Source: Bacteroidota bacterium (GTDB lineage Bacteria; Bacteroidota; Bacteroidia; UKL13-3). From it: a stretch of 64,000 bases of DNA. The stretch spans positions 1 through 64,000 of the forward strand of contig JAIXWI010000033.1 of the NCBI GenBank assembly GCA_027491355.1. The letters are read 5' to 3'. How positions within the stretch are numbered: position 1 is the stretch's first letter; each line of letters begins with the position of its first letter. The position numbers and the translations under genes were made by a program. The notes beneath the pieces were generated by a model. It was not told the origin of the DNA. It searched no databases and worked only from the letters and a program-made list of their open reading frames with translations. Below, in pieces: positions 1-64,000 of the stretch.

Positions 1-120
1 AATATCAATGATTTTACGAATGCAACAATTGCCATTGAAAACCTTAGACCTGGTTTCTATTTCTTAAACACTGCTGATCAAAATAACAACAAAGCATCTT
101 TGAAATTTATCAAAGAATAG
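1..120 (+). CDS. C-terminal fragment of a T9SS-secreted protein (sorting domain)
   Basis: The window opens inside a reading frame in frame 1 that ends with TAG at 118-120. The 39 visible residues end with a pattern typical of the type A type IX secretion sorting tail: a short beta strand, a Gly-x-Tyr/Phe-hydrophobic turn (PGFYFLN), then a basic Lys-Phe-Ile-Lys-Glu end. Proteins with this tail cross the outer membrane through the T9SS, and the tail is normally cleaved. The rest of the protein lies outside the window, so its catalytic function is unknown. The call rests on pattern recognition of a short segment. Confidence 0.6.
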   Translation, partial: NINDFTNATIAIENLRPGFYFLNTADQNNNKASLKFIKE

Positions 121-146
121 TTTTAGCATCAGGATTTCAATTTTCT

Positions 147-190
147 AACCCTCATTTCAAATAAATTTTGAATTGAGGGTTATTTGTTGA
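147..190 (+). terminator. Rho-independent-like terminator after the secreted protein
   Basis: AACCCTCA (147-154) pairs with TGAGGGTT (174-181). The inner bases TTTCAAA and TTTTGAA extend the stem, and a T-rich stretch follows. It sits 26 nt after the preceding stop codon. Confidence 0.75.
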
Positions 191-197
191 TTTATTT

Positions 198-230
198 TTT
201 GGAGTAGCAGACAATCTGTTTGTATATTTG
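198..230 (+). promoter_or_regulatory. Bacteroidota-type promoter of glnN
   Basis: TTTG at 198-201 and TATATTTG at 223-230 are 21 nt apart and match the Bacteroidota -33/-7 consensus. Transcription would begin near 237. That is downstream of the in-frame TTG at 228 and so favours the ATG at 252 as the glnN start. No NtrC-type element was recognised. Confidence 0.55.
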
Positions 231-251
231 AAGGCAATAAATTCTTATTGC

Positions 252-2435
252 ATGCTTACACTTCGCTCAAAAGCGCTCGAAATTGTTCAAAGTAGAGGAA
301 CAGTTGCTCTTCAAAAACCAGCTGAAAAAGTTTCAGATTTTTTTGCAAAAAATGTCTTTACGGATACTGCCATGCAGGCATTTCTGTCTAAAGAAGCATA
401 TGAAGCAGTAACAGATGCCATTAAAAAAGGACAAAAAATTGACAGAGCCATTGCCAACCAAGTTGCCTCTGGCATGAAAAACTGGGCAATGACTTTGGGT
501 GTAACACATTACACGCATTGGTTTCAACCTTTAACTGGTGCCACAGCAGAAAAACACGATTCATTTTTTGAGCCATTGGGAGATGGCAGATCAATAGAAA
601 AATTTACAGGAAGTGCTTTGGTTCAACAAGAGCCTGATGCTTCTAGTTTTCCAAATGGAGGAATAAGAAACACCTTTGAGGCAAGAGGTTATACTGCATG
701 GGACCCATCGTCACCAGCTTTCATTATGGAGAACAATGGTGGAAAAACATTGTGTATTCCTACCATTTTTGTGTCCTACACAGGCGAAGCACTAGATTAC
801 AAAGCACCTTTGTTAAAAGCATTACACGCAGTTGAGAAAGCAGTAGTAGCAATTTGTGCCTCTTATTTTGATAAAAATGTAACTCATGCCAGCGCATCTT
901 TGGGTATTGAACAAGAGTACTTCTTAATAGATGAGGCCATGTGGTTTGCAAGACCAGACATCATGCTGGCCGGAAGAACTGTTATAGGGCATTCCCCAGA
1001 AAAAGGACAACAATTAGAAGACCACTATTTTGGATCAATTCCTCCTCGTGTATTTGACTTTATGGTGGATTTTGAAAATGAAGCTTACAAATTAGGCATA
1101 CCATTAAAAACCAGACACAATGAGGTAGCTCCTTCACAATATGAATGTGCCCCCAATTTTGAAGAGGTAAATTTAGCCATTGACCACAACCAATTGTTAA
1201 TGGATGTTATGGACAAAGTAGCTGCTAAACACGGATTTAAAGTATTGTTTCATGAAAAACCTTTTGCGGGAGTAAACGGTTCAGGCAAACACAACAACTG
1301 GAGTTTGATTACCAATACTGGTGTAAATTTGCTATCTCCAACTAAAAATCCTGAAACCAATTTACAGTTTTTGAGCTTCTTTGTGAATGTAATCAAAGCG
1401 GTTCATGACCATGCAGATTTATTGAGAGCCTCCATTGCAAGTGCTGGCAACGAACACCGTCTTGGGGCAAATGAAGCACCTCCTGCTATCATGTCCATAT
1501 TCATTGGTTCGCAATTAACCCATGTTATGGAAACCCTTTTTGCTAACAAAAAGACTACAACTGCTGCCAAAGCAAAAGCCATTCAGGTAATCAACATTCC
1601 TGAAATTATGGTTGACAATACAGACCGAAACAGAACCTCACCATTTGCTTTTACTGGAAACAAATTCGAATACCGAGCAGTAGGATCCAGTGCCAATTCT
1701 GCAAATGCAATGATTGTTTTGAATACGGTAATGGCAGACCAATTGCAAAAATTCAAAGAAGAAACTGATGCCTTGATTAAGAAAGGCAAGAAAAAAGAAG
1801 ATGCCATTCTTGACATTCTAAAAGGTTATTACAACAGCAGCAAAAAAATATTGTTTGAAGGAAATGGATATGGTGAAGACTGGGTAAAAGAAGCAGCAAA
1901 AAGAGGTTTAAAAAACATCAAAAATACACCAGAGGCTTTGAATGCCTACATCAGTAAACCCTCTAAAGATTTATTTGTTCGCAATGGCATTTTCAATGAA
2001 AGAGAGTTAGAGGCTCGTTACGAAATCATGCAGGAATTGTATGTTAAAAAAATTGATATTGAAGCCAAAGTACTGATTCAACTGGCAAGTTCTCATGTCA
2101 TTCCATCTGGCATTTCTTATCAGAAAAACTTAGCTGAAAACATTCAGTCTATGAAAGGCGCAGGATTAAACAGAAATGACTACGCCATGCAGCTGAACTT
2201 ATTGAAACAGATTTCAGGGCATTTAAGTGTGATTCATCAGAAAATTGAGGAAATAAAAACAGAGTTAGACAAAGCACATCACATTGAAGACACACACAAA
2301 AGGGCATTGGCATTTTGTAAGAAGATAAAACCTTTGTTTGAGCCACTCAGAAATAACAGTGATGCACTTGAATTTGTAGTTGATGATGAACTTTGGAAAC
2401 TCCCAAAATACAGAGAAATGTTGTTTATCAAATAA
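252..2435 (+). CDS. glnN: Type III glutamine synthetase
   Basis: This enzyme condenses glutamate and ammonia into glutamine with ATP hydrolysis in the cytoplasm. The protein of 727 aa has the GSIII length (about 700-730), much longer than GSI. Recognisable GSIII blocks in order are the N-terminal THWFQPLTG segment, PDASSFPNGG, the metal-binding GIEQEYFLID, DHYFGSIPPR, NEVAPSQYE, NGSGKHNNWS, NEHRLGANEAPPA and the arginine-rich DRNRTSPFAFTGN. The C-terminal helical extension typical of GSIII ends in LPKYREMLF. The frame is open from a TTG at 228, but the ATG at 252 gives the usual N-terminus and lies after the predicted transcription start. A strong terminator follows at once, so it is probably monocistronic. 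Confidence 0.97.
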   Translation: MLTLRSKALEIVQSRGTVALQKPAEKVSDFFAKNVFTDTAMQAFLSKEAYEAVTDAIKKGQKIDRAIANQVASGMKNWAMTLGVTHYTHWFQPLTGATAEKHDSFFEPLGDGRSIEKFTGSALVQQEPDASSFPNGGIRNTFEARGYTAWDPSSPAFIMENNGGKTLCIPTIFVSYTGEALDYKAPLLKALHAVEKAVVAICASYFDKNVTHASASLGIEQEYFLIDEAMWFARPDIMLAGRTVIGHSPEKGQQLEDHYFGSIPPRVFDFMVDFENEAYKLGIPLKTRHNEVAPSQYECAPNFEEVNLAIDHNQLLMDVMDKVAAKHGFKVLFHEKPFAGVNGSGKHNNWSLITNTGVNLLSPTKNPETNLQFLSFFVNVIKAVHDHADLLRASIASAGNEHRLGANEAPPAIMSIFIGSQLTHVMETLFANKKTTTAAKAKAIQVINIPEIMVDNTDRNRTSPFAFTGNKFEYRAVGSSANSANAMIVLNTVMADQLQKFKEETDALIKKGKKKEDAILDILKGYYNSSKKILFEGNGYGEDWVKEAAKRGLKNIKNTPEALNAYISKPSKDLFVRNGIFNERELEARYEIMQELYVKKIDIEAKVLIQLASSHVIPSGISYQKNLAENIQSMKGAGLNRNDYAMQLNLLKQISGHLSVIHQKIEEIKTELDKAHHIEDTHKRALAFCKKIKPLFEPLRNNSDALEFVVDDELWKLPKYREMLFIK

Positions 2436-2439
2436 ATTG

Positions 2440-2467
2440 AAATCGGGCTTTAAGCCCGATTTTTTTG
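2440..2467 (+). terminator. Terminator after glnN
   Basis: AATCGGGCTT and AAGCCCGATT form a perfect stem followed by seven T residues, five nt after the glnN stop. It also shows that the open frame running upstream of 2563 is not part of the next gene. Confidence 0.9.
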
Positions 2468-2562
2468 TTATTTTAAGCTATATTCAAATAAAAAAAGCAA
2501 AAAGGCTTTTTTACATTGATTTTTTTAATAAAATTGCAAGTAAACGCATATTTAGAAACCAA

Positions 2563-4638
2563 ATGCAAATGAGAAAAAGTTTTATCCTATTGACCTTGTT
2601 CGTTGGCTTGACGAGTACTTTATTTTTAGTCAGCTCATGCTCTAAAAAAGGGTCTTTATCAGCTGCTAGAGAAGCCTACGAGAAAAAAGAGTACTTTGTG
2701 GCGGGTGATAATTACAGGAAAGTATATTCAAGTAGCAAGAAAAAAGACGACAGAATTGAAGCTTCGTACAAGGCTGCAGAGTGTTACCGATTGATGAATG
2801 ACAACAAAAATGCTGAAAGTTGGTACCTGAAAGCTATCAAATTAGACCCAAAAAATTCAGATGCACAGCTAAAACTCGCACAAGCCAAGAAGAAAAACCA
2901 AGATTTTGAAAAAGCAATCATAGAGTTCAAGAACTACCAAAAAATGAGCCCTTCTGAGCCTGTAGATGTTGAAAGACAAATCAAAGGGTGTGAAAATGCT
3001 TTGAAATGGAAAAACGAAAAAACACGTTACATTGTTGAAAATGTAAAAGGTTTAAACACCCGTTGGCAAGACTTTGGTGCTGTTTATTTTAAAAAGGACC
3101 AATTGTATTTTACTTCAGATAGAGAAAAAGGTGTCAGTAACAATGTATATGGATGGACTGGAAATGCGCATACAGATATTTACAGTGTAACCTACAAAAA
3201 AGATAAAAAGAACCCTAACAACATTACCTACCAAATGCCTGTTTTGGCTGATAAAAAGGTTTTGAATGGCAAAATCAATGAAGGTGCAATGTGCTTCGAT
3301 GCGCGCTCAACCATGATGGTATTAACTAGGTGCAATTATTCAAACAATGGAAAGGGAAAAAAATGTCAATTGTACACTTCTAATATTTCAGGAACAGAAT
3401 GGTCAGAACCAGCTTTGATTCCTTTCAGCACAGATTCTTTTAATTGCGGACAACCTACTTTGTCTAAAGATGGACAAATCATGTACTTCAGCTCCGATAT
3501 GCCAGGCGGACAAGGCGGCAAAGATATTTGGATGACAACTTACAGCAAAAGAAGCCGCAGTTGGGGCGATCCTGTCAACCTTGGACCTACAGTAAATACT
3601 GATGAAGATGAAATGTTCCCCTTCATTCATGAAGAAGGAACCTTGTACTTCTCTTCAAACGGACACACGGGCTTAGGAGGTTTAGACATTTTCTACACCA
3701 AAGGAGAAGGCACTGATTGGAGTGAACCTATCAACATGAAGTCACCAGTAAATTCTGGCGCAGATGATTTTTCAATCATCGTTGACAAAGACAAAGAGAG
3801 TGGTTACTTCTCTTCAAACAGAGATGGTGGTAGAGGTCAAGATGATATTTACAGGTTCTACATGAATCCGTTGATTTTCAACTTAAGTGGTGTTGTTAGA
3901 AACCAAAAAACAAAAGAAATTCTAAAAAATGCTGTTGTAACAATTACAAGCAGCAATGACACTGGTAAATTTGTTTTGAAAACTGATGAAACAGGCTCCT
4001 ACAAATTGAGGCTAAAAACCAAAACAGATTATGAATTATTTGCTGCCAAGCAGTATTTCTATGACAGCAAACAAGCCTACCAAACAACCAAAGGGTTAGA
4101 AGTTTCTACAGATTTGGTACAAGATTTTGAGTTGATTCCTTTCAATTTCGATTCTATGATTAAGTTAGAAGGTATTTATTATGATTTAGATAAAGCTGAT
4201 TTGAGACCAGTTTCACGTACCATCTTAGATACGCTCATTTATACCTTAAATAAATATCCAAACTTGCGCATTGAACTAGGGTCACATACAGATTGTCGAG
4301 CCGATAGTGCCTACAACATTGGTTTGTCACAAAGACGTGCAGACAGTGCAGTTGCATATTTAATTTCTAGAGGAATTGACTCTTTGAGATTGGTATCAAA
4401 AGGATATGGTGAAAATAGCTTGGTAAATCATTGTGCATGTGAAGGCAACGATGAGTCAATTCAAGCAAGAAAATGTTCTGAGGAAGAGCATCAACTCAAT
4501 AGAAGAACAACTGTAAAGTTTTTGGATTTAAACTATAACCCGGCACCTAAAAATGTTCCTGCACCAACCAAAACAGGTCAAGGAGCAAAACCTGGCCAAC
4601 CTGGCTATAGGCAATATCCTACAGCACCCAAACGGTAG
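2563..4638 (+). CDS. PorE-like lipoprotein: TPR, PD40 propeller, CRD fold, OmpA C-terminal domain
   Basis: This 691-aa lipoprotein has a signal peptide with the lipobox LVSSC (lipidated Cys26). It is followed by TPR-like helices (about residues 30-150), a WD40/PD40-type beta propeller with repeated LYFSSDxxGGxGGxDI motifs (about 160-430), a carboxypeptidase-regulatory-like beta domain (about 440-520) and an OmpA C-terminal peptidoglycan-binding domain (about 535-655, with SHTDCRAD and LSQRRADSAVAYL). This domain order is that of PorE (PG1058 of Porphyromonas gingivalis), a peptidoglycan-anchored T9SS accessory lipoprotein. The start at 2563 (or 2569) is chosen because it opens the signal peptide; the frame is open further upstream but crosses the glnN terminator. 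A C-terminal Pro/Gly/Lys-rich tail is unshared with its neighbour. Exact orthology to PorE is inferred. Confidence 0.85.
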   Translation: MQMRKSFILLTLFVGLTSTLFLVSSCSKKGSLSAAREAYEKKEYFVAGDNYRKVYSSSKKKDDRIEASYKAAECYRLMNDNKNAESWYLKAIKLDPKNSDAQLKLAQAKKKNQDFEKAIIEFKNYQKMSPSEPVDVERQIKGCENALKWKNEKTRYIVENVKGLNTRWQDFGAVYFKKDQLYFTSDREKGVSNNVYGWTGNAHTDIYSVTYKKDKKNPNNITYQMPVLADKKVLNGKINEGAMCFDARSTMMVLTRCNYSNNGKGKKCQLYTSNISGTEWSEPALIPFSTDSFNCGQPTLSKDGQIMYFSSDMPGGQGGKDIWMTTYSKRSRSWGDPVNLGPTVNTDEDEMFPFIHEEGTLYFSSNGHTGLGGLDIFYTKGEGTDWSEPINMKSPVNSGADDFSIIVDKDKESGYFSSNRDGGRGQDDIYRFYMNPLIFNLSGVVRNQKTKEILKNAVVTITSSNDTGKFVLKTDETGSYKLRLKTKTDYELFAAKQYFYDSKQAYQTTKGLEVSTDLVQDFELIPFNFDSMIKLEGIYYDLDKADLRPVSRTILDTLIYTLNKYPNLRIELGSHTDCRADSAYNIGLSQRRADSAVAYLISRGIDSLRLVSKGYGENSLVNHCACEGNDESIQARKCSEEEHQLNRRTTVKFLDLNYNPAPKNVPAPTKTGQGAKPGQPGYRQYPTAPKR

Positions 4639-4659
4639 CTAATAATATTCAAATTGAAG

Positions 4660-4723
4660 CTGTTTCAAAAATAGAGCCCTGCTGCATTTCAATTTGCAGT
4701 TCTATTTTTGAAACAGTTTTTTT
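4660..4723 (+). terminator. Long-stem terminator between the PorE-like paralogues
   Basis: A perfect 16-bp stem (CTGTTTCAAAAATAGA at 4660-4675 with TCTATTTTTGAAACAG at 4701-4716) is followed by seven T residues. The loop holds a second dyad (CTGCA/TGCAG). It suggests the two paralogues are transcribed separately. Confidence 0.85.
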
Positions 4724-4739
4724 ATGATACCTATTCAAG

Positions 4740-6668
4740 ATGAAGCACAAACTGATTTCTTTATTCTTTGCTATGTTGGTTTCGTATCTTACATACGGAC
4801 AAGAAAAAGTACAACCTGCTTACATGCTTGAACTTGAAAAAGCAGACCTCTGCTTCCAAGCAAAAAAGTTCAATACTGCGGCACAACTTTACCAAAAGGT
4901 ATACCCTAGAATAAAGGATTTAACCAGCAAAGAACAAACGTTGTTTAAAATAGCCGAGAGCTATCGTTTTAGCAATAATTTTTCTCAAGCCATGAAGTGG
5001 TATGAAAACTTAGTCAATAGCAAATACCCCGATCCGCAAATATTGTTTAACTATGCACAGTTACTCAAGAACTTTGAACGCTATGAAGATGCCATTCGAG
5101 TTTTCAATGATTATTTGTTTGAGATGCCAGAAAACAAAGCTGCCATTGAAGCCATAGAGGGTTGTAAACAAGCGGCTGAATGGAAAGCCAAACCAGAAAA
5201 ATATTTACTCAAAAACTTAAGCAATGTCAATACCCCATTCAGCGATTACGGTCCCTATTTCAATCAACAACAATTGTATTTTAGTTCATCAAGAAAAGAA
5301 GCCCAAGGGAGTGGTATTTTTGAGTGGACTGGACAGAAATACGCCGACATCTTTAGCTATCAAACCAATACAGCAAAGCCTTTGCAACTGATCAGTCAAA
5401 AGACATTAAACTCTGATTTTAATGAAGGAGCTTTGTGCATGGATAGCTCACAAAACATTTATTTTACTCAATGCAATGGTGCTGATGGCAAAGGATTGAA
5501 TTGCAAAATCCTTGTAAGCTATTATGTTGAAAATAAATACAGCACGCCACAAGTTTTACCATTCAACAATGACAGCTTCAGTTGTGGACATCCAACTTGG
5601 GATAACCATTTCAATTATTTGTATTATTCAAGTGATAGACCAGGAGGTTACGGCAACAAAGACATCTGGAGGTGTCAATATAATTTCACTAAGAATGAAT
5701 GGAGCACAGCCGAAAATTTAGGTGCTCAAATTAATAGTTCTGCAGATGAATTGTTTCCAAGTTTTGACAAAAAAAACAATTTATATTTTGCCTCTAAAGG
5801 ACATATTGGAATGGGAGGCTTAGACCTTTTTAGATGTAACTTAGAAAGTTCGAATCAGGCAATAAATTTGGGTTCACCATTGAATTCAGGTGCTGATGAT
5901 TTTGGCATTACCTGGACTGGTGATAGCCTAAACATATTGGGTTACTTTAGTTCAAACAGACAAGGAGGTGTTGGCGATGATGACCTTTATGCTATTTATG
6001 CAAAACCAGCTGTGTTAATTGTAAACGGAACAGTATTGGATAGAGAAACTGAAAAACCTGTAACAACTGCCAACATTGTTCTATCAGAAAAAGGAAGTAA
6101 AAGTAATTTCAATTTAAAAACTGACGAGAATGGGCAATTTTCAGCTGAAATTGGTTTTAACAAAGGTTACGAACTTATTTGCTCGAAAAATAATTTTTTA
6201 AATGCCGGTGTAGAACTAAACCCTGTTTTTGGGCAAAATGACAGTAGCATTCAAGTCATTATTTGGTTAGACAAGGTACCTTTAAAAGAAGCGGAGTTAA
6301 CAGTTCAAGGTATTTATTATGATTTAGACCAATGGCAAATTAGAAAAGATGCCCAACCTATTTTAGACTCATTGGCCTTGGTATTGCAGTTAAACCCTGG
6401 ATTGGTAATAGAATTGGCATCCCATACAGATAGCAGAGCTGACGCAGTTTATAATTTAGAATTGTCAAAAAAACGTGCAAACAGTTGTGTCAGTTACTTG
6501 GTTAGTAAAGGGATTACACAATCTAGATTGATTCCTATTGGTTATGGTGAACAATTTTTAGTAAATGACTGTACAGATGGTGTAGAATGCTCAGATGCAG
6601 AACACCAAGCCAATAGAAGAACCACAGTAAAGTTTTTAAAAACAGATGCAAAAATAAAAGTCAGATAA
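4740..6668 (+). CDS. PorE-like protein, second paralogue (TPR, PD40, CRD, OmpA)
   Basis: This 642-aa protein has the same domain series as its upstream neighbour: TPR-like helices (about 25-150), a PD40-type propeller (about 160-430, with YYSSDRPGGYGNKDI and YFSSNRQGGVGDDDL), a CRD-like domain (about 435-520) and an OmpA domain (about 525-635, with SHTDSRAD and LSKKRANSCVSYL). It differs in having a plain signal peptide ending near LTYGQ with no lipobox cysteine, so it should be a soluble periplasmic form held by peptidoglycan rather than a lipoprotein. The pair is a clear tandem duplication that has diverged. A role in T9SS or envelope anchoring is inferred from architecture. Confidence 0.82.
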   Translation: MKHKLISLFFAMLVSYLTYGQEKVQPAYMLELEKADLCFQAKKFNTAAQLYQKVYPRIKDLTSKEQTLFKIAESYRFSNNFSQAMKWYENLVNSKYPDPQILFNYAQLLKNFERYEDAIRVFNDYLFEMPENKAAIEAIEGCKQAAEWKAKPEKYLLKNLSNVNTPFSDYGPYFNQQQLYFSSSRKEAQGSGIFEWTGQKYADIFSYQTNTAKPLQLISQKTLNSDFNEGALCMDSSQNIYFTQCNGADGKGLNCKILVSYYVENKYSTPQVLPFNNDSFSCGHPTWDNHFNYLYYSSDRPGGYGNKDIWRCQYNFTKNEWSTAENLGAQINSSADELFPSFDKKNNLYFASKGHIGMGGLDLFRCNLESSNQAINLGSPLNSGADDFGITWTGDSLNILGYFSSNRQGGVGDDDLYAIYAKPAVLIVNGTVLDRETEKPVTTANIVLSEKGSKSNFNLKTDENGQFSAEIGFNKGYELICSKNNFLNAGVELNPVFGQNDSSIQVIIWLDKVPLKEAELTVQGIYYDLDQWQIRKDAQPILDSLALVLQLNPGLVIELASHTDSRADAVYNLELSKKRANSCVSYLVSKGITQSRLIPIGYGEQFLVNDCTDGVECSDAEHQANRRTTVKFLKTDAKIKVR

Positions 6669-6697
6669 TCTGTAAATTCGCTGCATTATTTCTGAAA

Positions 6698-7864
6698 ATG
6701 ACTACTGACAAATACATGAAAAGAGGAGTATCTTCTCAAAAAGAAGATGTTCACAATGCCATTAAAAATATTGACAAGGGCCTGTTCCCTCAAGCATTCT
6801 GTAAAATAGTTCCTGATTATTTAGGTGCTGACGAAAACTATTGCAATATCATGCATGCAGATGGTGCTGGCACTAAATCGAGCTTGGCTTATTTGTATTG
6901 GAAAGAAACCGGCGACTTAAACGTTTGGAAAGGCATTGCACAAGATGCCATTGTAATGAACTTGAACGATTTGTTGTGTGCGGGCGTTTATAACAACATT
7001 GCATTATCTTCCACCATTGGCAGAAACAAGAACTTAATTCCAGGTGAAGTGATACAGGCCATCATAGAAGGCTCTGAAGAATTTATAGCAGAACTTAGTA
7101 ATTATGGCATTCATATTCACAGTACTGGAGGAGAAACTGCTGATGTTGGCGATTTGGTAAGGACCATTATTGTAGATTCAACAGTTTGTGCCAGAGCCAA
7201 GAAATCTTCAATCATATCAAACCACCGCATTCAAGCAGGTGATGTCATAGTAGGATTCGGCTCTTTTGGACAAGCCAAATGGGAAAAAGAGTACAATGCA
7301 GGAATGGGTAGTAATGGGCTTACAATGGCCAGGCACGATACCCTTTCTGATGCCTACAAAAACTGGGTTGAGAGTTATGACCCATTGGTACCTGCAGATT
7401 TGGTTTATACTGGCAAATTGAAATTAACAGCACAATTGGCTTCCCATCCATTGAACGTAGGTAAAATGTTACTCTCCCCTACTCGAAGTTTCAGCCCTTT
7501 GATGCCAAGCATATTGGATAATTTTGGCAGTGAAATTCACGGCATGGTGCATTGTTCTGGAGGAGGACAAACCAAAGTCTTACATTACGTCAACGATTTA
7601 CATATCATCAAAGACAATTTATTCGAAACACCTCCCTTGTTTGAAATGATTCAAAACCAATCAGCAAGTAATTGGAAAGAGATGTACCAGGTATTTAATA
7701 TGGGGAACCTGCTTGAATTTTATGTGCCAGAAAAAATTGCAGCTACTTTGATTGAAATTGGAAATGAAGCCGGAATTCCTGCTCAAATAATTGGTCGTGT
7801 TGAAGCTGCTCCAAAGAAAAAGGTAAGTATTGCCTCTAAATACGGTGCCTTTGAATACCATTGA
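6698..7864 (+). CDS. purM: Phosphoribosylformylglycinamidine cyclo-ligase (AIR synthase)
   Basis: The enzyme catalyses the ATP-dependent closure of FGAM to AIR, the fifth step of purine synthesis. The 388-aa protein has the long Bacteroidota PurM form. Visible family blocks are RGVSSQKEDVHNAI, HADGAGTKSSLAY, MNLNDLLCAG, the glycine-rich STGGETADVGD, GFGSFGQA and the C-terminal IIGRVEAA. It starts 29 nt after the PorE-like gene and precedes galE by 32 nt. No other purine gene is adjacent; purD lies about 17 kb away on the other strand. An alternative ATG exists at 6716. Confidence 0.95.
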   Translation: MTTDKYMKRGVSSQKEDVHNAIKNIDKGLFPQAFCKIVPDYLGADENYCNIMHADGAGTKSSLAYLYWKETGDLNVWKGIAQDAIVMNLNDLLCAGVYNNIALSSTIGRNKNLIPGEVIQAIIEGSEEFIAELSNYGIHIHSTGGETADVGDLVRTIIVDSTVCARAKKSSIISNHRIQAGDVIVGFGSFGQAKWEKEYNAGMGSNGLTMARHDTLSDAYKNWVESYDPLVPADLVYTGKLKLTAQLASHPLNVGKMLLSPTRSFSPLMPSILDNFGSEIHGMVHCSGGGQTKVLHYVNDLHIIKDNLFETPPLFEMIQNQSASNWKEMYQVFNMGNLLEFYVPEKIAATLIEIGNEAGIPAQIIGRVEAAPKKKVSIASKYGAFEYH

Positions 7865-7896
7865 GCATCGACATTGCATAGTAATTTGAGGGATGA

Positions 7897-8952
7897 ATGC
7901 TTATATTTACAAATAATTTGAACAAAACACCTAAAATATTAGTTACTGGAGCTGCTGGTTTCATTGGATCTCATACCATGGTGGAATTACAGCAAGCCGG
8001 ATATCAAGTTATTGGACTTGATAATTTTGAAAATTCATCCATCCATGTTGCTGATCAGATTTCATCAATTACGGGTACGCCAATAACAATTGAAAACATT
8101 GACATAAGAAATAAAAAAGCACTGATAGCCTTTGTTCAACAGCACAAAGACATTCATGCAGTCATTCATTTTGCTGCATACAAAGCAGTTGGTGAAAGCG
8201 TTCAGTTTCCAACAAAATATTACGAAAACAATGTTGGAGGAACAGCCAATTTACTTGATGCCATGGCAGTAAATGACATCAACAGCATTGTGTTTTCATC
8301 GAGCTGTACTGTTTATGGCGAAGCCAATCCACCTGTAGATGAAACTACACCCGTTCAAATAGCTACCTCTCCATATGGTAATACCAAACAAATATGTGAG
8401 GAACTCTTACGTGACCAAAACCGCGCAAACGGATTAAATGTGATTTCATTGCGGTATTTTAACCCTGTTGGAGCACATGATTCTGCTTTAATAGGTGAAT
8501 TGCCGTTAGGTATACCAAATAACTTGGTTCCTTTTATTACACAAACAGCTATTGGAAAAAGAAAACAATTGACTGTTTTTGGAAATGATTATCCAACACC
8601 GGATGGCACCTGTATCAGAGATTACATTCATGTAGTTGATTTAGCCAAAGCTCATTTGAAGGCATTGGAATACCAATTGGCTGGTAAAAACCAATTGGGT
8701 TTTGATGTATTTAATTTAGGAACAGGAAAAGGCAGTTCTGTGTTAGAAGTTGTTGCTGCGTTTGAGAAAGTGAGCGGTCAACATTTGAACATGGTATTTG
8801 GGCCAAGAAGAGCGGGTGATGTTGTGCAGGTGTATGCAGCTTGTGACAAAGCTAACAAAGCCTTGGGTTGGAAAACTGAAAGAAATTTAGAGAATTGTAT
8901 GCAAACTGCTTGGGCCTGGGAACAGGCCTTGGCAAAAATGGAAAATAAATAA
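7897..8952 (+). CDS. galE: UDP-glucose 4-epimerase
   Basis: This extended short-chain dehydrogenase interconverts UDP-glucose and UDP-galactose with bound NAD. The 351-aa protein shows the Rossmann motif TGAAGFIGSH (residues 17-26), the HFAAYKAVGES block, the catalytic SSSCTVYGE serine region and the YxxxK pair in SPYGNTKQ, followed by RYFNPVGAH and the C-terminal GDVVQVYA segment. It opens a tight operon with rfbB, rfbA, an SIS isomerase and a CpsB-type phosphatase, pointing to nucleotide-sugar supply for surface polysaccharide. Confidence 0.95.
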   Translation: MLIFTNNLNKTPKILVTGAAGFIGSHTMVELQQAGYQVIGLDNFENSSIHVADQISSITGTPITIENIDIRNKKALIAFVQQHKDIHAVIHFAAYKAVGESVQFPTKYYENNVGGTANLLDAMAVNDINSIVFSSSCTVYGEANPPVDETTPVQIATSPYGNTKQICEELLRDQNRANGLNVISLRYFNPVGAHDSALIGELPLGIPNNLVPFITQTAIGKRKQLTVFGNDYPTPDGTCIRDYIHVVDLAKAHLKALEYQLAGKNQLGFDVFNLGTGKGSSVLEVVAAFEKVSGQHLNMVFGPRRAGDVVQVYAACDKANKALGWKTERNLENCMQTAWAWEQALAKMENK

Positions 8953-8960
8953 ACAAGACA

Positions 8961-10019
8961 ATGACAAAAAAGTCTATTTTAATAACTGGAGGAGCAGGAT
9001 TTATTGGCTCACATGTGGTCAGGTTATTTGTACAGAAATATCCAGAATACCATATCTTCAACCTAGATAAACTCACTTACGCAGGTAACTTAAAAAACCT
9101 TACAGATATTGAAAATGCGCCTAATTATAGCTTTATCAAAGCTGATTTGGTAGATGCCTCAGCTATTGACACTTTGTTTCAAAAATACCAATTTGATGGG
9201 GTCATACATTTAGCTGCAGAAAGCCATGTAGATAGAAGTATCAGCAATCCAATGGATTTTGTCATGACCAATGTTGTTGGCACTGTTAACTTGTTAAATG
9301 CCGCTAAAAATACATGGAATGGCAATTTCAGTAACAAGGTTTTTTACCATGTTTCAACAGATGAAGTTTATGGCAGTTTGCATGATGGTGGCTTCTTTCT
9401 TGAAACTACTCCTTACGACCCTCAAAGTCCATACTCGGCCAGTAAAGCCAGTTCAGACCATTTTGTCAGGGCCTACCACAATACCTATAAAATACCCGTT
9501 GTCATTAGCAATTGTTCAAACAATTACGGACCTAATCAATTTCCTGAAAAACTAATTCCATTGTTCATCAATAATATCAGAAACAACAAAGCACTCCCTG
9601 TTTATGGAAAAGGAGAAAATGTGAGAGATTGGTTATATGTTGTAGACCATGCTAGAGCCATTGACATGGTTTACCATAAAGGCAAAAATGGTGAAACCTA
9701 CAATATTGGAGGCTTTAACGAATGGACCAATATTGATTTGATAAAAGTGGTTTGTAAAACAATGGACCAAAAATTAGGCAGAACCCCTGGCACCTCTGAG
9801 CAATTGATTACTTATGTGACTGACCGCGCTGGACACGATTTAAGGTATGCCATTGATGCCAACAAAATCATGAATGAATTAGGTTGGGAACCTAGCCTTC
9901 AATTTGAAGAAGGGATTGAAAAGACCATTGACTGGTATTTGAACAATCAACAATGGATGGATGAAGTAACCAGTGGTGATTATGCAAATTATTACGATAA
10001 CCTATACGCAAACAGGTAA
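8961..10019 (+). CDS. rfbB: dTDP-glucose 4,6-dehydratase
   Basis: It converts dTDP-glucose to dTDP-4-keto-6-deoxyglucose, the second step of dTDP-rhamnose and related deoxysugar synthesis. The 352-aa protein has the Rossmann motif [10 protein letters not shown], the family block [12 protein letters not shown], the catalytic STDEVYGSL and [10 protein letters not shown] (YxxxK), and [17 protein letters not shown]. It follows galE by 8 nt and precedes rfbA by 17 nt. The usual partners rfbC and rfbD are not in the window, so the final sugar cannot be named. Confidence 0.96.
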
Positions 10020-10036
10020 ACCCAAATAAAGCAGAC

Positions 10037-10897
10037 ATGAAAGGAATTATTTTAGCAGGTGGAAGTGGAACAAGGTTACATCCTTTAACCATAGCAGTGA
10101 GTAAACAACTCATGCCTGTGTATGACAAACCCATGATTTATTACCCGCTTTCTACATTGATGTTGGCTGGAATTAAAGACATCTTAATCATCACAACCCC
10201 ACATGATGCTGAAGGTTTTAAAAAGTTATTAGGTGATGGTAGCCAAATTGGATGCAATTTTCAATACGCTGTTCAACCATCACCTGATGGGCTTGCACAA
10301 GCCTTTATCATTGGTAAAGCATTCATTGGCAAAGATAAAGTAGCCTTGGTATTAGGAGACAATATTTTTTTTAGCGCAGGTTTGAGCGCTTTGTTACAGG
10401 CCAACAATGACCCTGACGGTGGCGTTGTGTTTGCATACCATGTAAGCGATCCTGAACGTTATGGAGTGGTAGCGTTTGACAAAGAAATGAAAGCCATCAG
10501 TATTGAAGAAAAACCAACAGCACCAAAATCAAACTATGCTGTGCCAGGTTTATATTTTTACGACAATGAGGTGGTACAAATTGCAGAAAACATCAAACCA
10601 TCCCCTAGAGGTGAATTAGAAATTACAGATATTAACAGGGTATACTTAGAAAAAGGTAAGCTTAAAGTGGGGGTATTACAAAGAGGCACCGCTTGGCTAG
10701 ATACAGGCACATTTGAATCTTTGATGCAAGCAGGACAATTTGTTCAAGTTGTTGAAGAAAGACAAGGTTTAAAAATAGGTTGTATTGAAGAAGTTGCTTA
10801 CCGAATGGGCTTCTTAGACAAAGCCGGACTTGAGAGAGAAGCTACTAAAACGCTCAAAAGCGGCTACGGAAAATACTTAATGAGCATTATTAAATAA
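10037..10897 (+). CDS. rfbA: Glucose-1-phosphate thymidylyltransferase
   Basis: It forms dTDP-glucose from dTTP and glucose-1-phosphate, feeding rfbB. The 286-aa protein begins [16 protein letters not shown], the nucleotide-binding signature, followed by [27 protein letters not shown] (metal-binding Asp) and [21 protein letters not shown]. Length and motifs are standard for RmlA. It lies 17 nt after rfbB and 18 nt before the SIS isomerase in the same operon; the genes are in the reverse of biochemical order. Confidence 0.96.
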
Positions 10898-10915
10898 TAT
10901 TAAAAAAGAACAGCA

Positions 10916-11893
10916 ATGAATCCGCAACACGAAGCACTCAGAAAATTTTCCTACCAAATGAATTATGCATTGAACCATTATGTAAACCATGGTTTAACTG
11001 CTACTCAATTTTCAAATATTTTAATTGGCGGATTGGGAGGAAGTGGCATTGGTGGACGATTGGTAAAAACACTTTTTGCAAATGAATTTCCATTACCAGT
11101 AGAGGTAATAGCAGATTATTCTGTACCAGCATATGTTGGTAAAAATACATTGGTAATTTTAGGATCCTATTCTGGAAATACAGAAGAAACATTAACCATG
11201 TTTGAAGAAGTTGTTGCCAAAGGTTGTACCATTTTGGTATTAACCAGTGGTGGTGAATTAGCAGAATTGGCCAAAACACATCAATTAACAACTTACAACA
11301 TTGAAGCAGGATTCCAACCAAGAATGGCACTTGGTTTTTCATTAACATATTTGGTTCAAATATTTGCAGAATTGACAGGAACCAGTCAAACAGAAACATT
11401 AAAAGGCATTTCAAAAGATTTAGAAAATACAGCACCTTATGAAGCAGATGCACAACAAATGTTTGAGCTGATTCAATCTAAAACCAAATCGAAATTCGTG
11501 GTACTTTCTGACGGGCCTATGGAAGCTGTTGCAACACGTTTTGCGCAGCAAATTCAAGAAAATGCAAAACTAGAATGTTTTACACATGTAGTTCCTGAGC
11601 ACAACCACAACGTCATAGAAAGTTACTATGGTACGCTAGACAGTGTGTTCTTCTTTTTGAATTCAAATTCAAATCCAAGAGTTTCTGCTCGTTTTGAATT
11701 TTTAAGTAGCTTACTTGAAGTAGAAAACCACAAAGTAATAGAAATGGGTCTTGATAAATTTTCTTTAGCAGGAGTTTACAAAACCATCTTTAGAATGGAT
11801 TGGTTAAGTTTGTTTGTTGCAGATTATAGAAAAGTAGATTCATTGAATGTACCAAATATTGCCTCGCTCAAAGCATTTTTAAGCAACCAATAG
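10916..11893 (+). CDS. Bifunctional phosphoglucose/phosphomannose isomerase (SIS domain)
   Basis: A 325-aa protein with two SIS sugar-isomerase folds and the archaeal/bacterial PGI-PMI pattern: GGLGGSGIGGRL (residues 39-50), GSYSGNTEETL (phosphate-binding serine/threonine loop), a central TSGGELAELA, and a late EHNHNVIES block holding the catalytic Glu/His. Such enzymes interconvert fructose-6-P with glucose-6-P and mannose-6-P. In this operon it could feed glucose-6-P and mannose-6-P to nucleotide-sugar synthesis. The dual specificity is taken from the family, not shown here. Confidence 0.85.
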   Translation: MNPQHEALRKFSYQMNYALNHYVNHGLTATQFSNILIGGLGGSGIGGRLVKTLFANEFPLPVEVIADYSVPAYVGKNTLVILGSYSGNTEETLTMFEEVVAKGCTILVLTSGGELAELAKTHQLTTYNIEAGFQPRMALGFSLTYLVQIFAELTGTSQTETLKGISKDLENTAPYEADAQQMFELIQSKTKSKFVVLSDGPMEAVATRFAQQIQENAKLECFTHVVPEHNHNVIESYYGTLDSVFFFLNSNSNPRVSARFEFLSSLLEVENHKVIEMGLDKFSLAGVYKTIFRMDWLSLFVADYRKVDSLNVPNIASLKAFLSNQ

Positions 11894-11894
11894 T

Positions 11895-12647
11895 TTGTCA
11901 TTTTTATCTAAAATATTTGGCAGCAAACACAATCAGTCTACAAATCAGTTTGTCAATCCGATTGAGGTAGAATTTCATTCGCATTTGATTCCTGGTGTTG
12001 ATGATGGTGTTGAAACACTTGAACAATCACTTGAAATCTTGAATGGCTTTCAATCTATGGGCATTCGTAAAGTCATCACAACACCGCATGTTATGAGTGA
12101 TTTTTACAAAAACAGCCGTGAAAACCTGTTACCTATTTTGAAAGAAATTCAAGCCAAACTCAAAGCAGCAGGAAGCAACTTAGAAGTAGAAGTTGCCGCT
12201 GAATACATGATTGATGATGGTTTTATTCCAAAAATTGAAGCAGGAGAATTGCTATGCTTTGGTCCAGAAAAAAAACATGTCCTCATTGAACTGCCATTTA
12301 TGACTGAGCCTGCAATTTTTAAAGAGGCTTTATTTGAGCTTCAAGTTGCTGGTTATAAACCAATCTTAGCCCATCCAGAACGTTATTCTTATTTTGCTTT
12401 TAATAAATCAGAATATGAAGCCTTAAAAAACAGAGGCATTCTTTTTCAAGTAAATTTACTTTCTCTTATTGGTTATTATTCTAAACCAGTAATGGAAACG
12501 GCTCAGTTTCTAATAGACCAAAAAATGATTGATGTAATTGGATCCGATACACATCACATCAGACACCAGCAACTGTTACCTGAGGTATACAACAACAAAT
12601 ACTATAAAAAAGTATGTGAATTAGAACTTTTAAACAACCAATTATAA
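11895..12647 (+). CDS. CpsB/CapC-family PHP tyrosine-protein phosphatase
   Basis: A 250-aa PHP-fold metallophosphatase of the CpsB/YwqE family, which dephosphorylates BY-kinases that control capsule or exopolysaccharide polymerisation. Visible metal ligands are the N-terminal EFHSHLIPGVDDG, TTPHVMSDFY, AAEYMIDD, LAHPERY and IGSDTHH. The start is a TTG at 11895, one nt after the previous stop. No ATG precedes the first conserved motif, so TTG is almost certainly used and translation is probably coupled. No tyrosine kinase or Wza/Wzc export gene is in the window. Confidence 0.88.
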   Translation: MSFLSKIFGSKHNQSTNQFVNPIEVEFHSHLIPGVDDGVETLEQSLEILNGFQSMGIRKVITTPHVMSDFYKNSRENLLPILKEIQAKLKAAGSNLEVEVAAEYMIDDGFIPKIEAGELLCFGPEKKHVLIELPFMTEPAIFKEALFELQVAGYKPILAHPERYSYFAFNKSEYEALKNRGILFQVNLLSLIGYYSKPVMETAQFLIDQKMIDVIGSDTHHIRHQQLLPEVYNNKYYKKVCELELLNNQL

Positions 12648-12651
12648 CTGT

Positions 12652-13986
12652 ATGAGAATCCTGTTTCTACTGATCTTTATAGGGGTAAAAACCATGTTAA
12701 TGGGCCAATCTACTAACAGGTTCAAATTCGAAACAGAACAAATCATTAGCCTGTTTCAAAAGCAGGAATTTCAAAAAATTTCAAACAGAGTTGCACCAAT
12801 GTACAGTGCCTTCTATTCAGCAATAACATTGGAAAAAGATTGGGCTGAATTAATTGGAACTTACGGTGCATACAAATCTCACAGAATTGTAAATTTAAAT
12901 GCCAATGCTGCAGGCTATTACAGTGCAAGTGCTGAAATTAACTTTGCGTATTTACCTTTTGTATTGAGTTTGAGTTTTGATAGCAGTTGGCAAGTAATGA
13001 GTATTGGGTTCAGTCAGTCGCATAAAATGTATGTAGCGCCGAATTATGTAAATGTAGAATTGTTCAATGAAAATAATTTTAAATTAAAAAATGATTTGTA
13101 CGAACTCAATGCCAGTTTGTGTATACCAATCAAAGAAGGCAAGTCGCCTCTGGTTATTATTATTGGGGAATCAGGACCTACAGACAAAGACGGCACTTAT
13201 GATATCAATTTACCATACAAAGACTTGGCATGGGGATTATCTAGTAAAGGATTTGCAACATTTAGAATGGATAAAAGAGCAGTTGCGCATGGCATTCAAA
13301 TGATGTACCAACGAAACAATTATGAGTCTTTTACTTGCAGAGAAGATTATTTAGACGATTTGTACAAAGCATTAGATACACTGGTTCAAATTCCTGAGAT
13401 AGATACCAAAGCCATTTACATCATTGGACATGGACAGGGTGGAATGCTCATACCACTTATTTGTAAAGAAAAGCCATACATCAAAGGTGGCGTATTTTTA
13501 GGAGTCAATCACAAAAGGGTTCAAGAAATGATGATAGATCAGTACCATTATTTGACTAAGGTTACTCCTGCTAAAAAAGCTGAGTTTGACCTACAAATAA
13601 GAAGAGCACAATTTAGCATGAGTAAAAAACTCAATCCATTAACCGAACACAAATACATGCCTTTTGAAGTACAAGCTACCTATTGGATTTGGCTCAACAA
13701 GTATGAACATGTTAAGATGGCAAAGAAAATAAAAAAACCACTGTACATACTTCAAGGTCAGCGAGATTATCAGGTATCAAATGAAAATTTTGAAGCATGG
13801 AAAAAATCGCTGAAAAACAAAAAAAATGTTCAGTTCAAATCTTATACAAACCTAAACCATTTGTTTGAGGAAGGCGCTGGAGAAAGTACTTATAGTGAAT
13901 ATTTTACCAAAAAGAACATCCCCGAATTTGTTATCAATGACATCTATGAATGGTTGATACGTTGTCAAAGTCAAGCCAACCAGTAA
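12652..13986 (+). CDS. Secreted alpha/beta hydrolase-fold protein with Gly in place of the nucleophile
   Basis: A 444-aa protein with an N-terminal signal peptide (cleavage near LMGQS), a DUF3887-like N-terminal domain (about 25-130) and an alpha/beta hydrolase fold (about 150-435). Family features include GESGPTDKDG (oxyanion/cap region), MDKRAVAHG, LQGQRDYQV (candidate acid Asp) and NLNHLFEEG (candidate His). The nucleophile elbow reads IGHGQGG instead of GHSxGG: residue 261 is Gly (GGA at 13432-13434), so the classical serine is missing. It is either a non-catalytic relative or uses another residue. It ends the sugar-nucleotide operon, 4 nt after the phosphatase gene. Substrate is unknown. 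Confidence 0.75.
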   Translation: MRILFLLIFIGVKTMLMGQSTNRFKFETEQIISLFQKQEFQKISNRVAPMYSAFYSAITLEKDWAELIGTYGAYKSHRIVNLNANAAGYYSASAEINFAYLPFVLSLSFDSSWQVMSIGFSQSHKMYVAPNYVNVELFNENNFKLKNDLYELNASLCIPIKEGKSPLVIIIGESGPTDKDGTYDINLPYKDLAWGLSSKGFATFRMDKRAVAHGIQMMYQRNNYESFTCREDYLDDLYKALDTLVQIPEIDTKAIYIIGHGQGGMLIPLICKEKPYIKGGVFLGVNHKRVQEMMIDQYHYLTKVTPAKKAEFDLQIRRAQFSMSKKLNPLTEHKYMPFEVQATYWIWLNKYEHVKMAKKIKKPLYILQGQRDYQVSNENFEAWKKSLKNKKNVQFKSYTNLNHLFEEGAGESTYSEYFTKKNIPEFVINDIYEWLIRCQSQANQ

Positions 13987-14072
13987 AATTTCTAGAATAA
14001 TTAGTCAAAATAGACAGGAAATACACTGCTGCATTGGCTAAAAATCCTATCTTCGTGGCAAATTTTAGCCAA

Positions 14073-16802
14073 ATGGATAAATTTTCATATATCAGCAATG
14101 CAGACGTCTCTGTCATTGATTCAATGCATCGCCAATGGATACAAGATGCAAACTCAGTAGATTTTGGATGGAAAAAGTTTTTTGAAGGCTTTGAATTTGG
14201 ACATGCGCAGTACAATGCCAATAAACCATCTGTTGTTTCAGATGATACACTCAAGGAAATAAATGTATTGAATTTAATTCACGGTTTCAGAAGCCGCGGC
14301 CATTTATTTACCAAAACAAACCCTGTTAGGGAAAGAAGAAATTACAGCCCAGGTTTGGGAATAGAAAATTTCGGACTGACGCAGACTGATTTGGAAAAAA
14401 CTTTCAATGCTGGAGTAGAAATAGGTATAGGCCCTGCAAAACTGAAAGACATCATTGCACACTTGCAATCAACCTACTGCCAAAGCATTGGAGCTGAGTT
14501 CATGTATGTGCGTGAACCTGAAAAATTAAAATGGCTGAAAAACAAACTTGAATCAACCAAAAATACACCACAACTAGACCTAGCCGAGAAAAGACATTTG
14601 CTTTCTAAATTAAACCAAGCAACCATTTTCGAAAATTTCTTGCATACCAAATTCGTTGGACAAAAGCGTTTCAGCCTAGAGGGTTTAGAAACCCTCATTC
14701 CTGCTTTGGATGCGGTTATGCAATACGGTGCAGACCTTGGTGTTGAAGAGTTTGTAATTGGCATGGCACATAGAGGTCGTTTGAATGTATTGGCCAATAT
14801 CCTTAACAAAACTTACGAAGAAATTTTCAAAGAATTTGAAGGTAAAATTGCTGAAAATGATGGTTTGTTCGAAGGCGATGTCAAATACCATTTGGGTTTC
14901 TCTGGTGAAATGAAAACCAGGAATGGCAAGTTGGTAAAAATGAGTTTGTCGCCAAATCCATCTCACTTAGAAACCGTAAACCCTGTTGTGAAAGGAATCA
15001 CCAGGGCTATCATGGACAAAGACTACCAAAGCAATATTGACAAAATAGCCCCAATTTTGATTCATGGAGATGCTTCAATTTCAGGACAAGGGGTGGTTTA
15101 CGAATTGCTACAAATGGCAGGTTTAAAAGCATACTCTGTTGGTGGCTGTATCCATATTGTTGCAAATAACCAAATTGGTTTTACTACCAATTATACTGAC
15201 GGCAGAACCTCTACTTATTGCACAGATGTTGCCAAAGTAACTTTAAGTCCAGTTTTCCATGTGAATGCAGATGATGTTGAAGCGGTGGTGCATACCATTA
15301 AAATTGCAATGGAATACCGACAGCAATTTAACAGCGATGTGTTCATAGATTTATTGGGTTATAGAAAGTACGGCCACAATGAAGGTGATGAACCACGCTT
15401 CACACAACCTGTATTGTACAAAGCCATTTCAGCACATGCCAACCCAAGAGAAATATACAACCAAAAACTGTTGCATGCTGGAAGCGTTGAAGCAGAATTG
15501 GCAAAGGAGATGGAAAAAGAATTCAGAAGTTTATTACAAGAAAAATTAGACTCTGCAAAACAATCGCCTCCTTCAAAAATGCAAAGTTCCATGAGCCGCA
15601 ACTGGGAAAAATTCAGACCAGCAACTGCTGCTGATTTCTTGAGCTCTCCTGATACACGCATTAAAAAAGACTTGTTCATTGCCCTTGCCAAAAAAATAAC
15701 TAGTATTCCAGCTGGCTTTAAAGCATTTAGTAAAATTGAAAAGCTATTCAAAGACAGATCCAATATGATTGATTCCAATGCATTTGATTGGGCAATGGGG
15801 GAATTGTTGGCATATGCTAGTTTAGCTTCTGAAGGACATTCAGTTAGAATGACCGGGCAAGATTGTGAACGCGGAACATTCAGTCACAGACATGCCATCA
15901 TTAAACAAGAAGACTCTGAAGCCCCTCATAATATTTTTGACAGCCTTGAACTAACAAATCAAAGTAAAGTTTCTTTTTACAACAGTTTGTTGAGCGAATA
16001 CGCTGTGCTTGGATTTGAATTTGGTTATTCTATGATCACACCTAATGACCTAACCATTTGGGAAGCTCAATTTGGTGACTTTGCAAATGGAGCTCAAATT
16101 ATCATTGATCAATACATTGCAAGTGCAGAAACAAAATGGAAAGCGTTCAGCGGTTTGACATTGTTGTTGCCTCATGGTTATGAAGGACAAGGACCAGAAC
16201 ATTCGTCAGCAAGACCTGAAAGGTTTTTACAACTGTGTGCCAACTGGAACATGCAAGTATGTAATATTACTACTCCTGCCAATTATTTCCATGCATTGAG
16301 AAGACAATTGGTTGGCAGAGATTACCGTTTGCCTTTGGTAGTAATGACCCCAAAAAGTTTGTTGAGGCATCCGCAGTGTGTAAGCAAACTAGAAGACTTT
16401 ACTGAAAACAAATTCCAAGAGGTAATAGATGATACCAATGTAAAAGCAAAAGATGTAAAACGCGTTTTGTTATGCAGTGGAAAAATCTACTATGAGCTAT
16501 TGGAAAAACAACAAAAAGACAACAGAAAAGATGTTGCCATAGTTCGTGTAGAACAATTGTATCCAATGCCTGAAAACCAATTACAGGCTATCTACGATAA
16601 ATATGATAAAGCAGATAAGGTATGGGTTCAAGAAGAGCCAAAAAACATGGGCGCATGGTTATATTTATTACGTTGGGATAGTAACCGTATCTTAAAACGT
16701 GTATCTAGAGAATCCAGTGCCTCTCCAGCAACAGGATTCAGTAAGGTTCATGCCAAAGAGCAAGCTGAAATAGTAGCAAAAGCCTTTACGCTTGAACAAT
16801 AA
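14073..16802 (+). CDS. sucA: 2-oxoglutarate dehydrogenase E1 component
   Basis: This thiamine-diphosphate enzyme decarboxylates 2-oxoglutarate and passes the succinyl group to the E2 lipoyl domain in the TCA cycle. The 909-aa protein starts MDKFSYISNADVSVID, typical of Bacteroidota SucA, and contains the E2-binding N-terminal helix ending FFEGFEFG, GMAHRGRLNVLANI, the ThDP-binding GDASISGQGVVYE ... IVANNQIGF, the E1 C-terminal GQDCERGTFSHRHA and HGYEGQGPEHSSARPER. A TTG at 14034 opens the frame earlier, but the ATG at 14073 gives the conserved N-terminus. The usual downstream partner sucB (E2) is absent here; an SRPBCC gene follows by 27 nt. Confidence 0.97.
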   Translation: MDKFSYISNADVSVIDSMHRQWIQDANSVDFGWKKFFEGFEFGHAQYNANKPSVVSDDTLKEINVLNLIHGFRSRGHLFTKTNPVRERRNYSPGLGIENFGLTQTDLEKTFNAGVEIGIGPAKLKDIIAHLQSTYCQSIGAEFMYVREPEKLKWLKNKLESTKNTPQLDLAEKRHLLSKLNQATIFENFLHTKFVGQKRFSLEGLETLIPALDAVMQYGADLGVEEFVIGMAHRGRLNVLANILNKTYEEIFKEFEGKIAENDGLFEGDVKYHLGFSGEMKTRNGKLVKMSLSPNPSHLETVNPVVKGITRAIMDKDYQSNIDKIAPILIHGDASISGQGVVYELLQMAGLKAYSVGGCIHIVANNQIGFTTNYTDGRTSTYCTDVAKVTLSPVFHVNADDVEAVVHTIKIAMEYRQQFNSDVFIDLLGYRKYGHNEGDEPRFTQPVLYKAISAHANPREIYNQKLLHAGSVEAELAKEMEKEFRSLLQEKLDSAKQSPPSKMQSSMSRNWEKFRPATAADFLSSPDTRIKKDLFIALAKKITSIPAGFKAFSKIEKLFKDRSNMIDSNAFDWAMGELLAYASLASEGHSVRMTGQDCERGTFSHRHAIIKQEDSEAPHNIFDSLELTNQSKVSFYNSLLSEYAVLGFEFGYSMITPNDLTIWEAQFGDFANGAQIIIDQYIASAETKWKAFSGLTLLLPHGYEGQGPEHSSARPERFLQLCANWNMQVCNITTPANYFHALRRQLVGRDYRLPLVVMTPKSLLRHPQCVSKLEDFTENKFQEVIDDTNVKAKDVKRVLLCSGKIYYELLEKQQKDNRKDVAIVRVEQLYPMPENQLQAIYDKYDKADKVWVQEEPKNMGAWLYLLRWDSNRILKRVSRESSASPATGFSKVHAKEQAEIVAKAFTLEQ

Positions 16803-16829
16803 AAACCTACAAATACAACGCAACAACCA

Positions 16830-17375
16830 ATGAAGTTATTCAATATTTTTCTAGGCATTTTTCTGGTGGTATTCTTTTTTGTTGCAGTATCTTGGTTTTT
16901 ACCACATGCTTACCGCATAGAAAAAACAACTGTTGTGAATAGGTCTTTGCAACAATCGTTCGACTATATGAACAACATTGACAATTGGAACGATTGGAGT
17001 CCATGGAACAAAACATTAGACAGTTCATTGGTATTTTTCTATTCTAAAAACAGAGTGGGTGTTGGCGCCAGACAGTATTTCAGAGGCGGATTGTATGGAT
17101 CAGGTAGGTTATGCATTACGTCAAGTAAACCAAATGCTGAAATGGCTTATGACCTATGGATGAATGAAGGTACCATTTATACTCAAGCAAAATTTAGGTT
17201 TGAACCATTGGGCTATAAAACCAAATTGATTTGGATAGATTCTGGAGATGTAGGCTTGAACCCAATTTACAGATACATGCTCAATTCAAAGATTGCATCA
17301 ACAGAAGAATCTTTTGAACAGGGATTGGTAACCATTAAAAAAGCAATTGAAGCTCATTATTCTTTATTGCCATAG
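16830..17375 (+). CDS. SRPBCC family protein (START/polyketide-cyclase-like)
   Basis: A 181-aa protein with one N-terminal hydrophobic helix (about residues 4-24) that probably anchors it to the inner membrane, followed by an SRPBCC ligand-binding fold: RSLQQSFDYMNNIDNWNDWSPW is the typical start of the domain. Members bind hydrophobic ligands, but the ligand here is unknown. It follows sucA by 27 nt and may be cotranscribed with it. Its 3' end overlaps the convergent nadD gene by 19 nt. Confidence 0.75.
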   Translation: MKLFNIFLGIFLVVFFFVAVSWFLPHAYRIEKTTVVNRSLQQSFDYMNNIDNWNDWSPWNKTLDSSLVFFYSKNRVGVGARQYFRGGLYGSGRLCITSSKPNAEMAYDLWMNEGTIYTQAKFRFEPLGYKTKLIWIDSGDVGLNPIYRYMLNSKIASTEESFEQGLVTIKKAIEAHYSLLP

Positions 17376-17941
17376 TAGTTGTTTTCCTCAATAGCAATTT
17401 TTACAGGTTCTGGCACTAAGTATTTAATAGATTTACCCGCTTGAATGCTCTCTCTTACATAACTAGATGAAATATTGAGTAAAGGCACTTCAAACAATTT
17501 GATATGCGGATGGTTTGAAAGCAAGGGTTTTTCTACTATACCAGTTCTCGCATAGACATAAACTTGGTGTTTAGTTAAAATTTCTTCGAAATGGAGCCAT
17601 TTGTGAAAATTCTGCAAATTGTCACCACCAATAATCAAAGTAAACTCGTGTTCGGGGTATTGTTCAGTCAAATGAGCCAAGGTATAAACCGTATAAGAAG
17701 GTCTCGGCAATGAAAACTCAACGTCTATGGCTTTGAACCTTTGATCACCTGCAATAGCCAATTTCAATAAATTCAAACGGTCATTTTCATTCAATAAGCT
17801 TTGATCTGATTTAAAAGGATTTTGAGGACTCACCACAAACCACACTTCTTCTAAATTGGTGTAATCAGCCATGTAATTGGCTATGATTAAATGCCCCGTA
17901 TGAATCGGATTGAATGACCCAAAAAATAAACCAATTTTCAT
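17357..17941 (-). CDS. nadD: Nicotinate-nucleotide adenylyltransferase
   Basis: It adenylates nicotinate mononucleotide to deamido-NAD. The 194-aa protein has the nucleotidylyltransferase signature GSFNPIHTGH (residues 9-18), IIGGDNLQNFHKW and a late ISSSYVRESI phosphate-binding motif. It ends the minus-strand run yicC, membrane protein, gmk, nadD; yicC-gmk-nadD is a recurrent Bacteroidota neighbourhood. The gene begins 2 nt after gmk. Its stop lies inside the end of the convergent SRPBCC gene. Confidence 0.95.
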   Translation of the reverse strand: MKIGLFFGSFNPIHTGHLIIANYMADYTNLEEVWFVVSPQNPFKSDQSLLNENDRLNLLKLAIAGDQRFKAIDVEFSLPRPSYTVYTLAHLTEQYPEHEFTLIIGGDNLQNFHKWLHFEEILTKHQVYVYARTGIVEKPLLSNHPHIKLFEVPLLNISSSYVRESIQAGKSIKYLVPEPVKIAIEENNYYGNKE

Positions 17942-17943
17942 GT

Positions 17944-18507
17944 TTATTGCTTTAAAAAATCATTGACCAATGAGGTTGCTTTTTCGAGTGCAATTTCCAA
18001 TTGATCGTTTAAAAGCACCTGTTCAAATTTATTTTCAAAAGTCAGTTCTTCAACAGCTTTGTCTACACGCATGCGCAAGGTTTCTTCTGTTTCAGTTGAG
18101 CGGTGCCTCAGGCGTAACTCTAATGTAGATACATCTGGCGGCTTTACAAATACCGCTAAAGCTTGGTCTCCATAGTAGTTTTTAATATTAAGACCACCAA
18201 CCACATCAACATCAAACAAAACAACTTTACCCATTGCCCATATTCTTTCAATTTCAGCTTTGAGTGTACCGTAAAAGTTTCCACCATACACCTCTTCGTA
18301 TTCAAGGAACTCATTGTTTCTTACTTTTTCAGCAAAGGTTTCCTTACTCAAAAAATAATAATCTTTCCCATCAAGCTCCCCTTCTCTTTTGGGGCGTGTG
18401 CATGCTGATACAGAAAATAGCAAGCGCGAATCAGTTTTGAGTAAATGTTTCACAATGGTTGTTTTGCCACTTCCGGAAGGCGCACAAAAAATAATCACTT
18501 TATTCAT
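17944..18507 (-). CDS. gmk: Guanylate kinase
   Basis: It phosphorylates GMP to GDP with ATP. The 187-aa protein has the P-loop APSGSGKTT near the N-terminus, SACTRPKREGELDGKDYYF (GMP-binding), FLEYEEVYGGNFYGT, and VLFDVDVVGGLNIK. Length is standard. It sits between a small membrane protein gene (46 nt upstream) and nadD (2 nt downstream). Confidence 0.96.
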   Translation of the reverse strand: MNKVIIFCAPSGSGKTTIVKHLLKTDSRLLFSVSACTRPKREGELDGKDYYFLSKETFAEKVRNNEFLEYEEVYGGNFYGTLKAEIERIWAMGKVVLFDVDVVGGLNIKNYYGDQALAVFVKPPDVSTLELRLRHRSTETEETLRMRVDKAVEELTFENKFEQVLLNDQLEIALEKATSLVNDFLKQ

Positions 18508-18553
18508 TGAGTTTACTCATTAACAATTAGTATATTAAAAATAAAAACCTTGT

Positions 18554-18904
18554 TCAATCTTCGTTGTCATCTATGTTGAGTAAGTGCAAAATACGGTGAA
18601 CCAAAGGCGCAAAAAATACTGCAGTAATACTCAAAAACGCCACCCCACTGTACAATGCAAAAAAAGATGAAAACAATTTAGCACCCACTGTTTTCATTTC
18701 AATGACTGGACCCATTCCTGTTAATATTAAACATGACATGTGAAAGCTATCTATGATATTTAAATCTGCAAAATAGCAGTAACCAAATGTACCTATAAAA
18801 GTTGAAAACAAAACCAGTAACCCAGCAAATAGCATGTGTTTGAGCATCCGAAACACAAACTTCTTTTTTGATGCCAACTGCTCCTTACTCGACTCAAAAC
18901 TCAT
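18554..18904 (-). CDS. Small two-helix membrane protein resembling a pore domain with a degenerate filter
   Basis: A 116-aa protein with TM helices at about residues 23-45 and 75-100, a re-entrant-like hydrophobic segment at 52-67 between them, and an acidic C-terminus. The TM-P-TM layout and LTGMGPV at residues 61-67 recall the pore domain of two-TM potassium channels, but the selectivity filter TVGYG is replaced by TGMGPV. It starts with a 4-nt overlap (ATGA) with the yicC stop, so the two are translationally coupled. Function is unknown; channel ancestry is inferred from layout only. Confidence 0.55.
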   Translation of the reverse strand: MSFESSKEQLASKKKFVFRMLKHMLFAGLLVLFSTFIGTFGYCYFADLNIIDSFHMSCLILTGMGPVIEMKTVGAKLFSSFFALYSGVAFLSITAVFFAPLVHRILHLLNIDDNED

Positions 18905-19770
18905 AAAATATTATTGATTTGCTCTTTTATTTTTTCAAGTTCATCCTTCATTTCAACCACTTTTCGTTGCATTTGTGAATGGTTACTTTTTGAACCAATG
19001 GTATTGATTTCACGACCCATCTCTTGTGCAATAAAACCCAATTTTTTTCCACTACTCAATTCTAGCATGGTATCTCTGAAATAATTGCAATGCTGTTTCA
19101 AGCGAGCTTTCTCTTCGCTGATATCTAATTTTTCTAAAAAATAAATGAGTTCTTGTTCAAAACGATTGCGGTCAACCAATTCAGTAGCAAGCTTACTGAT
19201 TTCTTTGTTCAAACGCTCTTTCACCATGTCTATACGCTCGTTTTCAAATGCGTCTAGTTCATGCATTTTCTCTTCTATACGAACAACCATTTTTAATAAT
19301 TCTTCGTATAACATTTTTCCTTCTTGCTTTCTAAACCCATCAAATGCTATAAAAGCTGCATGGATACATTCCTGAATTTGCTTGTAATCATTTTCGTTTT
19401 CATCATCGTCTCTTTGCGATAAGATATTTGGAAATTCAAAAATACTATTAAACAACTGTTCACTTGTTTTACCCGCTTTGTGCGCAAGTTTATTGAGTGT
19501 CTCTAAATAATATTCTGCTACATCTATATTGAGTGGAGCAACTTTGTCTTCTGCATTTTTGTATTGTACATGAATGAAAATAGAAACCGTACCTCGCTCT
19601 ATTTGCTTTTGCAAGTCTCTGCGCAATTCAATTTCCTTGTTTTGAATACTACGTGGTAAACGCACATTCAATTCAAAGAATTTACTGTTCAAAGATTTGA
19701 TTTCAACTTTGCATTGAAAACGTTCAAAATCTTGTTCAGCGTGGCCATAGCCTGTCATTGATTTTACCAT
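18901..19770 (-). CDS. yicC: YicC/YloC family endoribonuclease
   Basis: A 289-aa protein with the invariant start MVKSMTGYGHAE, the YicC N-terminal domain (about 1-155, including EIKSLNSKFFELNVRLP) and the C-terminal DUF1732 domain (about 205-289) ending GREINTIGSKSNHSQMQRKVVEMKDELEKIKEQ. YicC proteins are endoribonucleases involved in RNA turnover. It heads the minus-strand operon to nadD. A 70-nt gap separates it from the EamA gene upstream. Confidence 0.92.
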   Translation of the reverse strand: MVKSMTGYGHAEQDFERFQCKVEIKSLNSKFFELNVRLPRSIQNKEIELRRDLQKQIERGTVSIFIHVQYKNAEDKVAPLNIDVAEYYLETLNKLAHKAGKTSEQLFNSIFEFPNILSQRDDDENENDYKQIQECIHAAFIAFDGFRKQEGKMLYEELLKMVVRIEEKMHELDAFENERIDMVKERLNKEISKLATELVDRNRFEQELIYFLEKLDISEEKARLKQHCNYFRDTMLELSSGKKLGFIAQEMGREINTIGSKSNHSQMQRKVVEMKDELEKIKEQINNIL

Positions 19771-19840
19771 GGCAACAAATTACGGATAAATTTATAGCAA
19801 TTGTAAACGGAGCTGCATTTAATCTCTATAAAATAACTAA

Positions 19841-20728
19841 TTACTTATTTCTTGCAGCAATAAACAAACCTGTAAAAATGACAAACATACTCAATAACTT
19901 TTCAATGCTCAATACATCATGACCCGTAAAAATTGCAATCAACACAGCCATAACCGGCTGTAAATAAATATAAGATCCTACCAAACCAGAACTGGCATGT
20001 CTGAGTGCATAAGCATTGAGTACGTAAGTTATAAAAGTTGAACCAACTGTTACAAATAATAAGATGAACCAAATTGTAGATGGCATTTGTGCAAAATCAA
20101 CCGCTTTCAATTCTGAATACCCAAATGGCAATACCATAAAAAAACCAAAAACAAATGCATACTTGGTAACAGTAAGTGGATGGTATTTTTTCATCAGGTA
20201 TTTGGCATAAACCAAGTAGAAGGCATAAATAATGGCATTCAACATCACAAAAACATCGCCTAAAACTGTGCGCATTCCAAAATTAAAACGCATGCCACCC
20301 ATTAGTAAAATAGCACCAAAAGCAGCCATTAGCATACCTAAAATTTTGTAAATGGTTAATTTTTCTTTGAGCCAAAGTGCAGCAAATAAAATCACAAAGA
20401 TGGGTGTATTCAACATCAAAACAGCCCCATTGATGGGTGTTGTAATGGAGAGTCCTTTAAAAAACAGCAACATATTGGCTGCTACTCCAAAAATGGCTGA
20501 AACAAACAAAGGTAGTATATCCTGTTTTTCAACTTTTTTGTCCTTTACTTGAATTGCATGAAAAATCAAAATACACAATGCTGCAACAGAAACCCTCAAT
20601 AAAATAAAGCCAAAAGGCTGAATGTATTGAGGCATGGCTATTTTGGCAACGGTAAAAGTGGCTCCATAAATTAAAGACACCAATAATAAAGCCAAATGAA
20701 CTTTGATTCCTGCTTGTTTATCCTGCAT
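19841..20728 (-). CDS. EamA/DMT family transporter
   Basis: A 295-aa inner-membrane protein with ten predicted hydrophobic helices in two EamA repeats (about 10-140 and 155-292). The repeats carry the family features YGATFTVAKIAMP, PINGAVLMLNTPIFVILFAALWLKEKL and SSGLVGSYIYLQPVMAVLIA. The solute cannot be predicted. Its start codon lies 11 nt inside the 3' end of the MATE gene, so the two are coupled. Confidence 0.88.
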   Translation of the reverse strand: MQDKQAGIKVHLALLLVSLIYGATFTVAKIAMPQYIQPFGFILLRVSVAALCILIFHAIQVKDKKVEKQDILPLFVSAIFGVAANMLLFFKGLSITTPINGAVLMLNTPIFVILFAALWLKEKLTIYKILGMLMAAFGAILLMGGMRFNFGMRTVLGDVFVMLNAIIYAFYLVYAKYLMKKYHPLTVTKYAFVFGFFMVLPFGYSELKAVDFAQMPSTIWFILLFVTVGSTFITYVLNAYALRHASSGLVGSYIYLQPVMAVLIAIFTGHDVLSIEKLLSMFVIFTGLFIAARNK

Positions 20729-22085
20729 GGCTAGTATCCTGAAGTTGAATCAAACGGCTCCTTCTTTTGAACCTAAAACTTAAAAACAAGGCTGAAAATG
20801 TAAGGCCAAATGACAACGCTATCCAAACTCCATTTAAGCCATAATCAGTATAAAAACCAAGGTAATAACCTATTGGTATTCCTATAACCCAATATGCTAC
20901 AATGGCAATAAAGGTTGGGACTTTGGTATCACCTATACCTCTTAAAATTCCTAAACCTACACATTGAATGCCGTCACTCAATTGAAAAAATGCAGCAATG
21001 ATGATGAGGTATTGTGCCATATGTGCAACGGCTTGATCTTGGATATAAAACCCAACAATTTGTTGATTAAATAGACTAAATAAAATAGCACAGAAGCCCA
21101 TGAATAGCGCTGCTAAAATCATGGCAGCATAACCTGATTTTTGAATGTCAACTCTGCTACGTCTACCTAAGGCGTCACCAACTGCAATTGAACCTGCTGC
21201 CGACAAGCCAGTAGCAATCATGTAAGTAACAGATGCTATATTGATGGCAACTTGGTGTGCTGCCAATTCAGTTGCACCAATCCAACCAATCATAATGGCT
21301 GCAAATGCAAAAGCACCCACTTCAAAAAAATATTGAAAGCCTGATGGCAAACCAATTGTAAAAATTTGTTGCAATCCGTTATCATTCACTTTGGCATCTT
21401 TGATTTTAATTACATGTTTGTAACTCCCGTTTTTGATTACATACCAAAGCATTGCAAAAGCCATTGCGAATCTTGAAACCGTGGTTGCCACACCAGTACC
21501 TAGTAAACCCATGGCAGGGAAACCCCAATTGCCATAAATCAGCAACCAATTGATGAATACATTCAACCCAACAGCTAAAATGGTTATAATTGCTGCTGGC
21601 TTGGTAATGCTCAAACCATCACTAAATTGCTTCAAGGCCAAGAAAAACAGCATTGGCAAAGTACCCAAATTGAGCAGGTGTAAATAATTTTTAGTGAGCG
21701 TGGTTACTTCAGGCGTTTGTTTGAACCAATGTAGATTGGTCGTCAAAAACCATATACCAATCATTAGAGTTAACGACAAAATCACTGAAGCTTTTAAACC
21801 ATCTCTGAATAAGAAAGCACATTCATTGTCATGTCCTTCTGCTTTTGCTTTGGCTACCAATGGCGAAATGGCTGTTAAAGTTCCAATGCCAAGAATGGCC
21901 AACAAAAAGTAAACAGAATTGGCCAACGAAACTGCAGCCAAGTTAATGGGTTCAAGTTTACCTACCATTACCACATCAGCTACACCCATTAATACAATGC
22001 CCAACTGACCAATTACAATTGGGTAACTGAGCGATAAAATTTGATTGAAATAAGGCTTGTACTGCTGAGTAATAGATGTAATCAT
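20718..22085 (-). CDS. MATE family efflux transporter (NorM-like)
   Basis: A 455-aa protein with about twelve hydrophobic helices and the two-lobed MATE pattern: LSYPIVIGQLGIVLMGVADVVMVGKL at the start and a matching GLPSGFQYFFEVGAFAFAAIMIGWIGATELAAHQVAINIAS at the start of the second half. MATE pumps export cationic drugs or metabolites using a sodium or proton gradient. It is 50 nt downstream of the GH13 gene and overlaps the EamA gene by 11 nt. Confidence 0.93.
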   Translation of the reverse strand: MITSITQQYKPYFNQILSLSYPIVIGQLGIVLMGVADVVMVGKLEPINLAAVSLANSVYFLLAILGIGTLTAISPLVAKAKAEGHDNECAFLFRDGLKASVILSLTLMIGIWFLTTNLHWFKQTPEVTTLTKNYLHLLNLGTLPMLFFLALKQFSDGLSITKPAAIITILAVGLNVFINWLLIYGNWGFPAMGLLGTGVATTVSRFAMAFAMLWYVIKNGSYKHVIKIKDAKVNDNGLQQIFTIGLPSGFQYFFEVGAFAFAAIMIGWIGATELAAHQVAINIASVTYMIATGLSAAGSIAVGDALGRRSRVDIQKSGYAAMILAALFMGFCAILFSLFNQQIVGFYIQDQAVAHMAQYLIIIAAFFQLSDGIQCVGLGILRGIGDTKVPTFIAIVAYWVIGIPIGYYLGFYTDYGLNGVWIALSFGLTFSALFLSFRFKRRSRLIQLQDTSHAG

Positions 22086-22135
22086 GTGTCCACGAAATAC
22101 GATGAATTTGCTTGAATACCCTATAAAAATTTACA

Positions 22136-23989
22136 CTAAGGTTTCAATTCAATGATTCTACATGAATTAGCTGACACTTGAATGGTTTTTAAATCAGCTA
22201 TTTTTTCATCAAGCAGGTGGTCATATCCAGTTTTAAACTGTTGCATTCTTTCTGCATAACGTTCACATGAAAGTGTCAATGCTTTTTGATCTCTGTTTAC
22301 TATAACCATGAAACAAGCACTGTCGTTATACCTGAAAAATTCGTAATGGTTTTCTTCTGGAGTAAACTGCATGGTTTTGCCAGTTGCCAATACTTGATTT
22401 GATTTACGCAATTGAATGAGCTTTTGAGTAAACAAGTAGGCAGCTTGTTCTTTTGCGGTTCTGCCAGATGCATCGAATTTATTCAATGAATCAGTGGCCC
22501 AACCCCCAGGAAAATCTTGTCTGATTTGGCCATCATTTGTTCTTGGAACTGGATTGGTGAACAACAATTCTGTTCCATAATACAAACAAGGTATGCCCCG
22601 CATTGTAAACAACAAGGCCATTGCCATTTTCCATTTGGCATCATCCTCTTTTAATTCTGTATAAATTCTGTTGATGTCGTGGTTGTCTAAGAAGGTTAAA
22701 TTTTTTGAAGGGTTGTTGTACAATCCATCTTGGCTCAATACATAATAAATTTTGGCCAATCCCCCATCCCATTTAGGTTCTTGGTTCATTGCTTCCAGCA
22801 TGGCCCAATACAAATGAAAATCGATGGCACTGGTTAATTCAGCGCCAGCTGGCGCTTTTGCAAAAGCATTCTTTTCAGTATAAGCAGCCATGTGCATGAC
22901 GCCACCTTGTTCCCAAATTTCGCCTGTAGTCCAAAAATCGGGGTATTCCTTTTTAATGTACTTTAAGCATTTGTTCATGAAATCAAAATCATTGTAACTG
23001 TAAGTATCAATTCTGAATCCATCAATACCTGCGTAATTGATCCACCACAAATAACTTTGCATTAAATAAGTTGCCAACAAAGGATTGCGTTGGTTCAAAT
23101 CAGGCATGTGTCCATCAAACCAACCATCTTCCATTTTCTTTTTATCAAAGGCACTGGCATAAGGGTCGTTTTTAGTAGTAGCCCTGTAATTGGTTCTGGT
23201 GAATGAAGGCCATTGGTTGAGCCAATTTTTCTGAGGTGGATCTAAAACCATCCAATGTTTAATTCCCACATGATTGGGTACCAAATCCATTACCAATTTC
23301 ATATTCTTTTGATGAAGCACACTGCCTAATTTTTGGTAATCGGCATTGGTTCCTATGCGTGGATCGGTTAAATAATGGTCGGTTAAAGCATATCCGTGGT
23401 AACTGTAGGCGTCTTCATCATTGATTAAAGTTGGGTTCAACCACAATGCAGTACTCCCCATCTCTTTGATATAATCAAGGTGTTGAAGAATGCCGGCTAA
23501 ATCGCCACCATGACGGGCACCTAAGCTATCTCTGTAACTGGTTTTCTCGTTCAGTTTTTTATGGGTATCATTGGCAGGATTTCCATTGGCAAATCGGTCT
23601 GGGAACACTAAATACATAATGTCTTTTTCATCGATGGCTTGGTACTGTTTTTCTAATTTTTTAGTTTGGTATTTTTGAAGAAAATGTTTGCCTTTAAAAG
23701 AAAAATCGAGTAGAATTTCTTTCCCTGAAAATGAATCCAAATTCAAATACACAAATAAGTAATTCGGGTTTTCAACTTTTTCTGTTTTTACAAGCTGAAC
23801 CGCAGGGGTTTTAGATTGCACCTCAAACAAAGCCACATTGCTTCCATACACACAAAGCTGCAATTCTTTTTCCTGTAAATTATTCCACCAAAATGGCGGA
23901 TCAATTCTATTGATTGTAGGGCTTTTCGCTTGACTGTTAAAAGCTAATAAAACAAGATTTAGCAATAACAACTGAACTTTACGATTCAT
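22136..23989 (-). CDS. Secreted GH13 alpha-amylase/neopullulanase-like glycosidase
   Basis: A 617-aa protein with a signal peptide (MNRKVQLLLLNLVLLAFNSQA), an N-terminal cyclomaltodextrinase-type beta domain (about 25-110) containing IDPPFWWNNLQEKELQL, a GH13 barrel (about 125-530) and a C-terminal beta domain (about 535-615). Catalytic residues are visible: nucleophile Asp in GFRIDTYSY, acid Glu in TTGEIWEQG and stabilising Asp in FLDNHDINR, plus DLVPNHVG. It should hydrolyse alpha-1,4-glucans in the periplasm, like SusA. The frame is open upstream, but the start at 23989 opens the signal peptide and avoids overlap with the carbonic anhydrase-like gene. No SusC/SusD pair is nearby. Confidence 0.92.
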   Translation of the reverse strand: MNRKVQLLLLNLVLLAFNSQAKSPTINRIDPPFWWNNLQEKELQLCVYGSNVALFEVQSKTPAVQLVKTEKVENPNYLFVYLNLDSFSGKEILLDFSFKGKHFLQKYQTKKLEKQYQAIDEKDIMYLVFPDRFANGNPANDTHKKLNEKTSYRDSLGARHGGDLAGILQHLDYIKEMGSTALWLNPTLINDEDAYSYHGYALTDHYLTDPRIGTNADYQKLGSVLHQKNMKLVMDLVPNHVGIKHWMVLDPPQKNWLNQWPSFTRTNYRATTKNDPYASAFDKKKMEDGWFDGHMPDLNQRNPLLATYLMQSYLWWINYAGIDGFRIDTYSYNDFDFMNKCLKYIKKEYPDFWTTGEIWEQGGVMHMAAYTEKNAFAKAPAGAELTSAIDFHLYWAMLEAMNQEPKWDGGLAKIYYVLSQDGLYNNPSKNLTFLDNHDINRIYTELKEDDAKWKMAMALLFTMRGIPCLYYGTELLFTNPVPRTNDGQIRQDFPGGWATDSLNKFDASGRTAKEQAAYLFTQKLIQLRKSNQVLATGKTMQFTPEENHYEFFRYNDSACFMVIVNRDQKALTLSCERYAERMQQFKTGYDHLLDEKIADLKTIQVSANSCRIIELKP

Positions 23990-23993
23990 TATT

Positions 23994-24524
23994 TTATTTA
24001 TTTTGAGGTCCAAAATGAGCGATATATTTTTGTCCCAATTCAACATAAGCTTGGGCATTTTTTTTCACTTTTTCTATTTGTGTTTCGCTGAGTGATTTTA
24101 CAATTTTGGCAGGTATACCCATTACTACAGAATAATCTGGTATCTGCATACCTTCAGGCACCAAAGCATGAGCACCAATGATACAGAAATTGCCAATTTT
24201 TGCGCCATTCATCACCGTTGCATGCATGCCAATTAACACATGGTTACCCAATTGTGCGCCATGCACAATGGCTCCATGTCCAATGATACAATCGTGCCCA
24301 GTTTGAACTGGAAAACCTGGATCTACATGAACAATTGCTCCATCTTGAACATTGGTTCTACTCCCCAATTTTACAGTATCAGCATCTGCACGAATGACCG
24401 CACTGTACCAAACTGAACAAGCATCTCCTAATGTAATGTTTCCAATTAAACGGGCAGTATCTGCAATCCATACATCTTTACCTATTACAGGTTTTGTTTT
24501 TAATGCTTGCATGGTATTGCTCAT
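23994..24524 (-). CDS. Gamma-carbonic anhydrase-like hexapeptide-repeat protein
   Basis: A 176-aa left-handed beta-helix protein of the gamma-class carbonic anhydrase family (YrdA/PaaY/CaiE-like). It has repeated [LIV]Gxxxx hexapeptides from about residue 20 to 135 and three metal-ligand histidines in VHVDPG, IGHGAIVHG and the neighbouring turn. The C-terminal helix (SETQIEKVKKNAQAYVELGQKY) is typical. Whether it hydrates CO2 or has another role is not decidable. It overlaps purD by 4 nt. Confidence 0.88.
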   Translation of the reverse strand: MSNTMQALKTKPVIGKDVWIADTARLIGNITLGDACSVWYSAVIRADADTVKLGSRTNVQDGAIVHVDPGFPVQTGHDCIIGHGAIVHGAQLGNHVLIGMHATVMNGAKIGNFCIIGAHALVPEGMQIPDYSVVMGIPAKIVKSLSETQIEKVKKNAQAYVELGQKYIAHFGPQNK

Positions 24525-25807
24525 TGATTGGAATTGAATTCAAAACCAATGTCTGTTCTGTAATATTTGTTAGTAAACTGAATTTGATTGGCCGCTTTGT
24601 TAGACAAAGTAATTGCCTCCTGTAAGTTTGGAGCCAAACTGGTTACAGCCATGATGCGTCCGCCATTGCACACTAAAGTTCCCATTTCATTTATGCTTGT
24701 TCCTGCATGGTAAACAATGCTTTGCTTGATTTCCTCTAAGCCTGAAATTTCCGTTCCTTTTTCATACGCTTCTGGATAGCCTTTGGCTACCAACATGACT
24801 GTTGCGGCATGTTGCGGATTGATTTGCAATAGAATGTTGGCTAAAGTACCATTTGCAGTTGCAGAGAGTAATTCTAGCATGTCTGATTGAATGCGTGGCA
24901 ATACCACTTCTGTTTCTGGGTCGCCCATTCTGCAGTTGTATTCAATTACATAAGGTTCGTTGTTTACTTTTATCAAACCAATAAAAATAAAACCTTTGTA
25001 TTGGATGCCTTCTTTTTTTAAACCTTCAATGGTAGGGATGACAATACGGGTTTCAACTTTTTGCATGAATGCATCATCAGCAAAAGGAACTGGAGACAAT
25101 GCGCCCATTCCACCTGTATTTAATCCTGTATCGCCCTCACCTATGCGCTTGTAATCTTTTGCAACTGGTAAAATTTTATACGTATTTCCATCACTCAATA
25201 CAAATACTGAGCATTCAATTCCACTTAAAAATTCTTCAATCACTACCTTGTTTCCAGCATTTCCAAATTTGCTATTGAGGAGCATCTCTTCAAATTCTTT
25301 TAAAGCCTCTTCATGAGAATTTAAAATCAAAACACCTTTACCTGCAGCTAATCCATCGGCTTTGAGCACAATGGGTAAAGAATGGTTTTGAATATACTTG
25401 AAACCTTCTTGAATGGTTTCAGCAGTAAATGTTTGGTATGCGGCTGTAGGTATATGGTATTTTTGCATGAACAATTTGCTCCAGTCTTTACTACCTTCCA
25501 TGATAGCGCCATCTTTTCCAGGACCAATAAATGCTATTTTACTGAGCATTGTATCTGCTTCAAAATAATCTCTCAACCCTTTTACCAATGGCTCTTCTGG
25601 GCCCACTACAACCAAGTCTATTTGTTGTTCTATACAAAATTGACCTACTGCATCAAACTGGTTGGTATCAATTCTAACATTGGTACCCAATTGGGCGGTT
25701 CCAGGATTACCTGGTAAAATGTATAAATGTGACAAGTGTTGACTCTTTGCAATGGCATGAGCAAAAGCATGTTCTCTGCCACCCGAACCAATTAAAACGA
25801 TATTCAT
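24521..25807 (-). CDS. purD: Phosphoribosylamine-glycine ligase
   Basis: This ATP-grasp enzyme joins glycine to phosphoribosylamine, step two of purine synthesis. The 428-aa protein starts MNIVLIGSGGREHAFAHAI and shows VVGPEEPLVKGL, the ATP-grasp block LPIVLKADGLAAGKGV, EEFLSGIECSVFVLSDG, NTGGMGALSPVPF and EYNCRMGDPETEVVLPR. Length is standard. It lies 18 nt downstream of folA and overlaps the hexapeptide gene by 4 nt. Confidence 0.96.
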   Translation of the reverse strand: MNIVLIGSGGREHAFAHAIAKSQHLSHLYILPGNPGTAQLGTNVRIDTNQFDAVGQFCIEQQIDLVVVGPEEPLVKGLRDYFEADTMLSKIAFIGPGKDGAIMEGSKDWSKLFMQKYHIPTAAYQTFTAETIQEGFKYIQNHSLPIVLKADGLAAGKGVLILNSHEEALKEFEEMLLNSKFGNAGNKVVIEEFLSGIECSVFVLSDGNTYKILPVAKDYKRIGEGDTGLNTGGMGALSPVPFADDAFMQKVETRIVIPTIEGLKKEGIQYKGFIFIGLIKVNNEPYVIEYNCRMGDPETEVVLPRIQSDMLELLSATANGTLANILLQINPQHAATVMLVAKGYPEAYEKGTEISGLEEIKQSIVYHAGTSINEMGTLVCNGGRIMAVTSLAPNLQEAITLSNKAANQIQFTNKYYRTDIGFEFNSNQ

Positions 25808-25825
25808 TTGTATAATCTTGATGCG

Positions 25826-26341
25826 TTATTGTGTTATTTTTTGATATGTTTCGAAGCTAAACGAATAGGCATGTTTGTCATCTGCCTCATGCAAAGTTGT
25901 TTCCCTACATACCCATGTATCATTGTCCAATTGAGGGAAAAAAGCATCTGCTTCAAATTCTGCATGTATTCGGGTCAGGTATACAACATCAACCAAAGTC
26001 AGGTATTGGGTATACAATTGCGCTCCACCAATGATAAAAACTTTGGTAACTGCGTCTTGTCGTAAAATTTCTAAAGCCGCTTCAAGAGATGAAAACACCT
26101 CTATTCCTGCTGCATTGAAATTGCTTTTACTCAGTACAATGTTTCTTCTGTTAGGAAGTGGTCTGCCTATGGATTCAAATGTTTTTCGACCCATCAAAAC
26201 CACCGAACCAGAAGTCAGCTTTTTAAAGTATTTCAAATCGTCAGGTAAATGACAAAGCAATTGGTTCTTATGGCCAATGCCATTGTTGAGGTCGGCAGCA
26301 ACTACAATGGCTAAGTCTAATTTTTCAGTGTTAGATTCCAT
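25826..26341 (-). CDS. folA: Dihydrofolate reductase
   Basis: It reduces dihydrofolate with NADPH. The 171-aa protein shows the N-terminal VVAADLNNGIGHKNQLLCHLPDDL substrate pocket (with an Asp as the proton donor), VVLMGRKTFESIGRPLPNRRNIVLS (NADPH-binding) and VFIIGGAQLYTQYL. No thyA is adjacent, which is unusual only in that the two often pair. Its ATG lies 11 nt inside the end of the methyltransferase gene. Confidence 0.95.
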   Translation of the reverse strand: MESNTEKLDLAIVVAADLNNGIGHKNQLLCHLPDDLKYFKKLTSGSVVLMGRKTFESIGRPLPNRRNIVLSKSNFNAAGIEVFSSLEAALEILRQDAVTKVFIIGGAQLYTQYLTLVDVVYLTRIHAEFEADAFFPQLDNDTWVCRETTLHEADDKHAYSFSFETYQKITQ

Positions 26342-27209
26342 GTGTATACCTCGATAAAATACCCAAAGGCAATTGTACCCCAGATGTAGCTTGTAAATAC
26401 AATTCTCCGTTTTCTAATTCTTTGGCCATTGGGAAATTGGCTTCAACCAAACCTTTTACCAACAATGCACTCAAACCCATAGAGTACACGTTGAGGATGA
26501 GCAGGTGATGTTGCGGATGAAGCAGCGCTGCAACATCGTGCAAGAGCTCGTTGATTTGTTGTTCTAATTGCCACCTTTCGCCATTGGCACCAATTCCATA
26601 AGCAGGCGGATCTAAAATAATTCCGTGGTAAGTTTTGCCTCTTTTCAATTCGCGCTTCACAAACTTCATGGCATCTTCTACAACCCAGCGGATATCGGTT
26701 AAACCACTTGCTTCCATATTGTCACGGCTCCAACTAATGACTTGTTTTACACTGTCAACATGAGTTACATCTGCGCCAGCCGCTTTGGCTGCAATGGAAG
26801 CACCTCCTGTGTAGGCAAACAGGTTTAAGAAACGAGGTTGTTCAGATTTAATTTTTTTGAGATTGGTATAAATATAATCCCAATTGGCAGCTTGTTCAGG
26901 GAAAATGCCAACATGTTTGAATGCGGTCAAAGACAAATTAAAAATCATTGGCTGTTGACGCAATGGATACTTGATTCGCCATTTTGCTGGCTTATTTTTT
27001 GTATTGATCCATTCTCCGCTGTGACTTCCTTTTTGTTTAAAGGTAATATCTGCAAGAGATTTCCATTTGGCTTCTGAAAATTTTTTATCCCACAAAGCCT
27101 GAGGTTCAGGTCTTCTTAAAATGGAATCGCCAAAGCGTTCTAATTTTTCGAAATTACCACAGTCAATCAACTCGTATTCTTTCCAATGGATGGGTGTAAA
27201 TGTTTGCAT
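26331..27209 (-). CDS. Class I SAM-dependent methyltransferase, RlmI/RlmK-like
   Basis: A 292-aa protein of the COG1092 (RlmI-like) methyltransferase group. Visible features are the SAM-binding FLNLFAYTGGASIAAKAAGADVTHVDSVKQVISWSRDN (about residues 124-161) and the catalytic-pocket motif ILDPPAYG. It lacks an obvious N-terminal PUA domain, having instead a beta-rich segment. Substrate is probably rRNA by family, but the target base cannot be assigned. It follows rnz by 1 nt and overlaps folA by 11 nt. Confidence 0.82.
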   Translation of the reverse strand: MQTFTPIHWKEYELIDCGNFEKLERFGDSILRRPEPQALWDKKFSEAKWKSLADITFKQKGSHSGEWINTKNKPAKWRIKYPLRQQPMIFNLSLTAFKHVGIFPEQAANWDYIYTNLKKIKSEQPRFLNLFAYTGGASIAAKAAGADVTHVDSVKQVISWSRDNMEASGLTDIRWVVEDAMKFVKRELKRGKTYHGIILDPPAYGIGANGERWQLEQQINELLHDVAALLHPQHHLLILNVYSMGLSALLVKGLVEANFPMAKELENGELYLQATSGVQLPLGILSRYTHGI

Positions 27210-27210
27210 G

Positions 27211-28125
27211 TTATTCTAAACTAAATGTTTCACCCTCTTGGGCAATTGCTGTATTTGAAAATTGTTGTTGAGCCTCCTCCAACAAAGGATTCAGGTCTTC
27301 GTATCGAGATGAAAAATGTCCGATGATTAATTTTTTAACCCCTGCTTGCAGGGCTACTGTTCCTGCTTGCTTAGCGGTAGTATGCATGGTATACAAAGCA
27401 CGGTCTACTTTGTCATGCAAAAAAGTTGCTTCGTGGTAAAGCACATCTACCCCTTTTACTGCCTCAATGACTCTGTCGTCATACAAGGTATCTGAACAAT
27501 ATGCATAACGAATAGGATCAGCTGGCGGATAAGTCAATTGTTCGTTTCTTATCCAAGTACCTGCTTCAGTCAAATAATCCTTGCCATTTTTGATGTCGTT
27601 ATAATAGGTAAATGGAATTTGAAAATCTTCACAGGCCTTTACATTGAGCTTTTTGAGTTTGGTGCGCTCTTCAATAATAAAACCACAAGTTGGAACCCTG
27701 TGATACAGTGGAAATGCATACACTTTGTAATACAGGTTCTCAAAAATCAAGGTATGCTTTTGAGGGTCTATGATGTGGTAGTGCAATTCGTAACAAAAAT
27801 CAGCAGCTGAATATTTAAAAAAAACATCTAATATTTTGAACAATTCAGGTGGACCAAAAATATGCATGGGTTGCTCTCTTTTTGCTAAATTCATAGAGAG
27901 TAATAACCCAGGCAAACCCAATATATGGTCACCATGTACATGGCTGATAAATATTTGGGTCAGCTTTGATTTTTTGATGTGATAATGTTCCATTTGCATT
28001 TGAGTTCCTTCGCCACAATCAATTAACAAGTGGTGATCGCTAACTTGCACATACTGTGCAGAGGGGTGTCTGTTGGCTGAGGGTGTTGCAGAACTATTGC
28101 CCAATATGGTAACTTCAAATGACAT
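27211..28125 (-). CDS. rnz: Ribonuclease Z
   Basis: A 304-aa metallo-beta-lactamase-fold endonuclease that trims tRNA 3' trailers. Zinc ligands are visible in SHVHGDHILGLPGLL (HxHxDH), AYCSDTLYD and IIGHFSSRY; the N-terminal LGNSSATPSANRHPSA and the exosite-like region are standard. The two RNAs in the window lack an encoded CCA, consistent with a need for tRNase Z processing followed by CCA addition. It lies 11 nt after the STAS gene, a pairing often seen in Bacteroidota. Confidence 0.95.
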   Translation of the reverse strand: MSFEVTILGNSSATPSANRHPSAQYVQVSDHHLLIDCGEGTQMQMEHYHIKKSKLTQIFISHVHGDHILGLPGLLLSMNLAKREQPMHIFGPPELFKILDVFFKYSAADFCYELHYHIIDPQKHTLIFENLYYKVYAFPLYHRVPTCGFIIEERTKLKKLNVKACEDFQIPFTYYNDIKNGKDYLTEAGTWIRNEQLTYPPADPIRYAYCSDTLYDDRVIEAVKGVDVLYHEATFLHDKVDRALYTMHTTAKQAGTVALQAGVKKLIIGHFSSRYEDLNPLLEEAQQQFSNTAIAQEGETFSLE

Positions 28126-28136
28126 GTGTTGAATGA

Positions 28137-28499
28137 TTACTCAGCTAAAAATTGTTTTTCAATTTGATCCATGTATACATAGTCAATGGCTTCCATATCT
28201 GTTGGCACAAAAATAATTTCTGCTTTGTCAAACAAACGTTGGAAACTCTCGTGAGGATTGCTGACAATCAACATCCCATTGCTTTCTGCTAAAAACAAAC
28301 CTATTCCAATGAGGGCTCTTACTGCTTCAGCATTGCAATTGTTTACCGTTTCTAAATTAAGTATTAAGTACGGACAAATGTGTTCAGCAATGTGGGCTTG
28401 AATGATACTTGCCAATTCATCGGCCTGTTCTTTCTCTAAATCAGTTAGCTCAGTTTTGAGCAAGGTATAATGTTCGGTTTTTTCGAGTGAAAAATTCAT
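28137..28499 (-). CDS. STAS-domain protein lacking the phosphorylatable serine
   Basis: A 120-aa protein that is essentially one STAS domain (anti-sigma factor antagonist fold). The segment LILNLETVNNCNAEAVRALIGIGLF corresponds to the SpoIIAA helix that normally reads DSSGL; here the phosphorylation-site serine is replaced (NCNAEAV). The frame is open further upstream, but the ATG at 28499 is chosen because it begins the domain and leaves a 37-nt divergent gap to the SDR gene. It heads the minus-strand run to rnz. No anti-sigma kinase is nearby. Confidence 0.72.
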   Translation of the reverse strand: MNFSLEKTEHYTLLKTELTDLEKEQADELASIIQAHIAEHICPYLILNLETVNNCNAEAVRALIGIGLFLAESNGMLIVSNPHESFQRLFDKAEIIFVPTDMEAIDYVYMDQIEKQFLAE

Positions 28500-28536
28500 C
28501 TTTGTTGCTTTGCGAGAGTTCAAAAATACAAAAAAT

Positions 28537-29304
28537 ATGCCCAAAAACATTGCGTTGATTACCGGAGCTACATCTGGAATAGGCCTAGCCATTGCCGAGC
28601 AATTTGCTACTGCCGGAATTAATTTGATCCTGACCGGTAGAAGGGCTGAACGCCTATCTGCAACTCAAGAAAAATTGGTTTCACAATATGGCATTGAGGT
28701 CTACACTTTGTGTTTTGATATCCGTACACAAGCTGCCTGTGAAAAAGCCATCCATAGCTTACCTGATGAATGGAAAGCAATCCGCTATTTGATCAACAAT
28801 GCTGGTTTAGCCAGTGGATTGGGCAAATTGCACGAGGGCCAATTGAGCGATTGGGAACAAATGATTGATACCAATGTAAAAGGCTTGTTGTACATGAGCC
28901 GATTGGTGATTCCAATGCTCATAGCAAACAAACAAGGCCATATTGTTAATATCAGCAGCATTGCCGGCAAAGAGGTGTATGCCAATGGAAACGTTTACTG
29001 TGCGAGCAAATTTGCCGTTGATGCTTTGAACAAAGGCATGCGCATAGAATTGGCAGAATCTGGTATTCGGGTTACCAGTATCAACCCGGGCGCAGTGAAT
29101 ACTGAATTTTCATTGGTTCGATTTCATGGAGATGCAGAAAGAGCAGAAAAAGTTTACGAAGGCTTTGATCCATTGATGGCACAAGACATTGCAGATGCTG
29201 TATATTATGCCATTTCAAGACCTGCTCATGTGAACATCAACGAAATGATTATTATGCCAACGGCTCAGCCAGTAGCAAGTATCATTCACCGAAAAAGCAA
29301 TTAA
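28537..29304 (+). CDS. SDR family oxidoreductase (YdfG-like)
   Basis: A 255-aa classical short-chain dehydrogenase. The cofactor motif TGATSGIG is at residues 9-16 and is followed by TGRRAERL, which suggests NADP(H) preference. The structural NNAGLASG and the catalytic pair VNISSIAG (Ser) and YCASKFA (YxxxK) are intact. The sequence resembles YdfG-type 3-hydroxy acid dehydrogenases. Start is the ATG at 28537 rather than a TTG at 28510. Its 3' end overlaps the convergent prfB stop by 4 nt. Confidence 0.87.
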
Positions 29305-30381
29305 TTGTATTCCATCAAGTAAGCCTTGATAAAATTATCGAGGTTGCCATCCATGACGGCTTGTACATCGGAAGTTTCAACACCCGTACGCAAGTCTTTC
29401 ACCAATTTGTAGGGATGAAATACATAGTTGCGGATTTGCGAACCCCATTCTATTTTTTTCTTACCCGCTTCAATCTTGTCTCTGGCTTCGTTTTGCTTTC
29501 GCAATTCAATTTCATACAACTGAGATTTTAACAATTTCATGGCCCTTTCTTTGTTGGCACTTTGCGAGCGTTCTACCTGACAAACAATGACAATACCTGA
29601 TGGCTTATGGGTCAATTGCACTTTGGTTTCCACCTTGTTTACATTCTGACCACCAGCTCCACCCGACCTAGAGGTTTGAATTTCTATATCTGCGTCTTTG
29701 ATTTCAATTTCAATACTATCATCAACAATTGGATAACAATACACAGAAGCAAACGAAGTATGTCTGCGGGCATTGGAATCAAAAGGCGAAATACGCACCA
29801 AACGATGCACCCCATTTTCTCCTTTTAAATACCCATAGGCAAAAGCCCCTTCTACTTCTATTGAACAAGATTTAATTCCTGCTCCATCCCCTGCTTGTTC
29901 ATCTATGACGGCAGCTTTCAAGCCATGTTTATCGGCATACATAATGTACATGCGCATGAGCATTTCTGCCCAGTCTTGGCTTTCTGTACCACCCGCACCC
30001 GAATTGATTTGCAAAATGCAATTCATTTGGTCTTCTTCGCTGCTGAGCATGTTTTTAAATTCCAATTCTTCCACCAATTCAATGGCGTGTTGGTATTGTT
30101 GCTCAACATCTGTTTCTGAACCTTCTCCTAATTGAAAAAATTCATATAAAACATGTAAGTCTTCTACAGCTGCTTGTGCCGTAGCAAAAGCATCCGTCCA
30201 GTTCTTTTTAATTTTTGTGGCTTTGAGCAAGGCCTCTGCTTGTTTAGGGTCATCCCAAAAATTGGGTTGTAAACTCCTAGCCTCTTCTTCTTTAATGGCT
30301 AGTAACTTGTCGTCGATGTCAAAGATACCTCCTCAGGGCATCAGCCCTATACTTTAAATCCTTAAGTTGCTCTTGTGTCAT
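29301..30381 (-). CDS. prfB: Peptide chain release factor 2 with programmed +1 frameshift
   Basis: RF2 terminates translation at UGA and UAA. The gene begins with ATG at 30381 ([10 protein letters not shown]...) and reads 20 sense codons to an in-frame TGA at 30321-30319. Skipping the T at 30321 continues in frame from GAC at 30320 to the stop at 29301, giving 359 aa. The slip site is AGGAGG TAT CTT TGA C, with the Shine-Dalgarno-like AGGAGG three nt before CTT as in Escherichia coli prfB. The main product shows the stop-codon-reading tripeptide SPF ([11 protein letters not shown]) and the hydrolysis motif GGQ ([14 protein letters not shown]). The frameshift lets RF2 level control its own synthesis. 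Confidence 0.97.
30319..30333 (-). promoter_or_regulatory. Programmed +1 ribosomal frameshift site of prfB
   Basis: On the minus strand, AGGAGG (30333-30328), TAT, CTT (30324-30322) and TGA (30321-30319) followed by C reproduce the classical RF2 autoregulatory frameshift cassette with identical spacing. Both flanking frames encode conserved RF2 sequence. Confidence 0.95.
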
Positions 30382-30577
30382 GGGGCAAAAATAGGAAATT
30401 GGAGGGAGAAAATAGAATTGCAGGCAATCTGCTTTTGCAACCTCTATATTTTTATGCTAAACCTTCATTTAACTAAAGTTAAAGAATGTATCTTTCAAAA
30501 TTGGTATTAAAGCTATTTATTCGTTGAACATAAATGCAATTCATGATGTCTATTTTAAAATTTCAACTAATTAAAAC

Positions 30578-30988
30578 ATGAAAAGATTTTTACTTGTATT
30601 CATAGCATTCTTTATTTACCAAACCATTGGATTTGCCCAAAACAATTGTCTTTTTAGAAATCCACTTTGTTTTTACAATACAGACATTCTCTCCTATTTA
30701 CAAGTACTTCATAAAAATCAAGATGATGAGAAAATGTCTCGTTTCTTTTATGGACCTTTCGCTACTCAAAAAAACAATGCATCATTCATTAAAAAATTAA
30801 CCCTGAGTGATTTTGGATATTCACTGAAAAGGGTTGGCGTAAAAGAAATTGCAAAAAACAAATGGTCATTGACCTATCAACGCACAATCATGGGCACCCA
30901 TGAGAATTTCAAAATAGAATGTGCTGTTATCAATGACACCTGCAGAATTTATATTGACTTGAAACAATGGGAAGTGATTTTTAAATAA
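30578..30988 (+). CDS. Hypothetical secreted protein
   Basis: A 136-aa protein with a clear signal peptide (MKRFLLVFIAFFIYQTIGFAQ) and a mature domain of about 115 residues with four cysteines (two early, two late in ECAVINDTC). The mature part looks alpha/beta, with an aromatic middle section. I recognise no family. It stands alone between prfB (divergent, 196 nt away) and a 368-nt AT-rich gap. Confidence 0.6.
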   Translation: MKRFLLVFIAFFIYQTIGFAQNNCLFRNPLCFYNTDILSYLQVLHKNQDDEKMSRFFYGPFATQKNNASFIKKLTLSDFGYSLKRVGVKEIAKNKWSLTYQRTIMGTHENFKIECAVINDTCRIYIDLKQWEVIFK

Positions 30989-31356
30989 CGTTTCTAAAAA
31001 ATAACAGATACTAAATTTAAACCATTTCAATTTAAATTTACATCATAGAAAAACGATTCATGAAACGAATCATCATTGAAATTTGTTGTGGGAAACAATA
31101 AAATTCTAAAAAATAAATTGGCAAATTACATTTAAAAATTAATCAGAAGAATTACCAATAAATTTAAAAAAACAAAAAATATTCCTCCAAATTAGCCATT
31201 TTATTGGAACTCAAATACAATTAAAATCTCTCAAACAACAGCTGTGAATAAATCTTTGAACACATTTTAAATTTTAATAAGGTATAAATACAATTCGAAT
31301 TGGATATTTGAACTTTAATTCAATAAAGAGGTAAAGTAATTTATATATTTAATAGC
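30989..31356. other. AT-rich intergenic region, no gene seen
   Basis: This 368-nt stretch is very AT-rich. I see no convincing short coding frame, RNA gene or strong terminator. The only local structure is a weak dyad near 31054-31070 (GATTC ... GAATC). The promoter of the DUF2130 gene presumably lies near its 3' end, but no clean -33/-7 pair stands out. Confidence 0.5.
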
Positions 31357-32658
31357 ATGAACGAAATCATCTGCCCACATTGCAACAAAGCGTTTAAAAT
31401 AGACGAGGCTGGTTATGCCAATATTTTAAAACAAATACGAGACAAAGAATTTGAAACAGAATTGAGCAAAGTTTCAGCTGTTGCGCAACGCGAAAAAGAA
31501 GATGCACTCAAATTGGCAGAGGCAAAATTGATCAATCGGTTTCAGGAAGCAATTGCCAAAAAGGACAAAGAATACAGTGATTTAAAAACGCAGGTAGAAC
31601 AAAGTAATGCTGAAAAATTGCGTTCAAAAGAAGTAGAGTTAGCTGAATTAAAAGCTAAGCTTACTGGTATTGAAACAGAAAAAACATTGGCCATACAAAC
31701 TGCTGTACAAAACATTCAAATGGAAAAAGTACAATTAGAAAATGCGCTCAAAACAAAAGAATTAGAAAAACAAAACATTGAAAATATACTCAAGCAACAA
31801 CACCTATTAGAACTTCAATCCAAAGATGCAATCATTCAGCACCACAAAGAAGAGCTGACAAGAACCAAGGATATGAAGTCGAAGCTATCTACCAAAATGT
31901 TAGGAGAAACACTCGAACAACATTGCGAAATTGAATTCAACAGGTTACGCCCAACTGCTTTCCAAAAAGCTTATTTTGAAAAAGACAATGATGCCAGAAC
32001 CGGCAGTAAAGGTGATTTCATTTACCGAGAATTTGATGACGATGGCAATGAAGTGATCTCCATCATGTTTGAGATGAAAAACGAAGCAGATACCACTGCC
32101 ACCAAAAAAAGAAATGAAGATTTTTTCAAGGAACTGGACAAAGACCGTACAGAAAAGAAATGCGAATATGCGGTATTGGTTTCGATGCTGGAATCAGACA
32201 GTGAGTTTTACAATGCTGGTATTGTAGATGTATCCTACAAACACCCTAAAATGTATGTAGTCAGGCCGCAGTGTTTTATTACCATTATTACCTTGTTGAG
32301 AAATGCCGCCATGAACTCATTGCAGTACAAAGCTGAATTGGCTATGGTTAAAAATCAGCACATTGATATCACCAATTTTGAAGACAAAGTAAATAAGTTC
32401 AAAGAAGGATTTGCCAGAAATTATGAATTGGCAAGCAGGAAGTTTGGAGAGGCAATAGATGGCATTGACAAAACAATCAAAGAATTACAAAAAACTAAAG
32501 AAGCGCTCCTTTCATCAGAAAACAACCTCCGTTTGGCAAATCAGAAAACAGAAGATTTAACTATAAAAAAGTTGACCTATAATAACCCAACAATGAAGGC
32601 ACTTTTTGAGCAAAATAAAAATGACCAGACTGAAGCAGAAAACAATTCAGTACATTAA
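31357..32658 (+). CDS. DUF2130 domain protein: half zinc ribbon, coiled coil, PD-(D/E)XK-like domain
   Basis: A 433-aa protein. The N-terminus carries a CPHC knuckle (IICPHCNKAF). A long charged coiled coil rich in Lys, Glu and Gln spans about residues 20-170. The DUF2130 core (about 185-345) follows, then a second coiled coil (about 345-425). Within the core, GDF (Asp220) precedes FEMKNE (Glu239-x-Lys241) by about 19 residues, compatible with a PD-(D/E)XK nuclease-like active site. DUF2130 proteins are poorly characterised; nuclease function is inferred from the motif. It is flanked by a 368-nt gap and a DUF1223 gene. Confidence 0.8.
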   Translation: MNEIICPHCNKAFKIDEAGYANILKQIRDKEFETELSKVSAVAQREKEDALKLAEAKLINRFQEAIAKKDKEYSDLKTQVEQSNAEKLRSKEVELAELKAKLTGIETEKTLAIQTAVQNIQMEKVQLENALKTKELEKQNIENILKQQHLLELQSKDAIIQHHKEELTRTKDMKSKLSTKMLGETLEQHCEIEFNRLRPTAFQKAYFEKDNDARTGSKGDFIYREFDDDGNEVISIMFEMKNEADTTATKKRNEDFFKELDKDRTEKKCEYAVLVSMLESDSEFYNAGIVDVSYKHPKMYVVRPQCFITIITLLRNAAMNSLQYKAELAMVKNQHIDITNFEDKVNKFKEGFARNYELASRKFGEAIDGIDKTIKELQKTKEALLSSENNLRLANQKTEDLTIKKLTYNNPTMKALFEQNKNDQTEAENNSVH

Positions 32659-32716
32659 AATATTCTGGACTTTTTTTTAATTAAATTCGAAGCAATTACC
32701 AATTAGCAATTCAAAC

Positions 32717-33502
32717 ATGTTTGTAAGAAAATTGATCCTAGGTTTTTACCTGATTGCATGGAGTATGTTGGTTCAGGCTCAACAAAATGTAGATATTTTT
32801 ACGCCCAACAAACAAACACCCATGTACCAGAACAATGTACTCATAGAGGTTTTTACCTCTGAGGGTTGTGGTTCATGCCCCATGGCCGACGCGTTTATGA
32901 AAGATGTAATCCATTTAAGTGACAGTACCAAATCACCTGTTTATGTCATAGATTACCATGTTGATTACTGGAACCGTTCTGGTTGGATTGACCCTTTCAG
33001 CGACAGCATTTACACAGACCGACAAATTGCACTTTGCAAACAAAAGAATGAACCAAAAATGTTTACCCCAATGGCTTTTGTAAACGGAGGCAAAGCCTTG
33101 AGTGGATCCGATAAAAAATCAGTGGGCATTCAAATTACACAGCAATTGGCCAGACCCAATCCCAATTTCTTGAAGATTGACGTGGGAGCCATTCCCGGAG
33201 AAGACAGTTTAATTGTGGGTTATAAAATTTGGGGACCAACCGATTCTTTAGAGTTTTTTGCAGCCTTGGTTCAAATAGAAATTAAAAACAGTGTAACTGC
33301 TGGCGAAAACAAAGATAAAATATTGGAACACCACAATGTATGTCGCCAGTTGCAGCATATACCAATTGTTCAAGACAAAGGACAACTCAAACTTTATATA
33401 CCACAAACCATTAATTTAGACAATTACCGTTTGATTGGCTTTGCGCAACACAAAGGCAATTTGCAAATTAGGGGCGTTGACCAATTAACTTTCAAGCCTT
33501 AG
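32717..33502 (+). CDS. DUF1223 thioredoxin-like secreted protein
   Basis: A 261-aa protein with a signal peptide ending near LVQAQQ and a thioredoxin-like fold of the DUF1223 family: VLIEVFTSEGCGSCPMADAF places a CxxC (CGSC) after the first strand, followed by VIDYHVDYWNRSGWIDPFS and TPMAFVNGG, the cis-proline region. The family is of unknown function; a periplasmic redox role is plausible. It ends 70 nt before the mazE-like gene. Confidence 0.83.
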   Translation: MFVRKLILGFYLIAWSMLVQAQQNVDIFTPNKQTPMYQNNVLIEVFTSEGCGSCPMADAFMKDVIHLSDSTKSPVYVIDYHVDYWNRSGWIDPFSDSIYTDRQIALCKQKNEPKMFTPMAFVNGGKALSGSDKKSVGIQITQQLARPNPNFLKIDVGAIPGEDSLIVGYKIWGPTDSLEFFAALVQIEIKNSVTAGENKDKILEHHNVCRQLQHIPIVQDKGQLKLYIPQTINLDNYRLIGFAQHKGNLQIRGVDQLTFKP

Positions 33503-33518
33503 TTGAAGAAATGAAAGT

Positions 33519-33549
33519 TTTGAAATTCGAAATAAAAGTAATTACTTTG
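33519..33549 (+). promoter_or_regulatory. Candidate promoter of the mazEF-like pair
   Basis: TTTG at 33519-33522 and TTACTTTG at 33542-33549 are 19 nt apart. This fits the Bacteroidota consensus with one mismatch, 23 nt upstream of the antitoxin start. Confidence 0.4.
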
Positions 33550-33572
33550 TATGCACAATATTTGAGAACAAC

Positions 33573-33818
33573 ATGAATATCCCTGTAATACAAATTGGCA
33601 ATTCTAAGGGCATCCGTTTGGCTAAGGTAATCCTTGAAAAGTATCAAATTGAAGAAACTGTCGAAGCCATTTTTGAAAAAGACTGCATCATCATTAAGCC
33701 AAGTCCTTTGCCTCGCAAGGGATGGGACAAAGCATTCCAAAAAATGCATGCCAATGAAGATGACAAAAACTTAATAGCAGATATTTTTGAAGATGAAACT
33801 TTTGAAGAATGGAGCTAA
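33573..33818 (+). CDS. MazE-like AbrB/SpoVT antitoxin
   Basis: An 81-aa protein with an N-terminal swapped-hairpin AbrB domain (IPVIQIGNSKGIRLAKVILEKYQI) that should bind its own promoter. The acidic, probably disordered C-terminus (about 50-81) ends DIFEDETFEEWS and would wrap the toxin. It overlaps the toxin gene by 10 nt, which couples their translation. Together they form a type II toxin-antitoxin module between DUF1223 and M1 peptidase genes. Confidence 0.88.
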   Translation: MNIPVIQIGNSKGIRLAKVILEKYQIEETVEAIFEKDCIIIKPSPLPRKGWDKAFQKMHANEDDKNLIADIFEDETFEEWS

Positions 33819-34132
33819 AACAGTATCAAGTAGTATTGGTAAATCTCGACCCCACAATTGGCAGTGAAATGAAAAAAACACGTCCCTGTGTTATTATTTC
33901 ACCTGATGAAATGAATCAATACCTGCAAACAATCATCGTTGCACCAATGACCAGCAATTCCAAACCCTATCCAAGTAGGGTTACCATTCAAAGTAAGAAA
34001 GGAAAAGGGTATTTGGTATTGGATCAAATTCGTACAATCGACAGAAATCGTATTGTGAAAATTTTCAACTCACTTTCACAAAAAGAAATTACCCAAACCA
34101 AACAAGTCATTCAAGAAATGTTGGTTGATTAA
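33809..34132 (+). CDS. MazF/PemK-type endoribonuclease toxin
   Basis: A 107-aa protein matching MazF along its length: YQVVLVNLDPTIGSEMKKTRPCVIISPDEMN (substrate loop and catalytic Arg in TRPCVI), IIVAPMTSNSKPYPSRV (catalytic Thr) and YLVLDQIRTIDRNRI. MazF toxins cleave single-stranded RNA at short sites; the specificity here is unknown. All motifs are intact, so it is likely active. It ends 30 nt before the convergent M1 peptidase stop. Confidence 0.92.
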   Translation: MELKQYQVVLVNLDPTIGSEMKKTRPCVIISPDEMNQYLQTIIVAPMTSNSKPYPSRVTIQSKKGKGYLVLDQIRTIDRNRIVKIFNSLSQKEITQTKQVIQEMLVD

Positions 34133-34161
34133 GGAAAACCTAAAAACTACAATTTCAAGCT

Positions 34162-36735
34162 TTAGCCTTCAAGCCCAGATTTTGCCCAATCCTGTATATT
34201 CTTAATGGAAGCTTTGAGGGTATTGTAACCATTCTCAGTAATCTTACCTTGTTTGTTCAATTCTTCAAGTTGCTTGCTCAGCTGTTGCAAGATTTTATCA
34301 ACCCTGTAATGGATGTCTTTGTCGCTCGATTGCATTCCATAATTTTTCAATATTTGTAAACCATCAAAACCATCCTCTAGCAAATGTTTGGAGAGGTATT
34401 TTCCATAATTATTCAACACTGAAAAGCGTTTGTTTCTAAATTTTCCCAATACCAATGCAAAATACCGCAAACGCTGAGCAGAAACTGCATTTGCATAAAT
34501 AGAAGACACTGCTTCTTGAACATCTCCACTGTAAACTTGCTCCATGCTTTGAGCTGCGTTCAAAGCCAATTCTGGCTGAATACCATTGAGTATTACCAAT
34601 GCTCTTGCATTGACCAAGTATGAAGAATCTTTGAGTGCTGCTTGAAGCGTTGGGATTGCAGCGTCTTTTAAATAACTCATCACTTGCAAGGCCTCACACC
34701 TAAACTTCGACTTTGGATGGTTCAAAGCCAAAGAAGCAATTTGCTGACTGCGTTGCTGAATGAGTGAAATTTGTTTGTCTAACAAAGCCAAACCGTACTG
34801 CTGGTACACCCAATTTGGATTGACCAAATATTTATCTATCAATTCAGGCAAATAGGCCAAAAAAAGTGAATCTTTTGAGTCCTTGAATTGGTTGTAAGCT
34901 CTTAAAAAGTTACCATAGCTACCCGCCCATTTCATTTGGTTGGCCCACTGTGCTGGGCTTTTGTGTTCTTCTATTTCAGCCAACAATACACCTGCTTCAT
35001 CAATGCTAACGTAAGCCATCTCTGAAGCAGCAACAGGGAAACTAAAGGTTTGTTCAGCACTGTCAAAAACAACAGGCACAATGGTTTTGTGTAGGCTGTC
35101 TCTTCCGTATGCAATGGTAGTTGGAATTTTAAACACCCCAATTGAAGCGTCCTGTCTTTGCTTTACTTTTACTTGCAATTCATTTTTACTGGTATTGTAT
35201 TGGTAATCTACCAGCAAATCAGGATGTCCAAATCCAATCATCCACTGATTAAAGTACCAATTCAGGTCTTCACCCGAAGCTTTTTCAAATGCTTTTCTTA
35301 GGTCGTGAATATCAGCTATTCCAAAAGCATTTTGTGTTAAATACAATTGAATGCCTTTAAAGAACAAAGTATCACCTAAATAATTGCGCAATTGGTGTAA
35401 AACCCTACCTCCTTTTTGGTAACTCAATACATCAAACATTTCGTCTGGGTCGATGAAATGCGTTCTAATAGCTGGGGTATGGTGTTTAGATTTTGAATTC
35501 AAATAAGCAGTCCTACCTCTTTCAAAATAACAATCGGCTTCGTCTTTTCCATGGCGGTATTCGTTCCAAATGTACTCCCCATAATTGGCAAAACTTTCGT
35601 TCAATGGAATTTGACCCCAACTTCTGGCAGTTACATAATCGCCAAACCAATGGTGGAACAATTCATGTGCAATGATGTCTTCTTGCGGATGGTCTCGGTG
35701 TTCTCTTGCCGAATGTTGAACCCCTTCGTGGTGAACAACTGCTGAGGTATTTTCCATTGCACCACTCACAAAATCACGAGCAACTACTTGCGAAAATTTC
35801 TCCCAAGGATAGGACACCCCAGTTCTTTGAGAAAAACAGGTCAGCATGTTGGGTGTTTCCCCAAAAATCACTTTTGCATGTGGATGAAATTCTGGCTCAA
35901 GGTAATAGCTCACCTCCATTCCATTCCAAGACTCTTTAGTTACCATAAAATTTCCGATGGCCAACATAGCCAAATAAGGGGCATGGGGCAGTGTTTGTCG
36001 CCAATGGTCAATTTTCATTTTACCTGGTAATGAAATACTTTCAACCAACAAGCCATTGCTCAATGAAGTAGATTGCTGAGGAATGTATAGGTAAAAGTCG
36101 TGGGTATGTTTTTCTGATGGACGGTCGATGGTAGGAAACCAACATGAACTGTTTTCGGTTTCCCCTTGCGTCCAAATTTGTCTTGGCTTGTGTGGATCGG
36201 TTCCTTTTGAATTGATAAAATACAAACCTTTGTTGTCTCGAATGGCTTTACCCCCATTGCTTTTCAACTGACTAGGTTTAGCTGTATAATCAATATAAAT
36301 TAAAACAGTATCTTTTGCTGTCAGTGTTTTTTTTAGTTCGATCTTTAATTTAAGTGCATCATAACTATACTTTAAGTCTATGGTATCTTTACCAAACCTC
36401 TCTGATACCCGGTGAATGTCAAAACCCTTGGCATCTAATTCTATTTGGTTGATGGACCTTGCATAGGCTTTGAGCAACAAATTGGCTCGAGCATTGACTA
36501 AATTCTCTGGCTCATTAAACGCAATATCTAAACGGGTATGAATTAAATCTGTATATTGGGTTGGCATGCCTTGATAAGGCTCCATCGCTTCATTGGCATG
36601 TGGCTTAACAACAACAGTGTTCAATTCTTCGTGGCTGTCAATTTGAACTGCGTGTGAATCAAATCTTTTGTTTAAATTGCATGCCGTTGTTAACAAAATG
36701 AAGGCAGCGATTGAAAGCGTGAATGTATTTTTCAT
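34162..36735 (-). CDS. M1 family metallopeptidase lipoprotein
   Basis: An 857-aa gluzincin aminopeptidase. The lipoprotein signal MKNTFTLSIAAFILLTTAC carries a lipobox before Cys19. The M1 N-terminal beta domain follows, then the substrate motif GAMENTSAV and the catalytic zinc site HELFHHW, with the third ligand Glu 18 residues later in NESFANYGE. A HEAT-like helical C-terminal domain (about 600-857) completes it. It should trim N-terminal residues from peptides at the envelope. The frame is open 81 nt further upstream into the biotin carrier gene; the start at 36735 opens the signal peptide. It diverges from the biotin carrier gene across 45 nt. Confidence 0.93.
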   Translation of the reverse strand: MKNTFTLSIAAFILLTTACNLNKRFDSHAVQIDSHEELNTVVVKPHANEAMEPYQGMPTQYTDLIHTRLDIAFNEPENLVNARANLLLKAYARSINQIELDAKGFDIHRVSERFGKDTIDLKYSYDALKLKIELKKTLTAKDTVLIYIDYTAKPSQLKSNGGKAIRDNKGLYFINSKGTDPHKPRQIWTQGETENSSCWFPTIDRPSEKHTHDFYLYIPQQSTSLSNGLLVESISLPGKMKIDHWRQTLPHAPYLAMLAIGNFMVTKESWNGMEVSYYLEPEFHPHAKVIFGETPNMLTCFSQRTGVSYPWEKFSQVVARDFVSGAMENTSAVVHHEGVQHSAREHRDHPQEDIIAHELFHHWFGDYVTARSWGQIPLNESFANYGEYIWNEYRHGKDEADCYFERGRTAYLNSKSKHHTPAIRTHFIDPDEMFDVLSYQKGGRVLHQLRNYLGDTLFFKGIQLYLTQNAFGIADIHDLRKAFEKASGEDLNWYFNQWMIGFGHPDLLVDYQYNTSKNELQVKVKQRQDASIGVFKIPTTIAYGRDSLHKTIVPVVFDSAEQTFSFPVAASEMAYVSIDEAGVLLAEIEEHKSPAQWANQMKWAGSYGNFLRAYNQFKDSKDSLFLAYLPELIDKYLVNPNWVYQQYGLALLDKQISLIQQRSQQIASLALNHPKSKFRCEALQVMSYLKDAAIPTLQAALKDSSYLVNARALVILNGIQPELALNAAQSMEQVYSGDVQEAVSSIYANAVSAQRLRYFALVLGKFRNKRFSVLNNYGKYLSKHLLEDGFDGLQILKNYGMQSSDKDIHYRVDKILQQLSKQLEELNKQGKITENGYNTLKASIKNIQDWAKSGLEG

Positions 36736-36780
36736 GAGATTAAATCTGTTGCAAGAAACAAAATAATTGATTAACCCAAA

Positions 36781-37278
36781 ATGCTGACAGTAGAAGTAAA
36801 TGGCAAAAGCCTCCAATTTGACGAAAAAAAAGGTACCATTCTTATAGATGGTAAGCCTGTTGAATCGGATATGGTCAAATTAGACAAAAACAAGTACCAC
36901 TTGTTGTTTGATAAGCAATCAGTGACTATTGAACTGCTTGAAAAAGACGAAACTGGCAAACAATATATTTTACATGTCAATAACAGCAAAAAGACTGTAA
37001 AAATTACTGATCAATACGACGCCTTATTAAGCAAATTGGGCATGGACAAAGCCATGTCTGCCAAAGCCAATCAACTCAAAGCACCTATGCCCGGCTTGGT
37101 TCTAAGCATTCAAGTAAAAGAAGGCGATACCGTTCAAAAAGGTGATGCCCTATTGGTTTTAGAGGCCATGAAAATGGAAAACTTAATCAAAGCAACTGCA
37201 ACAGGTACTATTAAAAAAATATGGATTGAACCAAAACAAGCCGTTGAAAAAAATGCGTTGTTAATTGACTTCGCTTAA
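36781..37278 (+). CDS. Biotin carboxyl carrier protein (acyl-CoA carboxylase type)
   Basis: A 165-aa protein whose C-terminal half (about 95-165) is a biotinyl domain: LKAPMPGLVLSIQVKEGD ... VLEAMKMENLIKA, with Lys131 as the biotin site. The N-terminal half is a beta-rich domain seen in stand-alone carriers of propionyl- or methylcrotonyl-CoA carboxylase-type complexes. No biotin carboxylase or carboxyltransferase gene is adjacent, so the acyl-CoA partner is unknown. The tmRNA gene begins 48 nt downstream. Confidence 0.9.
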   Translation: MLTVEVNGKSLQFDEKKGTILIDGKPVESDMVKLDKNKYHLLFDKQSVTIELLEKDETGKQYILHVNNSKKTVKITDQYDALLSKLGMDKAMSAKANQLKAPMPGLVLSIQVKEGDTVQKGDALLVLEAMKMENLIKATATGTIKKIWIEPKQAVEKNALLIDFA

Positions 37279-37292
37279 AGCAATAATAACTG

Positions 37293-37300
37293 TATCTTTG
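37293..37300 (+). promoter_or_regulatory. Candidate -7 promoter box of ssrA
   Basis: TATCTTTG matches TAnnTTTG exactly, 26 nt before the mature tmRNA 5' end. A clean -33 TTTG is not seen; a TTG at 37265 is somewhat far. Transcription would start near 37307 and leave a short leader removed by RNase P. Confidence 0.5.
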
Positions 37301-37326
37301 TAGTAATAAATTGTTATTTGACATTT

Positions 37327-37690
37327 GGGGCTGACCGGTATTGACGGGGTGAGCAGCGGCGTGTAAGCATGCAGTGCATTGGATGTATTGGCACTTTAAT
37401 CTCAATCTCAAAAACTTTAATTGGCGAGTCTAACTTCGCTATGGCTGCTTAATCAGGAAGATTAAGCCGGCCTTCGGTTCGATTGTATTTGTCTTGTTGT
37501 GCAATCACTAGAACCGTCATCAAACAAGGTCTTTAGCAGGTGGGAAACCGGCTTGTTAAAGTAAATTGGTTTCTTAGAACAGGGTTGGTAAGAGAAGCAG
37601 CCTGCACTGTTTGAAATCAATGCTTCACTAAGCATGTAGAAAGCTCGACCAATCCACCTCCGGACCAGGGTTCAACTCCCTGCAGCTCCA
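37327..37690 (+). ncRNA. ssrA: Transfer-messenger RNA (tmRNA)
   Basis: The 5' GGGGCTG pairs with the 3' CAGCTCC (37683-37689) as the acceptor stem, with A37690 as discriminator. The T arm CAGGG TTCAACT CCCTG precedes it. The tag frame runs from GGC at 37423 to TAA at 37450-37452 and encodes GESNFAMAA, ending in the Ala-Ala degron typical of ssrA tags. CCA is not encoded (CAG follows). The 364-nt length is normal. tmRNA with SmpB rescues stalled ribosomes. It lies 48 nt after the biotin carrier gene and is followed by a repeat array. Confidence 0.95.
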
Positions 37691-37709
37691 CAGATGACCA
37701 ATGTTGTGC

Positions 37710-37811
37710 GGACCAAGACTGTCACCGTTTATTTATGAAGCAAAAATCAAGCTCGCTTGGTTTTTTGCGTAGTAAATAAACGGCGCTGAGTCAGCAGCGC
37801 AGGCTTGGTCC
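37710..37811. repeat. Long imperfect palindrome preceding the repeat array
   Basis: GGACCAAG (37710-37717) pairs with CTTGGTCC (37804-37811). Inside, CCGTTTATTTA (37725-37735) pairs with TAAATAAACGG (37773-37783), and the stem continues imperfectly through GCAAAAA/TTTTTTGC and CAAGC/GCTTGG to a two-nt loop near 37753. A separate small hairpin GCGCTG/CAGCGC occupies 37783-37800. The right arm is the start of array unit 1. Confidence 0.8.
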
Positions 37812-38127
37812 ACTTCTTTAGCCAAGGGAATCATGGTGAAGCCATAAACCCTGCAGCATGTTTTCAATTATCAATTATTTTTTCAGTAACCAATTTCGCT
37901 AAAAAACAGCGCAGGCTTGGTCCACTTCTTTAGCCAAGGGAATCATGGTGAAGCCATAAACCCTGCAGCATGATAATGCAACAAGGGAATCATGAATAAG
38001 ATCCATAAACCCTGCAGCATGTTTTCAATCATCAATTATTTTTTCAGTAACCAAGTTCGCTAAAAAACAGCGCAGGCTTGGTCCACTTCTTTAGCCAAGG
38101 GGAATCATGAATGAAATTCATAACCCT
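37795..38127. repeat. Array of three structured direct repeats downstream of ssrA
   Basis: Three near-identical copies of a block that begins CAGCGCAGGCTTGGTCCACT start at 37795, 37907 and 38068. Copies one and two are identical for 66 nt. Each contains CTTGG ... CCAAG and AGGG ... CCCT dyads. An AT-rich spacer (37861-37906 and again 38022-38067, near-identical) separates them, giving periods of 112 and 161 nt; the longer one holds an extra partial copy at 37982-38021. No open frame runs through the array. The function is unknown: it could be a mobile repeat, a structured RNA or recombination sites. Confidence 0.85.
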
Positions 38128-38195
38128 TATTTTCAGTCTATTCATCCAATATGCTACCATCAACCTACATAGTTTCTTTCATCAAAGTAAAAATA

Positions 38196-39455
38196 CTACA
38201 ACACAAACGCCGCTTCCATTCTGTTTTGTTCCACTCTAGAAATTTTTACTTCTCCTGCAATTTTACGCCAATTGCTTACTGATAGCTGAACCCGATTAAT
38301 AATGGCTTTGGCTTCTTTTTCTTTTAATCTGAAATAATCAATTACAGACAAGGCCAAATCTAAATTCAAAGAGTTGTCATCTTCCGAAATATTTAAAGTA
38401 AGTCCAAGCCCTTCTGCAAATGGATTCACATCATACAATGGAGAAAGTTTCCAACCATTTCCAACTAAAAGGAATCCATGATTTCTTAAATGATCATCGG
38501 TATTCTTGAGGCAAATATTCAATACAATTCGAGTCCACAATTCTTTTAAATCTGCATCAACATTTGCGCCTTGTTGAATTAAAAATTCTGCTAATTCCAA
38601 ATAGCTGATGCCATTTTGAAAGTCTGCGCCATCATTATAGCCAAGTAAAGTCATGGCTGATGCAAAATGAATCCGGTCTCCATTTGCTGTCCTGTCAAAT
38701 CTTTTACTCAAATAAGTATGATGTTTACTTGAAAACTGTCGTATTTCAAAATCAGCAACACAAAGTCCTGCTTCTTTCGCAATTTGCATTGCAACATACT
38801 CCCATGCCCCAATGTCTCTATCATCATTGCCACTTGGAAATTTTGAAATCCATAAGCTACCCTGCGCATCTTTGATACTGGCTTTGGGTCTTGCGCCTCC
38901 TAATGATGCACCCGGAGCAATAAGCAGATTTAACCATTTTATTGCTTCCTCATCCGCTTCGTCATGATCCGCTTCTAATTGCAAACTTGCATATTCTAAA
39001 TCTCTCAGAGAGGCCCAAGGAGGTGTTGCCAAAACCTTGTCTGCACTTAAAAAATCAGCTTCAGGATTTAATTTAAAACGCAAAGCTCCCATACGGTGTT
39101 CATCATACACGCCTAGTAAAAAGTCAGATTCTAAAAGCACTTTGGGTTTTCGCCCTTCTTTTCTTGCCATAATTGCTTCTTTGCGCTTCATCAACAACCT
39201 ACCCCATCTGTCTGGTGAAGAATCTAAAAACACCCCAAAATTCGGCTTATCCTCTTGGTTAAATTGTTGTCCAGTATAGAACTGAAGGTTTGGATCAATT
39301 GATTGTGATTGTCCAGATAGAATCCAGTCTTGAGTATATTCAAATGAAAAAATCTCTTTCCCGCTCACTTGAACAGTTGTAAGTATGCCCATTTGAGTTG
39401 GCTCATTTAATCCAATCCAGTCTGCATAAACATTTATCTTCTTGCTCATGTTCAT
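38196..39455 (-). CDS. hipA: HipA-family serine/threonine kinase toxin
   Basis: A 419-aa two-part HipA: N-terminal subdomain (about 1-115, with FGVFLDSSPDRWGRLLMKR) and kinase domain (about 140-410). The ATP-pocket P-loop-like GASLGGARPKA, the catalytic loop NTDDHLRNHGF and the metal-binding LSPLYDVNPF are intact. HipA kinases phosphorylate aminoacyl-tRNA synthetases and induce growth arrest; the target of this group is not known. The start overlaps the hipB stop by 4 nt. It is read towards the repeat array. Confidence 0.9.
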   Translation of the reverse strand: MNMSKKINVYADWIGLNEPTQMGILTTVQVSGKEIFSFEYTQDWILSGQSQSIDPNLQFYTGQQFNQEDKPNFGVFLDSSPDRWGRLLMKRKEAIMARKEGRKPKVLLESDFLLGVYDEHRMGALRFKLNPEADFLSADKVLATPPWASLRDLEYASLQLEADHDEADEEAIKWLNLLIAPGASLGGARPKASIKDAQGSLWISKFPSGNDDRDIGAWEYVAMQIAKEAGLCVADFEIRQFSSKHHTYLSKRFDRTANGDRIHFASAMTLLGYNDGADFQNGISYLELAEFLIQQGANVDADLKELWTRIVLNICLKNTDDHLRNHGFLLVGNGWKLSPLYDVNPFAEGLGLTLNISEDDNSLNLDLALSVIDYFRLKEKEAKAIINRVQLSVSNWRKIAGEVKISRVEQNRMEAAFVL

Positions 39456-39838
39456 TCAATGTTTTCAGAAAATGGAGATTCATCACTCATCTCCTTGATA
39501 TTACTATTCTTTTTTTGGCTATGGTTCGCTTTCTTTTTAGGCGCTCTTGATTTTGTAACCAATCCAATATCTTGAAGCTTCCTTCCTAATTCATCATTTC
39601 CAGCCAATTTTAAAAAGTCATTTTCGAGCCCCAAAACAAATAACACCTGAAAATATGCACCCATGGCAACAGAAGGAGCTCCCTTCTCAATTTGCCACAA
39701 AGTGCCCCTACTAAGCCCAGCCCTTTCGGCAACTTGTTCACTCGACAACTTCCTCCTTAAACGAGCCAACTTTATATTTTCTCCTAATGCTTTTAAGAGC
39801 TTTTTACCTTTAGGCAATATGACTACGCTATCTTTCAT
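39452..39838 (-). CDS. hipB: HipB-like Xre-family antitoxin
   Basis: A 128-aa protein with an Xre helix-turn-helix (about 12-72: GENIKLARLRRKLSSEQVAERAGLSRGTLWQIEKG) and a basic then acidic C-terminal tail of about 40 residues, longer than in many HipB proteins. It should neutralise HipA and repress the operon. ATG at 39838 is chosen over an upstream in-frame ATG at 39859, because the -7 box at 39857-39864 puts transcription start near 39850. Confidence 0.86.
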   Translation of the reverse strand: MKDSVVILPKGKKLLKALGENIKLARLRRKLSSEQVAERAGLSRGTLWQIEKGAPSVAMGAYFQVLFVLGLENDFLKLAGNDELGRKLQDIGLVTKSRAPKKKANHSQKKNSNIKEMSDESPFSENIE

Positions 39839-39841
39839 AAT

Positions 39842-39888
39842 GTTCAATATAATAAACAAATATATACAATAAGTTTAAATTATTAAAC
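39842..39888 (-). promoter_or_regulatory. hipBA promoter flanked by two candidate HipB operators
   Basis: The minus strand carries TATATTTG (39864-39857), an exact Bacteroidota -7 box. Two similar 16-nt near-palindromes flank it: GTTCAATATAATAAAC (39842-39857) and GTTTAAATTATTAAAC (39873-39888). Their starts are 31 nt apart, close to three helical turns. The distal site covers the -33 position. This suits cooperative autorepression by HipB. Confidence 0.55.
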
Positions 39889-39929
39889 ATTATTTAAAAT
39901 ATCAATTAAATGTAAAATTAAACAATTAG

Positions 39930-40088
39930 CTATTTAGGTATGCCATAAATTGCTTGTCCTTTATCAATTCAGACAAACAAGCACAACTCAAATTTCAGAG
40001 AATTGAAGGCATCCATGACGAGCGCTTTCAAACTTTCTTAAAAAAATATTCGGATAAAGGAATAAAGGTTTTATTTGAACAGGCTTAA
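39930..40088 (+). pseudogene. Possible gene remnant (C-terminal fragment)
   Basis: An open frame of 52 codons without a plausible start codon ends at TAA 40086-40088. The translated segment has protein-like composition (for example HDERFQTFLKKYSDKGI and a final VLFEQA), unlike the AT-rich DNA around it. It may be the tail of a decayed gene. I recognise no family. Confidence 0.3.
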
Positions 40089-40089
40089 C

Positions 40090-40290
40090 CTACACCAACC
40101 CATCCGATTCCTGTTTCATGTTGAACCTTTCCTTCAATTTCTTAAAGCCCCAAATAAGGCCATAGAAAAAGGCACAGATGCCAATGAATCCAGCATAAAG
40201 ATAAAGTAAATCGTCGTTTAAAGCTGAATTACCAATTGCAAATGAAAATTTAATGGCACAAACGAACACCAATAGGAGCATGTTTTTCAT
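40090..40290 (-). CDS. Small two-helix membrane protein
   Basis: A 66-aa hypothetical protein with an N-terminal hydrophobic helix that may be a signal peptide (MKNMLLLVFVCAIKFSFA), a short polar segment, a second TM helix (about 27-47, YLYAGFIGICAFFYGLIWG) and a basic/acidic tail. The ATG at 40290 is preferred to a TTG at 40308. Its real expression is uncertain; the hydrophobic pattern and lack of an overlapping gene support it. It lies in the accessory stretch after ssrA. Confidence 0.5.
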   Translation of the reverse strand: MKNMLLLVFVCAIKFSFAIGNSALNDDLLYLYAGFIGICAFFYGLIWGFKKLKERFNMKQESDGLV

Positions 40291-40650
40291 AAGTAAAACA
40301 CTTTTCAATTACAATTTATCGAAAAGCAGGGAATTCAAATAACATAATTTGAATTAACTTCTCTATCACTTATTAAACTTCTTACAACAAAACTGCTATG
40401 GTTCGTTACATTGAGTCAACTATTTAGCCGTTTAACATCTAATTCTTATTTAATGTACTGATTTACTGATATATCATCCAGAATATTCTTCAACACAAAA
40501 GCATTACACATCGAAAAAGCGTTACAACAATTATTGAAATAACCTAAAAAATGGACTGAACTTATTGCTGCAATTACTGCGAGTGAGAAGTTTTGCGTAT
40601 AATTGAAAGATTTCTAAAGTTGAACAATAAAGATCAAAAAACAATACATA
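40291..40650. other. Intergenic region with a dyad and the DUF47 promoter
   Basis: This 360-nt AT-rich stretch has no convincing gene. AATTCAAAT (40332-40340) and ATTTGAATT (40347-40355) form a 9-bp hairpin without a long T run. The 3' end carries the candidate promoter of the DUF47/PiT operon. The rest shows nothing I can name. Confidence 0.5.
40592..40622 (+). promoter_or_regulatory. Candidate promoter of the DUF47-PiT operon
   Basis: TTTG (40592-40595) and TAAAGTTG (40615-40622) are separated by 19 nt, one mismatch from the Bacteroidota consensus, 28 nt before the start codon. Confidence 0.45.
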
Positions 40651-41298
40651 ATGGCGCTTTCAACCATCCTTAAATTTTTCCAACCTAAAGACAAAATTTT
40701 TTACACTTTATTTGAGCAAGTTACCGAAACGCTCACAGAAATGGGAAATATCTTCCACGAAGCATTACATGAAACTGATTTCGCAAAAAGAGAAGCCCTA
40801 CTAAAAAAACTGGAAGATTTGGAACACAAGAATGATGAATTGACCCATACCATTTTTGTTGAATTGGGTAGGAACTTCATCACTCCTTTTGACAGAGAAG
40901 ACATTCATTATTTGGCAACATCATTAGACGATATAGCTGATTATATTTGGGGTGCAGCCAAAAGAATTGTCAACTACAACATGGTTGACATTGACGATTC
41001 AACCAAAGGATTTTCGGTGATTATTAAAAAGTCTATTACTGAGTTGCACAAATGTATTGGAGAATTGAGAGGCATGAAGAAAATCAGATCAATCACTGAA
41101 TCGTGCATCAAAATCAATAGCTACGAAAACGAAGGCGATGATTTATTAGACAGCTCAATGGTTCAACTTTTTAGCTCTGAAAAAGACCCAATAGTTGTCA
41201 TCAAGAAAAAAGACCTTTACCAAATGCTTGAAATCGTTACAGACAAATGTGAGGATTCAGCAAATGTGATCGAATCAATCATTGTCAAATACGCCTAG
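40651..41298 (+). CDS. DUF47 family PhoU-like protein
   Basis: A 215-aa all-helical protein of the DUF47/PhoU-like family, which partners PiT phosphate permeases. Conserved features include KLEDLEHKNDELTH and TPFDREDIHYLATSLDDIADYIWGAAKR, whose acidic and histidine residues bind metal in PhoU relatives. The PiT gene begins 18 nt downstream, so they form an operon. It probably regulates uptake by the transporter. Confidence 0.92.
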   Translation: MALSTILKFFQPKDKIFYTLFEQVTETLTEMGNIFHEALHETDFAKREALLKKLEDLEHKNDELTHTIFVELGRNFITPFDREDIHYLATSLDDIADYIWGAAKRIVNYNMVDIDDSTKGFSVIIKKSITELHKCIGELRGMKKIRSITESCIKINSYENEGDDLLDSSMVQLFSSEKDPIVVIKKKDLYQMLEIVTDKCEDSANVIESIIVKYA

Positions 41299-41316
41299 TT
41301 AACCAAAAACCAACAC

Positions 41317-42990
41317 ATGACTTTTTTAATTGTCATCATTGCGCTTGCGCTGATTTTTGATTACATCAATGGGTTTCATGATGCAGCAAATTCTATAGCT
41401 ACAATCGTTTCCACCAAAGTACTCACACCCCTCCAAGCCGTTATTTGGGCTGCACTTTTTAATTTTGTTGCTTATTTTATTTTTCAGGACCATGCTGTAG
41501 CCAATACCATTGGTAAAACGGTATATCCCGAATACATTACTTTGCCTGTAATTTTTTCAGGATTGATTGCTGCCATTTTTTGGAACCTATTAACTTGGTG
41601 GCTTGGCATACCTTCTTCCTCTTCTCATACACTCATTGGAGGCTTTGCTGGAGCAGCCATCACCCATGCATTTATGACTAAAGGCTGGGTTGCATTGAGC
41701 AATATTGTAGAGATGGAAAAAATAGGCAAAACGGTTTTATTCATTTTTCTGGCACCTGTTATTGGCATGTTAATCTCAATCTTTATCACATTGGTTACTA
41801 TCATGCGCAATGTATGGTACAGGATAGGTATCATCGTTTTAACGACACTTTTTACTGTGTTCTTGTTCAATATTTTTGAACAGAATAAAATGAAAGAGAA
41901 CATTGCAAAAATTTACAAAGTAGATAAATACGAAAAAGAGGTAAAAGCGGATGCCAACAATTCTGAAAAAGCTGAAAAACTTCAAAAGGCTAAAGACCAT
42001 ACAGACAGAGCCATGTATTTTGTTGCTTTGTATGATAAGGTAGGTGCCAATGCAGTTGCAGACAGCCTCAACAACGCTGGATTATTAAAAACCATTGAAG
42101 CTGGTAAAGTAAAAGACGCCATCAAAAAAGCCATTCATTTAGATAGTTTGGTAAAATTGGGCAAGTCTTCTTCAGAAATGAAATTGTTAGCTGATAGCTT
42201 GGTTCTTTTTACAGACCACGCTAAACCATTATATGCTTTGTACGGAAACATTCCTGCTGAACAATTGGCTGACACCTTAGCCAAATTTTGTAATTTTGAT
42301 GATATGCAAGCCGCCAATACTTTGGCCGCAATTAAAACCATTAATGCAAAAGTTGAGATGGTAAAAGCAATGGAAAAAGCCGACAATTCAACCATTGTTT
42401 ATTGTTTGATAGGCTTGGTTGTTTTATTTGTGCTGACCTATATTTATGTAGATTCTTTAAGAGAGCCAAATGCTTTCCGAAAAGCCAATATTTTTAAGCG
42501 ATTGCAATTGGTTTCTTCTGCTGCTTTTAGTTTAGGACATGGAGGAAACGATGCACAAAAAGTAATGGGTATCATAGGTGCTGCATTTGTGGCTTATAAT
42601 AGCCAAAAATATGGTGATGTTAGTGTGGCTTTGAAAGAATTAACTTGGATACCTTTGGCTTGTTATGCAGCCATTGGATTGGGAACTTTGAGTGGTGGTT
42701 GGAAAATTGTGAAAACCATGGGAACTAAAATCACCAAAGTTTCTCCATTAGAAGGTGTGGCTGCTGAAACAGCAGGCTCCATTACTTTGTTTATGACAGA
42801 ACAAATGGGCATTCCTGTTTCTACCACTCATACCATTACAGGTGCAATCATGGGTGTAGGCGCTTCAAAAAGATTGTCTGCAGTAAGATGGGGTGTAACC
42901 ATTAATTTATTATGGGCTTGGATTTTAACCATTCCAGTGAGTGGATTGGTTGCAGCGCTTGTTTATTGGATTGTAAGCTACTTAGCTTAA
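41317..42990 (+). CDS. pit: PiT family inorganic phosphate transporter with a large soluble insert
   Basis: A 557-aa membrane protein with the two inverted PiT signatures FDYINGFHDAANSIATIVSTKVLTP (N-terminal) and SLGHGGNDAQKVMGIIG (C-terminal), plus IPSSSSHTLIGG and IPVSTTHTITGAIMG. It should import phosphate, coupled to protons or sodium. Between the two halves (about residues 185-365) lies a charged, helical, non-membrane insert of about 180 residues. Its role is unknown. The gene follows a DUF47 partner by 18 nt and ends in a terminator. Confidence 0.93.
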   Translation: MTFLIVIIALALIFDYINGFHDAANSIATIVSTKVLTPLQAVIWAALFNFVAYFIFQDHAVANTIGKTVYPEYITLPVIFSGLIAAIFWNLLTWWLGIPSSSSHTLIGGFAGAAITHAFMTKGWVALSNIVEMEKIGKTVLFIFLAPVIGMLISIFITLVTIMRNVWYRIGIIVLTTLFTVFLFNIFEQNKMKENIAKIYKVDKYEKEVKADANNSEKAEKLQKAKDHTDRAMYFVALYDKVGANAVADSLNNAGLLKTIEAGKVKDAIKKAIHLDSLVKLGKSSSEMKLLADSLVLFTDHAKPLYALYGNIPAEQLADTLAKFCNFDDMQAANTLAAIKTINAKVEMVKAMEKADNSTIVYCLIGLVVLFVLTYIYVDSLREPNAFRKANIFKRLQLVSSAAFSLGHGGNDAQKVMGIIGAAFVAYNSQKYGDVSVALKELTWIPLACYAAIGLGTLSGGWKIVKTMGTKITKVSPLEGVAAETAGSITLFMTEQMGIPVSTTHTITGAIMGVGASKRLSAVRWGVTINLLWAWILTIPVSGLVAALVYWIVSYLA

Positions 42991-43015
42991 AACTTATAGA
43001 AAACTACTTAGAGGA

Positions 43016-43048
43016 AACAGCCATCTGCGAAGGTGGCTGTTTTTTTTA
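43016..43048 (+). terminator. Terminator between pit and recG
   Basis: AACAGCCA (43016-43023) pairs with TGGCTGTT (43034-43041), followed by seven more T residues. It ends the pit operon and abuts the convergent recG stop. Confidence 0.88.
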
Positions 43049-45145
43049 TGATACCCTGCCCCATTTGGCATTGCGCTGGTAAAGTGCAAAGTAACGGTTC
43101 AATGCTTGGTGTTGAGCTTGTTCAAGGTTGATATCTTTTGCCAATAACTCCATCGCATCTTTGCGCGCTGTTTCAATGATGGTGGTATCGACTGTAATGT
43201 CTGCAATGCGTAAATCCAAAATACCACTTTGCGAAGTGCCTTCTAGTTCTCCTGGGCCCCTAAGTTTCAAATCAACTTCAGCAATTTTAAATCCATCTGC
43301 TGTTTCAGTCATGGTTTTCAATCTTAACCTTGCATCATTGCTGAGTTCTTTATCGCTCATTAGAATACAATACGATTGGTCGGCACCCCTTCCTACCCTT
43401 CCTCTTAACTGGTGCAATTGTGAAAGGCCAAATTTCTCGGCACTTTCAATTACCATCACAGAAGCATTGGGCACATTCACGCCAACTTCTATAACAGTTG
43501 TTGCCACCATAATTTGTGTTTCGCCTTTGATGAAGCGTTTCATCTCAAAATCTTTCTCTGCTGGCTTCATTTTGCCATGCACCATACTTACTGCAAATTT
43601 AGGCAGGGGGAATTCTTGGCAGATACTTTCGTAACCTTCTGTTAAACTTTTATAGGTGAGCTTTTCAGATTCATCAATCAATGGATACACAATATATACT
43701 TGCCTCCCTAAAGCAATTTGCTGCTTCAAGAAACCATACACATGCAATCGGTTGTTGTCGTATTTATGGATGGTTTGTATGGGCTTTCTACCTGCGGGCA
43801 ACTCATCAATTACTGACACATCTAAATCTCCGTACAAGGTCATGGCCAAGGTTCTAGGGATTGGCGTTGCAGTCATTACCAATACATGCGGTGGATAGGT
43901 ATTTTTCTTCCACAAACGGTAACGTTGTTCTACGCCAAATCGGTGTTGCTCATCTACAATGGCCAAACCTAAATTTTGAAACTGCACTTTGTCTTCAATT
44001 AATGCATGCGTACCAATTAAAATATGCAAAGCACCTGATTGTAAATCTTCATCTATTTGCCTTCTGGCTTTCGCACCAGTTGACCCACTTAGCAACTCAA
44101 CCGTAACAGGTAAATCTTTGAGCAATTCTTTCACTGTATGTAAATGCTGTTGAGCCAAAATTTCAGTTGGTGCCATCAAACAAGCTTGATAACCATTGTC
44201 AATGGCCATGAGCATACACATTAATGCTACAACTGTTTTTCCACTGCCAACATCGCCTTGCAAAAGCCTGTTCATTTGTATGCCCCTTTTCATGTCTGAC
44301 CTGATTTCTTTGAGCACCCGTTTTTGTGCATTCGTTAAATCAAAGGGCAAATTGCTTTCATAAAAAGTGTTAAACAAAGGACCAATCTGTTCAAATTGAA
44401 TGCCGTTCACTAATTGGGTGCGTTTCATTTTATAACGCAACAATTTGAGTTGAATAAAGAACAACTCTTCGTATTTGAGCCTTTGCTCAGCAGCCGCTAA
44501 TTCTTGTAAATTCCTAGGAAAATGTATAGCCCTGAATGCCGATTTTCTGTCCATGAACTGGTAGCGGTTCAAAATGGATTCCGGTAAATTCTCTTGCATA
44601 TCAAACTTCACATCAGTTAACAAAGCATGCACCAATTTCATGATGGCACGTGTATCCAACCCCCTTGCTTTCATCTTTTCAGAGCATGAATACAAAGGCA
44701 TGATATGTTGGTATTGTTTTTCCTGTAATTGAGTTGGATCTTCTATACTCGGATGCACCATATTGTAGCTACCATTAAAGGCTGATGGCTTTCCAAACAA
44801 CACATATTCTTTGTTCAGCTGAATGGATTCTTTGACCCATTTGATGCCTTGAAACCATACCAATTCAATTTGTCCACTTCCATCTGTAAAATCGGCTGTG
44901 AGTCTTTGTGCTTTCCCTGAACCTAATAATCCAAAGCGGGTAATTTTTCCTCTGAGTTGAACATAGGCAGTACCTGCATCTATTTCAGCTATTCTGTATA
45001 TTTTACTTCTGTCAATATGCCTATAGGGAAAATGAAAAAACAAATCATTGAATGTAAAAATCTCCAATTCTTTTTGCAGCAATTCAGCCCTGGCAGGCCC
45101 TACGCCTTTCAGATATACAATTGGTGTTTGAAGAAAATCACTCAT
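43046..45145 (-). CDS. recG: ATP-dependent DNA helicase RecG
   Basis: RecG remodels stalled replication forks and Holliday junctions. The 699-aa protein has an N-terminal wedge/OB domain (about 55-170), then superfamily 2 helicase domains with Walker A LQGDVGSGKTVVAL, motif II AIVDEQHRFGV (DEQH), VMTATPIPRTLAM, motif VI QLRGRVGRGADQS and the C-terminal RecG-type TRG region. Length is standard. It stands alone; a 140-nt divergent gap separates it from the WG-repeat gene. Confidence 0.97.
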   Translation of the reverse strand: MSDFLQTPIVYLKGVGPARAELLQKELEIFTFNDLFFHFPYRHIDRSKIYRIAEIDAGTAYVQLRGKITRFGLLGSGKAQRLTADFTDGSGQIELVWFQGIKWVKESIQLNKEYVLFGKPSAFNGSYNMVHPSIEDPTQLQEKQYQHIMPLYSCSEKMKARGLDTRAIMKLVHALLTDVKFDMQENLPESILNRYQFMDRKSAFRAIHFPRNLQELAAAEQRLKYEELFFIQLKLLRYKMKRTQLVNGIQFEQIGPLFNTFYESNLPFDLTNAQKRVLKEIRSDMKRGIQMNRLLQGDVGSGKTVVALMCMLMAIDNGYQACLMAPTEILAQQHLHTVKELLKDLPVTVELLSGSTGAKARRQIDEDLQSGALHILIGTHALIEDKVQFQNLGLAIVDEQHRFGVEQRYRLWKKNTYPPHVLVMTATPIPRTLAMTLYGDLDVSVIDELPAGRKPIQTIHKYDNNRLHVYGFLKQQIALGRQVYIVYPLIDESEKLTYKSLTEGYESICQEFPLPKFAVSMVHGKMKPAEKDFEMKRFIKGETQIMVATTVIEVGVNVPNASVMVIESAEKFGLSQLHQLRGRVGRGADQSYCILMSDKELSNDARLRLKTMTETADGFKIAEVDLKLRGPGELEGTSQSGILDLRIADITVDTTIIETARKDAMELLAKDINLEQAQHQALNRYFALYQRNAKWGRVS

Positions 45146-45285
45146 ACCATACGAATTAACAATTTTTGTTGCAGAATTTTATTGACTAAATCCGTGTTCC
45201 ATTTGCTTATCAACCTCATGTTTATAAAAAATTAAATGCATTTGCCCCTAGCGCATAGCTTCGTAGCATCAAAATCTTGAATCCA

Positions 45286-46410
45286 ATGCAATTAAAATTC
45301 ATCTTATTCGCTGTGCTTTTTTGTTATTTGATTGTGCTTAAACTTCACGCCCAAAACCTTTATCCAATTGAAAAAAAGGGAAAATGGGGTTTCATGGATA
45401 CCTATGGTAACATGCAAATTGATTTTAAGTATGATTTAGCAGGTAGCTTCAACGAAGGTTTTGCAAGTGTAGCACTCAACAGAATGCCTTGCTTAATTGA
45501 CGTGCATGAAAATAGGATTATTGATACGGGTTTGTACCAATACATTGGACCAGTCTCTGAAGGACTTTGTTCGGTCATGGATTACAAATTCAAAAGACAT
45601 TACATCAATGAGTCAGGAAAAATTGTACTCAGTCTTGATCCAGAAATTTACGATGCAGGCAACTTTCATTCAGGATGGGCTAAGGTTGGGAAAAAGAAAA
45701 CCATCACCGAAAACAAATTTGGCTTTGATGTGAGCAATTTGGGTTATGCATTTACCTATATCAATAAAGCTGGTAACTACATGACTGGTTTTGATTACGA
45801 TGATGTAGAAGACTTCAATACCTCCATTGCACGCATTGCAAAAAATAACAAATATGGTTTAATCAATACTAAAGCTGAAACAGTTTTAACTCCTCAGTAC
45901 AATCAAATTGGACCTTTTAACGAAGGCGTAGCTTGTTTTAGTCAAAATGGCAAATACGGCATGATTGATACTACAGGTAAAATAACCATACCTGCTACTT
46001 TTGAATTGTTAAAAGCCATGAGTGAAGGACTAGCTGCTTATTCAGAAAAAAACAAATTCGGCTTTATCAACTTCAAGGGTGAACCAGTTGTTGCAGCCAC
46101 CTATGAAAATGTAAGCCCTTTTTCTGAAGGCTTAGCAGCTGTTCAAATCAATGGCAAATGGGGGTTCATCAATAAAGCAGGGAAAATGATCTTTCAACCG
46201 ATGTTTGAATCAACTGGTTATTTCAATGAGGGCATATGCCCTGTTAAAATGAAAGGGAAATGGGGCGCTATTGACCCTAGTGGCAAGGTATTGATTCCGT
46301 TTGAAATGGAATACATTGGGTATTTTGAAAACGGATTGGCCGAGGTTCAATTCAGAGGATTGAATTTGTATATCAATAGGCAAGGAACTTTATGGCCTTT
46401 GCTAAAGTAG
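45286..46410 (+). CDS. Secreted WG-repeat protein
   Basis: A 374-aa protein with a signal peptide ending near LKLHAQN and about seven WG (KWG/KYG-F-I-[ND]-x-x-G) beta repeats spread over residues 25-370, such as KGKWGFMDTYG, NNKYGLINTKA, NGKYGMIDTTG and NGKWGFINKAG. WG repeats form beta-rich interaction domains; the partner is unknown. The ATG at 45286 gives a good signal peptide; a TTG opens the frame at 45277. Its stop codon directly abuts the convergent metallopeptidase stop with no gap. Confidence 0.87.
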   Translation: MQLKFILFAVLFCYLIVLKLHAQNLYPIEKKGKWGFMDTYGNMQIDFKYDLAGSFNEGFASVALNRMPCLIDVHENRIIDTGLYQYIGPVSEGLCSVMDYKFKRHYINESGKIVLSLDPEIYDAGNFHSGWAKVGKKKTITENKFGFDVSNLGYAFTYINKAGNYMTGFDYDDVEDFNTSIARIAKNNKYGLINTKAETVLTPQYNQIGPFNEGVACFSQNGKYGMIDTTGKITIPATFELLKAMSEGLAAYSEKNKFGFINFKGEPVVAATYENVSPFSEGLAAVQINGKWGFINKAGKMIFQPMFESTGYFNEGICPVKMKGKWGAIDPSGKVLIPFEMEYIGYFENGLAEVQFRGLNLYINRQGTLWPLLK

Positions 46411-48150
46411 TTAATTAAATTTGATTACTTTTTCGGTATAAGAACTGGTTTGACTTTGTACTTTTACTATGTAAATTCCTGCAGCAAATTCCGAAGCAAT
46501 CAATTCTGGTTGTGCCAGCCATTCTGTAGCTTTAATGAATGTGCCATTTATACTGTATACACTTAATTTCAATGGATCTGAAGCACTTTGCAAAACCGTT
46601 AAATTACCAGTACCATTTGCAAAACCTTGACTATTCACTAGCAATACCGAATTTTTAAAATTTGCTAATTCGGGTACAGTCAAATAAACCGCAAAACCTC
46701 TTTCCGCTAAGCGTTGTTTGATTGGTCCAAAATGGGCCTTGTTAAAAAACAAACTATCTGTTTGAACCAATAAATCTGCAGCATCTTGTAAACCCATTCC
46801 TGAAGCATAATTGTATATTGAATAAAACAAAACCTTGGTTGCGACCTCTCTGCCTAAATCTAGACTCAAATCATTCATCATGCTACTCCAAATTTCACTG
46901 GTTGAATAGAAATTTGAACTTACATCTGTTGGGTATTTTTTATTGCTTTCGGCATTCCTACCACCCCAAAACTCGTTGTGGCCATCCCAATTAAAAACCT
47001 GTCTCCAATTGTATTCAGTAAAGCCCTTTGAATACTGACAGGCCATAAAATCACAGTTGGCTTCTTCCAATGCCATACGTTCCGATCCTGAAGTAGTATT
47101 TGGGCTGATACTGTGATTGATTCCATGGGTGTATTCATGAATAATCACATCTGCATCTTCTGCATCAGGCACCCCTCCAGTTCCAAAATACAATGCGGGT
47201 TTATCAGCACCAGTTAAAGAAAACCTAGATTGGTCTCTGCCTTGGTAAGCATGAGCATCTACCAAAATTTGAAAATTAGCAAAACTATCTATTTGAATTG
47301 AATTCAAATATGATTGCAAATTGGCTATGTGGTACAAGGCCATTAACTCTCTGAATGGAGCCTGGGCTCTAGTAAAATCAAAAGCCTGTTGGGTAGTTTT
47401 GTAAGGTGCAATAGTAGGCGACTCTAAATCAGCAATGATGGCATGTTTATGTTCAGTATAAAAAGTGTCGTTTTCAAATTTCAAAGGAACACTAACTGTC
47501 ATTCTTTGCGCATTCAATTCCGTGTAATCGTTTCCGTTTTTGTTGGTCCATAAACCATTGTCTGCACCATAACTTTTTTGTGCTGTAGTTAAGGGATCTG
47601 GAGTAAACAGTTTTGCATTCACCAAAGTGTCTTGTTTGGCAAGCAAATCAAGCATGCAAGAGGCCAATATATTACCTGATTCATTTTTAACAATTTCATA
47701 CCAAATACCTTTGTTATCTTTTTCTTTTTGAACATATGCAGGTATCAAACCAGATGCAGCTGGAAACCAGCAATTGGCTCCTGCCCACTTATTTGCTTGT
47801 ATTTTAGCAATAGGCACAAGGTTACTAAATGCCTGAAGTAAGTGCCCTTCATTGGTAACATTTACTTTGATTGTTGCCCCATAAACAGGCAAGCCCAAAT
47901 ACCATTGTTCAAATAAAAAATGTTTGGTTTGATTGGTAATTTTATAGGATTTCAGTTGAACCGATTGTGATTGTACTTCACTCAATTCATGCTGGACAAT
48001 CCATTTTTCAATATCAGTAATTGAATTATTTTCTGGTGCGAACTGTATATTTTCTTTGATTACCCTAAAAGGTTTTGAAGCGTTTTGAGGCACACGTGCT
48101 TCAACACCAAAAACCAGTAACAATAAAATTATGATTAAATTATTTTTCAT
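46411..48150 (-). CDS. Secreted gluzincin metallopeptidase (M4/M36-like) with T9SS sorting tail
   Basis: A 579-aa protein with a signal peptide (MKNNLIIILLLLVFGVEA), an FTP-type propeptide (about 25-120), a catalytic domain with the zinc motif IIHEYTHGINH (HExxH) and third ligand in MALEEANCDFMA, and a C-terminal T9SS type A sorting domain (about 505-579, ending AAGIYIVKVQSQTSSYTEKVIKFN). It resembles thermolysin/fungalysin-type secreted proteases; the family cannot be split between M4 and M36 by eye. It ends the ribD-EamA-yigZ operon and starts 11 nt inside yigZ. Confidence 0.86.
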   Translation of the reverse strand: MKNNLIIILLLLVFGVEARVPQNASKPFRVIKENIQFAPENNSITDIEKWIVQHELSEVQSQSVQLKSYKITNQTKHFLFEQWYLGLPVYGATIKVNVTNEGHLLQAFSNLVPIAKIQANKWAGANCWFPAASGLIPAYVQKEKDNKGIWYEIVKNESGNILASCMLDLLAKQDTLVNAKLFTPDPLTTAQKSYGADNGLWTNKNGNDYTELNAQRMTVSVPLKFENDTFYTEHKHAIIADLESPTIAPYKTTQQAFDFTRAQAPFRELMALYHIANLQSYLNSIQIDSFANFQILVDAHAYQGRDQSRFSLTGADKPALYFGTGGVPDAEDADVIIHEYTHGINHSISPNTTSGSERMALEEANCDFMACQYSKGFTEYNWRQVFNWDGHNEFWGGRNAESNKKYPTDVSSNFYSTSEIWSSMMNDLSLDLGREVATKVLFYSIYNYASGMGLQDAADLLVQTDSLFFNKAHFGPIKQRLAERGFAVYLTVPELANFKNSVLLVNSQGFANGTGNLTVLQSASDPLKLSVYSINGTFIKATEWLAQPELIASEFAAGIYIVKVQSQTSSYTEKVIKFN

Positions 48151-48757
48151 ATGCTATGTAATTGGGTTCAACCAAAAGTGTTTCTTGAATTTTCTCTAGT
48201 ATTTTAGTGCTCTTGGATGGACTTACTTCAAATATAATTGCTTCTTGGCCACCTTGTATCGTTGGATAAAATTTTAGTTCATCTTGTTTCAAGATGCGAA
48301 TCAAATGGTGCTGTTGTTCATAGGCAAGCACAACACTGTAAACATAACGCACCTTTTTTTGTTTTTTGTCTGCTAGTTGCAATACCGCTTCTGTAGCTAA
48401 ACCATATGCCGCTATCAAGCCTGGCACACCCAATAATTTACCACCAAAATAACGTACAACTACAACCAACACATTGGTTAAACCAGCAGCAAGAATAGCT
48501 CTCAGAATTGGTTTACCCGCAGTTCCAGAGGGCTCTCTGTCATCAGATGATTTTTGAAAACTGGCAGCAGGATCTAACACAAATGCCCAACAATGATGCG
48601 CAGCAGCATGATGTTCTTTCTTCAAATCTGAAAGCATTTGCTTGGCCGCTTCTTCTGTTTGCACAGGAAATGCATAAGCAATAAATCGACTCGATTTTTC
48701 TTTGATTTCAGCAGTTTGTTTGGCTGCCAATGTGGTATAAAAATCTGGAACGAACAC
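48140..48757 (-). CDS. yigZ: YigZ family protein (IMPACT N-terminal domain)
   Basis: A 205-aa protein with the IMPACT/UPF0029 N-terminal domain (about 15-125: KEKSSRFIAYAFPVQTEEAA, HHCWAFVLD, DDREPSGTAGKPIL, VVRYFGGKLLG) and a ferredoxin-like DUF1949-type C-terminal domain (about 135-195). The biochemical role in bacteria is uncertain, though the fold resembles domains of translation factors. It starts 1 nt after the EamA gene and overlaps the metallopeptidase by 11 nt. Confidence 0.93.
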   Translation of the reverse strand: MFVPDFYTTLAAKQTAEIKEKSSRFIAYAFPVQTEEAAKQMLSDLKKEHHAAAHHCWAFVLDPAASFQKSSDDREPSGTAGKPILRAILAAGLTNVLVVVVRYFGGKLLGVPGLIAAYGLATEAVLQLADKKQKKVRYVYSVVLAYEQQHHLIRILKQDELKFYPTIQGGQEAIIFEVSPSKSTKILEKIQETLLVEPNYIAYEK

Positions 48758-48758
48758 C

Positions 48759-49631
48759 TTACAAAGCCATTAAAACAATAGCCATTGTTGCTAACACTAA
48801 GCCAATTATTTTAAGCCTATTTAATTGCTCTTTGAACAACACAAAAGCCAATAATGAACTCATTAAAACAATACCTATATTGTTTATTGGGAAAACCACA
48901 CTTGCTTGCTGATGATCACCTAATGTTTTCAGCAAAAAGTACATGCTAAAATAATTAGGAACACCTAATAACAATCCCCAAACCAATGATTTGCTATTGA
49001 GCGTCTCCTTTTTTGTGAACAACTGATAACCCAAAAAAATCACACCTAACACAAATGCATTTAAAAACACAGTGGTAACAATTTGGTCTGCTGTTGAAGG
49101 AGGAATATAGGTTCTGTTTAAGTGATTCAATAAAGCATCTATGGAACCGCTTCCCGCAAATACAACCAATGGCAACCAGATGAAATTTGATGAATTGGTA
49201 GACGAATTGCTTGAGGCTTGTCCAGAACGACTCATTAAATAGACTGCTAGTAAAGACAAAACAATACCACCTGCCCTTAGCATAGTGAGTTGTTCGCCAT
49301 GAAAAACCAATGCAATTAAAACAGGAATCACAACCGATAATTTTGCAGCTACCATACTCACTGATACGCCTAATTTTTGGGCTGTTAAACCAATACAAAA
49401 AAAGATGGAAATGAATAAAAAGCCTAGACCAACAGCAAACCCATACCAAGGCATCTCCCAAACATGGACTTCAAAGATGGTTTGTTTAGCAAATAAACTA
49501 CCAATAACCCCACAACTGATATAGTTCATAACAATGGCCTGAAATGTTTTCACATTTTTGAGTTCAAACAATTTAAAAAAGCTCACTGTAATGCTTGAAA
49601 AAAGCACACTCAACAACAAATCACTCACCAT
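48759..49631 (-). CDS. EamA/DMT family transporter
   Basis: A 290-aa inner-membrane protein with ten hydrophobic helices in two EamA-like halves; the family pattern shows in SMVAAKLSVVIPVLIALVFHGEQL and SVVFPINNIGIVLMSSLLAFVLFKEQL. A Ser/Asn-rich linker (SSNSSTNSSN) joins the halves. The ATG at 49631 is chosen over one at 49667 because it overlaps ribD by 11 nt, as in other gene pairs here. The solute is unknown; its place after ribD makes a flavin-related substrate possible but unproven. Confidence 0.82.
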   Translation of the reverse strand: MVSDLLLSVLFSSITVSFFKLFELKNVKTFQAIVMNYISCGVIGSLFAKQTIFEVHVWEMPWYGFAVGLGFLFISIFFCIGLTAQKLGVSVSMVAAKLSVVIPVLIALVFHGEQLTMLRAGGIVLSLLAVYLMSRSGQASSNSSTNSSNFIWLPLVVFAGSGSIDALLNHLNRTYIPPSTADQIVTTVFLNAFVLGVIFLGYQLFTKKETLNSKSLVWGLLLGVPNYFSMYFLLKTLGDHQQASVVFPINNIGIVLMSSLLAFVLFKEQLNRLKIIGLVLATMAIVLMAL

Positions 49632-50673
49632 TGATATAACGTTTAAAAATACTTTGATCCAATTCAAATGTCTCTACTTGTGTTCCGCTAATTGCAGGGG
49701 CAAGAATCCCATCATTGAAATGCTTAGGGGTATAAAAAACCTGCGCTTCCTGCCAAAGGCCGCAAGTTATGACATGGTTTAAAATACTTGCACCTCCTTC
49801 AATGATCAAGCTTTGAATACCTGCTTGGTAAAGTTTTTGACTCAGTACCTCTAGCCAGTTTTCATTTGGGTTAAAATAAACATATTCCAAATTCAGGTGC
49901 GATTCTGCTTTTACGGAATTGACAATCCAAGTAGGTATTTGTTGGTCAAAAACTTTGAATTCATTTGCCAATTTAAGGTTCCTGTCTACCACAATTCTCA
50001 AAGGGTTCTTTCCAATCCAGGCCCTTGCATTCAAGGCGGGATTATCTGTTTGTACAGTATTGCTTCCTACCAAAATTGCGCCTTCTTCTGTTCGCCATTT
50101 ATGCACTTGTTTTTGAACCAATAAGCCAGTTATGTGTCTTTTCTCTTCAAACTCTTCTTTGCTCATTTGGTGTGCATAAGGTGCAATGTATCCACTCATG
50201 GTTTGAGCCCATTTTAATATGATGTAGGGCTTTTGTTTGGTTACAAAATGAAGGAACCTTCTATTGAGCCATTTTGCTTCTTGTTCCAGCAAACCTATCT
50301 GAACTTCTATGCCTGCAGCACGCATTTTCTCGATGCCTTTTCCGGCTACTTGTTCAAATGGATCTAAGTGTGCTACAACAACCTTAGGGATACCAGATGC
50401 AATGATTAAATCAGCACAAGGTGGTGTTTTTCCTGTGTGGGCACATGGTTCTAAATTCACATAAAGCGTAGCCTTTTTTAATTGAGAAGCATCAGACACA
50501 GCAGCAATTGCATTGACCTCAGCATGCGCTTTACCATAAGCCTGGTGATAGCCCTCACCAATAATTTTGTCATCAACAACCAGTACTGAACCTACTAGAG
50601 GGTTTGGTGCTACTTTGCCGCTACCCATGGCTGCCAGCTCAAGACAGCGTTGCATCCATATTTTTTGCTCCAT
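49621..50673 (-). CDS. ribD: Bifunctional riboflavin biosynthesis protein RibD
   Basis: It deaminates and then reduces the pyrimidine intermediate of riboflavin synthesis. The 350-aa protein has the N-terminal deaminase domain (about 1-145) with zinc ligands HAEVNAI and EPCAHTGKTPPCADLI, and the C-terminal reductase domain (about 150-350) with LKWAQTMSGYIA, VGSNTVQTDNPALNAR and SLIIEGGASILN. The ATG at 50673 begins MEQKIWMQRCLELA, the usual start, leaving a 43-nt divergent gap to prmC. It heads the operon to the metallopeptidase; no FMN riboswitch is seen. Confidence 0.95.
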   Translation of the reverse strand: MEQKIWMQRCLELAAMGSGKVAPNPLVGSVLVVDDKIIGEGYHQAYGKAHAEVNAIAAVSDASQLKKATLYVNLEPCAHTGKTPPCADLIIASGIPKVVVAHLDPFEQVAGKGIEKMRAAGIEVQIGLLEQEAKWLNRRFLHFVTKQKPYIILKWAQTMSGYIAPYAHQMSKEEFEEKRHITGLLVQKQVHKWRTEEGAILVGSNTVQTDNPALNARAWIGKNPLRIVVDRNLKLANEFKVFDQQIPTWIVNSVKAESHLNLEYVYFNPNENWLEVLSQKLYQAGIQSLIIEGGASILNHVITCGLWQEAQVFYTPKHFNDGILAPAISGTQVETFELDQSIFKRYINGE

Positions 50674-50716
50674 GCTGTCTACGAAAGTAGTAATTTGCCG
50701 AACCAATCACCAAAAA

Positions 50717-51553
50717 ATGCAAATTCAAGCATTCATTCCATTTATTCAAAACCAATTGGCTAATCATTACGATACAGAGGAAGCCAAACATATCGGTTAT
50801 ATTTTACTTGAAGAAATTCTTTTAATCAAGAGAAGTCATTTACCCCTCATTAAAAAAGAAATTGCAGCTGATGAGGAAGAAAAATTAACCCAACTCATTC
50901 TTGAACTCAAAAAGGGCATCCCCTTGCAATACGTTTTAGGCTATACCTGGTTCAAAGATTTGGTATTCAAGGTGAGTCCTGCAGTATTAATTCCGAGGCC
51001 TGAAACTGAAGAATTGGTGGATTGGATTTTGGCAGATTATTCCAATACCCCCCTTAAAGTATTAGACATTGGAACGGGCTCAGGCTGTATTGCAATAGCT
51101 TTATCTGCAAATAGGAGCAATTGGGAGGTATGGGGAATTGACCTATCCAGTGAGGCCTTAGCCATAGCCAAACAAAATGCACAAGCCATACAAACAACAA
51201 CACAATTCAAAGTTGCAGATCTTTTTGCCCCAGCTACACAAGAATGGATACAGCAGCAACAATTTGATTTGATTGTCAGTAACCCCCCATACATTCCTGA
51301 GTCTGACAAAATACATATGCATGAAAATGTATTGAAACATGAACCACACCTTGCTTTATTTGTAGGCGATGAAAGGCCTTTGGTTTATTACGAGACAATT
51401 TTATTGGTATCAAACCAACCTTGTTATGTTGAATTTGCATACAACTTGGAACCCCAAATGAGGGACTTGTTGGAAAACAATGTGGTAAATTATGAAATTC
51501 GAAAAGACATGAGCGGTCATCCACGCATGTGCAAATGGAACAAACTCAAATAA
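50717..51553 (+). CDS. prmC: Release factor N5-glutamine methyltransferase
   Basis: It methylates the Gln of the GGQ motif in release factors RF1 and RF2. The 278-aa protein has an N-terminal helical bundle (about 1-80), the linker LQYVLGYTWFKDL, the SAM-binding VLDIGTGSGCIAIALS and the catalytic SNPPYIP. A long frame is open upstream, but the ATG at 50717 gives the normal start and avoids overlap with ribD. Its likely target, RF2, is encoded about 20 kb away in this window. Confidence 0.95.
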   Translation: MQIQAFIPFIQNQLANHYDTEEAKHIGYILLEEILLIKRSHLPLIKKEIAADEEEKLTQLILELKKGIPLQYVLGYTWFKDLVFKVSPAVLIPRPETEELVDWILADYSNTPLKVLDIGTGSGCIAIALSANRSNWEVWGIDLSSEALAIAKQNAQAIQTTTQFKVADLFAPATQEWIQQQQFDLIVSNPPYIPESDKIHMHENVLKHEPHLALFVGDERPLVYYETILLVSNQPCYVEFAYNLEPQMRDLLENNVVNYEIRKDMSGHPRMCKWNKLK

Positions 51554-51576
51554 AACAACAGCATACTGAAAATGAT

Positions 51577-51584
51577 TATGTTTG
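51577..51584 (+). promoter_or_regulatory. Candidate -7 box of the M16 peptidase gene
   Basis: TATGTTTG matches TAnnTTTG and lies 27 nt upstream of the start codon. A -33 TTTG is not evident, so this is a weak call. Confidence 0.35.
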
Positions 51585-51610
51585 CAATAATTTAAAAGAA
51601 CCTTATAAAA

Positions 51611-54535
51611 ATGAAAAAAATACAACTGGTTTTGGCATTTTTCGCCCTCACACTTTGGGTAAATGCACAAGAAAAATTTGAAGTAGAAACACATCAATCT
51701 TCCGATGGCAAGTACAGTTACACCACTGTCAAAAATGATCCTTTGAAAGTACGTACTTATCAATTAAAAAATGGCTTAACAGTTATGATGAGTGTCAATA
51801 GCAAACAGCCACGTATTCAAACACTAATTGCTACCAAAGCTGGCAGTAAAAATGACCCGTCAGACAATACTGGCTTGGCTCATTATTTAGAGCATATGCT
51901 GTTCAAAGGTACCGACCAATATGGTTCACTCAATTGGACAAAAGAAAAAGAGCAGTTAGATAAAATTGATGCTTTGTATGAAAGCTACAACAAAACAACC
52001 GACGAAGCCAAACGTAAAGCTATTTATCATTTAATTGATAGTGTTTCTGGTGTAGCATCAAGCTTCGCCATAGCTAATGAATACGATAAAATGATGCAAG
52101 TAATTGGAGCGCAAGGAACCAACGCATTTACCTCTTTGGAACAAACTGTATATGTAAATGATATTCCTGAAAACAACCTCAGCAAATGGATTCAAATTGA
52201 AGCAGAACGTTTCAGAAACCCAGTGCTTAGGTTATTCCACACAGAATTAGAAGCGGTGTATGAAGAAAAAAATATTTCGCTTGACAACGATTCCAGAAAA
52301 ACCTTTGAAAAAGTTTTAACAAGTTTATTCAAGAACCATCCCTATGGAACACAGACTACCATAGGAACGGTTGAACACCTCAAAAATCCTTCGTTGGTAA
52401 AAATTAGAAACTACTACAATACCTATTATGTACCCAACAATATGGCTATCATTATTGCAGGTGATTTCAATCCAGACAATGCCATTGAACAAATAGATGC
52501 CAATTTTGGCTACATGTCTCCTAAACCAATCCCTGCTTTTACTTTCACACCAGAACCAATTGGCAAACCAGCTGAAACCCATACCGTATATGGCCCTGAT
52601 GCAGAAAACACCATGATTGGATTTAGAATTCCAGGTGCAGGGACAAAAGAAGCTTTGATGTTACAATTGGTTGATATGTTATTGGCCAATTCAAAAGCCG
52701 GTTTAATTGATTTGAATTTGATTAAAAAACAAGCCTTGTTAAGCGCTGAATCATCCACTTGGATCAATAAAGATTACTCATTGTTATTTTTAAGTGGTAA
52801 ACCTAAAAAGAACCAAACTTTAGAAGATGTAAAACAGCTTTTACTTGACCAATTAGAAGAAATTAAAAAAGGCAATTTCAATGAAGACATGTTAAAGGCC
52901 ATCATTGCCAATATCAAAGTATTCAAAATACAAGAGAGAGAAAGCAACAGCGGTAGAGCTTATGCCATGTTAGATGCTTTTACACTCGACAGAAAATGGC
53001 AAGATGTTTGTAAAGAAATTGCCGACTTGAGCACCATCAAAAAAGAAGAGTTGGTAGCTTTTGCCAACAAATGGCTGAGCAATGATTATGTCATTGTTTA
53101 CAAAAAAATTGGGGAAGACAAAGACATTCAAAAAATTGCCAAACCTACCATTACACCAGTTGAAGTAAACAGAAACGATGAGTCTAAATTCTTGCAAGAA
53201 ATCAATAACAAGCCTTCACCAAGCATTCAACCACGTTTTGTAAACTTCAAAAAAGATTTAACCATCAAAGGCAATACTTATTACGTTCAAAACAAAGACA
53301 ATGATTTGTTTCAATTGTACTATGTCATTGACATGGGTAAATACCATGATTTAAAACTGCCTTTAGCCATGAATTTATTGCAGTTTTTAGGAACAGATAA
53401 ATATTCTGCAGAAGAAATAAGTAAAGCATTTTTCAGGTTGGCTTGCAGTTTCAAGGTAAATGTTGGCTCAGAACAAGCTTATGTTACATTAGAAGGTTTG
53501 AATGAAAATTATGCCGAAGCAGTGCAATTGTTTGAACATTTATTGGCCAATGCAAAACCAGACCAACAGGCATTGAACCAATTGGTAGATAGAATTTTAA
53601 AATCTAAGGAAGATGCCAAGAAAAACAAATCAACCATTTTCAGAGCAGCCCTTCAAAACTATGCAGTATACGGCAGTAAAAATCCATTCAAACATGAATT
53701 ATCTGCTACTGAATTGAAAAACTTGAATGCAACAGAATTGGTCAATACCATTCACCAACTTACAGCGTACCCGCATAAAATTTGGTATTATGGGCCTTTG
53801 GCTTTAACTGATTTTCAAACCAAAATGAAAACCTTACATCCAGTTGCCAAAAAACAATTGCGCATTCCAAATCCAGTTGTATTTACCAGGAATCAAACAT
53901 CTCAAAACCAAGTTTTATTTGTTAATTACGACATGGTTCAAGCAGAAATTTTATGGTACAACAATTCAAACATCTCATACGATTCGAGCAGAACTCCTAT
54001 TGTAACTTTGTTCAATGAATATTTTGGAGGAGGCATGTCTTCTGTTGTATTCCAAACCATCCGCGAAAGCAAAGCATTGGCCTATTCAACCTACTCAAGA
54101 TATTCTCAGCCAACTAAAAAAGGAGACCCTTATACTACAACAGCTTACGTTGGCACTCAAGCCGACAAATTAAATGATGCTATTGCGGCCATGAACGATT
54201 TGTTGCAAAATTTACCACCAAATGAAAACATGTTTGATGCTGCCAAAGCTGCTATTACAAACAACATAGAAACTGAAAGAACCAATGATGCAGATATTAT
54301 TTTCGCTTATGCTGCCAATCAAAAATTGGGATTGAATTCAGATATCAATCAATTGATCTATGAAACATTACCTCGTTTAAAACTGAATGACTTAGAGCAA
54401 TTCCATGCCAGCAACTTCAAAGGAAAGCCATATACCTATTGTATCATGGGTTCTGCATCAAAAATTAAAAAAGCAGATCTTGAAAAATATGGCAAAGTAA
54501 CAGAGTTGAGTTTAGAAGAAATATTTGGTTATTAA
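51611..54535 (+). CDS. Secreted M16 family metallopeptidase (two-module)
   Basis: A 974-aa pitrilysin/insulinase-type protein with a signal peptide ending near LWVNAQ. The first M16 module (about 35-250) has the inverted zinc motif HYLEH (AHYLEHMLFKGT) and a downstream Glu in LEAVYEEKN. The second, inactive-type M16_C modules follow and a second N-like module covers about 530-900. It should degrade peptides in the periplasm or at the surface. It is followed, 4 nt after its stop, by an SDR gene. Confidence 0.92.
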   Translation: MKKIQLVLAFFALTLWVNAQEKFEVETHQSSDGKYSYTTVKNDPLKVRTYQLKNGLTVMMSVNSKQPRIQTLIATKAGSKNDPSDNTGLAHYLEHMLFKGTDQYGSLNWTKEKEQLDKIDALYESYNKTTDEAKRKAIYHLIDSVSGVASSFAIANEYDKMMQVIGAQGTNAFTSLEQTVYVNDIPENNLSKWIQIEAERFRNPVLRLFHTELEAVYEEKNISLDNDSRKTFEKVLTSLFKNHPYGTQTTIGTVEHLKNPSLVKIRNYYNTYYVPNNMAIIIAGDFNPDNAIEQIDANFGYMSPKPIPAFTFTPEPIGKPAETHTVYGPDAENTMIGFRIPGAGTKEALMLQLVDMLLANSKAGLIDLNLIKKQALLSAESSTWINKDYSLLFLSGKPKKNQTLEDVKQLLLDQLEEIKKGNFNEDMLKAIIANIKVFKIQERESNSGRAYAMLDAFTLDRKWQDVCKEIADLSTIKKEELVAFANKWLSNDYVIVYKKIGEDKDIQKIAKPTITPVEVNRNDESKFLQEINNKPSPSIQPRFVNFKKDLTIKGNTYYVQNKDNDLFQLYYVIDMGKYHDLKLPLAMNLLQFLGTDKYSAEEISKAFFRLACSFKVNVGSEQAYVTLEGLNENYAEAVQLFEHLLANAKPDQQALNQLVDRILKSKEDAKKNKSTIFRAALQNYAVYGSKNPFKHELSATELKNLNATELVNTIHQLTAYPHKIWYYGPLALTDFQTKMKTLHPVAKKQLRIPNPVVFTRNQTSQNQVLFVNYDMVQAEILWYNNSNISYDSSRTPIVTLFNEYFGGGMSSVVFQTIRESKALAYSTYSRYSQPTKKGDPYTTTAYVGTQADKLNDAIAAMNDLLQNLPPNENMFDAAKAAITNNIETERTNDADIIFAYAANQKLGLNSDINQLIYETLPRLKLNDLEQFHASNFKGKPYTYCIMGSASKIKKADLEKYGKVTELSLEEIFGY

Positions 54536-54539
54536 TTTA

Positions 54540-55241
54540 ATGGAACTCAACAATAAAGTAGCAGTTGTTACAGGTGTTAGCAAAGGCATTGGATTGGCTT
54601 TATGCCAATTGCTTTCTGAAGCTGGTGTAAAAGTATATGGTATGGGTAGAACTCAAAATTTGGAAGCAAAGCTTCCAAATTTTGAGTTCATTACCTGTGA
54701 CGTAAGAAACAATGCGGCTGTTTCCGCAGCTTTTTCTCACATCCTCAAAAAAGAAAATACCATCCATATTTTAGTGAACAATGCCGGATTGGGTTATTTT
54801 GGCAATTTAGAAGACATCAGCTTGGAACATTGGAACGAAATGATGGAAACCAATGTGACTGGTATATTTCATTGTTGTAAGCAAGCCATCCCAGTAATGA
54901 AACAAAATGGCATTGGTCATATTGTCAATATCGCCTCAACAGCTGCTTTAGAGGGCATGCCTCAAGTCAGCGCTTATTGTGCAAGCAAATGGGCCGTTAA
55001 AGGATTGAGCGAAAGCTTATTCCGAGAACTCAGAGATCACAAAATAAAAGTCACTTGTATTTATCCAGGTTCAACCAAAACTGATTTCTTCAGAAATAGC
55101 CCAGGTATCCAACCACACGATTATATGTTGATGCCTGAAGATGTGGCACTCAGTATTGTTCAAGCTTTAACAATGCCAGACAATTTCCACACAGTTAACC
55201 TAGAAATCAGACCATTACAACCAAAAGGTCCAAAAAAATAA
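54540..55241 (+). CDS. SDR family oxidoreductase
   Basis: A 233-aa classical short-chain dehydrogenase with TGVSKGIG, MGRTQNL (suggesting NADP preference), NNAGLGYF, NIASTAAL (catalytic Ser), YCASKWAVKGLSESLF (YxxxK) and YPGSTKTDFF. The substrate is unknown. The ATG at 54540 is chosen; it lies 4 nt after the M16 stop. A perfect 19-bp inverted repeat lies within the coding sequence at 54649-54689. Confidence 0.87.
   Translation: MELNNKVAVVTGVSKGIGLALCQLLSEAGVKVYGMGRTQNLEAKLPNFEFITCDVRNNAAVSAAFSHILKKENTIHILVNNAGLGYFGNLEDISLEHWNEMMETNVTGIFHCCKQAIPVMKQNGIGHIVNIASTAALEGMPQVSAYCASKWAVKGLSESLFRELRDHKIKVTCIYPGSTKTDFFRNSPGIQPHDYMLMPEDVALSIVQALTMPDNFHTVNLEIRPLQPKGPKK
54649..54689. repeat. Perfect 19-bp intragenic inverted repeat
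   Basis: GAACTCAAAATTTGGAAGC (54649-54667) and its exact reverse complement (54671-54689) are separated by AAA. The structure lies inside the SDR gene and would form a very stable mRNA hairpin or DNA cruciform. Confidence 0.95.
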
Positions 55242-55281
55242 AGCAAATAAACAAGTTTTAGCAGGATTTAGAGAGAATTAC

Positions 55282-55311
55282 TTTGATATCCTGTTGGAGA
55301 ATGTATTTTTG
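55282..55311 (+). promoter_or_regulatory. Bacteroidota-type promoter of pdhB
   Basis: TTTG (55282-55285), 18 nt, then TATTTTTG (55304-55311) match the consensus exactly, 17 nt upstream of the ATG. Confidence 0.6.
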
Positions 55312-55328
55312 CATTTCTATTTAAGATT

Positions 55329-56306
55329 ATGAGATCAATACAATTCCGTGAAGCTCTAAGAGAAGCACTTTCCGAAGAAATGCGCAGAGATGAAACTGTT
55401 TTCCTTATGGGAGAAGAGGTTGCTGATTACAACGGTGCATACAAAGTAAGCCAAGGCATGTTAGATGAATTTGGAGCCAAACGTGTCATTGATACTCCTA
55501 TTGCCGAATTGGGTTTTGCAGGCATTGGCGTAGGAGCCGCCATGAATGGCTTGCGACCAATTATTGAATTCATGACCTTTAATTTCTCGCTTGTTGCAAT
55601 TGACCAAGTAATCAATTCAGCTGCTAAAATGTATTCAATGAGTGGCGGACAATTCAATATTCCAATGGTGTTTAGAGGTCCAACAGGTAGCGCGGGTCAA
55701 TTAGGAGCGCAACACTCTCAAGCTTTTGAAAATTGGTATGCCAATTGCCCTGGCTTAAAAGTAGTAGTTCCTTCTAATCCTTATGATGCGAAAGGTTTGC
55801 TCAAAACAGCTATCAGAGACAATGACCCTGTTATCTTTATGGAAAGCGAACAAATGTATGGCGACAAAGGAGAGGTTCCTGAAGAAGAATATTTGATTCC
55901 AATTGGCGTAGCCGATATCAAAAGAACTGGAAACCATGTAACCTTGGTTTCATTCGGAAAAATCATGAAAGTGGTTTTGGCAGCAGCTGAAGAATTGGCT
56001 AAAGAAGGTATAGAATGTGAAGTCATCGACTTGAGAACTGTCAGACCAATTGACTACAACACCGTTATTGAATCTGTAAAAAAAACCAACAGATTGGTCA
56101 TCATTGAAGAAGCTTGGCCATTGGCAAGTATCTCTTCTGAAATTAGCTATATGGTTCAAAAAAATGCATTTGATTATTTGGATGCACCTATCAGAAGAAT
56201 CACTACACAAGATGTGCCATTGGGTTATGCGCCAACTTTGGTTCAAGCATTTTTACCAAGTATTCAAAAAACGGTTCAAACTGTAAAAGAAGTACTCTAC
56301 AGATAA
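55329..56306 (+). CDS. pdhB: Pyruvate dehydrogenase E1 component, beta subunit
   Basis: With the alpha subunit, this protein forms the thiamine-dependent E1 of the pyruvate dehydrogenase complex. The 325-aa protein shows REALREALSEEMRRDETVFLMGEEVADYNGAYKVSQGM, the ThDP-contact TPIAELGFAGIGVGAAMNGLRPIIEFM, GPTGSAGQLGAQHSQ and EEAWPLASISSEI. The sequence fits acetoin/pyruvate-type E1 beta. The alpha subunit and E2 are not adjacent. The gene has its own promoter and terminator. Confidence 0.94.
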   Translation: MRSIQFREALREALSEEMRRDETVFLMGEEVADYNGAYKVSQGMLDEFGAKRVIDTPIAELGFAGIGVGAAMNGLRPIIEFMTFNFSLVAIDQVINSAAKMYSMSGGQFNIPMVFRGPTGSAGQLGAQHSQAFENWYANCPGLKVVVPSNPYDAKGLLKTAIRDNDPVIFMESEQMYGDKGEVPEEEYLIPIGVADIKRTGNHVTLVSFGKIMKVVLAAAEELAKEGIECEVIDLRTVRPIDYNTVIESVKKTNRLVIIEEAWPLASISSEISYMVQKNAFDYLDAPIRRITTQDVPLGYAPTLVQAFLPSIQKTVQTVKEVLYR

Positions 56307-56326
56307 GTAGCTTTTCATAACATTCA

Positions 56327-56362
56327 AACTGCAAGCGCTCAAAAGTACTTGCAGTTTTTTTT
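56327..56362 (+). terminator. Terminator after pdhB
   Basis: AACTGCAAG (56327-56335) and CTTGCAGTT (56348-56356) form a 9-bp stem followed by six T residues. Confidence 0.88.
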
Positions 56363-56385
56363 GTACCTTGTTAAAAAGTAACCTT

Positions 56386-57144
56386 ATGAAATATTTATTG
56401 TTATTGACTACCCTATTGTATTGGGGAGCCTGTTCAAACCAAACTGAACATACCACCTCTCAAAACACCCTTGAAATAGCTGCTGACTCCATCTATGACT
56501 CTTACACAAGTGCTGATAGCAGCAAAAACTTTTTAATAGACTTGCATTACTTGAAATTTAAATGCAACAATCCAGCTGTTTCTGACTCACTGAATAGATT
56601 TGTGATGATGCAATTAACGGACATTGGCATCCCAACAAAAACAGGCACTTCAGAATTTTATAAAACCTATGCAAAAGCATTTAAACAAGAATTCATGGAA
56701 TTGATCATGGATACAACTATGTCTTGGGCTGGCTATGAAAATACCCTCAACATTGCTGTAGCTTATCAATCAGAAAAGAGGATTGGCTTGGTATCAGACG
56801 GGTACCTTTTTACAGCAGGTGCGCATGGAATAAGTAGTACCTATTTAGCAAACATTCGTTTAAAAGACGGTAAGAAGTTATGCATTGCTGAGTGTTTTCA
56901 GCAACCAGAAAATATTAGAAAAAAAGCAGAAAAAATATTCAGAAAAAATATTGGCATTGCAATGAATGCAAGTTTAAATGAGGCTGGATATTGGTTTGAA
57001 AACGATGTCTTTAAACTAACCGATAACTTCTTGCTCACAGACAGTACAGTTGAGTTCTTTTACAATGTCTATGAAATAGCACCCTATTCAAATGGACCAA
57101 CCAATATTTCTGTTCCAATCAATTTGAATGATTTAAAAGAATAG
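56386..57144 (+). CDS. DUF3298-type lipoprotein (RsiV C-terminal-like)
   Basis: A 252-aa lipoprotein with lipobox LLYWGAC (Cys13) and a Ser/Thr-rich linker. An N-terminal DUF4163-like region and a C-terminal DUF3298 domain follow, with TAGAHGISSTYLANIRLKDGKKL and the closing YEIAPYSNGPTNISVPI. The fold is that of the RsiV extracellular region, which binds lysozyme in Firmicutes; here it is a stand-alone envelope protein and lysozyme sensing is only a possibility. The ATG at 56386 opens the signal. Confidence 0.78.
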   Translation: MKYLLLLTTLLYWGACSNQTEHTTSQNTLEIAADSIYDSYTSADSSKNFLIDLHYLKFKCNNPAVSDSLNRFVMMQLTDIGIPTKTGTSEFYKTYAKAFKQEFMELIMDTTMSWAGYENTLNIAVAYQSEKRIGLVSDGYLFTAGAHGISSTYLANIRLKDGKKLCIAECFQQPENIRKKAEKIFRKNIGIAMNASLNEAGYWFENDVFKLTDNFLLTDSTVEFFYNVYEIAPYSNGPTNISVPINLNDLKE

Positions 57145-57164
57145 CTATCAATTAAAGCAAAAAC

Positions 57165-57425
57165 TCAAAGTGTTTTGACAATATAATTTGCTGTTTCAGC
57201 TGATACATAAATGGAAATGACGTCCACTAACAAATGTACGCCCTCGCATTCTGTTTCAAGGTAATTCATACCGTATGATTTAAAGCTCCCAAATAATACT
57301 TCTCCAATTTCTAAATTGGCTGATTCTCTCAAAGAACAAACTGAGTATGTTCCATCTTCTAGGTTAACAGAGAATAAATTGGTTTGCTGATTCACCTGTT
57401 GAATGACTCCAAAATCCTTGCTCAT
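57165..57425 (-). CDS. Hypothetical small protein
   Basis: An 86-aa soluble protein starting MSKDFGVIQQVNQQTNLFSVNLEDGTYSVCSL, with a small beta-barrel-like pattern (alternating strands and Gly turns) in the first half and a C-terminal segment HLLVDVISIYVSAE. No family was recognised. The ATG at 57425 is preferred because an upstream one adds an unconserved-looking extension. It sits between two lipoprotein genes on opposite strands. Confidence 0.5.
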   Translation of the reverse strand: MSKDFGVIQQVNQQTNLFSVNLEDGTYSVCSLRESANLEIGEVLFGSFKSYGMNYLETECEGVHLLVDVISIYVSAETANYIVKTL

Positions 57426-57530
57426 TGCATGCACTTTAAATTCAGTGCTTGCAAATATCAATAGATTGAACCTTCTTGGAAGTAATACATATGTAGTATT
57501 AACTTCTGTTTCAATCTTGGTTGGTAAACA

Positions 57531-58016
57531 TTAATGAATCAGTAGTTTTTTAATTCTTTTGATTGGACCACTGCAATAACTTTGGTGACAATTGATGCAC
57601 ATAGAAATAGTGGCATTGTATGCCTTTGCTTGCAATCCTTTGGTTTCAAAAATTTGCTTGTATGACTCTTGAAACAACCTTGCATTTTCATAGAATTTAG
57701 GCTCTAAAACATTTGGGTCTGTTGGCTCAACCAAATAAAATCGTAAAAAAGGAAACTCTTTTTCTGTTACTCTTTCTCCGGCAATTAATTTCCCTTTCAT
57801 TTTATCCATATTCACTACCATTTGACGCATCATCAGAGCCATTGGCTTGGCATTGTTTGGATCCATGATGACAGTGGGTTTATTGCATGCAGCAGCTGTA
57901 TCCTTTTGAATTTGACTCTGTTCAGATTCAGCCACAGTTTGTTTGTTTTCGTTGGTACATGCAACCCAAACGAGTGAAATCAATAATATGTGAAATAAGA
58001 TAAAATACTTTTTCAT
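57531..58016 (-). CDS. Lipoprotein with a C-terminal heme-binding CxxCH (cytochrome c'-like)
   Basis: A 161-aa lipoprotein with lipobox LVWVAC (Cys20), an acidic/Gln-rich linker, then four predicted amphipathic helices. MALMMRQMVVNMDKMKGKLIAGE is the first, and CINCH near the C-terminus (about residues 144-148) is a c-type heme attachment site. A heme motif at the end of a helical bundle is the plan of cytochromes c' and c556. A methionine in the first helix could be the second ligand. The function, electron transfer or gas binding, is unknown. It is downstream of the DUF4920 gene on the same strand, but a terminator separates them. Confidence 0.75.
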   Translation of the reverse strand: MKKYFILFHILLISLVWVACTNENKQTVAESEQSQIQKDTAAACNKPTVIMDPNNAKPMALMMRQMVVNMDKMKGKLIAGERVTEKEFPFLRFYLVEPTDPNVLEPKFYENARLFQESYKQIFETKGLQAKAYNATISMCINCHQSYCSGPIKRIKKLLIH

Positions 58017-58021
58017 AATGA

Positions 58022-58058
58022 ATAAAAAAACTGCACAAACAAAAAAGTCTGTGCAGTT
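58022..58058 (-). terminator. Terminator after the DUF4920 gene
   Basis: Read on the minus strand, AACTGCACA (58058-58050) pairs with TGTGCAGTT (58037-58029), and a T run follows. It separates DUF4920 from the cytochrome-like gene. Confidence 0.85.
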
Positions 58059-58072
58059 TCAACTTGATTTAA

Positions 58073-58582
58073 TTATTTTAAAATAACGCCACTTGCCTCA
58101 AAAGCAAGTTCTTGTTTTGGCTCTGTAATGGCCGCAATTTCTTCTTTGCTCTTGCCAGCATCTTTTGCATATTCTTGTAAATCTGCAACACTGGTTTCTT
58201 CAACTTTAGCTATACCTTCAATGATAGCTGTTTTACCAGCAGCATCTTTGGGCATAAAAAAAGCATAATCTTTGAAAGTTACACGCAATGGTTCAGCACC
58301 ATCATTGGTGAGTTCCATCCAACAACCTTTTTTCTGACACACACCTTCTATGGTACCAACCAATTTCACTTTCACTTCTTTTTGGTTACCCATTAAGGTT
58401 TTCAACTCATTAATTGCAATGGCACTGTCTTCTGTAATTTGTTCACCAAAATAAAGAACAGTGGCTGCAGAATCAGTTGATGGAGCAACTTGTAAAGAAT
58501 CGGTAGCTGGTGCTTGTGAACCAGAACCGCCACACGCTGCAAATAAAATAGCAGCAAATCCAAAAACGAATATTTTTTTCAT
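58073..58582 (-). CDS. DUF4920 domain lipoprotein
   Basis: A 169-aa lipoprotein with lipobox LFAAC (Cys17), a Ser/Thr/Ala-rich linker (about 20-45) and a DUF4920 domain with an OB-like pattern: KVKLVGTIEGVCQKKGCWMEL, RVTFKDYAFFMPKDAAGKTAIIEG. The conserved VCQKKGCWM cysteine pair may bind metal or be redox active. The role is unknown. The gene has its own candidate promoter and terminator. Confidence 0.83.
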   Translation of the reverse strand: MKKIFVFGFAAILFAACGGSGSQAPATDSLQVAPSTDSAATVLYFGEQITEDSAIAINELKTLMGNQKEVKVKLVGTIEGVCQKKGCWMELTNDGAEPLRVTFKDYAFFMPKDAAGKTAIIEGIAKVEETSVADLQEYAKDAGKSKEEIAAITEPKQELAFEASGVILK

Positions 58583-58598
58583 GTTTTACAATTTGTAA

Positions 58599-58628
58599 CA
58601 AAAATATTGTTTTGTATTCAATTGTAAA
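58599..58628 (-). promoter_or_regulatory. Candidate promoter of the DUF4920 gene
   Basis: On the minus strand TATTTTTG (58606-58599) matches the -7 box, with TTTA (58628-58625) 18 nt upstream as a weak -33 element. Confidence 0.4.
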
Positions 58629-58717
58629 CCATATCAGCTCCTAATTAATTCTTAAATAGCTGAGGCCCTCCTTCATTGACAAAATTTATGCATCCTTTCA
58701 AAGAACCAATTAAAAAA

Positions 58718-58749
58718 TTTGTGTATGCTCCATTTTTTGCTTTTCTTTG
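58718..58749 (+). promoter_or_regulatory. Candidate promoter of tRNA-Cys
   Basis: TTTG (58718-58721) and TTTCTTTG (58742-58749) are 20 nt apart, one mismatch from consensus, ending 10 nt before the tRNA. Confidence 0.4.
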
Positions 58750-58759
58750 CCTTCCATTT

Positions 58760-58830
58760 GGTACCGTGGCCGAGAGGCTAGGCAAGGCTCTGCAAAAGCT
58801 TCTACAGCAGTTCGAATCTGCTCGGTACCT
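58760..58830 (+). tRNA. tRNA-Cys (GCA)
   Basis: GGTACCG (58760-58766) pairs with CGGTACC (58823-58829). A D arm GCC/GGC, an anticodon arm AGGCT-CTGCAAA-AGCTT with anticodon GCA, a short variable loop and the T arm AGCAG-TTCGAAT-CTGCT are all formed. The short variable loop excludes Ser and Leu. CCA is not encoded. Confidence 0.93.
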
Positions 58831-58831
58831 C

Positions 58832-58866
58832 AAAAGCCTCACTATCATGTGGGGCTTTTTTATTTT
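58832..58866 (+). terminator. Terminator after tRNA-Cys
   Basis: AAAAGCCTCAC (58832-58842) pairs with GTGGGGCTTTT (58849-58859) around a six-nt loop, followed by a T-rich tail. Confidence 0.88.
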
Positions 58867-58914
58867 TAAGCTTATAAATTACTCATTTCAGAAAGAAGCA
58901 TTTATTTTGCAATC

Positions 58915-59646
58915 ATGAACCATGAGATAATGCCCTGGATGGGTAGAACTGAGCTCTTATTAGGGAAAGATAAATTACAAAAATTAGTAAATGCCAACGT
59001 GCTGGTTGTTGGATTAGGTGGAGTTGGCGGCATTGCAGCAGAAATGATTGCTAGAACAGGTGTAGGCCGTATGACCATTGTTGATGCAGACACGGTAGAC
59101 CCAACCAACAGAAACAGGCAAATTCCAGCAACAAAAAGTACTGAAGGTTTGGTTAAGGCAGAAGTTTTAGCCAAAAGACTCCTTGACATTAACCCTGAAT
59201 TACAGTTGAGGGTTATTCCCGAATATTTCAAAGACCGCATAACAGAAGAAGTGTTAGACAGTGAAGTGTATGATTATGCTTTAGATTGCATTGATACCTT
59301 GTCACCAAAAGTTTTTTTTATCAAAGCATGTTTAGAGCGTAAAATTCCAATTGTAAGCAGTATGGGAGCTGGCTCTAAGGTAGATCCAACACAAATTAAA
59401 GTGGCAGATATTAGCCAAACTTACAATTGTAAATTGGCTAAATACGTAAGAAAGTATTTACACAGACTGGGAATTTATAAAGGGGTAAAAGCAGTTTTTT
59501 CGGCAGAGGAGCGCCTAGAAGGGGCACAAGTAGTGGAAAATGAAGGCCGCAATAAAAAATCTTTTGTTGGAACCATCAGCTACATGCCAGCTGTTTTTGG
59601 GTGTACTGTTGCATCGGTTGCCATCAGAGATTTATACAACCGCTAA
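58915..59646 (+). CDS. tcdA: tRNA threonylcarbamoyladenosine dehydratase (ThiF/E1-like)
   Basis: A 243-aa E1-like protein with the adenylate-forming Rossmann motif VVGLGGVGGIAAEMIARTG (residues 26-44), DADTVDPTNRNRQ and DCIDTLSPK. Length and motifs fit TcdA (CsdL/YgdL), which cyclises t6A37 to ct6A in tRNAs decoding ANN codons. The C-terminal KYVRKYLHRLGIYKGVKAVFSAE is also typical. It overlaps the acs stop by 4 nt convergently. Confidence 0.9.
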   Translation: MNHEIMPWMGRTELLLGKDKLQKLVNANVLVVGLGGVGGIAAEMIARTGVGRMTIVDADTVDPTNRNRQIPATKSTEGLVKAEVLAKRLLDINPELQLRVIPEYFKDRITEEVLDSEVYDYALDCIDTLSPKVFFIKACLERKIPIVSSMGAGSKVDPTQIKVADISQTYNCKLAKYVRKYLHRLGIYKGVKAVFSAEERLEGAQVVENEGRNKKSFVGTISYMPAVFGCTVASVAIRDLYNR

Positions 59647-61571
59647 CTTTTTTGTCGTAAAAATACTTGGGCACCCTCTATGATTTGTTCTACCACACTA
59701 GAATCTAAGAGTGTGGTAATGTCACCAAAAGCATTTGTTTCACCTTCAGCAATTTTTCTAAGAATACGCCTCATGATTTTTCCAGACCTGGTTTTAGGCA
59801 AACCTTTAACCACCTGAATAACATCGGGTCTAGCAAAGCCCCCAATGCTGACCGAAACATGCTGACGAAGTTCGTTACACAATGTTTCATAATCTATATC
59901 TGCTTGCTCACAGATAACAAAAGCCCAAATACCTTGTCCTTTTATATGATGAGGATAGCCAACAACTGCACTTTCAACTACAAATCCTTTTTCGTTTAAA
60001 GCGTCTTCAACCTCACCTGTACCAATTCTGTGACCAGACACATTGATGACATCATCTACCCTACCGGTTATACGTATATAGCCATCTTCATCTCGTTTGC
60101 AGCCATCACCTGTAAAATACATGCCAGAGTAAATGCTAAAATATGTTTGAATAAAACGTTCATGGTTTCCATAAATAGACCTAGCCATTCCTGGCCAAGG
60201 ATAACGAATACATAAATTACCTGCAACATCATTACCATAGAGTTCATTTCCCTTGTCATCAACAATTGCTAATTGAATACCTGGCAATGGCAATGTTGCA
60301 AAGGCTGGCTTAAGAGGCGTAATACCTGCTAAAGGCGAAATCATGATGCCACCTGTTTCAGTTTGCCACCAAGTATCAACAATTGGGCAATTCATTTTGC
60401 CAACATTTTCGAAATACCATTGCCAAGCATCCTCATTAATTGGCTCACCTACACTGCCTAAAACTTTCAATGAACTCAAATTTTTACCTTCAAACGGTGC
60501 TTTACCATAAAGCTCCAATGAACGAATGGCTGTAGGTGCAGTATAGAAAATAGAAACCTTATGCTTGTCTATCAAATCCCAAAAACGACCCGCATCAGGA
60601 TAATTGGGAATACCTTCAAATAGCACCGTAGTACCCCCATTTAACAGTGGCCCATACAAAACATAAGAATGACCTGTAATCCAACCAATATCTGCGGTAC
60701 AACAAAACACATCTCCAGGCTTGTATTGAAACACATTCAAAAATGTGTAAGCGGCATAAACCATGTAACCTGCTGTTGTATGTAAAATTCCTTTTGGTTT
60801 ACCTGTAGATCCCGAAGTATATAAAACAAACAAAGGAGCTTCACTATCAACAGAAACAGCATTAAAATGAGTAGCTGCATTTGCTGTTAAACTGCACCAA
60901 TCAAAATCTCGTCCAACTTCCATATTAATATCAAAATTGCGGTGTTGGTATACCAAACATTTTTGAACAGATGGTGTTTGCAACAAAGCTTCATCCACTA
61001 TTTTTTTGAGTTCAATTTTCTTTTCGCCTCTGAACATGCCATCAGCTGTTAGTACAGCAACACAACCTGCATCAATTATCCTATCTGCTAAAGCTTGAGC
61101 CGAAAAACCTGCAAATACAACAGAATGGATAGCCCCTATTCTAGCACATGCCAACATGGCAAAAGCAGCCTCTGGAATCATGGGCATGTAGATACAAACT
61201 CGGTCTCCTTTTAGTACACCCAATTCTGTTAACACATTCGACAAAAGATTCACCTCGCTTGCCAATTCTCCATAAGATATCTTTCTTGCAGCTTCAGTTG
61301 GGTTGTTGGGTTCCCAAATCATAGCAATTTTACCTGAATCATTTGCTAAATGTCTGTCTATACAATTTTCAGTAATGTTCAGCGCTGCACCATCAAACCA
61401 TGTTATTTCAGCGGTTTTAAAATCCCAATTCAACACTTTATTCCAAGTTTTTTTCCAAAGAAAACTTTGAGCAATTTCTGACCAAAATGCTTCAGGGTTT
61501 TCGCAACTCTTTGCATAGGTTGTTTGATACGCTTCAAATGTTTGTATCTGTTGTAAATGATTTGAATTCAT
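59643..61571 (-). CDS. acs: Acetate-CoA ligase (acetyl-CoA synthetase)
   Basis: It activates acetate to acetyl-CoA through acetyl-AMP. The 642-aa AMP-forming enzyme has the P-loop-like YTSGSTGKPKG, DTWWQTETGG (acyl pocket Trp), YFTGDGCKRDEDGYI, the hinge GRVDDVINVSGHRIGT and the C-terminal PKTRSGKIMRR, whose Lys is the usual site of regulatory acetylation. It starts 3 nt after the phospholipase D-like gene. Confidence 0.95.
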   Translation of the reverse strand: MNSNHLQQIQTFEAYQTTYAKSCENPEAFWSEIAQSFLWKKTWNKVLNWDFKTAEITWFDGAALNITENCIDRHLANDSGKIAMIWEPNNPTEAARKISYGELASEVNLLSNVLTELGVLKGDRVCIYMPMIPEAAFAMLACARIGAIHSVVFAGFSAQALADRIIDAGCVAVLTADGMFRGEKKIELKKIVDEALLQTPSVQKCLVYQHRNFDINMEVGRDFDWCSLTANAATHFNAVSVDSEAPLFVLYTSGSTGKPKGILHTTAGYMVYAAYTFLNVFQYKPGDVFCCTADIGWITGHSYVLYGPLLNGGTTVLFEGIPNYPDAGRFWDLIDKHKVSIFYTAPTAIRSLELYGKAPFEGKNLSSLKVLGSVGEPINEDAWQWYFENVGKMNCPIVDTWWQTETGGIMISPLAGITPLKPAFATLPLPGIQLAIVDDKGNELYGNDVAGNLCIRYPWPGMARSIYGNHERFIQTYFSIYSGMYFTGDGCKRDEDGYIRITGRVDDVINVSGHRIGTGEVEDALNEKGFVVESAVVGYPHHIKGQGIWAFVICEQADIDYETLCNELRQHVSVSIGGFARPDVIQVVKGLPKTRSGKIMRRILRKIAEGETNAFGDITTLLDSSVVEQIIEGAQVFLRQKS

Positions 61572-61574
61572 AAA

Positions 61575-62747
61575 TTAGGAATTATTTTTATGGTACATCA
61601 TCCTTTGATACAAACGAAACATTGCAACCACTATAGTAAAAGATAAATACTGAAAAAAATGACTCAATCTGTTACTTTTTTGTAGCAGTTGTGTTCCAGA
61701 AATGTGTGTACAATTGGGCAACACTTCTTGGTCAATTAAAAGCTTCAAATCTTGATAGGCCTTGGCATCTGTAATGACCAAATTGGTTTCAATAGACGAA
61801 AACTGACTCAGATGGTTTAAGTTATAAGAACCAATTGTTAAGCTGTTTGTATCAAACAAAGCCACTTTTGCATGTAACACACTTGAATGCCATTCATACA
61901 ATTGAACACCCGCATTCAGTAGTTCGCTATAAATAAACTTAATGGCTTGTTTCATGATCCATACATCAGATTTTCCACTTAAAATTATTTTCACCTGTAC
62001 ACCTCTCTTTGCAGCCTTAACCAACATTCTTCTGTAATGCAATGAAGGTAAAAAATAACTGTTGATGATGATGATTTCTTGTTTTGATTTTCTGAGTTCA
62101 GAAAAATAATAGGCAGCGATGTATTTTTTTCGAGCTAGCCAATTGTTCTGAAGAACACCTGCAGTTTGTGTAAAACCTTCCTGTTTAGTTACATTTACAT
62201 GCTTGATGTTTCTGTTTTTTTTCAAAGAGAAACCAGCCCAATATTTATGGCAAACTTTTAATAAATCTAGTACAACCATACCTTCTGCCAAGACTACAAA
62301 ATCAAGCCAATGCTTGTTTTTAAAATTGCCCGTTCCTGCATATGCATCAGATACATTCATGCCTCCACACAATGCCCACTTATGATCAATGACTACAATT
62401 TTATGGTGCAGCCTCTTACCAATACCAAAAGGAAACTTAACAGGTGAATACCATTTTATTTCCATATTCAACGACAAACATTTTTCCATTACGTGAACAG
62501 AAAAACGTTTACTTCCAAAATCATCTAGTAGTAAAAAAACTTTCACTCCTCTTTGGGCAGCTTGTTGCAATGCAGCAAGTACTTTTAAACCAATTTCATC
62601 TAATTGGAAAATATAAAATTGGGCATGTATTTCTTGTTGAGCAGATGCAATTTGAGCCAACAACAACTCAAAAAAATCGGGGCCACTTTTGAGAATCCTT
62701 AATGCATTGTTTAATCTCAAAAATTGTTTGTATCCCTTGCCCGGCAT
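61575..62747 (-). CDS. Phospholipase D-like/cardiolipin synthase-family protein
   Basis: A 390-aa protein with two HKD motifs: HHKIVVID (with the following GGMNVSDAYAG) and HAKVALFD (followed by IGSYNLNHLS). Two HKD motifs form one active site that moves phosphatidyl groups, as in cardiolipin synthases. A hydrophobic segment near the C-terminus (SHFFQYLSFTIVVAMFRLY) may anchor it; the usual N-terminal TM helices of Cls are missing. The exact reaction is not certain. It lies between SUI1 (9 nt) and acs (3 nt) genes. Confidence 0.86.
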   Translation of the reverse strand: MPGKGYKQFLRLNNALRILKSGPDFFELLLAQIASAQQEIHAQFYIFQLDEIGLKVLAALQQAAQRGVKVFLLLDDFGSKRFSVHVMEKCLSLNMEIKWYSPVKFPFGIGKRLHHKIVVIDHKWALCGGMNVSDAYAGTGNFKNKHWLDFVVLAEGMVVLDLLKVCHKYWAGFSLKKNRNIKHVNVTKQEGFTQTAGVLQNNWLARKKYIAAYYFSELRKSKQEIIIINSYFLPSLHYRRMLVKAAKRGVQVKIILSGKSDVWIMKQAIKFIYSELLNAGVQLYEWHSSVLHAKVALFDTNSLTIGSYNLNHLSQFSSIETNLVITDAKAYQDLKLLIDQEVLPNCTHISGTQLLQKSNRLSHFFQYLSFTIVVAMFRLYQRMMYHKNNS

Positions 62748-62756
62748 TGTATTTAT

Positions 62757-63098
62757 TTAAGCGCCCGCTTTTTTAGCTTTGTAATTTTCTTTGGTAAGGA
62801 GTGCCAATAACTTGTCTCTGAAATCACCTTGAATGAGAATTTCACCATCCTTTACAGCACCACCTACACCACAATGTTTTTTAAGCATTGAACCCAAATC
62901 ATTTAAATCAGCATCTGAACCAATAAAACCTGTAATTCTACTCACCAATTTACCCCCAGCTTTTCTATCTAAAAATATTTTTAACTGTTGTTGTTGATTG
63001 GGTAATGTAGATGCTTCAAAAGCAGCGGCTAATTGGTATTCAAAAGCATCATCAGTAGAATAAACTACACCTGCTCTGTTTTTATTTTTGTTGCTCAT
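62757..63098 (-). CDS. SUI1/YciH family translation factor-like protein
   Basis: A 113-aa protein with the SUI1/eIF1 domain (about 35-113): LKIFLDRKAGGKLVSRITGFIGSDADLNDLGSMLKKHCGVGGAVKDGEILIQGDFRDKL. The bacterial YciH family resembles eIF1 and has been linked to start-codon fidelity. The ATG at 63098 gives the family length; a long frame is open upstream but runs into the permease gene. The start overlaps the permease stop by 4 nt. Confidence 0.92.
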   Translation of the reverse strand: MSNKNKNRAGVVYSTDDAFEYQLAAAFEASTLPNQQQQLKIFLDRKAGGKLVSRITGFIGSDADLNDLGSMLKKHCGVGGAVKDGEILIQGDFRDKLLALLTKENYKAKKAGA

Positions 63099-64000
63099 TT
63101 GTTTTTCAAATTTCGTTTGGCAGCAGCTTGTTTTGCACTGTATACAAAATACACCAACAATCCTATCACAAGCCACACCATGGCGCTGATCAAAGTTGGC
63201 ATAGGCAATCCTACAATCATCGCAAAACAAACCACCATGCCTAAAATTGGCACCAATGGTACAAGCGGCGTCTTAAAATTTCTTTTTAAATTAGGCTCTC
63301 TTACACGTAGAATCCAAACAGCAGCACAAACCAAAATAAATGCAAACAAGGTTCCAATACTTGTTAAATCTCCTGCAACCGAACCTGGAACAAATGCAGC
63401 AAAAAAACCTACAAATAAGAACAAGATCATATTTGATTTGTAAGGGGTTCTGTATTTAGGGTGTACTTCTGCAAAAACTTTGGGCAATAAACCATCGTTG
63501 GCCATGGCATAAAATACTCGAGATTGCCCCATGAGCATGACCAAAATAACGGATGAAAAACCAGCCAAAATTGCAATAGTGATAGAAAACGACAACCATG
63601 AAAAACCAGGCATGTATTTAGTGATGGCATAAGCAACGGAAGCTTCTTTTCCTTCTTTGATAAAATCGGTGTAAGGTGCAATTCCTGTTAACACATGAGA
63701 AAATAGCACATACAATAACGTACAAACAAACAATGAACCTAATATTCCTATAGGCATGTCTCTTTCAGGATTTTTTGCCTCTTGCGCTGCTGTAGAAACA
63801 GCGTCAAAACCTATGAATGCAAAAAAAACTATTCCAGCACCTGTAATTACCCCACCCCATCCATGGTTCCAGAAATTTGAGTAATCGTACCAATTCCCAT
63901 CAGGCAATAAGGCCTTAGGTGCATCTTCTGGAATAAAGTAAGGTACATGGTTTGCAGGATTGATAAATTGCCAGCCCAAACCAATGAACAATAAAATGAT
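63095..64000 (-). CDS. APC family amino-acid permease (C-terminal part)
   Basis: The frame is open to the window edge and lacks its N-terminus. The visible 301 residues hold about eight hydrophobic helices with the APC features FFAFIGFDAVSTAAQEAKNPERDMPIGI, MGQSRVFYAMANDGLLPKVFAEVHPKYRTPYKSN and a closing C-terminal helix pair. It resembles the cationic amino-acid transporter (YfnA/CAT) branch. The substrate is not certain. It is followed by the SUI1 gene with a 4-nt overlap. Confidence 0.9.
   Translation of the reverse strand: MILLFIGLGWQFINPANHVPYFIPEDAPKALLPDGNWYDYSNFWNHGWGGVITGAGIVFFAFIGFDAVSTAAQEAKNPERDMPIGILGSLFVCTLLYVLFSHVLTGIAPYTDFIKEGKEASVAYAITKYMPGFSWLSFSITIAILAGFSSVILVMLMGQSRVFYAMANDGLLPKVFAEVHPKYRTPYKSNMILFLFVGFFAAFVPGSVAGDLTSIGTLFAFILVCAAVWILRVREPNLKRNFKTPLVPLVPILGMVVCFAMIVGLPMPTLISAMVWLVIGLLVYFVYSAKQAAAKRNLKNK

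Follow-up and report, generated by a model that had tools for sequence, protein, structure and literature searches.

The question raised by this locus is what kind of sequence lies directly behind the ssrA gene of a Bacteroidota bacterium (assembly GCA_027491355.1), where a structured repeat array separates the tmRNA gene from a hipBA-like gene pair. The window referred to throughout is the whole stretch of DNA that was analysed, the first 64,000 nt of contig JAIXWI010000033.1. The 3' ends of tRNA and tmRNA genes are among the main entry doors of mobile DNA into bacterial chromosomes. The initial annotation of the array, made from the letters alone, could not place it in any repeat class and offered three options, namely a mobile palindromic element, a multi-hairpin RNA or a set of recombination sites.

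The repeat array behind ssrA

The tmRNA gene (ssrA, the host gene of the element; 37327-37693, plus strand, 3' end ...CAGGGTTCAACTCCCTGCAGCTCCAC) was identified with ARAGORN and matches Rfam RF00023 at 115.5 bits, and HipA_C and HTH genes were confirmed at 38196-39859 on the minus strand, so that the array does lie between the two as had been claimed. It extends over 37795-38133 (about 330 nt) and its members are given on the plus strand. The copies at 37795-37860 and 37907-37972 are identical at 66/66 nt, the second being a truncated copy that consists of a right arm, a T-arm-like hairpin and the motif CCCTGCAGC, and AT-rich spacer 1 (37861-37906) lies between them. A partial, hairpin-only copy with the apex ATGAATAAGATCCAT follows at 37985-38021, then AT-rich spacer 2 (38022-38067) and a last copy (38068 to about 38127-38133; apex ATGAATGAAATTCAT), which is decayed and without the 3'-end motif: over 38068-38133 its first 33 nt are identical and the remainder has diverged, giving 61% over 66 nt. 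Repetition takes in the AT-rich spacer, with 98% identity over 99 nt between 37842-37940 and 38003-38101, and an exact repeat of 66 nt together with this one makes chance impossible. The original description of a repeated block whose first 66 nt are shared by copies one and two, with near-identical AT-rich spacers and an extra partial copy, was thus accurate, the third copy following the others for 33 nt.

Splitting all copies yields a simple grammar with a block A, CAGCGCAGG[C/A]TTGGTCCACTTCTTT, and a hairpin H, AGCCAAGGGAATCAT..ATAAACCCTGCAGC[A/T]TG, in which a 7-nt linker precedes an extra H and a spacer of ~46 nt precedes the next A. The hairpin apices vary in paired fashion (ATGG-TGAAG-CCAT and ATGAAT-GAA-ATTCAT). 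No ORF lying wholly within the unit or the array is longer than 44 aa, those present are all meaningless and there is no integrase gene, in agreement with the earlier statement that no coding frame is contained. The verdict that this is not CRISPR is likewise borne out, since the spacers are nearly identical (98% over the 99-nt stretch) and the repeats are of variable make-up. Integron attC arrays are similar in being imperfect palindromes with spacers, but here the spacers are near-identical and non-coding, no integron integrase is known and the array starts at a tDNA.

The complete palindromic unit

The array is the repeated right-hand part of a palindromic unit that begins directly behind the tmRNA gene. 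The start point first given, 37795, holds for the array, but the structure itself begins ~100 nt earlier, directly after the tmRNA. The complete unit (37694-37860, plus strand, ~165 nt) runs from the end of the tmRNA gene to a partial copy of the tmRNA 3' end. The left arm of its outer inverted repeat, GGACCAAGACTG (37710-37721, plus strand), pairs with the right arm CAGGCTTGGTCC (37800-37811, plus strand), which is also found within the start of every array copy; the first block A is therefore the right arm of a larger palindrome starting after the tmRNA. Between the arms are a long AT-rich palindrome of 59 nt (37725-37783, no strand assigned; arms 37725-37746 and 37762-37783, 86% complementary, plus a T-run), with the inner hairpin CAAGCTCGCTTG at its centre (37748-37759), and a small GC hairpin, GCGCTGAGTCAGCAGCGC (37783-37800, no strand assigned). 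Beyond the right arm is a T-arm-like hairpin, GGGAATCATGGTGAAGCCATAAACCC (GGGAATCATG..CATAAACCC; 37826-37851, plus strand), the class form of which is GGGATCA..TAATCCC, and at the end of hairpin H, 155 nt downstream of the tmRNA end, stands CCCTGCAGC (37849-37857, plus strand), which is 9 nt of the tmRNA 3' end (37678-37686) and is repeated at 37961 and 38010.

Taken by itself the similarity of the block to its own tmRNA end is weak, with p about 0.16 in the window and 0.018 in the congener G001. A direct likeness to the window's own tmRNA end, not being significant, was set aside as an argument, and the link rests on the congeners G001 and G003, whose units share position and anatomy with 37694-37860 and have a corresponding match to the tmRNA 3' end of 10-11 nt, and on a wider family. 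The parts of that family are a location directly behind a tRNA or tmRNA gene, an outer inverted repeat, an AT palindrome with CAAGC..GCTTG, a T-arm-like hairpin and a gene-end copy. The window unit shows every one of them, the T-arm-like hairpin and the gene-end copy in diverged form, and was assigned to the family by its anatomy and its same-genome neighbours, not by a covariance model. The 12-mer CAAGCTCGCTTG also occurs in a unit of G056, a genome of another family. The initial annotation had not recognized the array as the tail of a larger ssrA-attached unit, with nine bases of the tmRNA end and with like anatomy behind other tRNA genes here and across the class. The nested dyads it reported are real for the full unit, which folds as RNA far better than shuffles (z -5.0) and has a self-complementarity z of 7-8, but not for the isolated 66-nt block, which was rejected as a folded RNA (z -0.4, not significant).

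The folding of the full unit brings in the alternative that it is a cis-acting RNA module, that is a structured tail at the 3' end of some tRNA and tmRNA transcripts (a terminator, processing element or decoy with a T-arm-like hairpin), inherited vertically and duplicated locally. We consider this unlikely, although it is the main rival because the units share the sense of the tRNA and their mismatches are strand-biased (see below). The units always stand directly behind the tDNA in the same sense, a constant orientation that would be seen with a cis-acting RNA too. Against an RNA module, the array block by itself shows no unusual degree of structure, the array lies beyond a terminator-like sequence, and the Rfam 15 covariance models, run at a relaxed threshold on the array and the tRNA-linked units, matched no family.

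The ssrA locus in related genomes

The array sequence occurs at a single locus, behind ssrA, in its own 2.44-Mb genome and was found in two of 58 relatives, the genomes compared being mostly draft assemblies. These two are the congeners G001 and G003, in both of which it lies directly after ssrA and is longer; in a public collection it is present in CANHRW010000193 and CAISCU010000018/55, Bacteroidetes MAGs that are the same two congeners. Their contigs break within it, which is what a real and longer repeat should cause, and recurrence in two independently assembled congeners speaks against an assembly artefact, which the initial annotation had named as one possible refutation. It had named a block unique to this locus, without transcript or homologues, as another, and whilst the block is unique within the genome, homologues exist at the level of the family. 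Presence here and otherwise in two congeners only would suit a tandem duplication confined to the ssrA locus and belonging to no wider family, but like anatomy behind other tRNA genes of this genome and across the class leaves that reading scarcely credible, and the class-wide search disfavours it.

Behind the ssrA of a further congener, G002, there is no unit. In G012 and G029 the final 17-19 nt of the tmRNA recur exactly at +147/+148 behind ssrA, and shorter copies are found in G006 and G008; in all four the copy comes after a palindromic unit of similar length. Two tandem units lie behind ssrA in G029, with a decayed copy after the second. An ssrA-anchored pattern matched in 5 of 64 genomes of the order (control 0) and also in G056, again with two tandem units. 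In G020 one full and three truncated units are found 35 kb from ssrA with apparent island sequence between.

Duplications of 17-19 nt whose sequence is that of the target itself could also arise if a Cas1-like or other integrase duplicated the tRNA 3' end as a target-site duplication, in the manner of casposons. Casposons carry many genes, including one for a Cas1-like integrase, and have terminal inverted repeats, and some of their families do insert in tRNA genes with target duplication (PMC6614799). The present units resemble casposons in tRNA genes in the duplication at the tRNA 3' end, but they have no genes and their borders are without terminal inverted repeats. In G008, moreover, there is a one-base difference between the two copies, of which the distal one equals the island-type ssrA end of G020; a 3' end carried by the element is the better fit to this, and we rate transposition of this kind as very improbable. 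Target-specific copies as such are compatible with either a target-site duplication or an element-borne att sequence.

Several other observations were made behind ssrA. The ~35 kb between ssrA and the displaced palindromic units of G020 (G020:C9:20500-58000; L131, L132, L108) are a probable island, whose left end has a terminator-like sequence common to G075, G008 and G023. A serine-type recombinase was suspected there by eye. G075 and G020 were considered as clean empty ssrA sites and then downgraded, the sequence behind ssrA seeming to be the end of an inserted island. In genus g14 (L031, L043-L045; G074, G025, G073, G032) a gene that by eye is tyrosine-recombinase-like starts directly behind ssrA. 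Unrelated-looking repeat arrays (CTTCGCCCTCCGAAGC.. and CACCGAAGCCTTGGCGTAGGTGA..) are found directly behind ssrA in other genera, at L046 (G013) and L052 (G061).

Units behind other tRNA genes

Within the genome that contains the window, like anatomy is found behind tRNA-Ser genes (C17, C1, C2) and behind tRNA-Phe (C19), and in a scan for outer inverted repeats ssrA, the three tRNA-Ser and tRNA-Phe were the five best of 32 tDNA flanks. In that scan ssrA (p 0.04) and tRNA-Phe (p 0.065) are individually weak, but both are clear by self-complementarity, a measure that is high as well for a tRNA-Met close to a contig end. The tRNA-Phe gene is followed by 98-nt repeats and two of the tRNA-Ser genes by AGCTTCCGAAGGAAGC hairpins; since three tRNA loci of this genome run into hairpin arrays of their own, the array in the window has counterparts built on the same logic.

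In G020 the flank of a unit behind a tRNA gene is 17 nt from that very gene (AATCCGATATCCTCCAC) and not from ssrA, and the same type of unit is found at a tRNA gene and beside the ssrA island. The tRNA gene occupied in G020 is identical at 80/80 or 78/78 positions, yet without this unit, in G029, G076 and G012. The family of G056 has units behind tmRNA, tRNA-Arg, tRNA-Val and tRNA-Cys, those at tmRNA and tRNA-Arg in G056 being 82% alike, and G279 has an exact gene-end copy of 17-19 nt at tRNA-Arg. Tandem and decaying units are present in G029, G056, G020 and the congeners as well as at the tRNA-Phe and tRNA-Ser loci of this genome.

Shorter units were seen at a tRNA-Ala-like locus (L199, L200, L204; G029, G076, G080), where they contain a partial 3' half of the tRNA in which the palindrome TCCCGATTAATCGGGA, or a variant of it, stands in place of the T-loop. 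In G076 there are two tandem copies.

Distribution across the class

Matches to a class pattern (GGTTCGA-N140-170-GGGATCA-N6-36-TAMTCCC) numbered 49, in 42 of 395 genomes and 37 of 196 genera, and the reversed-pattern control had none. Being exact, the pattern gives minimum counts, and it misses the diverged ssrA unit of the window (GGGAATCAT..ATAAACCC). As the pattern was designed from known units, the conservation of GGGATCA/TAATCCC is by construction; terminators, AT arms and the AAGCTTGCTT hairpin recur though they lie outside it. In a phylum sample outside the class 0 of 111 genomes matched. Of 30 loci examined, 27 begin in a tRNA or tmRNA gene (22 Ser, 2 Arg, 1 His and 2 tmRNA), and every one of these 27 units is palindromic (z 4.6-16.4). 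An exact copy of the unit's own host gene 3' end, with a mean length of 15 nt, follows in nine (permutation mean 1.0, maximum 5 in 5000), the other 18 being without a clear gene-end copy.

The class-wide material also has points in favour of the RNA module. Most units carry an intrinsic terminator, some hairpin pairs have changed on both sides (24 genomes) and the palindrome mismatches are strand-biased, with 165 purine-purine against 32 pyrimidine-pyrimidine; G-T mismatches outnumber A-C by 44 to 29, a difference too weak to decide between RNA and DNA. Alignment of 24 units with MAFFT and RNAalifold did not recover the outer helices because the sequences turn over completely. A transcript tail would, however, need neither target-specific gene-end copies nor presence and absence at one and the same tRNA gene, and the distribution is patchy, taking in a minority of the genome's own tDNAs and 42/395 genomes by pattern and leaving out the ssrA of G002.

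Viral contigs gave no match in an exact repeat scan and 12 matches to the class pattern, one of which has the right anatomy, the others appearing chance-like. That one, IMGVR_UViG_3300025298_000065 (L251 4800-7236), has a tRNA-Ser 3' fragment and then a palindromic unit adjoining a 587-aa ORF, and probably represents the distal end of an island that sits in a tRNA-Ser gene. To the eye the ORF resembled a recombinase, but with no match in Pfam or PDB and none of significance in PHROGs this identification was dropped.

A displaced tRNA-Ser 3' end with a unit on a viral contig is what might be seen if the units were attachment-site scars, the ends left by ordinary tRNA- or tmRNA-integrating islands after deletion of the interior. 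The 3' ends of ssrA and tRNA-Ser do look like island targets, and island-like sequence or recombinase-like genes occur behind ssrA in several relatives. Deletion scars would not be expected to keep one anatomy and length across families, as these units do with 126-151 nt before the T-arm-like hairpin, and in G020 an island has displaced whole units as units, all of which makes such an origin improbable.

Interpretation and relation to known elements

The intact gene, the target-specific end copy, the gene-distal decay of tandem arrays and the presence or absence of a unit at the same gene together argue for insertion at tDNA 3' ends. The reading that we favour, with some reserve, is that the array is the tandem, decaying right end of a gene-less palindromic element of 150-170 nt which inserts at tRNA and tmRNA 3' ends and is moved by site-specific recombination. 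Of the options first put forward a mobile palindromic element is thus the best supported, with RNA still the main rival. Such an element would consist, in order, of the outer inverted repeat (usually with an intrinsic terminator), the long AT-rich palindrome, the small hairpin, the T-arm-like hairpin and a copy of the final ~17 nt of the host gene. Since an insertion would keep the 3' end of the gene intact and would usually add a terminator, it would be nearly neutral. Recombination would take place at the tDNA 3' end, through a recombinase presumably supplied in trans; no recombinase could be tied to the units, and the genome's four tyrosine recombinases all lie outside the window. Insertion or amplification beside the gene, together with recombination between repeats, may then build up arrays in which, as in the window, the members far from the gene are shortened and no longer have the gene-end copy. 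The lack of terminal inverted repeats at the duplication borders counts against this reading, as does a gene-end copy of just 9 nt in the window.

A bolder proposal, of which we are more doubtful than confident, is that the units form a class-wide family of gene-less palindromes that jump among tRNA-Ser, other tRNA and tmRNA genes, gain the 3' end of the gene entered as a flank and form CRISPR-like gene-proximal arrays, which would make them a minimal mobile element, possibly with its own recombination mechanism. The element would be an apparently undescribed, small kind of tRNA-targeting mobile element, no description of such a thing having been found in the open-access full-text literature.

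Islands that integrate in tRNA and tmRNA genes have an intact gene on one side and a 3'-end fragment on the other, are known in tandem arrays and favour ssrA (PMC4383910). The units are like them in standing at tDNA 3' ends with a 3' fragment of their own gene at the far end (in 9/27 class units, and as the 9 nt CCCTGCAGC in the window), but have no integrase or other genes and measure about 160 nt as against kilobases. The Islander method applies filters for an integrase gene and for length (PMC4383910), so that units of the present kind are removed, and integrase-based island finders in general exclude them by design. With MITEs and other cis-mobilizable elements the units share being short, non-coding and presumably dependent on an enzyme in trans. 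They differ in that the inverted repeats begin after the gene and stop ~40 nt before the right-hand copy (partly by inspection), so that there are none at the borders, and in having a tDNA 3' end as target; no parent transposon with matching ends was seen among the loci examined. REPs measure 20-40 bp and reach a high copy number within a single genome (PMC3733652). The units resemble REP and BIME sequences as extragenic palindromes and hairpin arrays, but are about 160 nt long, few per genome, bound to tDNAs and different in sequence at each locus.

If this reading is correct, some 160 nt without a gene would be retargeting between tRNA genes whilst leaving each gene intact, which would show how little DNA suffices. 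Such units may be part of the reason why assemblies break at ssrA and tRNA loci, and would offer a small natural substrate for tests of recombination at tDNAs.

The neighbouring hipBA-like genes

The hipBA-like pair was also considered as cargo of the array and rejected: it is missing between the array and the pit genes in G003, but has no bounding att-like copy here. The pair (HipA_C and HTH, 38196-39859, minus strand) sits between the array and PhoU-like/PHO4 phosphate transporter genes. In G003 the array abuts the transporter genes, and the pair was therefore either gained here or lost in G003.
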